NCBI GenBank assembly: GCA_009602725.1
Contig: WELB01000002.1
Span: 1,659,478-1,697,110 of the forward strand
Direction of reading: 5' to 3'
DNA from: Spirogloea muscicola
Lineage: Eukaryota > Streptophyta > Zygnematophyceae > Spirogloeales > Spirogloeaceae
DNA length: 37,633 bases
Below the pieces are notes generated by a model. It ran no database searches. It had not been told where the DNA came from and saw only the letters and a list, made by a program, of their open reading frames with translations. A program made the position numbers and the translations under genes. How positions within the stretch are numbered: the first letter of the stretch is position 1; each line of letters begins with the position of its first letter. Below, one piece after another: positions 1-37,633 of this stretch.

Positions 1-20
1 AATCGCCTTGAGGTGAGTAC

Positions 21-1517
21 CTGAGGACACCTTCCACACACTCATCAATGAAGGTGAACGACCGCGTCTGCATGCCGTCGCCCCACATCTCAAAGTGCTC
101 CGGGGAAGTCAAGGCCTTGCGGCAGAAGGCAGCGGGAGCCTTTTCGCGCCCACCTACAAGATTCAGCAGCCGTTCATTACACTCTTGGCGTGATCAGCAC
201 AATTCCAGTAGTCTGAGCTATAACACTCCCATGGCTTTGAAACAACATCTTTGAACTCTAACCTACAAACCCTCACTTTGTGGGAATTGCCTCTCCAATG
301 CCTTTCAGTTACCCTCTGTGTGCAAGAAAGTAGAATTGCACATCGCTATCGAGAGAGCAGTGCTGATGATACCCTTCCATGTGCCGAAGGGGCCGTAGAT
401 GTTGTGGAAGCGTCCAATTCGGCACTCGACGCCGAAGTCCTTGGTGTAGTGCTTGCAGAGCTCCTCGGTCGCCAGCTTCTCCAGCCCATACGCATCTTGG
501 GGCTGGCGTGGAGCAAGATAGAGAAAATGTCAATCACCAGGCCTTTCATGTCTTAGCAGTTGACACCAACAAGATATTGCTCAATTTGGTGAGCAGAGAT
601 GTCCAGCTTAGACAGAAGCTCAGTGCGAGCAGCAAATTCTGCGTAGCAATTGACAGCTGAGTGCAGTAAAGCAAGCAATGGTGGCAGTCCTTGCCACTTA
701 GCAACCTGCCAGAGTCTCCAACAAACAGCGATTGTGAATTCTACCACCAATTACAGCTTCTAGAGACAATTAGCTGGCCACACTCTCCCATTCCTATCGA
801 TCACCACCTGCTGTCAATGAATCTGGTCAACAGGGATCCAACTTCTACACGTGATCAAGAGCTGCTCACCTCAGCTGGCCACGCGTCGGACTCCTTCAGG
901 GCGACAATGTCCGTCTCCAGCTGCTTGAACTCGGGGTAGATGCAGGCGCTGGAGGCGTAGAAGAACCTGGACAGATAGCAGATCCACTGATCAGCTGGAG
1001 TCTGCATTGCGGCGGTGCTACATCAAGGATCGGCAGATCAGGTGCGGGAGAGAGTGGCTGTGTATGGGCAGGAGGTAGGAGAAGCAGGAGTGTAGGAGAT
1101 TGGCGTGCCGGACCTCTTGACGCCGTTGAGGCGGGCGGCCTCGAGCATGTTGAAGCTGATCATGGTGTTGTTGTACATGATGACGGAGTGGTTGGACTGG
1201 ATGAAGCCCATGCCGCCCATGTCGGCGGCCAGGTTGAAGACGTGCTCCACACCGTCGGTGACCTTAAGACAGTTGTCCATGACGCGCAGATCGACGAGGT
1301 GGAATTCGTCGCAGAACATGTCCTCCGTCATGTGCTCGTTCTTCTTCCAGTCCGACGCGATGACGTAGTGGCCCTCGGTCTTGAGGCGGCGAGCAATGTG
1401 TGACGCGATGAAGCCGCCCGCGCCCGTCACCGAGATGCGCAGCTTGCCGTCGGACCAGTACGGCTCCCGCTCCAGATCCGTGGCCGTGAAGGCGTTCGGG
1501 TCGGCAGCGGCGGCCAT
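21..1517 (-). CDS. GME: GDP-mannose 3,5-epimerase, 3' part beyond window
   Basis: It converts GDP-D-mannose to GDP-L-galactose in the cytosol, feeding ascorbate and cell-wall polysaccharide synthesis (family knowledge). Visible exons on minus are 1517-1114, 966-870, 502-373 and 153-21, with GT-AG junctions that keep phase; about 254 residues are seen of a usual ~370, and the C-terminus lies beyond position 1. The protein begins MAAAADPNAF. It shows the extended-SDR nucleotide-binding loop GAGGFIASHIARRL, the NLAADMGGMGFIQSNHS segment, YASSACIYPEF, and the catalytic Tyr/Lys pair in DAYGLEKL. GRFHNIYGPFGTWKG and REKAPAAFCRKA complete a near-diagnostic match. The start Met is chosen because family similarity begins directly after it; upstream is a GC-triplet run (1518-1560) and GC-rich leader. 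No operon context applies. Identification is very secure; only the last exons are unseen. Confidence 0.95.
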
Positions 1518-1780
1518 GGCGGCGGCGGCGGCGGCGGCGGTGGCTCAGCTCCGAGGCCCTCGGCGCTGCCGCCGCCGCCGCTGCAGCTCCTGGCCCGTCG
1601 TCGCAGCTCCCACGGCCATGGCCATGCAGGCGGCGGAGGCAGCCCGAAAAGTCCTCGCCACCGCCACCACCGCCGACGCCGGCACCGCCGCAGCGAGCGG
1701 GCTCCGGCAGCTGGCGGCTGGCGGCGGGGAAGCAGGTGCGAGGGTCAGCTGCTGGCCATGCCGGGGCCGGCGGGAGTGAG

Positions 1781-1940
1781 AAGGCGTGCGCGGTGCGCGT
1801 GAATTGGAAGAAGGGTGTTCGAATCACGCCTGGTGCACAGAAGCCAGTGCAAGAATGGAGGATTGCATGAAACGACCCCGTAAGGGGAGAAGGTGCGGTG
1901 CGCGTGAATAGAAAGTGAGGCCAATTTAAGCCAATACATC
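1781..1940 (-). repeat. Partial dispersed-repeat copies upstream of GME
   Basis: The string GGTGCGCGTGAAT occurs twice, near 1793 and 1897, about 100 bp apart. The second copy continues as AGAAAGTGAGGCCAATTTAAG. Read on minus it resembles the GGCCTCCCTTTCAATTTC-ATGCGCACC core of the repeat seen at 4805-4850, 15475-15510 and 28565-28610. It lies in the GME leader or promoter. It may be an old insertion; similarity is short and approximate. Confidence 0.4.
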
Positions 1941-1956
1941 GTTCAGGCCAAAGTAG

Positions 1957-2460
1957 TGCAAAATAATGAAGAGGGAAGGGGGGAATTGGGGGTCCCCCAT
2001 CCCTCCCCGTTCCTTACCCCGGAGCCCTCGGGAGTTCCGGGCGGGGGGGTTGGTGGGCCACACGGCGCGGGCCCCAATTGGTTTGTCGCGGCGGGGCTGC
2101 TCCGCCCTCCCTCCTTCCGGGCGACGGGGCCGGTGATGGGACTGATACGAGCCCGGGGAGGGGGGGTGGCCCCTGCCGGCCTAAATTTAGGGGCGTTCGG
2201 GAATGCGGGACGTCGTCTGCACGTGCGCGGCGGTTGGCCGCGGCCGGCCAAGTGGCGCCGGCTGGGCGAAGTGGACGTGCCCCGGCCGGCGGCCGGCGGC
2301 GGCGGCGGGCGACGTGGTTCGCGGCAGCTCGGGCGCGCCCCCGCGCCCCGAGGACCTCGGGACCTTGGCAGCCTTGCGTGGAAGAAGTGAAGCACTTCCC
2401 GTGTCGGAGGTGGGCTGCTGCTGCTCCAAGTCTGTCTCCGGCGGCTGGCTTTTCTAACTT
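1957..2460. other. Very GC-rich block, no recognised gene
   Basis: The block is strikingly richer in G and C than its surroundings, with long G and C runs such as GGGCGGGGGGG near 2040 and GGCGGCGGCGGGCG near 2296. Several overlapping open frames exist on both strands (for example 1956-2390 plus and 1943-2476 minus), but they are low-complexity Gly/Arg/Pro/Ala translations expected from any GC-rich DNA. None resembles a known protein. It may be a GC-rich promoter island for GME, whose ATG lies about 440 bp to the left. I assign no function. Confidence 0.45.
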
Positions 2461-2550
2461 GCGGGCTGCCAACCATGAGTGATTTTTCTACATGAGGTCT
2501 GCTTGCTCGTGTGTCACGGCACCTTCGGACCTTGTCGATTCTTCTCGGGC

Positions 2551-3760
2551 AATGGCTGTGAGAAGCCAGCCAAAAGGAATGTACAAGTCCGAAAACGAAT
2601 GTGAGGGCAGCCCAAACCCTACATGATCAGAAGAGCAAGCAAGCCTCCTCCGCCTAAGTGCGTGCTGGCCCGTCGGCGAGGGCGGCAGCTTCCGGCTGGC
2701 CGCCCGCCCGCGATCCCAGGCGTCGGGGTTAGCTCTCCTCAAGCTCAGCCAGCCAACAGCGCCGCCCGCAGCAGTTGGGCCGCCCACGTCTACCCACGGC
2801 TGCCGCCCAGGTCTTTGGCGGCGACGCGGCCTCTTTTCGCGGGACCCACCGCCGCGCCGGGTGGTCCCGCGCCGCCGCCCCCGCCCAGCCGCCAGACGTC
2901 GCGCTTGCAACAACGCGCCGGCCTTGCCCAACACGCCATGCACGCGCCATACTTTCCTGTCCTTTCATGTAGCCCCACTTGTCGTACTAGCTTGCTTGAA
3001 CAGTATGCTTGGATTGGCCGCCTTTCACTTCATGCGCACACCGCAGCTTCTCTCCTTTGCGCCTGCCGGCTCCTTTGTTCGTTCCTTTGGGCTGGCCTCT
3101 CACAGCCATTGCCTTACATTGCAAGAGCTGTCTCGTGTTCATCCCTTGTCGGGCCTGACCTCTCACAGCCATTGCCTCTCGTTTTCCTTTCACTCACCCC
3201 CGCCTTATGTGCGAGTGCCCTCGCCTCTGTACTTGATCCCCACGCGGCCTTCGTACTTGGCCGCTCAGGCCCCTCGCGTCATTGGCTGCACGCCGGCCTG
3301 CCTCCCTCCTCCGCCCCGCCCCGCCTCGCCCAGCATCTCCAGAGCGTCTCCTCTGGCGACATGCGAGCACGCGGGAGAAAGAAGGGGCACTCCCAGTGGG
3401 GGCAAGGAGCGCCCAACGCCCGTCGGAGGAGGCGGGCTACGCAGTCCGCCAAGCGGCGGGGCGTCAAGGAACGCAAATACGCCGATCACCCAAGGGGGAC
3501 GAGTGTTAGAATTTATGTATTAGCTCCTTCCATTTAGCCTTCATACTATTTAAGTGTCCCACTTAGGGAAGCACCTGTCGCTTCCAGGGGCAGCCTTGCC
3601 CGGATTATCGGGGTGACACGTAGGCAGATCACATGTGTGAGAATGTGCCTCACACTGGACTCACTACTTCACGTGCACCTTCGAGCCGGCTCTGTAGCCG
3701 GCCCCTGCCCGACTAGCTTAACGGACACCTTTTGGGCTGGCCCTGCAGCCGGCCCCCTCG
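2551..3760. repeat. Cluster of dispersed hairpin repeats
   Basis: Copies of a short repeat are present: minus-oriented at about 2551-2590 (GGCTGTGAGAAGCCAGCC then AAAAGGAATGTACAAG), and plus-oriented at about 3070-3110 and 3140-3180 (GGGCTGGCCTCTCACAGCC and a variant). A Met-Arg-Thr reading start (ATGCGCAC) of the second repeat type is at 3032. Two related palindromes, AGCCGGCTCTGTAGCCGGCC near 3683 and GGCTGGCCCTGCAGCCGGCC near 3733, follow. The long open frame at 2623-3537 is repeat-derived low-complexity sequence and has no recognisable domain. Confidence 0.6.
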
Positions 3761-4209
3761 GGGCCCCAGCGGGCTGACCCGTCGGGACCGACTGTGCCCG
3801 TGTGTCTTGCATTCTTTCAATCTGTACGAAGGGGGGCCGGTGAGCAGAAGCCCACTCACTCTAACAGGAGCCACCGTCCTCCTTCTGCCCACTGCTCTTC
3901 CTTGCTTGCCAGCGCTCCACGCTACCTGCCTTGAGTCAGCTGCAGGCCTGCTTCCTGTCGGACCTTGCCGCCGTCACCGCCATTGGCAAGAAGGCGAGGA
4001 AGGAGCGCGGCACTCCTTCCAAGAGCGCCGCTTCTCCATTGCTCGAGCCCCAAGTGAGTGACGACGGTAATGCTCCGGGTCATGGATTTTCGGTTAGCCC
4101 TAAGTGGGTACTAACGGATAGCCCAGCTCAACGAGATCGTCCCGCTCGCCGTCGACGTACACGGTGGGTTTGGGACATGCTGGCTTGACCTTCTCCAGCG
4201 CCTTGTGCT

Positions 4210-4600
4210 CCTTCTCGTCCTTCGTTCATTCTTTTCTGGGCTGGCTTTTTCCAGCCCCTATCCTCAATGGGGGATAAGGCGGTACCTGCGCGGCGGGCAG
4301 TGGCAGCCGCCAAGGGCAGCAGAGCGAGCAGCCTGGCTTCAATGCCGCCGGGTCCCTTGCCCAAGTATTCCAGATGCGCTTGGTCACTTCCCTGCAGCGG
4401 TCCCTTGCCAGGAGCCCAGCTTCTCCGACCTGCGGCTGCTTGGCAGGGGTTACTGAGTTTCCCGTCGTCTTGTGTCTAGCTGTGTCAATTTTTTCTTGTT
4501 GGCATCTTTTTGGCTCTTTGAATTTGTCCATTTTCTTGTGGCTGGCCTCTGCCAGCCCCTCTTCTCTATGGGCCGCAAGCCATCGTTGCATGCTATAGAA
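4210..4600 (+). repeat. Two hairpin repeats plus retroelement-like 3' tail
   Basis: Hairpin copies lie at about 4220-4270 (perfect stem GGGCTGG/CCAGCCC around CTTTT) and 4535-4565 (GGCTGG/CCAGCC). Between them, 4392-4456 carries the recurrent coding-like tail: a frame ending SFSDLRLLGRGY and a TGA stop. The same tail peptide recurs at about 4960-4991, 5465-5505, 36745-36784, 37190-37222 and, on minus, 22070-22130. It looks like the 3' end of a degraded element, not a host gene. Confidence 0.55.
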
Positions 4601-4704
4601 TGCGGCTGTCATTGAGTCTACAGCGCTCCCAGGCACTCGCGATACACCAGCGTGCTGGGCGTGCATAAGCCCAGGCTAATGGCTTCCGTGGGGGTGATTT
4701 GGCT

Positions 4705-5015
4705 CCTCAGCTTAGCTTGTCAGACATGCATGTACTCACTCGGGTATACTAGTGTCCCACTTAGCCAGCTCATTACCCCGTTAATAGGACATTTGTAAGG
4801 CTAGAATTGGCCTCCCTCTCAATTTCATGCGCACCGCTCGCCTTCTCGCTATGGGCGCGCACTTTCTTGTTGCCTTCGCTGTCCACTTGCGTGCAGGCCG
4901 CGCCTTGGCTGCAGCCTCCGGTTTCCTTCAAGGCGACGTCTATCCGCCTGCTAGCTGTTCCGATCTTCACTTACTGACTAGAGGTTACTGAGAGCCCCCT
5001 TGCTGCCGTCTTAGC
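4705..5015 (+). mobile_element. Best-preserved copy of a retroelement-like repeat, with 54-codon ORF
   Basis: The copy starts with GCTTGTCAGACATGCATGT and continues through GGACATTTGTAAGGCTAGAATTGG. It contains an intact small open frame at 4827-4991 that begins MRTARLLAMG and ends SDLHLLTRGY before TGA. The first half is repeated at 15376-15525 and, more diverged, at 16140-16290; the second half is repeated at 37085-37260 and on minus at 22070-22210. The shared reading frame and stop suggest a formerly translated segment, perhaps the C-terminal end of a non-LTR element's polyprotein, though no catalytic motif is in this copy. Alternatively it is a non-coding repeat that happens to be open. 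Confidence 0.5.
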
Positions 5016-5039
5016 ACTTCGTACCTGGCTTTTGCGCCA

Positions 5040-5510
5040 TCCGACTCCTTCAGACCTTGTCCATTCCTTTGGGCTGGCCTCTGACAGCCACCAGTCAATT
5101 TGGAAGCGCTGTTGTTTCCGGACTAATTTTCCGTTCTTTTCTGCGCTGGTCATTAACAGTACCCCGCCCCGTTTTTGGGAAGAGCTCACATTTATATCCG
5201 GCTCTTCACAGCCCTCGCCCCCTTTGAAAGAACTCACTTCGTTTGCTCCTCACTCGTGTTTACTAAGTGATCCTCCCTACCCAAGCCTTTGCCCCTATTG
5301 GGAGAGCCACTTCCCTACCCAAGCTCTAAGTCAGCGCTTTTGGCCCCTTCGGACCTGAGAAAGAGAAGAAAACCTGCGGACCTTGTCAATTCTTTTGGGG
5401 CTGGCTGTTTACAGCTCTTGCTCCCCTTTGGGAGAGCTAGTTCTTTCAGCCATTTTCTTTCCGGCGGCTAGCCTTTCTGACCTGCGGCTGCTAAGTAGAG
5501 GTCACACCAG
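5040..5510 (+). repeat. Hairpin repeats and tail fragment
   Basis: Hairpin copies are at about 5048-5095 (GACCTTGTCCATTCCTTTGG then GGCTGGCCTCTGACAGCC), 5185-5225 (degenerate) and 5375-5440 (GACCTTGTCAATTCTTTTGG). The end, near 5465-5505, holds a SLSDLRLLSRG-coding tail like that at 4392-4456, here without the stop in the same place. No host gene is visible. Confidence 0.55.
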
Positions 5511-5829
5511 TGACCATCCTTCGTGGTACTTGCTTCGTTGTGTGTTCCAGCCCTTTTCTGGTGGCAGAAGGGGCTTGGATCTTGCCATCTGGGATTCAGG
5601 CATCAATTTGCGACCTTTATGTGTTGACCCGTAATTATTGAGCGGGTCAATTGGTGATGTACGTCATCAGCTGTGCTTGCCTTAATTCTTGGCCATTTTG
5701 GCCTTCGATTGTTTCAATAGACGATTATTTTACTTTTCGGCCCATTCGGAAGGAAGGAAGCTAGACGCACCCGAGTGCGGAAAAGGTCTTGTAAAAACTT
5801 ATATGCGACTTCTTCAGGAAATTTTCCGT

Positions 5830-5935
5830 GATTCGATCATACCAGGGCCACTACACCGGATCCCATCAGAACTCCGAAGTTAAAGTCCCTTGGGCGAGAA
5901 TGGGTGACCTCCCGGGAAGTCCTCGTGTCCTATCC
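5830..5935 (+). rRNA. 5S rRNA-like gene copy with 11-nt internal deletion (pseudogene or 5S-derived element)
   Basis: The sequence matches the plant/green-algal 5S rRNA pattern: ATTCGATCATACCAG near 5831, CACCGGATCCCATCAGAACT near 5855, CCGAAGTTAAAG, TTGGGCGAGA, ATGGGTGACCTCCCGGGAAG and TCCTCGTGTCCTATCC at the end. Compared with the usual plant form, about 11 nt are missing between GGGCGAGA and ATGGGTGACC, the part carrying the intermediate element of the internal RNA polymerase III promoter; about 106 nt remain of ~118-120. Box A-like and box C-like parts are kept. A T-rich stretch (GTTTTGGTTTTC) follows. It stands alone among repeats. The deletion makes a normal ribosomal role unlikely, so a pseudogene or 5S-derived SINE head is more probable. 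Confidence 0.75.
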
Positions 5936-5964
5936 ACCGTTTTGGTTTTCGGAATCTGACGTAG

Positions 5965-6925
5965 TTCTTGTGGGGCTGGACACTCACAGCCCTTGCCCCC
6001 AAGGGAGAGCCATTTTCTTTCGTTCACAAGGCGAAGTAGCACTTGCGATGGGGCACATGTCTGTGAAAAGGCCAGACCAAAAGAATGTGAAAGCCACAGC
6101 CACCGCCAGTCTTTCAATATGCTCCAGCATCCTCAGGCATTCGCCGTGCATTTGCGGGCAGGCCGCCATGGATGACACCTCGACTTGGCATGGCGACTCT
6201 TTTCCAACTGCTACTTCAGTCAAGCTGTGACATTGACTCGAAACAGAGAAAATTCAGTCATAATGCATATCTGTGTGGTCGCGCTTTTCGGCCCCGTCGC
6301 ACCTTGGCCTCCCAATTGGGCTGGCCTTTTTACAGCGATCGCCCCCCTTTGGAAGAGCTTCTCCGGCCCCTTGGCGCTGGTCCTCCTCTTTGGGCCTTGT
6401 GCTTTTATTTGGGCTGGCCTTCGACAGGCATCGCCTCCAAGCGAAGAGCTCCTTCTCGCATCCCTTTTGCTACTTACTCCACCTACCTGTACTAACTCTC
6501 CCTCCTACACCCTCCCCGTCTTTCCTCTCTCTCCTCTATTGACACCGTCCTGCATTTGTTGCCTGGATTCATTGAGCGTCCGTTTGCACCATTCACCAAG
6601 GATAGGTACTTGCACCTACTGGCCCTTTTGGACCGTGTGCATTCATTACGGGCTGGCTCTCACAGCCATCGCCATACTTTGATAAAGCTGTTCCTTCCGT
6701 AAAAATCTCCACTTTCCCTTGCAGTTTCTAAGAAGGAATTTGATAACAACTCGTTTGCTGAGTGCTTCGTGCATTTGTGTCGGGCTTCCCTAAAACCTTG
6801 TTTATGCTTTTTGGGCTGCCCTTCCACATCACCGCCGCCTCGTTGAAGAGATTTTCACTTACTGGAGACAGTGCTCTTCCAAATAGCGGCAGAGGCTGTG
6901 AAAGGCCAGCCCACAAGGTAGGACG
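5965..6925. repeat. Dense cluster of hairpin repeats, both orientations
   Basis: Plus-oriented copies are at about 5970-6015 (GGGGCTGGACACTCACAGCC), 6315-6360 (TTGGGCTGGCCTTTTTACAG), 6405-6450 (GGGCTGGCCTTCGACAGGC) and 6630-6690 (GGGCTGGCTCTCACAGCC). Minus-oriented copies are at about 6058-6085 and 6885-6925 (GGCTGTGAAAGGCCAGCCC). Several are followed by a conserved GCC-rich and GAGAGC or GAAGAGC motif. The open frames here are repeat translations without domains. Confidence 0.6.
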
Positions 6926-7255
6926 TAGGGGCAAGCCCCCATTGATAAGCAAGGCAGTCAAAACCACCGAGGCAGGCGCCTCAGACAGACATACCCTGAT
7001 AACCTCTCCCCCTAGGCCCAAGTGATCAGACAATGGGACAAGCGCACCTTCATCCTTCTCAGAACTGCTTATGATCATTGCACCTTCTGATCAACCGCAG
7101 GTAGGACAGGCTGGCCGGGAGCTGGGATGGCTGACTTCTGGGCACATGCTCTGGCTGCGTGTATAACCCAGACGAATGCAGAGGCCTGATTCGTTTGACA
7201 CTATATGCAATGGTGCACTGCGAGCGAGTTTGAAACCTGGGCTGCTCACTCTCTG

Positions 7256-7440
7256 CCCTGCTTTGGCACATGCAGTGTAGAGGTTGAGAAATTCAAATCC
7301 ACTGCCCATCAAGCTCTTTGCGGGTCCGCTGCGGATGGCTAGTCTGCTCCTCTTACCCTGCTGTGGCACGTGAAGTGGAGAGATTGAAGATTCAGTCCAC
7401 TGCCCATCAAGCCACTCTTTGCGGGTCCTTCGGTGGATAT
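7256..7440. repeat. Diverged 100-bp tandem duplication
   Basis: Two units begin at about 7256 (CCCTGCTTTGGCACATGCAG) and 7356 (CCCTGCTGTGGCACGTGAAG), exactly about 100 bp apart. Each continues through a GATTGA/GGTTGA segment, CCACTGCCCATCAAGC, CTCTTTGCGGGTCC and a GGATGG/GGATAT end. The second unit has a few small indels. No gene is seen in it; function is unknown. Confidence 0.75.
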
Positions 7441-7647
7441 TAGACTACAGCTCTTCTAGTAGAAGGCAGGGATACCGAGTGCAGCCCAGCCCACATGGGC
7501 TCTGAGTCTCGGTGACCGTCGTCTGTGATCAACCGGGCTGTGCTGGGCTGGTCAAACCCCCCGGCCCAACGCCCAGACGCCCAGATTGCTGTGGGGGCCT
7601 CGTCCGACTTGTCGCGCCGAGCCCGGTGTGAAACCTACATTCCCCTC

Positions 7648-7676
7648 AACCCTAATCTCCAAAACCCTAAACCCTA
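7648..7676 (+). promoter_or_regulatory. Telo-box-like leader motifs
   Basis: AACCCTAA at 7648 and AAACCCTAAACCCTA at about 7662 are units of the plant-type telomere repeat placed within 40 bp of the ATG at 7683. In plants such interstitial telo-boxes occur in promoters and leaders of growth-related genes (established knowledge). This suggests a real transcription start just upstream of the following ORF. Confidence 0.45.
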
Positions 7677-7682
7677 GCCAAC

Positions 7683-7692
7683 GTGGAGCCCC

Positions 7693-7731
<39 letters not shown>

Positions 7732-7746
7732 AGGAGCGCGCGGCGN

Positions 7747-7785
<39 letters not shown>

Positions 7786-8000
7786 GGTTCTCCTTCTGCC
7801 GCAGCTGGACCGGCGTCTGCGTGTACCGCCTCCGCCTGGCGCCGTCCTCGGCGGCGGCCGGCGCCGTCGCCGTTGCCGAGGCCTGGGTGAACGCCGACCC
7901 GGAGCAGTACCGCGCCGCTGAGGACGACGCCGTCGAGGCCGAGCACCTGCGCCGGCTCCTGCAGCTCGCCGTGGAGCACGACGACGGCTGCGGCCACTGA
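7683..8000 (+). CDS. Small Ala/Gly-repeat protein, unknown function (or first exon)
   Basis: A 105-codon open frame begins MEPPAAAA and ends EHDDGCGH before TGA. Residues about 5-16 are an alanine run and residues 23-33 a glycine run encoded by GCC and GGC repeats; an ambiguous base N lies at 7746, so repeat length and frame across it are uncertain. After the repeats the protein is ordinary in composition: EWFSFCRSWTGVCVYRLRLA, a short linker, then an acidic helix-like C-terminus (PEQYRAAEDDAVEAEHLRRL). I do not recognise a family. It may be an independent single-exon gene, or its start may belong to the ARC3 transcript, whose first certain exon lies 584 bp downstream. The telo-boxes in front support transcription. 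Confidence 0.45.
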
Positions 8001-8583
8001 GCTCGTGTTCTGCTGCAGCAGTCGCCATCTCTCAGCTCGTGGCCCTTGCTGGGTTGGCCTCTGCCATGGCGGCGCCGCTCGCTCGCCCCGCGGCGACGGT
8101 GCCGGCGACGGCACACAAGTGTGAGCTTACGAGCAGGCTGAGATGGCGGCAGGCCGCTTTCCCGATGGCCAACGCTGGGGTGGCTCCAATGGCAGCCCAT
8201 CGCATGGAGGCCGGCCATCGGTCCCTCTCCACATGCTGGCCTCCGTCACCCGTGTCGTGCTGCCACATGATGCGGGGAAGCCCGAGCATGCCTCAGGTGG
8301 TTACTGCTGTCCCACTGTCCTGACCCAAATGCAGCTTTGGTCTGCCTCCACACATTGCAGCGCCCGCCCCCGCTTCGGTGCTGTGGCCTGGAGGCCCGCA
8401 GCTTGTGGGGTGCCTTGTGCTGTCGCTCTGGTACCGAGGAAGGCGGCCTGGACTTTGCACAACCGATAATGCAAAGCCCTGACCTTGATATTTGAAGCCG
8501 TAGGACTACAGAAATTATATAACCCTTATCTTCGGCAAAGCAATTGCGCGCTCCTCTGACAGGCGCTGCCGGTGTTTGGGCAG

Positions 8584-11500
8584 ATGGAAGCCCCAGAGAC
8601 GAATGGGGTACCGCCCGAGGCGGCGTCCCCAGCAAGGCTGCAGCAGGCGGTGGTTGGCCTCGGCACACGTGGTGGCACCATGGTCTCCTACGTCGCCGCC
8701 AGCGGCCTCCTTCCCAGATGCAAGTTCTGGTGCGTCCGGGCTGCGAGCAAGCTGCTCCTTGACAAGCACTGCCGTCCTTGTCGATCCTACATAGCAGATG
8801 GGGATGCCTGCAATCGGCTTTACCATACGGCTCTTTATTGCGCAATTGCGAGGCCTAGACTTACTCAGACGAGCGCAACAAAAGGAGTACCAGGCCGGCT
8901 TTCATTCTTTGTACATTTCACAATTGAGAAGAAGACAATGTAACTTTGTCCTGCGCCAACGAAGGTGGCAGGCAACAGTAATGCAGCTTGTGATGGGGTG
9001 CCATTTTGAGGCTCCTTGGAGCAGGGCCATGAATACAGACGTCCAGGCTCTGCACGCAGCAGCGGTTGATCATCATCTGCAGCTGGGCGGTGGCCTCACT
9101 CTTGGCCTAGGTGTCCTGCTTGGGCACCCCTCCTTGACTCGTACAATGAAGTAGATTGTCACTTGAGGTCAATATGAAGCACTTGGCTTCCTATAACACG
9201 TGTGTAGTCTGCAGATTGAGAGCAAGTTTCTCGACATGCTTGTTCAGTGATCAGCCAGATAGGTCAAATATTCTGCTTCCAGCAGGCTCGTTGACCACCT
9301 TGGACTGAGAGAAACTGTGCAATGTTATCTGTATAGGCACAGGAGGGGATGGTGCGCTTGGCTTCAAGGCTGCTGCGTCGTCCGTGGCTGACGTGCGGGA
9401 TGCTCTTGCGGGGGCACAAGTCGTCTTCCTGGTTCGTCACTTTGATCCACACGCCACTTTCGTCCCTGAGGCCTTCTGAGTTGAGGAGTGACAGTACTCC
9501 GATGATGTATAGAGTTACAAACAAGGTCATAGCAGCTCCCTCCTATCTGAGATGCAAGCATATTCTTCTGCACTGCACACCTTTGAGTGGTCCTTCGCGG
9601 TACAATCATGCCAGCTATTGAAGGTACAGTGTAGGAGGAGCTTGTATGTCAATGAGTCCTGCGGCTGTTTACGGGCCAACGTGCACGTAGAACAAGGTCC
9701 GTGAAGTCTTAAGTTCTTGCAGGCTGTGGTGCTCCTTTGCATAGAGTGCACAAGAGAGACCTCAACACAAATGTAGTCTGGTAGTCTGGTCAACTAACAG
9801 CAGGCAAAGTGTGGACCCATCTGCTGCAGCTCACTGGCGCAGGCGGTGGTACGGGCGGGGGGGCGGCGCAAGTTGTAGCTCTATGCGCAAAAGAGGCTGG
9901 TGCGCTGACCGTGGCGGCTGTGACACGGCCGTTCATATTCGAGGGGGCGCGCCGCGCAGCACAGGTGGGCAGCGCTGCCCTAGCAATATATCTTCCAACA
10001 GCCAGAGTATCCGCAGACGAGCAGTGCAGGCTCTGAGTGCACTTGTTGATGCAGGTTAATCAGATTGCGGCACCATGAGCTAATGATTGTGAATTTCTCT
10101 GATGATAGTTGCGAGTTCCTCTGACCAGATGCTTATGTTGAGTGCAGGCATCCGAGCAGGTAGCAGCTTTGCAGGATGTGGCAGACCTGTTGATAGGTGA
10201 GTGGTTATTTGCACTAGCAGCATATCATGAATCAGGTTCCCCTCCTACAGTCTACTACAAGCGCACAGGTGCAGGTCATTTTGCGGTCCTTGTGCTTGTG
10301 CTTCTTGAGGATTGTGATGGACTGTTCAGTTGCGCTCAGTGGTAGAGCAGGACCGGCTTCTCGAGAGCACAGGCGCGCTTCCGCTGGCAGAGGCCTCCTT
10401 AGCAGCTGACGCTGCAACTTTGGATGCAGTTTACGCAGTCTCTAGCGCACTTGAGGTAAGGGTCTGTCATTCATATGTGTATTGGAAGCTCCTGCCAAGT
10501 CGTACATTGCGTGGCAGAAGATGCATGCACTACAGCAATTCATGCTTATGTACTGGCAGTGTGAACAAGGAATGAGAGGTTGTTCGAATCAGCTAGGGAG
10601 GGTCTCACGAGAGGACCTGATGGCAGTGACATGTGGGCTCGCTTGTGTTGGCCAGACTGGACGGGACATTATTGCCGTGGAACCTGGTAGTAAGCCGGAC
10701 AGTCTGAACAGCTCCCAGCTTGTTGAGGTTGTTCCCTCAAATGACCCGCAGTAACTGGAGCATGCTAGCCAGATTTTGTCAATCATAGACATGCTAACTG
10801 CTGTTAATTCCTGACCATGTCTGTAAAATTACATGCTGCCTAGATCAAGTGACCATATTAAAATTGAACCTCCCTTGACCACACCTGCAGATCCTCGCAG
10901 GGCTTGGCAAGGTAGCAGTTGGTTCGGGGAAGGCCACCAATGCCAAGGCAGCAGTCGAGCGTGCGATATTTAAGTCACCATTCCTGGACGGGTGTGTTGC
11001 TGTAAGTCACTTTCGAATGTATTTGATTGCTCCCAAGCGTCATAAACCAATTTTGTGCACCGGCTGGACTCGAAGGATGCTTAGATTGAGCACAACCTAG
11101 GAGTAGACAAGAGGTAGCATCTTGGTAGTACCCGTGGTGATGGGTTAGTAATACATACAGTTGCCACTGGCTGTGCCCGTCAACTCGTTGCAGCTCTTAT
11201 TCTGCCGCCCATGCTTGGCTGCGATGAGGCAGAGTACTCTGGCAGAGTGTTGGAAATATCGGCACACCCCCTAATCCAGCAGCTTGTGTCAATTCTGTTG
11301 AATGGGTCAGGGCACAAAGGGGGTCATCTTGTGCGTACTGTCTGGGCACGTCATTATGGAGAGCGACGAGCAAGAAGCTGTCTGGATGCTACAAAGGCTG
11401 GCTGGCTCGCAGGCAAAGCTCGTCTGTTGCAGCGTCGAGGGTGACCATCTTTCTCAAACTTTATCAGCCACCCTGCTCGTAGGGTAAGCTTGTGATTGCT

Positions 11501-13529
11501 TACTCTGCCAGTAATCATGACAGTCTCTGGCAACTGCTTCTCTTTGTGTGGGCCTGCCTTGCTCTTGCTCTGGTTCAGTGGTTTAATCACTCCAGCTTCT
11601 TGTTGTGAAGGAAAGTTGAGTTTGGTATGAAGTATGCACGTTGTACATCAATGCCTATGCACCGGCCTCATATTCACTGCAAGGTGTGCTCTTGCCCAGG
11701 TTGGCAGCGGAGACTGTGCTGCCTTTGCCTGCACAAGCTGCAAGCAGACTTGAGGTGCCTCAGAATGACAGTGAACCAAGTGGGCAAGGCAGCCTGTCAG
11801 CATCTACAGTGAGAGAAAGCGAGGTCGGAGTTACAGCAACGTCTTTGGAGGAGGTGTCCCTGTCTTTGGGCATGGCTGCTGCGAAGTTGAGAGATCCTCA
11901 AGAAGAGGCAGCCTTGCAGCCTGCACAAGCAGAAGCTATGGTAGGATGCAACGAGGAAGGGTCCATCGCGAACGCGTCCTTGGATGCCTCGAGGAAGCGG
12001 GCCTTGGGGAGGAAGAGGCAGGGCGTGGTTGCTGGCCAGTGGAAGCAGGCTGTGCAGAGCTGGAAGTCTGACCCCAGGCAGGACTTCGTCGGCCCACGCA
12101 CAGACCGTCCAGTGGACCGCAACTTGGTTGTTGCCAAAAGCTCCGAAGTAGTTCGCGACAGTATGCACAAGGCTGAGAAGAGGATGCAGAATCCCCAGGA
12201 CAGAGGGACCTTGGAGATGGCCCAAGAAAACCCTACGCAAGAGCCTCAAGACCAATATAAGCTACGTGGAGCTAAGCGGCGGTTGCAGGTCGCTCTGGTG
12301 AGCTGTGGTTCTTGAAGTGCATCGCTCATTGGTTCCTCCACTGCGAGCTGACTTTGCTCTTAGTGTGACAGATCTGTGAGTTTCTGTTAGCTGCATGTTA
12401 GGGCCATAAACTAGACAGCTGTGGCAGCTCTGCCCTGGTTCTCAGTAGTGTCATGTGTGTAGTAGACTTCTTAACGAGGTCTGCTGGCGTCTTTGGTATG
12501 TATCAGGAATTGGACAGAGCTACCTGTCAGAGGCAGCTGCTGGAGATGCACTTCAGAGGGGGGAAGTACAAAGGCTTCACCAGGGGGCGTGTACCAGATG
12601 GCCAGGTATTTCAGGGACCAGAGTTATTGTCTCGTTTAACCCTGACTCTGCTCAAATGCATCAATAACCATAATTTATGCTGCTCAGGCTACCTGTCAGC
12701 AATGCCGTGCAACCTTGCATGATTATGTTGATGATACTCACAATCGATTGTGAGTTTGCTTATATCTATGGATTTAATAAAGGTCAATCAAGTTAATCAA
12801 GTTCTGGCTTCTGAGGCTTCCCAACTGCATGGCATCCTGCCGCTGCAATCAAACAATATCTCAGGACTTACTCTGCATGGTTCTTCATCCAGGGGGAGCT
12901 TTCATTGCCAGATGGAAGTAGGTACAAGGGCGAATGGTCAAATGGTGCAAAGGATGGCATTGGCCAGCTCTGGGAGGCGAATGGCGATGTGGTGTGTGGA
13001 ACCTGGAAGCAGGACCTGCAGCATGGCGAGGTCCGTGATCTCCATATCCAGCAACATCTGCCAGCTGGTCTTCGTGCCAGTCAGTCATGAAACCAACGCT
13101 TCTCTGAAGGATGCCTTGGTTGAGGGTTTCCTGATTCGAAGACTTGTGTGCTTGGGCTTTTGTCTGAAGCTGAAATATTCGATGTGGATCGTTGTGCTGA
13201 TTGGTTGTCAGGGACTTGTTAGGTACCACTGGGGAGACACTTTGAGCGCCTCATTCTCCATGGGCCAGGTGCATGGCAAGGGCAAGTACACATTTGCAAA
13301 CGGTAGCAGCTACATTGGGGAGTTCCAAAACGGTGTACGTCATGGCATCGGCTTCTACACGTCAAATGATGGTGCAAGGTTAGCCATCAACACAGTCTGC
13401 TTTGATCAGAATAAGAATTGCAGGTGGTGCTTTGAGCGTAGATACGGATGGTTTGAGCTGGGCTATTTTAGATGTCTTTCCGTAGTGATTGTATCACCCT
13501 TCTGTACATTAGAATGTCTTGGCGTATAA
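8584..13529 (+). CDS. ARC3: ARC3-like plastid division regulator: FtsZ-like domain plus MORN repeats
   Basis: ARC3 is a stromal inhibitor that places the FtsZ ring in chloroplast division (family knowledge). Exons read: 8584-8729, 9025-9110, 9337-9431, 9830-9964, 10148-10196, 10340-10455, 10656-10727, 10891-11001, 11311-11483, 11700-12297, 12507-12605, 12893-13030, 13212-13378, 13424-13529; phase closes, giving about 696 aa (Arabidopsis ARC3 is ~740). The FtsZ-like part has [63 protein letters not shown] and VVEQDRLLE. The tubulin/FtsZ signature GGTG-S/T-G is altered to GGTGGG, and no T7 NxDxxD motif is visible, fitting a non-polymerising homologue. A low-complexity linker precedes five MORN repeats (for example [36 protein letters not shown]). 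Start uncertain: no transit peptide in exon 8584-8729, so an upstream exon is likely. The last short exon is tentative. Confidence 0.9.
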
Positions 13530-15370
13530 TCCATGCAAGGGTCTGTTTATCTTAGAATCTGATTGGCTTTCCTTCAGTTAGTCAAACAGAAGGAGAATAA
13601 AGATGAGCTAGACATGGTTGGTAGTCACAATGTTTGTGGCTTGTTGCATATGCGTGTATGGTGCAGATGGATGGAAGAATGGAGACTTGGCAAGCGTGTG
13701 TCAACATCGCAGGTTGACTAGCAGACAAGTAGCCATTACAAATCGAAGGCAGCATCACCATCGTGTGCACAGTTTACATTTTTTTCACTTATTCGCCGTG
13801 TTTGTCATGAGTCGCCTTCCAATCATGGTGTTGAGGTCTTGCATACTGATGTCCTATTTCTCATTTGGGCAAGTTCTACTAGCACAACAGCTAAGACTTC
13901 AGATCACTCAAAGGCATGACAGGTCAATCACAAAAGTGCCGATTATGCATGCCACACAACAAATTTGAGCCATTGTGCTGCTTATTGCTGCACACAAATG
14001 CAGATGATTCTCTTCAAGCATGGAATGGACCTTGAGAGACTGCTATAAAGTATCAAGAGAATGGCGAGTTTGTGCGTTGCAAGTGTGTACCGAATATAGC
14101 TACAGTTCACATTATCCATTATAAGGCATAAGGGCACCAGATGAAAGCTGATCAATGTCGCCCGATAATCGTGTGCTGCTGTCATACGTCCTATGTTGTC
14201 TCTTTTCACAAAATGGGTATGGTTCTGTACTGCCCAGCCTGCTCGCATATTGTGCACGTACTTGTGATTGCCTGCCACAAAGTTTACCATGTCCACAAGA
14301 AGTAGGTATGGGTTGTGCCTCACCTTTGATTGAGCTGCAATTGTCAGCCTCAACAATACCCTGTGCTTGCCTACATCGTCAATTCTACTGTGAAACTTGT
14401 GTGCCATGCTCATACATTGACCCGGGGCACTTGCTCCCAACTTGCTAAATCTATGCTGATTTTGTTGTATGCAAATGCCTGGCGGCCCTTGAAGCATCAC
14501 TCATGCAGTAGTCACTCCCAAAATGAACTAATAAAAGAAACTCATCACGAGGCAAAGCAATCTCACTAGGTTGTCCTGAAGCAAGCTCAAGACCGAAGCA
14601 GTTGTGCTGGGTAGCCAATACATGCAAGCAGCCGCAAGTGAAACCCCTCAGACTGCCTGTTAGAGTGTTCAAGGGCAGGGCCCAGGCCTCGGACAGGAGG
14701 TTGCTTGGAGGGGATGCGAGCAGTAGCATATGAAACTGCAGTTGGGTCATGAAGTCCTCGTCATACAGACATACAAGCATCCATGTGAATTGCTCATCCT
14801 TATGCTTCAAAAGTATACCGAGGAACATGAGGCCAAATTGCAGATTGTCTCGAGATTGCCGGCAAGGAAGGCAACATCTCAACGCAAGTATAGGATCACG
14901 TGAAAGCCACTAAGGGTGTGTACTGAGGGTTAAAGAGCAAATAAGCGTTGAGGAATATCTGTAAGCTCGGGCAGGTTGGGCAGCATTGACACGCACCGAA
15001 GTGCGTGTTGTGGAAAGAGAAGGGGCCCGCAATGCAAGGGAGTCTAAGCCGAGCCAATACTCCGTCCTTGCGGATGACATAAGGAAGTGCAACCACTGGG
15101 GCTACACACACATAGCCCTAAGCTAGTAGGCGCCAAAGAAGAGAATGCGGCTGCTGATATTAAAAGAGCGGCTGTGAAAGTCAGCCAGATGCATACAGGT
15201 GTTCATGACGGAGCCACAGGCTAGGCAGCCAGGGCGCTCTTAGTAACCCCGTGTCAGCCCCAAAGAAGCAGGGCGCAAGCATGGCCGGAGGGGGCTTAAG
15301 CCCCAAATGAGCACCTACAAGTCGGACAGGAGAACTCAGGGAAGCTTGATTTGTTGGAGACGAGCTCTTG
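13530..15370. other. Intergenic, no supported gene
   Basis: This is 3' flank of ARC3 and intergenic DNA of more balanced base composition. An AATAAA occurs at 13596-13601, about 70 bp after the ARC3 stop, and could serve polyadenylation. The longest open frames (13982-14500 and 14451-14882, both minus) have no recognisable domain, no matching splice context and mixed-composition translations, so I do not call them. A degenerate hairpin-repeat copy is at about 15162-15187. Confidence 0.4.
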
Positions 15371-16290
15371 CGGCTTAGCTTGTCAGATATGCATGTGCTC
15401 ACTCGGGGATATTAGTGTCCCCTTTAGCTAGCTCATTACCCCGTAACAGGACACTTTTCGTAAGGCTAGAATTGGCGTCACTTTCAATGTCATGCGCACC
15501 GCGCGCCTACTCTCTTGTAGGAGAAACGAGCTGTCTACAGGGGGCGAGGGCCAGCCTAGAAAGAATGGACAAAGCGGCAACGTAGGAGGCGGCAATTAGC
15601 GAAGAGCTCTTGTGGGGCAATCACACCTTCAGCCCTACTGGAAGAGTCTTTCTTCTTGTGGCGAGCTGTCGTTCTGGATGGCAGCACCAAGAAGCACATC
15701 GTAAGCAACTCTGCCCCGAGGGCTTGCCCGGTGGACCGGGGCCCATGTGTGCCGCAGCAGGATGGGCCCGGTGCAACGGGGTTTGGATGTTGAGGGGGGA
15801 TATTTCGGTGGCAAGCTCGGAGCGGGGGCGATTCGGACGGATCTACCTGCCCAGTAGAGAGTGAGACGGATCTTTCCAACTTCGACCTATTGGTACAGCC
15901 CGGGCGGCGCCTGATCTTGGTTGGCCTCAAGCGCCGCCAAGCCTCACCTCCGCGTCTTGTCGCCTGCGCAACGCGCCGCCGGGGGCTCCCTTCAGTCGTC
16001 GCTGGGTCGTATCGTCAAGTTTGCCACTAATGACTAGGATCTTGTTACAAGGGCGTCCCACCACAGTCATACATCTACTGTTGGGCTCATCGAAATACTC
16101 TCTCTGAAAGTAGAGGGAATGCAATAGCTGTGGGAGGCAACCCACAGCCATTTGCTTCCCCCTTAGCCAGCTAATGCTCATTGCCCCATTACCAGGGACC
16201 TTATTAGTAAGGCTCGAATTTGGCATCCGTTTCGTTTTCATGCGCACTGCCACCTTTCTCGCTTACACTGGACAAGCCGTTTCTGTTTCA
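15370..16290 (+). repeat. Two diverged copies of the 4705-type repeat, and a hairpin repeat
   Basis: At 15376-15515 the string GCTTGTCAGATATGCATGTG through TAGTGTCCC, TAGCTCATTACCCCGTAACA, AAGGCTAGAATTGGC and ATGCGCACCGCGCGCC repeats the 4705-4850 sequence closely. A weaker copy at 16160-16260 keeps TTAGTAAGGCTCGAATTTGG and TTCATGCGCACTGCC. A minus-oriented hairpin fragment at about 15535-15575 has GGGCCAGCCTAGAAAGAATG then GACAAAG. Both larger copies lie in direct orientation upstream of the P450 gene, about 780 bp apart. No gene between them is convincing. Confidence 0.6.
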
Positions 16291-16477
16291 CTCCCTCGCT
16301 CGGCTCCGAACGTTGAGAAGCCGAGGGGTGAGCGGGAGAGCGGACGTCAGCGCGGCGAGTGGGCCGGCGGTCGGCCCCGCTTTACCCAATGGCCGGGCCG
16401 CGGCTCAAGTTCCGCGCCGGATGAGATACGCTCCATGCAGGAAATCCCCCCTCCTCCGCTCGCCTGGTCCCCGTCGA

Positions 16478-16548
16478 CGGCGGCGGCGGCGGCGGAGGCG
16501 ACGACGGCGGCGGCGGCGGAGGCGGCGGCGGCGGCGGCGGCGGCGATC
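16478..16548 (+). repeat. GGC/GCG triplet repeat in presumed P450 leader
   Basis: An almost uninterrupted run of GGC/GCG triplets, broken by GAGGCGACGACG, encodes poly-Ala, poly-Arg or poly-Gly depending on frame. Similar triplet runs lie at the 5' ends of other genes here (1518-1560, 7690-7780, 22850-23040, 29265-29290). In frame 1 it would be part of a short open frame from ATG 16436, but no splice joining it to the P450 can be shown. Confidence 0.6.
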
Positions 16549-17182
16549 TTGGAGATTGCCTCTCCAGGCCCGAGACAAGCTGCGGCGGGGCCGGCAAGAC
16601 GTGCTCAGGCTTGATAGCGAGAGCGCGGGTCCTTGGCGGCCGCTGCGGTGGCGCAGGCCGGCATGCGGCGTTGCTGAGCGTGGCGGCCGGCTGCTGCGGC
16701 GTGGCCGCAGCCGCATCGAGCGCCGGCGCGCGGCCTTCCATCATACATGGCTTTGCTGCGGCTGCCGGACGGAGCTACCTGCCTCCGAGAACGGCAGCTC
16801 TGGCTCGTCGGTGTTGACCGGCGGGCACGGCCCCGGCCGTCTGCTGGCGCTCGCGTAATTGCAGGTGAGTGACTCGACTACGTGATGAGCAGGCAAAAGC
16901 TCACAGACCCGGGTACCAGGCTGAAAATCGTCGCAAATAAGCATGTTCAGCTTGGAAAGCCAAATAAGTGGATGCCCTGCATTTACCTCTGGACATATAC
17001 GAGTCAACAGAAGCTGAGCCGAATTCAACGCGCAGTTTCGGAGCGACTCAGTGATCAACCTCCTGCGGCCACCACGCCGCTGACAGAGAAGCTCTTCCGC
17101 AGGGGGTGCAGATGGTGGGGTACGACGCAAGCCAATACTGCTTGCGAGGTGTTCGCAGGCATTGCAAGCCAGCAGCGCCGAC

Positions 17183-20100
17183 ATGTCAGCTGCTGTCAGC
17201 TCAGACGCCAGCCGCTGTCCCTTTCACGGTGCTGCGGCTGAGTTCGGCACATTAGTGCGGTCGCCAGCTAGTGTACAGGTAAGTTATCATATGAGTTCAG
17301 CTGCGCAGCTGCACTTAGCATATGTTGAACAAGAAGTCCAGCTTCTATAAGTCTCTCTTGTGGCTGGCAGCTAACAGTGCTGCTGCATCACAGTAGCTCA
17401 GTAACGACCAATCCTCGAGTAATCAAGCTGGAGCCATTGCTTGGCACTGTCGTGGCATTGCTTCAGTCTTTGAGCCAAATTTTCTGGATACTGCACTCAG
17501 GATAAGCTCCTCATGTGACAGCTCCCTCTTGTGCAGGATGTGCCAGTGCTTGACTCCACCTCAGGCACCGACATTCCAGGCCCACACCCTCTAAATCTGG
17601 TCGCAAATATTCTTGACCTTAGCCACATAGCCCTGTTTGGGATTGAAGAGGCCACCCTCCAGTACTCTCGCAAGTACGGGGGAATCTGCAGGTGAGGAGA
17701 CTGTGCTCCTCAATACATTGTTAGCATCGTTCGTAAGCATGGGCAGCTCACTAGTGGTCAATGTAAGATATGACTTGAGTCGAAAAGCTGCACAGTTGAC
17801 AGATTGCGGAATGCTAGGCCATGGGTTCGCTTGGGGGTCGTTACAGTTGCAGGTGAATTGAGCAGCTAAGCGGCTTACCTGAGGAAGGAAACACTTGGCA
17901 GAGAGGATGCATGATATGGCTTACTCATCAAGCTGGCTATAGGCTAAGTCTGTGCTTCTGCAAAATTGTCCACTTCCAGATTCTCAAATGCCGTCAGTGC
18001 TTGGACCTTTGTTAATGACCCGGAGCTCGTGCACCATATTTGTGTGACAAATGCCAAGAACTATTCAAGAAGGTTCCTACCTGCCATATATGAGTATGTC
18101 ACGCATGGAAAGGGTATCTTAGGATCACAGGGAGAGTACAACCGTCAGCACAGGAAGATGTGCCAGCCGCCCTTCTTGTTGAAGAAACAGCTGCAGAGAT
18201 TCACACAAGTCATCGTTGATAAGGTAGGTAGCACTCCTGCCGTTGATGCCAGCATCTGTCATAAAGGTGAAGAGACATTGATGCCACTACGTGTGTGCAA
18301 GCTAATGCAGAATACGCCCCTGTCAATGGCAGGTGGAATCCATTGCAGATGTCTGGGAGGCAATGGGAAGTGTGAAGGGTGATGTTGCACTACACATTCA
18401 GCGACTGACCCTTGACATCATCGGCGCCGTGGCTTTTAGCAGAGACTTTGGCCAGATAGAGCGGGTCAAGGAAGATCCTGCAGGTATTACTCAGTAAGGT
18501 CAATCTTGGAGGGTTTACACAGGATCACTAGGTCACATTGTCACAGGAATCAGAAGAAGCAAATCTACGTATTAGGCAAGCAACACGCCTCACATACGCT
18601 GTCTCATAAGACCAAGTTGGGCTCACTCTACTCAGGGACTGCACAGGGTGGTGATGCTGGGCAAGATCGCCTCCTGATGGCCGTCAATGAGTCTCAGCAG
18701 TTGATGGGCAATGTCTTCATTACACCTCTGGTGGTTCTAAGGGCTTTGAGGGTACTTAGAGAGCCTGGCATGGTCAGGATGGAAAATGCATTAAATGAGA
18801 TGCGGAATATCATGACCAACCTGATTCAGGTATTGTATTCTAAATTTTCACTTGTAGCTCCAACGTGCTGGTTACTGAGGTCGAAGCGGCCAGCTACAGG
18901 CCTGCCGCCTTTGGATGAACGAGCACCTGCCAAGCTGATACATGTCCAGCTATATGGTATTGGCAGGATCGGCGACGAGAAGCTAAGCTGACTGGACAGT
19001 CTATTCCTGATTTACTTGGTGTGCTTTTGGATGCTGAGGTGATCTCTTAAAGAACGACGCCAAAGGGCACTATATAATCTGCTCTCAGATAGCATGGACC
19101 TGTGATCGTATATCCTCTTCCTGTTGAGAACCTGTCAAGCTGAAGCCTAAAGTATGTCAAGTATGCATCGATTGGATGATTATTGTTACTGCTTGCAAAG
19201 CCTGCAATTGGCAATCTAGATAACATTATGACGGGTATATTGCAGGACGAGAATGGGGAGAAGCTAACAGATGAGGAACTTTGGGAAGATGTTCACGACA
19301 TTATGGGAGCTGGACATGAGACTACTGCGACAACAATAACAGCAGCGTTATACTGCATCTCTCAGCATCCTGAGGTCGAAGTCAAGGTGCCATCTAATAC
19401 CTACATGCAGACAACTTCTTCATGACTCTTCGCTTGGCATTTGAAAAGTGGCAAGTATAGTAGCATATCCAGGGCACACAGTCAATATTTCACCTTGTGA
19501 GCTTCACTTGTTCTGCAAGCTCCCTTCTCTACTTTTTACACTGGTTCATTCGCTAGAATATGCTTCAAGGACCAGCACTGGCTGTGTGATTTTGGCTCCA
19601 CCACCAAATGAAGTTACTGGAGAGCTGTTTCGGGTCTAAATTCTAAGAGCTCGAGTTGTCCTAGCACTTGTTTTGCTTGTTCGTTGTCTGGCCACCTCCT
19701 CAACTCCACTCCTTGTAACAGGTTGTTGAGGAAGTCCAGAGAGTGTTGAAGGGGCGGCCCCCGCTGTATGAGGACATCACAAACGGGAGTCTTCAGTATA
19801 CACAGATGGTTGTCAAAGAAACTCTACGACTCTTTCCTCCCATCCCTTTGTTTCCTCGAGAGGTGCACCACACAGATACACTCCCAGGAGGTTACAAAAT
19901 TCCTGGCGGAGATGTGAGCCCATCAATTCTCCTCCACTGGTGTGAATCAGAACAAAGCAGCAGAATTGGGTCAGCAGGCGCCATGGCTTGTTGTGAAAGG
20001 CTGTGCTTGAGAGCTAACAATGTGGAGCACAGGACTCTAACACATGCTCCAATTGTTGCTTAGGTTGTTTTCATGTCAACCTATGCAATGGGCCGGAATG

Positions 20101-20472
20101 AGGCAATTTGGCCCGAGGCAGAGCTCTTTAGACCGGTAAGTACCTTGAACCTTGAACCCGGTTGTGCTGGCGTTCCAGCAACTGTAGACATTGGCTGGCT
20201 GAGCATGGCCTTCTTGTGATCGATAGGAGCGTTTCCTGCCAGAGGAAGAGGCAATGCGCCACAAATTCGCTTGGGTGCCGTTTGGGGCTGGGCCACGCAT
20301 GTGCTTGGGGGCTTCATTCGCGCTTATGTCGGTCACGCAAGTGGTAGCTGCCTTGATTCAGCGCTTCCACTTCCGTGCCATCAAGCCTATGGGAGTCTTG
20401 CATTTCAAGTACGATATCACCATGAACTTCCCAGGCGGTTTGCTTATGGAAGTTACACCGCGGAGGTTATGA
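17183..20472 (+). CDS. Cytochrome P450, CYP97-clan-like
   Basis: A haem-thiolate monooxygenase. Exons read: 17183-17278, 17537-17691, 17980-18223, 18333-18483, 18636-18829, 18967-19038, 19246-19386, 19722-19913, 20064-20135, 20227-20472; all GT-AG and in phase, giving 520 aa, normal P450 length. The I-helix is GAGHETT, the K-helix ExxR is KETLR, the meander reads FRPERFLPEE across a splice, and the haem loop is FAWVPFGAGPRMCLG with the axial Cys. IPGPHPLNLVANI starts the catalytic domain. The sequence resembles plant/algal CYP97-clan enzymes (carotenoid hydroxylases and relatives), but family and substrate are not fixed. The N-terminus (MSAAVSS then RCPFHGAA) has no visible membrane anchor; an upstream exon ending at the strong donor CAG/GTGAGT at 16864 may add a leader (possible ATG at 16747). 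A TGTAA lies about 106 bp after the stop. Confidence 0.9.
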
Positions 20473-21690
20473 GGTCCATGCTGAGGTTTACATTTTGAAT
20501 GTTGTTTCATACCCTTAAGTAGGTCTTCACAAACCTGGAAGCTGTAGCACTTGGTGGGGAAGACCTCGTCGTACATTTGTAATGTTGAGAAAGCAGTATT
20601 TGATAGGCTCGCCCCATCAGAACCCATTAGGTTGAGCTGGCAATTACTAACCGCGAGCAACTAAGTTACTCGCACTTGCCATCTAGGATCTTCAAGCCAG
20701 CTAGTGCCAAGTCGATAGACATTAATGCATTTGTGCCATAGAGGTTGTAAAATATTGGGCAATTTTTCTAAGAATGACAATTTGGTGATTTGATACATTC
20801 AAGATCGCTGAGTAGAGGTCCTCATGCGGAAGAAAGCCCCTACTCGTGAGGCGTGCACTGACCTTGATGTGTATGACCTGCGCTAGAGCTTCCAATGGTA
20901 CCCTCATTTGCATGTGGCATGAGAAGGTGAGTGATAAGCTAAGGACTCTAAATCAGAAGTCATGTCAATGTTTTTTATGCAATCATTTGTCGCTTTGCCA
21001 CCTTGCGGGCGTCTAGGTTCGTCGGTAATTTGGCCGGCAAGTGGTGCTGGCAAGCATGCATCCAGAGCCTGTCTCGTTAAATATCTCACCGTCGCTCATT
21101 TCAAGGACAAGACGGCACGCTGCTTGACTTGAACATTTTTAAGTGAGTTTTAAAGATGTGGGCTATGTAAGTACCACCGGGTCTCTTGAGTGTAGAGGCC
21201 TGTCTTGGCTCCACTCACTGGTGCAGACATCAATGTTGCGTCCAGCTCTTCCACCTGTCCACATACCTTAAACCCCTAAATCCAGACCCACTCCCATACC
21301 CTCATTGTATTGAAACTTGATCGTTGATCGTATGCAGAATTTATGCGTACAGCAATTTACAGTTGCTTGAGAGAGCTCAATATTTGTCGGCCCTTCCAGA
21401 GCGACTTATTAAAAAAGCGCACAGTCTCTCAGTCGTTTGAGAGACGCTTACAGTATTTTGCTGGTCATAGTAAGCGGAGGAAGGACAGAGTCTCTTGAGC
21501 CAAGCATTGGAGGAGTCAATGCAGCAGCCGAAAGCGGGTGTTGAGATATCTCTCTGAAGTACTTGAATCCCTTGTGCGGCTTCGGTTACATGTCTGTCAA
21601 ATAGCTGGCATGTCATACGACAATGATATGTCGGAATGGGCAGGGTGAATGGGTGTGAACAGTAGGGTGAAAGGTGTGACATCTAGGGTT
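20473..21690. other. P450 3' flank and intergenic, nothing supported
   Basis: TGTAA at about 20578-20582 could be a green-algal polyadenylation signal for the P450 gene. Beyond it the open frames on both strands are short, without domains or conserved motifs. No RNA gene or clear repeat was recognised in this stretch. Confidence 0.35.
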
Positions 21691-21714
21691 CTCGTGTGTG
21701 TTTTGGAGTTTCCC

Positions 21715-22030
21715 TGGCCCCTTCGAACATTGTTCATTCTTGTCTGGGCTGGCCTCTCCCAGCTCACTCGCGGGGACTGAGCTTCCCTCTGCATCATCTC
21801 GTATTTTGTAGTGTAGTCCTTTTTCGGCACCTCTTTCTTTGGATTTGGACATTCTTTTTTGGGCTGGCTTTGCTACCCCCCTTCTCTCAGGGCGAGCACT
21901 TCCTTCTTCCTTCCCAGCCACCGCTCTCTCCGAGGGGTTGCACTGCCATCAGAAGAAGTGGCTCTTCCAATGGGGGCAAGGGCTGTAAGAAGCCAGCCCA
22001 AAAGAATTGACAAGGTTCGAAGGGGCCAAA
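21715..22030. repeat. Hairpin repeats, both orientations
   Basis: Plus-oriented copies are at about 21730-21775 (CATTCTTGTC then GGGCTGGCCTCTCCCAGC) and 21845-21905 (TTTTGGGCTGGCTTTGC). A minus-oriented copy is at about 21955-22025 (GGGCAAGGGCTGTAAGAAGC, then CAGCCCAAAAGAATTGACAA, then GGTTCGAAGGGGCC). The opposed copies can pair with one another over about 25 bp. Confidence 0.6.
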
Positions 22031-22069
22031 CTACGAAGGGGCCATAGGCGCTAGCTCTAAACTAGGGAA

Positions 22070-22495
22070 GGATGAATCACTCGATAACAACGAGTGAGGA
22101 GCCTCAAATCCGACAGATTAGCTGGCGGAAAACAATCCCCCTGACGAAAGCCAGAGGCAGCAGCGAGAGCACGGCCAGCACGCAGGTGCAAAGCCAGGGA
22201 TCGCTGAAGGGATACGGCTAGTCGCATGCGATAGACTTGGGCCAACGAGCCAGCGGCGTTGAAGTCAGCCAGCTCACCTCGCCTGCGGGACAGCGCGTCG
22301 CGCAAGCCTGGCCAGCACAGGTCGAGCCACTGGGACCCGAGAGCCTCGTGCACATCCACGGCGAGGGGTAGGAACTCGTCCCCAGCCAGGTGGTCAGCGT
22401 GTTTGGCGGCCTTGCTGCGAGCGGCGTTCGCCGCAAGGCGTCCAAAAGCAGCTCTTCCATCAGAAAGGGACGGTGGGACTACATCAGAAGGGGAA
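22070..22495 (-). pseudogene. Retroelement-like polyprotein C-terminal fragment
   Basis: On minus, an uninterrupted reading frame runs from the direction of 22689 towards 22057. Its middle reads AKHADHLAGDEFLPLAVDVH, then GSQWLDLCWPGL, and further on YRMRLAVSLQRSLALHLRAG; the end carries the SDLRLLTRCY tail shared with other repeats. The pattern (basic segment, GDxFxPxAxDv, Trp-Leu-Leu, then a Leu/Arg/Ser helix) is like the C-terminal tail of non-LTR retroelement pol proteins, and a related segment occurs at 37370-37633 on plus. No reverse transcriptase YADD box is included. It lies beside hairpin repeats at 22497-22640. I infer a 5'-truncated dead copy; assignment to a specific clade is not possible. 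Confidence 0.5.
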
Positions 22496-22496
22496 A

Positions 22497-22640
22497 GCGC
22501 GGCCAGATTGACCGGTGGCTGGGAGAGGCCAGCCCAAAGGAATGGACAAGGTCTGACATCAGAAGAAGTGGCACTCCCAATGGGGGCAACGGCTGTGAAA
22601 AGCCAGCCCGGAAAAGAATTGACTAAGGTTCGAAGCAGAG
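22497..22640 (-). repeat. Two tandem hairpin repeats next to the retroelement fragment
   Basis: The first copy begins AGCGCGGCCAGATTGACCGG, then TGGCTGGGAGAGGCCAGCCC and AAAGGAATGGACAAGGTC, and is nearly identical to those at 36382, 36964 and 37261. The second (about 22572-22640) reads GGCTGTGAAAAGCCAGCCC, then GGAAAAGAATTGACTAAGGT. Both have the same orientation and lie just 5' of the SART3-like gene. Confidence 0.7.
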
Positions 22641-22752
22641 CAGTAGTCCACAGAGTGGCCCCATCGCCTCCGCCGACTGCTCGGAGCACCTTGCACCAAG
22701 TTGCTTACTCGACTTTGGGCAGCCGCTGCTGCAGCGCGGCTGCGAGCACGGC

Positions 22753-25700
22753 ATGGCGGGCGTGGAGGACGTCGCGGCGGCGGGGACGGCGGCAGCCGCC
22801 GTCGCTGACGGCGAGGACGCCTGCGAGCACAGCGACCTCGAGGAGGAGGACGAGGACGTGGGTGCCGCCCGCGGAGGCACCGCCGGCGGCGCCGTAAAAG
22901 ACGGCGCCGGCGACGGCGGCCAGAAGGACGGCGGCGGCGACGGCGGCCAGGAGGACGAGGACGACGGCGTCGACGATCGGAAGGATGACGACGACGACGA
23001 CGACGACGAGGAGGACGACGACGAGGACGACGAGATGGCGGAGGCGGCCGCCGCCCAGGCTGCCGACGACGCCGTGGCTGCGCTGGAAGCGCGGCTGGTG
23101 GCCGCCCCCGCGGACTACCAGGCTCACGTCGAGGTGCGCGGAAGCTCCGGCAGCTGGGTTTGCCAGGGCCTAAACCCTCCTGTCATCAAAAGCAGCTGAT
23201 CAGAGCTCTCTGAGCTCTGAGCTTCATCATCCCAGACTGTCCCACACTCCCACACTAAACCATAAACCCTTGACCTCAAACCCTTCACATATGCTCTGAC
23301 ATTGCAGTACATTGCGGCCCTGCGGCGTGCGGGACACCTCGAGAGGCTGCGTGCGGCAAGGGAAGCCATGAACGTGCTGTACCCGCTGGCGGGACCCATG
23401 TGGCTCGAGTGGGCCCAGGACGAAGTGCGACTCGTTTCCGAGTAAACCACCCCACGCGTTCATCTTCACGTGAACTTCTCGTGCACGCCCTTTGACAACT
23501 TGGACTTTCCAACTTATGGCACTCGATAGGGGTGCAGGGTATGTGCTGTCTTGAGAGTTGCTGCTCGTAGAGCTACGTGATGATACTACAGTACCTTCTG
23601 CGGTTAATAGCTTCAAGTGTTCAGGGTGTAAGCTCATTGTAGGTCGCAGGTCGCGCGCACTTCCCTACTTCTGGCCACTTGGGCAAGGAGCACTCAATAT
23701 TTGCGCTGTTGTTGCAGGCTGGCAGATTGTGCGGCCGTTGAAGCCCTCTTTGAGCGGGGCATCGGCGAGTACTTGGTAAGTATAGGAGCACCTGTGCTCA
23801 CTGTTGCATATGTCTCAGGTGTGTGAGGATAGGGCTTGCTTATCCACATTGTACTAGCTCCTACTCTCATGCTTGTACCCTTCAAGCTTAGAAGAGTGAA
23901 TTAACGTCAATCTCGTCCTGTGGCTGTGCAGCACATCCCCTTGTGGCTTGCCTACCTGGCATTCGTCTGTGAACACAACGAGGCCGTCAGGCAGCACTCG
24001 GTCGAAGGCAGCTCAAAAGAGCGCGCGCTCTTTGAGCGCGCTCTCTCAGCGGGTGGCCTCCACCTCACCGAGGGCACTGCTCTGTGGGCTGCATACCGCA
24101 GATTTGAGCAGGAAGTGCTCCTCAATGAGTCCAAGGTAGAGATCGTTGTCACACTGCGATGCGCTTGGCGATGGCATTGCTATGTTCATTGTGGGCAGGA
24201 CTGCTCTAAGTGCTGTCTATCACACAATAAGTTGGGCAGTCTGCACTTGCTAATTCGGCACTTGTATCATCTCATACCATCTTCAGGCACGAGAGAAGCA
24301 GGCAGAGAGGGTGAGAAGCCTCTACCACCGGCAGCTGGCGGTCCCGCTCTTTGGCCAAGCAGAGCTGGCAGCGGAGTACCGTGCCTGGGAGCAGCAGCAG
24401 CAGCTGCAGGGCGGGGACCAGGGCATGGCTGCGAACGGCGAGGAGGTGACAGGCAGCCTGCCGCAACATCTGCAGGCAGCGATCAAGAAAGCGGCGGCAG
24501 CCTGCACGGAGAGGCAGGACCTGGAGGAGAGGGTCGCTCAGGGGACGTCCACGGATGAGGACCGGCTTGCAGCTTATCTGGTAGTCCACGGCTCACGAGT
24601 ATTTACTGAATTTACGGCTCATTCTGTGAAGTAGACTTTGTGTTTGCAGCAAATGGTACAGAAAAGGTGATCTCATCATGACCTTGGTAGCATGCTGACA
24701 GTTGCGGATCAAGTCTTGCTTCGGGCTTGTACTGAACATTGCCCTGAAGCTCAACTGCTGCAGGCATACATTGCGCTGGAGGAGAGCACCAAAGAGCCGG
24801 CGCGGTCGCAGATCTTGTACGAGAGGGCGGTCGCGGCATTTCCTGTTAATCACGACCTGTGGCTCCAGTACACTGCCTACCTCGATAATTCCCTCAAGGC
24901 CTGTGTCATTTCTCAGCCTCTGCCTGCTACTCTACCATGGCGAGGCGCAGCTGCGTAGGTCGTTTGTCTTGACAGGACTTGTGATCATGCTGACAGGGCT
25001 TAGACTTGGGTTTGTTGATCTGGCCGGACAGGTTCACAGCGTCATTGTGGGTGCATACGCGAGGGCTGTCCGAAACTGCCCCTGGGTAGGTGGGCTCTGG
25101 TCCCGGTACTTACTGGCGTTGGAGCGGGCTTCTGCCTCGGAAGACTCGATTTCCACAGTGAGTCCTGGAGCAACCAACAGCTATTCTCCACCCTCTGTTG
25201 GTATCTGCGTCGTGCTCATACTGATACAGGTGTAAATAGATATCGGCTTGAAGATTCATGTCAAGTACTCAACACGTGGGTTCCATTGCCTGTTTGTGTG
25301 CAGGTTTTTGAGCAGGCTTTGCAGGCGGGGATACAGGGTGCTGAAGAGGTATTCCCTTCATGCCTTTGCACCTGCCATGAGCTCCATGGGAGGTGTTCAT
25401 GTCGGGGATAATGTGGTACCAATCACTGGTCACATCAGAATTCAGCCCTCAATCAGTCTGAGCCCTTGTCGTAACAGCGTGAAACCGGCATTTACTTGCG
25501 AGGTGTAGTCAAGCAGATAACTAGCGTCTCTCAGTTTTACCTGGATGTAACGATGCAGGTAATCAGGCTCACTGTTCCTCCCTCTAGGCATGCTATTGAT
25601 ACAGCTGCTGGTTTGAGCAACCTGTCTCACTGGACTTAGGGCTGATGGTTGAGCACTTTGCATCTGCAGATTACTGGTATCTTCTTGACTCGTGCCGATT

Positions 25701-26977
25701 ATTTGAGAAGGAGAGCCTCCTGTGAACGTGTGGAGCAGAGTACTAAGACCCTCCGCTTACTTGCTCAGACTCTCCAGGTCTGCATCCATATGCATTGAGA
25801 CCTGCACAGACATGCTTATCATGCTTGGCACCTTGGCTCGTACCAAGTGCACTGGACATTGTGATTTCATTTTCGCAAGCATGAAGGCAGCACATCAAGA
25901 GCACCTTGTTGCCTCTCACTGGTGCCTTCACCATTGCTCAAATCTGCAGAGAGCACACAGGCACTTGGACGCGCATTTCCCAGAATATGTTGATCGTTCG
26001 TTGTCTGTCATTGGGTACTGGGCTCATGTGGAGCTTGACCTCGCCAAGGACCTTGCCGCTGCACGAGGCGTTTGGGAGGAACTTATTAAGACCAGGTATA
26101 AGGGATCAAGCTCGAAATTAAGTAGCATATCTGCTAGTGATTTGTAGTGGTCCAGTAGACATTGCCATCAGATTTGAGTGAAATAAACAGCCTTGGATGG
26201 CAGGGGTTGGATGACGGAGGCCTGGCAGCAGTACATTGCAATGGAGGAGCGACTTGGCAATGTCAAGGATGTCCGGAGCCTCTACAAGCGCTGTTACAGT
26301 CGCCGGCTCGAGGGCTCCGGTACCGAGGTCTGCTCACATGCTGTTTGCTTTGCTCCACTGCAGCGCGGGCACACTTGATTCTGCCCTCAAGTACCTGATG
26401 GGATAACAATCAAAAACATCAATACCTGCTTTGACCTGCTTTGTCCTAACAGTCCTCGCACCTGTGCCTGCAGTACATATGTGCTGCTTGGGTGCGATCT
26501 GAGAGGGAGCACGGGTCTTTGCACGACTATGACGTCGCCATGCAGAAGGTAACCACAGCTTGGCTGCAGTTACTAGCGCTCAGCAGTCAGAAGTTCTATG
26601 AGATGCTGCAAGTGATAATGGTCAAGTAGGTTTCCACTTCAGTCCGCAGACTGTTCAGGTTCTTGGCACGCCCCCTCTCTTGACCAGGTGGGGCACAGGT
26701 TGAAGGAGGTCCGAGCTCTGCAGCAGCAGCAGGACATGAAGCAAACGGCTGCAGTTCCAGAGGTGCCCAAGTTGTCTGACGCTGACGGAAAGACACAATT
26801 CAGCACAAGAGAGTTGCAGTCAAAGAAGCGCAAGCCTGGCCTGGGTTCGACCCCCAGCGAGGGCCCCGCAAAACGGCGACGAGAGAATGCCACGCCAGGC
26901 AAGGGTAACGACCAGGCTGATGTGGAGTTGGAGAGGGAAGCGGAGAGCAGTGCCACCAGACCGCAGGTGCAGGAACC

Positions 26978-27011
<34 letters not shown>

Positions 27012-28171
27012 GAACAGCAGCAACAGCAGCAGCAGGAGGAGAGGCGTGTGTACACGGACAAGTGCACTGCGTTTGTCAAGAACATTGCGCACGAGGTTGG
27101 CACGGCATGCTCTGGCTTTGTCAGCAAGGGTCAAGAATTGAGCAGCTATGTCATTTTCACTTTCTTCAGCTAAGATCTGCTTGGTACATAACTCTGCCAC
27201 AAGCCAATCTAAGAGCTTCTGATGATATGACTGGCTCAGCTTGCACCTTGAGTCTAATGGAGAGCGAGGCAAATTTGCGTAGGCGACGGACGAGGACATA
27301 GTGGAGTGGTTTGGCCAATGTGGGCAAGTGAAGGAGGTGCGGCGAGGTCGGGACAAGAGCACCGGTCATTTGCGCGTAAGTCTTTCAAGCCACTCCCCGG
27401 CCGGGTTCGCGCTCAGGGCTGAGCATGACTTGCATCTCTCTAAGTTTCTGCCACTGTACTGATCGTCATGCAACACTTGCATCTCAGAGCTACAGCAGCT
27501 TGCTTTCATGCCTAATGATGGCAGCTGATCTGTTGTGCTCTGCCCCAACATGGTATCTACCCCAACAATTGGTGCAGGGCTTTGCATATGTCGAATTTGG
27601 GGATGAGGAGAGCCTCCAGGTGGCGCTGAGGAAGGACAAGGAGGAGCTACACGGCCGGCAGCTGAGCGTGCAGCTCTCTGCACCTCCCAAGGGCGGGCCT
27701 CCTGGTGCCGGCATTGGCCACAGAGGGGTCAGGGGCAGAGGGCGTGGCCAGCGCGGCCATGACCAAGGCAGAGGTGAGAATGCCTCTTGTTGCATGACAC
27801 CATGGAGCTTAACACGCACCTCATGTATGCATTGAGCTTTTGCAGTTTATTGTGCTCATGTTGTCTTGTGAGCCTTTCTTTCTCTTACCTCAAGTCACAT
27901 ACAGAGCTTGCCTTTACCTTGTGGGTGTTTAGGCCGACGAGACCGCGGCGGCGGGGGGCCGGTCATGCCTCCATCAGTGGCCCACCGGCGGGGCGGCCAC
28001 CTGAGCCTGACCGGCAGCAACACGTTCGCCACGCCGCGCAGCGTCACGCGACCGCTGGGTTGGGGCGGCGAGCAGCACGGGGGTGCAAAGAGGCTGCCGC
28101 CCGGTGGCGACGAGGCCCCCAAGTCCAACGACGACTTCCGCAAGATGCTCCAGAAGGGAGGCCAGGGCTAA
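22753..28171 (+). CDS. SART3: SART3/Prp24-like U4/U6 snRNP recycling factor
   Basis: It reassembles U4/U6 snRNP after splicing in the nucleus (family knowledge). Sixteen exons: 22753-23133, 23308-23441, 23718-23775, 23932-24135, 24287-24580, 24764-24898, 25032-25157, 25304-25348, 25670-25777, 25950-26095, 26204-26327, 26474-26548, 26688-27095, 27283-27375, 27578-27773, 27933-28171; phase closes at 921 aa. Residues ~20-95 are very acidic (Asp/Glu run). HAT repeats fill ~105-600, e.g. MWLEWAQDE, LWLQYTAYLD, AVRNCPWVGGLWSRYLLALE, GYWAHVELDLA. A basic region (SKKRKPG, AKRRRE; likely nuclear signals) and a poly-Gln tract precede one RRM: CTAFVKNIAHE, then RGFAYVEFGD (RNP1). The C-terminus SNDDFRKMLQKGGQG matches the LSm-interaction tail. 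Only one RRM is visible, against two in human SART3 and four in yeast Prp24. Intron 6 seems to use a GC donor. Confidence 0.93.
26979..27037 (+). repeat. CAG repeat coding polyglutamine in SART3-like gene
   Basis: About eighteen CAG/CAA triplets, interrupted by GAGGAA, encode two glutamine blocks between the basic region and the RRM. Length is likely variable between strains. It lies in a disordered linker and should not disturb the folded domains. Confidence 0.85.
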
Positions 28172-29149
28172 ACCCAGAGCCCTCGTGCACTCCACCTCCA
28201 TGCGTGCGTAATGCACGCATGGAGTTGGGGCTCTCTGCCGCAGCTTCACCGCCAACATATGGTGCCATAGCTTGGACCTTACAGCCTGGGCTGCGCCACT
28301 CGGGACAATCGAACATCGATGTGGACAAACTTATAAGGCTTAAACCTACACACTGACGACCAAGCTGTCGCTTGTTCTGAGATGCTGGGCCTTCGAGGGC
28401 TCCGTCGGCCCCCAAGCTTGGAGATGGCCTGCAGGCTAAGCAGCTTCAGCAGAACACACCTGCTTTTGAGGCTGTCCATGGCTGCGAGGAGCGTCCCAGC
28501 CTGACTGCAGGGCCTCCATGCAATGCCTGGCCGGTGAACGCTGCAGAGAGCCACTGCCTTACACTGGAATTGGCCTCCCTTTTGATTTCATGCGCACCGC
28601 GCGCCTTCCCCCACGCTGGAAGTGATAGTGAGCTCTTCCAAAGGGGGCGAGGGCTGTGAAAGGGCAACCCAAAACAGTCTGACAAGGTCCAAAGTGGCCC
28701 AAAATTGCTGAAATACGTGAGTAAGCAACCACCATGCATAATTTAATATCATTTAATAACCCTAAATTAGCAGCCACTGAGTGTGGAAGACGGAGGAAGG
28801 AGGTAAGGCCGCGCTGGAGCAGATCAGGCAAGGGGGAAAGGACACGTGGCGGGCCGTCGCAAGGCGGCCGCCCCTGAGATGACGGGGGAGCGTATTCTTG
28901 CGGCCAGGGGAGTGGGGGGGTTGAAGGCGGCGACGAACGTACGATGATATCGCAGATCTGGCAGATGCTATATTAGCACAATGGCTGATTCTTACACTCG
29001 GCGGCTCTGAGCACGTGGCCCTGCTGCGATACGCAAATGGTCGGAGGGCTAGCCCCGGAGGATGAGCAGCCCCGCCCCCCCCCCCAATCTCAGTGCCGAC
29101 ACAGCAGTCCTTATCGCGCGGGGCGGCCCCTGCGGTGGCGGCGGCAGCC
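28172..29149. other. SART3 3' region and upstream region of next gene
   Basis: A perfect hairpin lies at 28196-28224, directly after the SART3 stop. A fragment of the 4705-type repeat is at about 28563-28610 (GGAATTGGCCTCCC then TTTCATGCGCACCGCGCGCC), followed by a minus-oriented hairpin repeat at about 28628-28690 (GGGCTGTGAAAGGGCAACCC, then CAGTCTGACAAGGTCC). The remainder, 28700-29149, becomes GC- and purine-rich toward the next ATG and includes a C-run at 29077-29088. No other gene was found. Confidence 0.55.
28196..28224 (+). terminator. Perfect 12-bp hairpin just after SART3 stop codon
   Basis: CTCCATGCGTGC and GCACGCATGGAG form a perfect 12-bp stem around the loop GTAAT, beginning 25 bp after the TAA at 28169-28171. 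Such a hairpin in a 3' untranslated region could act in mRNA processing or stability. Its role is inferred only from structure and position. Confidence 0.5.
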
Positions 29150-32100
29150 ATGGCGGAGGCGCAGGCGCTGGAGGCCATGGGGTTCCCGGCGGACCGCTGC
29201 AGCGCCGCGCTGCGCGCCACCGCCACGCTCGCCGACGCCGTCGAGCTCCTCCTGCGCTGGCAGGACGNGCCGCCGCCGCCGCCGCCGCAAGCGCCGCCGT
29301 TACAGCCGCTGTCAGGGAACCCGCAGCCGCAGCGCCAGCCGCAGGCGTCGTCGGACTCAGCCATGGACGCCGTGGTGCCGGATGCCGCGGCGCACGAGCG
29401 CCTGACCAGATACCGCGCCGCAAAGAAGCTGAAGCAGGTGCGAGGATGCCAGCGCCCGGCCGCCGGGCCTAACTTCTGCTGCACTCGGTGTTTCTTAGTG
29501 GCGGCCGAGCCAGCAGCGGCGTCGAATTGCTGGGACAGGACGTGCAGTGGGACGTGCTTGTGAATTGCTGGGACGGGACGTGCAGTGAGACGTACTGTGA
29601 GGAGGCAGTAATGTAACTGATGTTGGCTGCGCTGAGGCGCCTGTGCACTGCAGGAGAAGGAGGCGGAGCGCGCTCGCGTCAAGCGGCAGCTGCAGGAGGA
29701 CGCCGAGGACCGGCGGGCGCGCAGCATGCGGGTCAGCGCCTCTCCGGCACTGCAGAGCGTCTCTCACGATTTGTATGATAATTTATAACCGAAAATTAAA
29801 CACGGTGTAATGATAATTCATTTGTTGTGGGGCCTTTTGGCGCAGTGCGAGTGTGGTGGCTCTGTCACCCCGGAGCTGCAGCTCGCGGCGGCCAGCTTCA
29901 CAGCCACAGCGCAGCCTCTGCAGTCTCGGCAGGCTGTCGGGGACGGCATGGTGGCCCTCAGGGACACAAACGAAAGAGTGGACGCGCTCGGGTGGGAGGG
30001 ACGCAGCACCAGTCCTGCTGTAGTGGCCACTGCTCCTCCCAGTGTGCACCTCCAGATCCTCGGGCCGAGCGGCCGAAAGCTTCGCGCCTCGTTCCCAGCA
30101 GGTAAGTTTCGGGCGGTACCTCAGCCTGCACCGGCTGGCTGCAGAGACGGCCGGGCTTGGTGGACACCGGCGTAGCATTGCTGTAACCCGTCTGGACGCC
30201 ATGGTTGCAACACACGAAGGAATTCCTCGTGACTCCATGCAGCTATGACTAAGCAAGACCGGCTGACTCTATTTGCCCGAGCGCAGCAATCAATTCTCTC
30301 AGAGCCCCACCACTACGCTCAAGAGGCTCGTCCCAGTTGCCGCAGCCATACATCAGCTGGAAACCTGAGGCAAAGGCGCCCCCGCTTGCTTGCTGCAGAT
30401 GCCACCCTTCTGGACGTCCGTGTATTTGTCTTGCAAGCCTGGCGCGGCCAAGAGGGGGCCGCACTGGCTTCCTTCCCTCCCCCTGAGAGCTGGCCTCTGG
30501 GGCAAGCTTGCGCTGCGGTTGCTGCCAGCGGCAGCTCCCCCATGGATGGGAGGCCTGCGGGAGCCAGGGCCAGGCCGGTGAAGGCCTTCACGGGCCCATC
30601 GGCGTGCCCTGATGTCAACAGGTGAGCTCAATTGGTGCTGCATCACCACTGTGTCAAGCTTGGCCACCACCATATGTCCGCTGCCTGATTCAGGTGGCAG
30701 CCTGGTCAGTTCGTGCTGGCATCAGTATGGCTGCCTGCGCTTGCTACAACTTGCTGCAAGTTCCACTGCATAACAGCGGCCCGACAGCGTGCTCTTTTCG
30801 GGTGTGCTGCCAGAGAAGAGCAGCGGACTCTGCTGCGGCAGGCGCTGGAGCGTCACGAGCAGGAGACAGCACGAATCGTGGCAGAAGCCCAGGCCATGCG
30901 AGCTTCCGAGCAGGCGACTATGGCTCGGACAGACGCGCTTTCTCCCAGTGCAAGCAACGTCTTCTTCTTGGTGCTCGTGCCACGCAAGGAGTACTTTACA
31001 GGTGACTCCCTGAGTGGTCACATCGCTGGCCATTGCACATGCAGGGCAGTCTTCCGACAAGCTTGTCCCTACTGTTGTTGGAACAGTTCTTGATGGCAAT
31101 CCTGCATATACGTAACACAAGGAGTCAACATTGAGCCTTGTGAGCCACAACTGCCTTGTTCGTTGCAGAGGAGGCGATGACGACCACCCTGGCTGAAGCA
31201 GAATTGTGGCCGAGGGGGTCACTCGTGGTGCACATTCAGCAGGACGCTGCGCAAGCTGAAGATAGCATGCAGATTGATGTGGCACAACTCTCATCCAGAC
31301 CGCACGCTGTGCCTTATCCTGCCGGTGCTGGTCCTGGTCCCTCGATGCAGGCCATTGCCAGCTCGAGGCGGAGTCCGCGGCTGGCCGCTGGTAGTAGAAG
31401 CGCTGCTCCACAAGCCATGACTCGTGTCCAGCATGCTCACCAACCGGTGGGCCCTGGTTGGAGCGACCAGCAGGCTGCTGAGGCAGCTGGCGTGCCAACA
31501 GAATGTGCTGCTCGGCCTTTGAGTCAGGCTGCTGCGGCTGCTGCCGAGGCAAGGCTGCGAGGGAGCGCCTCTGGGCAGCCGCCAGTCCAAGCCCCGGTCG
31601 GCAGTCTGCCACCGGCCGTCACTCCCGCTCCAGTGCCAGTCCCAGGAGCGGCCTCCAATGCCAGCAGCCATGCTCGCGCTGCCCAGGGCAGGGCCCCCAT
31701 TGGGAGAGCCAGGAGGGTCGGGCGGCAGCTAACTGAGCAGCAGAGGGAGTTCCTGCGCGAGAGAGCCCTCCAGGCAGCAGCGCAGCGCGCGGAGGAGGCT
31801 GCGGAGATGCTGAGGGCGGGCCTCCCGGATGGGCCGCCTGACGGAGCAGAGGTGCAGCAGAGTGGAGCAGCCCAAGCTGTCGGGGCAGCGCAGGCGGTGC
31901 TGCTGGAGCCAGCTCCGCTGGGCTCGTTCGGCCCGGTACCGGAGGCCGGGTCAGCGAGGGAGATCCTTGGCAGCCTGCAGTCGGTGTTCATGCCTTGCGA
32001 AACGTTGGCCATGGATGCCGAGGTCAGCTCGGCCAATGATCAGCTTGCGGGCAGCCAGGCGCACGACGGGCAAGCTGGGCCAAGTCAGGGCGGCCCGCCT

Positions 32101-34410
32101 GACGCTCAGATGCGCTCACAGGCCCTTGCTGCTGCCGAGAGGCGATTAGCTGTGCCGCACCCGCATGCAGCCCTTGATGCACTTCCACAACAGATATCCG
32201 CTCATCAAGTTGGATCCAGTCTGCAACCTGGAAGCAGTTTGACAACCACGGTTGGTGAAGGTGCTCCGTTGCATCCGATTGACAGCCTTGTTCCCTCAGT
32301 GTCAGGCAATGGCAAAGCCAGAGACGCAGAGGACCAGCTGCCGAGTAGCACTCCAGGGCGAAGCGCAGCGTTGATGCAGCAGCTGCCTCAGCCCGCTGCA
32401 GCGAGGGGGGCTGATGTAGATGAGGTTCCCAGGTTGCTACCGCGGCAGCCCACAGGAGTGGCCCCTTGTGTACCTGCTCCCAATGGCACACTGTCACTGG
32501 CCAACAACCATGGGCTTGGTGCAGCACGAGTGCATGGTCAAGAAGCTGGGGCGTCAGAGCGGACCAGCTTGCTGAAGATCCGTCTGGAGGATGGATCTGT
32601 CATTTCACAGACCTTTGGTGCAGGTACTGCCCTTATTTGCTCGCAGATTGGCTCTTTGGCCCTTGTCTGACTCTGTGCATATATGCAGGTATTTGTTCCT
32701 TCATTTAGCTGTATTCGAGTTGCTGTTCTCTGGAGGTGAAAGAGGACTCCGCCTTGGCATCAGTGCTAATCACAGGAACTGGAGCAGTCAAGGCACACAT
32801 AGCTTTGCAAGATACCAGCAACCTAGAGCTTGATGTCAAGATAGTCCAAGCTGGTCATTCTGTCTTCGTTTCAAATCGAAATTGGCACTCCTCAACAGGT
32901 ACTACCCTTCAGATGGTTCGGGACTCTGTCACTCCCAGTGTGGGAGATCCTGATACATATGACGTGGTAATGGGCTACTTGCCTGCCAAGCACATGCTGT
33001 GCATCCCTTTGTCTGTGCTGCTTTTGACTTCAGTAGCATGTCCTTGTGCTAATGAAGTACATCCTCGCCGGTTTCCATTGTGCATCTCTGCTGGGTGACA
33101 GGTCGTTCCTTTTCTTGATCCCCACTGGATTAATGGCAATAACTTGGAGTTGACCCTTGATGAAGGCAAGAGATAGTGGAAGCTCAGCCTGGTGCCAAGC
33201 TAATAGTAGCCAGCCTGTACTGTACTGTGCACTTGTTTTGTTTAGCTGCCTCCTTAAGGCACCTCTAGATGGTGCGCCTGGCAAGTCTGGTGCAAGTAAC
33301 CATTACTCAGAAATATGTCTCTCTGTATCTTCCAGGATTCTCAACTTGAGGCTTGTGGGTGTATGTTTGGGGTTCCCGCTTATGTCCTCTTTCATGACTT
33401 GACTCTGATGTGTGATTCATTGCCAGCTGGCCTGGTTCCACAAGGAGCCGTTCATCTGCGACGACAGGCGGATCGCGGCGTTGTCACTCAGGGAAGAAGA
33501 GCCACTTCAAGAAGTAGGATGCAGCGACCTGCACAGCAAGGTCCTGTCGAAGGTGCGCCCATGGGGCACTTATTCTGAGCCTGATCTTTGAGAATAAGCA
33601 TGCATTGACCCCTTTGTATACTTGGTGGTCTTGTCAACCAGGGTCTGTCAAATTGTTTCCACTGACCAAGCAAGGGAGAGGCCTTTAGTGACAGGCCCAC
33701 TAGCTGATTGGGTGCTTATGTGCAGGGGAGAGTGAGATGCAGGCTATGAACTTTGACGCTACCACCTATGAGGAGCTCATGGTGCTGCAGGAACGACTTG
33801 GACGAGGTTCACACCCTGTTGCCGTGTCATCTCACTGGCTGCTCAGCAGCAACCCTCAATTGTCGCCTGTTTGCCACTTGACAGTCTCCAGCTTATGTGC
33901 AAAGCAGGCCCATCTGTGACATCTTGTTGTTCTCAACAAGCTGGCTGGCAGAATGATTTGAAACCCGTCTTGCCATTTGCAGTCACAGTTGGTGTGCCCG
34001 AGACGATGATTTCTGCACTGCCCAGCAGAATCATAGGCTGGCCTATGACCCATGGGACAGCTGACAGGTCAAACGATGTCACAGGAGGATGTCTCGGAAA
34101 GCCATGCCGCAAGTTGCACCAGGAGCTCCTTGCCATCCCTGTCAGGCATGAGCAATCAGGGAGGGTGCACGAGGGGGCACCACCTCAAGACCTGCGGCTT
34201 GGTGAAGAGGAAGTTGGTGCAGGTGGATTGCAGCCTGAGCTCATGGAGCAGCTAGACCGCTGCCTGGTGTGCATTGGCGAGATGGAGGTAGGTGAAGAGG
34301 TCACCACTCTCCCATGTCTGCACTACTACCACAGCAACTGCATATGTCAGTGGCTGCGGCAGAGCACAGTGTGCCCTGTTTGCAAATTCGACCTGCTTGC
34401 CAGCTCTTAG
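29150..34410 (+). CDS. UBA-UBX-(UBX-like)-RING-H2 protein, putative CDC48-linked E3 ubiquitin ligase
   Basis: Exons read: 29150-29437, 29654-29731, 29846-30101, 30399-30621, 30814-31001, 31169-32623, 32899-32966, 33427-33552, 33743-33806, 34068-34112, 34160-34410; phase closes at ~1013 aa. A further exon near 33102-33170 is possible. Residues 1-40 are a UBA domain (ALEAMGFPADRCSAALR). A charged helix follows (ERARVKRQLQEDAEDRRAR). UBX comes in two parts: VHLQILGPSGRKLRASFPA plus DATLLDVRVFVLQ, then, after about 110 inserted residues, FFLVLVPRKEYFT and TLAEAELWPRGSLVVHI; the usual p97-contact FPR is VPR. A ~450-residue Ala/Gln/Pro-rich linker leads to LLKIRLEDGSVISQTFGAG joined to TTLQMVRDSV, a second UBX-like start. 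TTYEELMVLQERLG precedes the RING-H2 finger (CLVC, CLHYYH, CPVC), as in BIG BROTHER-type ligases. UBA and RING would bind and transfer ubiquitin, UBX would dock CDC48. An N is at 29268. A two-gene alternative is not excluded. TGTAA lies ~115 bp after the stop. Confidence 0.78.
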
Positions 34411-36240
34411 ATGGGGGGCATATTGCCAGCTGCTGGACCTCAAGGGCGCCACGCCATGTCTGTGGTATTTGCTGCGTGCATAAGTCACGTCAGCTTGTAT
34501 ATAATCCCAGGTGTTATTGGCAAGTGTAACCACAGTGGGCACTGCAATGCTCGCACCAACAGGCGCAAATGCCAGGGGCGGATGACCTAGAAGTCTTGAT
34601 TGGCCACAGACTTAGGCAAGTCGAGCTGTGCTGCTACTTTCACTAACCGGAGTAAGTCTAAGTGGGTAAGGGGACCTCCAGCACATCCAGGCAGGAGGCT
34701 GTCAAGATGCTGCCAAGTAAGCAGTATCATTTGAGTCTCTCAGGCTAATCTTGCACAACACAAACCAATAACATCACAATACGACTGCAGTCATCATGAC
34801 ATGGCAGATTGCGTGGTATATATTCGTGTTCCATTGAAGTAGCTTACTCCATTGGGCGGTTGCCTTGACGGTACGGGACCTGTATACTGCCTTGTTGTAC
34901 TGCTGGAAGATGGCGAGCAGGGAATGGCAAGTAGTGCAGTGCTCGAGGCACTGAAGCTCGAACAGGCTTCACTGTGGTCGTCGAGGGCGTCACACCTGAC
35001 ATTAAACACCAAGGACAAAAGTGCGCTCTACCAATCACCAAGTATAAAAGTGAGTTCTGCGTCGCCGTTGAATGAATATGACGGCATAATCATGAGAATA
35101 CACGTATTGGGTGACCATTTGATGATTACTGATATTTGATGGAAGTGGGTACTTGGAAACAGTGAGTGGATAGGCTGCTGCTCCTGTCAAGGGTCATCTG
35201 CTAGGTCCAATGGATGAACCTGCAATGTTGTGCCGTATGGCTGTCAACTTCAGTGAAAGCAAGGGGCCATCTCAGCATGTTAAAGACCTTGATATCTGCT
35301 ATTTGAAAACTGGGTTGCTTGACCTGTTACTTGATGAAGTGTTCAATGAGGTTCTATTCAATTCCTGACTTCTTCTGTCATCAGTTGGGCTGGCAGCTTA
35401 CCGACAAGAATGTCTATTTATCAGCTTTGTACTTGTCTTGTGGAGAGGTCTCGGTCTTCGGTAAATCACAGCAGAAGGGAAGTTGTTAAATATAATTCAG
35501 AGCATGCCAGAAACTGGCCCTTAGAATGGCTGCTTCCATCTGCAGATTGCACCGCCAGCTTATATTAGGGGTTGTATGTCGTTCTTCAACAATGAGAGTG
35601 CAACAAGGACCCAAACGCCACGCTCCTTCCTTATTTGCCCTTTTCCTTAATGATAAGCGCACGAACACAGCAAGCTCGTTTGACTCCAGCACAGCTGAAA
35701 CAGTATCGTGGTTACTGTGGCCCAGTCACGTATCAACAACTGCCAACCAGGTCAATGCATTTTGTAGGGCTGCACAATGCTAGCACTCATGTCAGTGGAC
35801 CTTATGGCAGATGGTGCCAATTGCATCTGACCTGTTGCTCGTACTCCAAGGGAATTGGAACACATAAGTCTCGCATACACGATCAAGGGGAATGTAGGAA
35901 GTTTGACGTGCAACTCCTGCCTTCATAACGAGGCAGAATCTCGTGTGGCCTTCACGTTGAGAATACGTTGCAACTCTACCTGGTCTCTGTGTCACTGCAA
36001 CCGGGCTGCTACAGATCATGCCGCTTGTGGAAGTGTCAGGTGGTGCTCGTGCCACATCTGTAATGGTGTTTTGGAACAAGGCCAAGACCTTGTTCCAGAA
36101 AAGAGCGGCTCCCATTACACGACACCTTTTCCTGACCTCAACTGTTCTGCATCACACCAGGCTTACTGGTTCCAAGTGGCTCTTGCTCTTCCATGTACGA
36201 CCTTCTAACTATGGCGCACACGAAACTGGAAGAGTGAAAG
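34411..36240. other. Intergenic, no supported gene
   Basis: After a possible TGTAA polyadenylation signal at 34525-34529 the sequence holds only short open frames on both strands with no domains, splice-linked partners or RNA genes I can recognise. No hairpin repeat copy was noticed here until about 36255. Confidence 0.4.
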
Positions 36241-36254
36241 AGGAAAAGACTTTC

Positions 36255-37030
36255 ACAATTGGAGGGCAACGGCTGTGATTGGCCAGCCCAGAACGATGAA
36301 TGATAAAAGGGGCCAGAGAAGCGCTAAAGCACACAGCGACTCGAGTGGCCACTGGGTGCTCAGTATTCCCTGTTGAAGCAAGCGCGGCCAGATTAACTGG
36401 TGGCTGGGAGAGGCCAGCCCAAAGGAATGGACAAGGTCTGAAGGAGCCGGAGTGCTGAAGGACTGACCTGTTGAGCAGCCGCAGGTCAGAGAAACTAGTC
36501 TCCAGCTTGCGGGTCCCCCTGTCTTGCTAGTTTTTCTTTATTGCTTCCCCTGGCCCCTTCTCGTCCTTTGTTCATTCTTGTTTGGGCTGGCTTTTCCAGC
36601 CCCTATCCTCAAAGAAAGAAAATGCTCGCCCATAGAGAAGAGAGGCTGGCAAAGCCAGCTGGCAAATCCTCAATGGGCGAGCCCTTCTGTCTTGTCTACA
36701 GATGCAGCGCAGATGCAGCGCATTGTGGCATTGTCACGCGAACCCAGTCTCTCTGACCTGAGGCTGCATAGCAGGGGTTACTGAGTGCTTCGTAGCTGCT
36801 TCGTTTCTTTTTTGTGCTTGTTGTTCTTCGTACTTCCCCTGGCCCCTTCTCGTCCTTGGATCATTCTTTTTGGGCTAGCTTTTTGCAGCCGCTATCCTCA
36901 ATGGGCGAGCCCTTCATCAATGTGGCATAGTCCTCTGCAGCGATACTGAGCAGGCGAGAAGCAAGCGCGGCCAGATTGACTGGTGGCTGAGAGAGGCCAG
37001 CCCAGAGGAATGGACAAGGTCTGAAGGAGC
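36255..37030. repeat. Cluster of hairpin repeats and a retroelement-like tail
   Basis: Minus-oriented copies are at about 36265-36310, 36382-36445 and 36964-37030; plus-oriented copies at about 36560-36625 (GGGCTGGCTTTTCCAGCCCC) and 36860-36915 (degenerate). The 36382 and 36964 copies share about 60 bp almost identically, starting AGCGCGGCCAGATT and running through GGACAAGGTCTGAAGGAGC. At 36745-36784 a frame ends PSLSDLRLHSRGY and TGA, the tail seen at 4392-4456 and elsewhere. This is repeat DNA without host genes. Confidence 0.65.
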
Positions 37031-37084
37031 GGGAGTGCCAAAGGCTGAGACAGCAGCAAGCGGACTCTCAGTAACCTCGAGTCA

Positions 37085-37255
37085 GTAGACCTCTTGCAGC
37101 GGTCCCTAGCTTTCGCGGTCCACTTGCGCAGGCTGCGCTCTGGCGGCGGCCTCCAGCTTCCGTCAGGGCGACGTCTTTCCGCCTGCTAGCTATTCAGATT
37201 TGCAATTACTGACTATCGGTTACTGAAAGTTCGCTTGCTGCTGTCTCAGTCCTTA
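37085..37255 (+). repeat. Second-half copy of the 4705-type element
   Basis: The stretch repeats 4870-5015: GGTCCACTTGCGCAGGC, then GCGGCCTCCAGCTTCCGTCA, GGGCGACGTCTTTCCGCCTG and ACTATCGGTTACTGA. Its translated frame reads ALAAASSFRQGDVFPPASY and then SDLQLLTIGY before the stop, against ALAAASGFLQGDVYPPASC and SDLHLLTRGY in the first copy. The conserved frame and stop suggest shared protein-coding ancestry. Confidence 0.6.
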
Positions 37256-37260
37256 GAAGC

Positions 37261-37365
37261 AAGCGCGGCCAGATTAACTGGTGGCTGGGAGAGGCCAGCC
37301 CAAAAGAATGGACAAGGTCCTCAGCACTCCGGCTCCTTCAGACCTTGTCCATTCCTTTGGGCTCC
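37261..37365. repeat. Inverted pair of hairpin repeats
   Basis: A minus-oriented copy (AGCGCGGCCAGATTAACTGG through AAAAGAATGGACAAGGTC) meets a plus-oriented copy (GACCTTGTCCATTCCTTTGG) across a spacer of about 21 nt. The arms match perfectly for 13-14 bp and near-perfectly for about 18 bp, so the junction can form a large hairpin. Confidence 0.75.
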
Positions 37366-37369
37366 TTCT

Positions 37370-37633
37370 CGACGTCGTTCTCATCGACGCATTCCAACCA
37401 GGGGCACCCACACCGACTGTGCCAGGTTGGGCGACACATCATGCGGAGAGGAAGAAGGAGAGGCACTACAATGACCACCCCCGGGGCGACTACTTCTTCC
37501 CATGCGCCATGGACATCTACGGCGGCTACGGAACGAAGTGGTCTTCCCTCCTCCATCGCTTGGCACTGCATGTCGATGCCCGCCGACGTAGTCGGGCGGG
37601 TAGCTTGGGGCATTCTAGCGTCCCGCAAGCCAT
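37370..37633 (+). pseudogene. Retroelement-like polyprotein fragment, cut by window edge
   Basis: An open frame on plus reads DVVLIDAFQPGAPTPTVPGW near 37373-37430, then a basic stretch ERKKERHYNDHPRGDYFFPC, then AMDIYGGYGTKWSSLLHRLA, and continues to the right edge. The order (basic segment, GDxFxPxAxD, Gly, Trp, Leu-Leu) parallels the fragment on minus at 22070-22495, although residue identity is modest. I infer the C-terminal part of a non-LTR retroelement-type pol protein. It has no start and directly abuts an inverted hairpin-repeat pair, so it is probably a 5'-truncated copy. It could instead be the 5' piece of an unknown host gene exon. Confidence 0.45.

Follow-up and report, generated by a model that had tools for sequence, protein, structure and literature searches.

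The gene model and its three copies

At positions 29150-34410 on the forward strand of a 37,633-nucleotide window (the whole stretch of Spirogloea muscicola DNA that we analysed), we find a gene model of 11 exons that encodes 1091 residues, a length that replaces the ~1013 residues given in the original prediction. Its protein consists, in order, of a UBA-like domain, a basic segment, a UBX domain with a long insert (UBX1), a ~440-residue linker, a second UBX-like module (UBX2), a YEELxxLxERLG segment and a RING-H2 finger. The parts of the model are as follows.

Exon 1, 29150..29437, + strand: ATG, UBA-like domain, Pro-rich run and start of the basic segment; a single N at 29269
UBA-like domain, 29159-29260, + strand: residues 4-37; sub-threshold in Pfam
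Exon 2, 29654..29731, + strand: basic segment (EKEAERARVKRQLQEDAEDRRARS)
Exon 3, 29846..30101, + strand: spacer, then the first UBX1 strands (LQILGPSGRKLRASFPA)
Exon 4, 30399..30621, + strand: helix of UBX1 (DATLLDVRVFVLQAW), then the first part of a ~108-residue insert
Exon 5, 30814..31001, + strand: remainder of the insert; UBX1 strand with the VPRKEYF loop
Exon 6, 31169..32623, + strand: 1455 nt with the UBX1 end, the ~440-residue linker and the first UBX2 beta hairpin (LLKIRLEDGSVISQTFGA)
Exon 7, 32899..33032, + strand: helix of UBX2 (GTTLQMVRDSV); good support for the start, but a provisional end, with 32963, 32966, 33032 and 33056 as candidates
Exon 8, 33336..33354, + strand: provisional micro-exon (DSQLEAS), with a pyrimidine-rich acceptor CTCTCTGTATCTTCCAG read directly
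Exon 9, 33427..33552, + strand: proposed last UBX2 strand (GLVPQGAVHLR), with modest profile support at best, and basic linker
Exon 10, 33726..33806, + strand: YEELxxLxERLG-type segment YEELMVLQERLGR
Exon 11, 33983..34410, + strand: RING-H2 (34258-34386) and stop

Judged from its sequence, one gene in three diverged copies appears to join UBA-like, UBX and RING-H2 parts, and all exons would lie within one transcript. Two further loci in the same genome, L001 (C152) and L002 (C118), carry the identical exon set in identical order; both are collinear with the window copy at 91-93% DNA identity, and the collinearity reaches toward the upstream gene. Because the exons of these loci match in matching order and are collinear, we rule out an assembly artefact; the gene is present once on each of the three contigs. 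Elsewhere in the genome, 68 matches to chlorophyll a/b-binding proteins fit a photosynthetic organism, whose placement they do not narrow further; a search for the RuBisCO large subunit gave no match. GT and AG are preserved at all model junctions in all three copies, and gap runs in the three-copy alignment number 2 over 3291 exon columns and 39 over 2014 intron columns. The overall dN/dS between copies of 0.31-0.36 (1086-1090 codons) shows purifying selection on the gene as a whole, and the open frame is conserved as far as the exon 6-7 junction and again from exon 9 onward. Per exon, dN/dS is too noisy to choose among models of exons 7 and 8. Against the explanation preferred below, it reaches 0.83 in exon 7 and 0.82 in exon 11 (L001 versus L002), and in exon 10 the window copy differs from each other copy by 4 nonsynonymous and 0 synonymous changes. 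The in-phase closure of the eleven exons, which the original prediction pointed out, is weak evidence by itself: across 32623-33427, 8,824 GT-AG chains with 0 to 3 intervening exons remain open in all three copies.

Domains of the predicted protein

The original prediction suggested that one gene joins a UBA, a UBX, a second UBX-like module and a RING-H2 finger, and proposed HMM searches of the spliced protein. In these searches, zf-RING_2 and UBX pass the curated Pfam cut-offs, but the UBA does not. The UBA-like start contains MGF (read directly) and residues 4-37 are identical at 32 of 32 comparable positions across the three copies; it stays below the curated UBA cut-offs both as an isolated 46-mer (UBA_7, 23.2 bits versus 27; UBA, 19.8 versus 22.4) and in the whole 1091-aa protein (UBA_7, 15.8 bits). 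Residues 76-122 are identical at 46 of 47 positions in the three copies, and the basic segment of exon 2 is probably helical. A comparison of the N-terminal 127 residues with the PDB gave a single chance-like match (E 0.19).

The spliced protein matches the Pfam UBX profile in two stretches with 42.9 bits (cut-off 21), and isolated UBX1, with the ~108-residue insert between its helix and third strand removed, scores 31.4 bits against the same cut-off. The UBX signature for p97 binding is given as R...FPR in the part of PMC5389986 concerned with it; in full, this signature is missing both from UBX1, which has L...VPR, and from UBX2, which has R...LPA, provided that exon 7 reaches that far. Exon 6, a 485-codon exon (31169-32623), does tie UBX1 to UBX2 as originally proposed, with the last UBX1 strands at its start and the first UBX2 hairpin at its end, and profile matches indicate that it makes up one UBX fold on either side together with the neighbouring exons. 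Its length is 1455 nt in all three copies, and the protein alignment is free of gaps.

Within 32623-33427, the one well-defined point is where exon 7 starts (32899), since the UBX profile pins down its junction with exon 6. When all 8,824 chains were scored, this start gave the best UBX score, 23.3 bits, and the other first acceptors (32709, 32736, 32743, 32745 and more) were rejected with 16.0 bits at most. The best-scoring chain is 32899-32963, 33058-33094, 33200-33226 (23.3 bits); the provisional exon 7-8 chain ranks 20 of 8,824 with 21.0 bits, and its alignment to the profile reaches no further than position 50 of 74, exons 8 and 9 contributing only 0.1 bit (19.9 versus 19.8). Isolated UBX2 scores 25.4, 25.7 and 25.9 bits with three choices of exon 7 (cut-off 21), in each case for the first half of the profile only. 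The second half of UBX2, which depends on exons 7 and 8, is provisional and weakly supported, because a hand-shortened UBX2 scored equally well or better in 56 of 2000 trials with its tail shuffled and in 448 of 2000 with the GYLPAKHM stretch shuffled. A phmmer search of the PDB with UBX2, up to E 10, matched no UBX chain. We treated 33102-33175, a further candidate exon, as intron because the differences between copies, judged by eye, looked nonsynonymous. In exon 9, residues 875-897 are identical at 23 of 23 positions across the three copies.

The RING-H2 finger matches zf-RING_2 with 43.5 bits (Pfam, spliced protein; cut-off 27.3) over positions 2-44 of 44. All eight zinc ligands of the C3H2C3 type are present (CLVC, LPCLHYYHSNC and CPVC, read directly), residues 1041-1085 are identical at 45 of 45 positions in the three copies, and the region matches the solved E3s RNF165, ARK2C, Arkadia and RLIM with E values from 2e-12 to 8e-11. 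The Leu after the first Cys, the Trp of QWL, the Pro of CPVC and the Lys after the last Cys, aligned to RNF165 and ARK2C, occupy what we take to be E2-contact and linchpin positions, and the RING would be expected to bind an E2 and transfer ubiquitin. Searches of NCBIfam with the RING part gave just a far sub-threshold rad18 match, and a scan of viral contigs with the RING exon found no relative. An AlphaFold2 model of this exon was uninformative (mean pLDDT 30.3 with three sequences). TGTAA is a polyadenylation signal in green algae; we rejected the TGTAA at 34525 of the window as evidence of polyadenylation, since it is absent from the aligned part of L001 and L002, which have other TGTAA sites.

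VIM-type motifs in the linker

The linker holds three candidate matches, new here, to the CDC48-binding VIM motif RX5AAX2R, one of them strict.

RRSPRLAAGSR, 31366..31398, + strand: third RX5AAX2R match, residues 411-421, with P, G and S inside
RERALQAAAQR, 31756..31788, + strand: VIM-type, residues 541-551, invariant in three copies
RSQALAAAERR, 32113..32145, + strand: VIM-type, residues 660-670, invariant in three copies

RERALQAAAQR lies in a predicted helix (534-561), the sole long helix predicted for the linker (block pLDDT 51-65; exon-6 mean 36.9). With an L directly after it, RSQALAAAERR satisfies the strict consensus Rx2h3AAx2Rh; it is not predicted to be helical, and the match of RRSPRLAAGSR is probably due to chance. 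Each copy has three RX5AAX2R matches (L002 counted without exon 1). At least three loose matches occurred in a fraction of 0.0001 of global and 0.0004 of local shuffles, and a strict match in 0.0016 and 0.0026, respectively; a single loose match is not unusual, turning up in 0.08-0.13 of shuffles. Other mechanical ORFs contain 0.125 loose and 0.018 strict matches per 485 residues. With the patterns used, the encoded protein has no SHP or VBM motif, and two linker peptides had no match in the PDB.

Proposed function and comparison with known systems

The three diverged copies are best read, in our view, as a single gene that carries both UBX and RING modules. A division into two adjacent genes would make the first a UBA-UBX-(UBX) adaptor that ends by readthrough of the donor of exon 9, and the second a YEEL-RING-H2 ligase with its start at an ATG in exon 10. 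Several features would fit: in all three copies, readthrough beyond 33552 runs into a stop that lies 7 codons after the split one, exon 10 of each copy has at least one in-frame ATG, and no domain bridges the exon 9-10 junction because it falls in a linker. However, a 3' end would then have to fit into ~160 bases (33579-33736 of the window) together with a promoter and a 5' UTR; the donor GAAG/GTGCGC and the acceptor TGTGCAG/G are preserved in matching phase in all three copies, and exon 9 is conserved in frame beyond the UBX, with residues 898-923 identical at 25 of 26 positions. We regard such a division as improbable. Far less credible still is a decaying or mis-assembled fusion with no functional product, a reading to which exon 1 of L002 lends itself, being 289 nt long and out of frame beside an N. 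Against this, an N lies within the same GC-rich run of exon 1 in all three copies and therefore indicates a sequencing gap, the overall dN/dS is well below 1, and the RING and UBA-like region are invariant among copies.

Given a single gene, its UBX modules might serve an ordinary RING-H2 ligase as ubiquitin-like scaffold or substrate-recognition folds that no longer bind CDC48. The incomplete R...FPR in both modules (for UBX2, if exon 7 extends to the LPA loop), the insert within UBX1 and the poor support for the second half of UBX2 agree with this idea, but the linker contains VIM-type motifs, and FPR is not strictly required, since plant PUX5 has FPPK at that place and OTU1 binds via a YPP loop according to a section of PMC5389986. 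We think this unlikely, though somewhat less so than two separate genes.

Our best explanation would be a UBA-UBX adaptor whose C-terminus is lengthened by another UBX-like module plus a catalytic RING-H2. Its RING would ubiquitylate a bound client, with the UBA-like domain at the N-terminus holding the ubiquitin chain. Docking on the CDC48 N domain would fall to the UBX domains and to VIM-type helices of the flexible linker, and the tagging of a client would thus be coupled in cis to its delivery to the unfoldase. We give slightly better than even chances to an E3 ligase of this kind, one that docks on CDC48 by itself, and, in line with the original prediction, infer that the protein may recruit CDC48 and ubiquitylate its clients; the same genome encodes CDC48, with CDC48_N on three contigs. 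More tentatively, and with rather less confidence, we suggest that the ligase docks CDC48 by two UBX domains and one or two VIM helices at once; it might thereby span adjacent N domains of the CDC48 hexamer and ubiquitylate the client while it is held at the pore. In the fused protein as such, tagging and the call for CDC48 could share one chain. A natural fusion would reveal which adaptor and ligase serve common clients, and would provide a compact system for testing whether being in cis benefits ubiquitylation and the recruitment of CDC48.

A YEEL...ERxG segment is also present in plant RING-H2 ligases of the BIG BROTHER/MBR type, which the present protein resembles in its YEELMVLQERLGRVTVG lead-in followed by RING-H2; we know of no described member with a UBX. 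Of the ligases and adaptors compared below, gp78 is a membrane-bound RING-CUE-VIM ligase of ERAD, HOIP is an RBR ligase, and UBXD1/UBXN6, to our knowledge, has no RING. The UBA-UBX proteins SAKS1/UBXN1, UBXD7, UBXD8 and FAF1 co-precipitate with p97-UFD1-NPL4 and ubiquitin conjugates, as stated in part of PMC5389986. Like them, the present protein has a UBA-like domain followed by a UBX, but it goes beyond them with another UBX-like module and its RING-H2, its UBX1 has a long insert and L...VPR, and its UBA is sub-threshold. UBXD1/UBXN6, described in a portion of PMC5468458 as combining VIM and UBX within one p97 adaptor, similarly has both on one chain, where the present protein has VIM-type motifs, but it also has a PUB (PMC5389986, in part). 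Ligases with their own p97 docking are already known, and relevant parts of PMC5389986 name gp78, HRD1 and HOIP; HOIP has a p97-binding PUB module in cis with its E3 activity, whereas the present protein has RING-H2 and UBX. In gp78/AMFR, one chain combines E3 activity with p97 docking by VIM, according to sections of PMC5389986 and PMC5468458. It also has a ubiquitin-binding CUE. We treat gp78 as a working analogue, not as a homologue: its CUE corresponds to a UBA-like domain here, and UBX domains stand here beside the VIM-type motifs. The likeliest role of the present protein would be gp78-like in its working, but built on a UBA-UBX adaptor, and it is the use of UBX as the docking domain that looks unusual.

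Gene model and its three copies

In the genome searched (153 Mb, 471 contigs; the window is G000:C2:1659478-1697110), the gene lies on the + strand, with its start ATG at 29150 (context CGGCAGCC followed directly by ATGG) and its stop at 34410. We modelled 11 exons that encode 1091 residues, rather than the ~1013 of the original prediction, while the long exon proposed there (31169-32623) is retained with exactly the same coordinates.

Modelled exons (window coordinates, strand)
29150-29437, +, exon 1
29654-29731, +, exon 2
29846-30101, +, exon 3
30399-30621, +, exon 4
30814-31001, +, exon 5
31169-32623, +, exon 6
32899-33032, +, exon 7 (provisional chain)
33336-33354, +, exon 8 (provisional chain)
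33427-33552, +, exon 9
33726-33806, +, exon 10
33983-34410, +, exon 11

A zf-RING_2 search of the genome returned the RING of the window and two equal-scoring matches on contigs C152 and C118 (49.5 bits each), which mark two further copies of the gene, L001 and L002. At the DNA level, L001 is 90.8% and L002 91.6% identical to the window across the alignment with its flanks, and the two are 92.8% identical to one another; the flanks toward the upstream gene are collinear in both (best pieces 86.7 and 89.6%). GT and AG are present at each modelled junction in 3/3 copies, and gap runs in the three-copy alignment number 2 in 3291 exon columns versus 39 in 2014 intron columns. A single frame is open in the window and in L001; L002 is open once its exon 1 is left out, an exon of 289 nt that is out of frame and adjoins an N in a GC-rich run. 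A single N occurs at window 29269, where exon 1 encodes Pro in a GC-rich run, and at the matching places in L001 and L002.

Between copies, dN/dS is 0.31-0.36 (1086-1090 codons) with dS of 0.11-0.14. Per-exon numbers are small and uneven, with dN/dS up to 0.83 in exon 7 and 0.82 in exon 11 (L001 versus L002), and in exon 10 the window differs from L001 and from L002 by 4 nonsynonymous and 0 synonymous changes in each case. Residues identical across the three copies amount to 32/32 in the UBA-like region, 46/47 in the basic segment and 45/45 in the RING, and to 140/177 and 194/223 in two linker stretches. Overall, the genome has the appearance of three diverged subgenomes, as in a triploid or hybrid.

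The upstream gene (region 26600-28170), which resembles SART3, ends in KSNDDFRKMLQKGGQG and has an RRM-like stretch; this region is collinear in both other copies. Downstream of the gene modelled here lie two instances of a short dispersed repeat (36380-36445 and 37261-37319), and a further one, at 4668-4733 of L004 (a piece outside this locus), lies near another UBX gene; the instances are 93-94% identical.

Searches run exon by exon, in which diverged relatives may be missed, placed 15 of 50 matches to a UBX2-RING query at the three loci, the remaining 35 reaching only its RING end, and 19 of 20 matches to an N-terminal query, the last being weak (E 0.07). There are six UBX family matches in the genome; from these, two loci were inspected, one of which seems to resemble UAS-UBX and the other a thioredoxin-like protein with UBX. 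CDC48_N gave 6 matches on three contigs, 3 above cut-off. Several family matches (UBX, some RINGs, CDC48_N) come in threes on separate contigs with similar scores.

Domains and continuity of the reading frame

Of the predicted domains, a Pfam search of the whole spliced protein recovered zf-RING_2 (43.5 bits) and UBX (42.9 bits, two stretches) but not the UBA, for which UBA_7 scored 15.8 bits, under its cut-off of 27. The RING can be aligned to RNF165, ARK2C, Arkadia and RLIM. UBX1 extends over exons 3-6, interrupted by a ~108-residue insert, without which it scores 31.4 bits (Pfam) and aligns with UBX domain-containing proteins 4 (2kxj, E 0.0008) and 2 (2dzk, E 0.0014). The insert (30443-30958) falls between the helix and the third strand, with 93/108 residues identical in the three copies. 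UBX2 scores 25.4-25.9 bits across three exon choices (Pfam), and a single-sequence search of the PDB with it found no UBX chain.

We enumerated chains of 0 to 3 exons between 32623 and 33427 (introns of at least 45 bases, GT/AG in all three copies), and 8,824 remain open into exon 9. Thus the original observation that all exons close in phase proves little by itself, and we therefore scored all 8,824 chains with a profile of eight UBX sequences (six from the PDB, two from this genome). Chains with first acceptor 32899 reached 23.3 bits, against 16.0 for the next best acceptor, which places the exon 6-7 junction inside UBX2. The top-scoring chain (32899-32963, 33058-33094, 33200-33226) was not adopted; the provisional chain of the model (32899-33032, 33336-33354) ranks 20 of 8,824 at 21.0 bits, exons 8-9 contributing only 0.1 bit. 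Because its profile alignment stops at position 50 of 74, and because, in a hand-shortened UBX2, shuffled tails equalled the real score in 56/2000 trials and shuffled middle stretches in 448/2000, the first half of UBX2 is well supported and the second half weakly so.

Exon 6 ties UBX1 and UBX2 in a single frame, while the connection of UBX2 to the RING depends on the exon 9-10 junction, which no domain spans. Translation continued beyond the exon-9 donor would terminate 7 codons past the split codon in 3/3 copies, and every copy has one or more in-frame ATGs in exon 10, so two adjacent genes split at this junction are possible; in the window they would be separated by about 160 bases. The UBX-RING fusion is probably real and maintained.

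Candidate CDC48 docking motifs and known ligases

The UBX signature is R...FPR, with YPP there instead in OTU1, and SHP, VBM and VIM are other N-domain docking motifs, according to an excerpt of PMC5389986. UBX1 has L...VPR, and UBX2 has R within LKIRL and, provided exon 7 reaches that far, LPA in the loop; both thus depart from the canonical form, although OTU1 does so too, and plant PUX5 has FPPK at the corresponding place. A protein scan with the patterns used found no SHP or VBM in any copy.

The VIM consensus RX5AAX2R (excerpt of PMC5468458) occurs three times per copy, always in exon 6, and one match also meets the stricter Rx2h3AAx2Rh. In after-the-fact tests on one motif of three searched, the fraction of exon 6 shuffles containing the strict form was 0.0016 for global and 0.0026 for local shuffling; for at least three loose matches it was 0.0001 and 0.0004, and for a single loose match, which is not unusual by chance, 0.08 and 0.13. 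The background is 7 loose and 1 strict per 27,057 residues of mechanical ORFs of at least 80 residues (rest of the window, L004 and a second outside piece, L003). In the AlphaFold2 model (three-sequence input), mean pLDDT of exon 6 is 36.9; a long helix is predicted at residues 534-561 (block pLDDT 51-65), including the motif at 541, the strict motif at 660 is non-helical, and the predicted beta hairpin corresponds to the beginning of UBX2.

In the titles and abstract openings of open-licence literature we found no UBX-RING fusion, which does not imply its absence from print. We infer the function of the fusion protein, and liken this candidate to ligases with their own CDC48 docking, the UBX being its unusual element.
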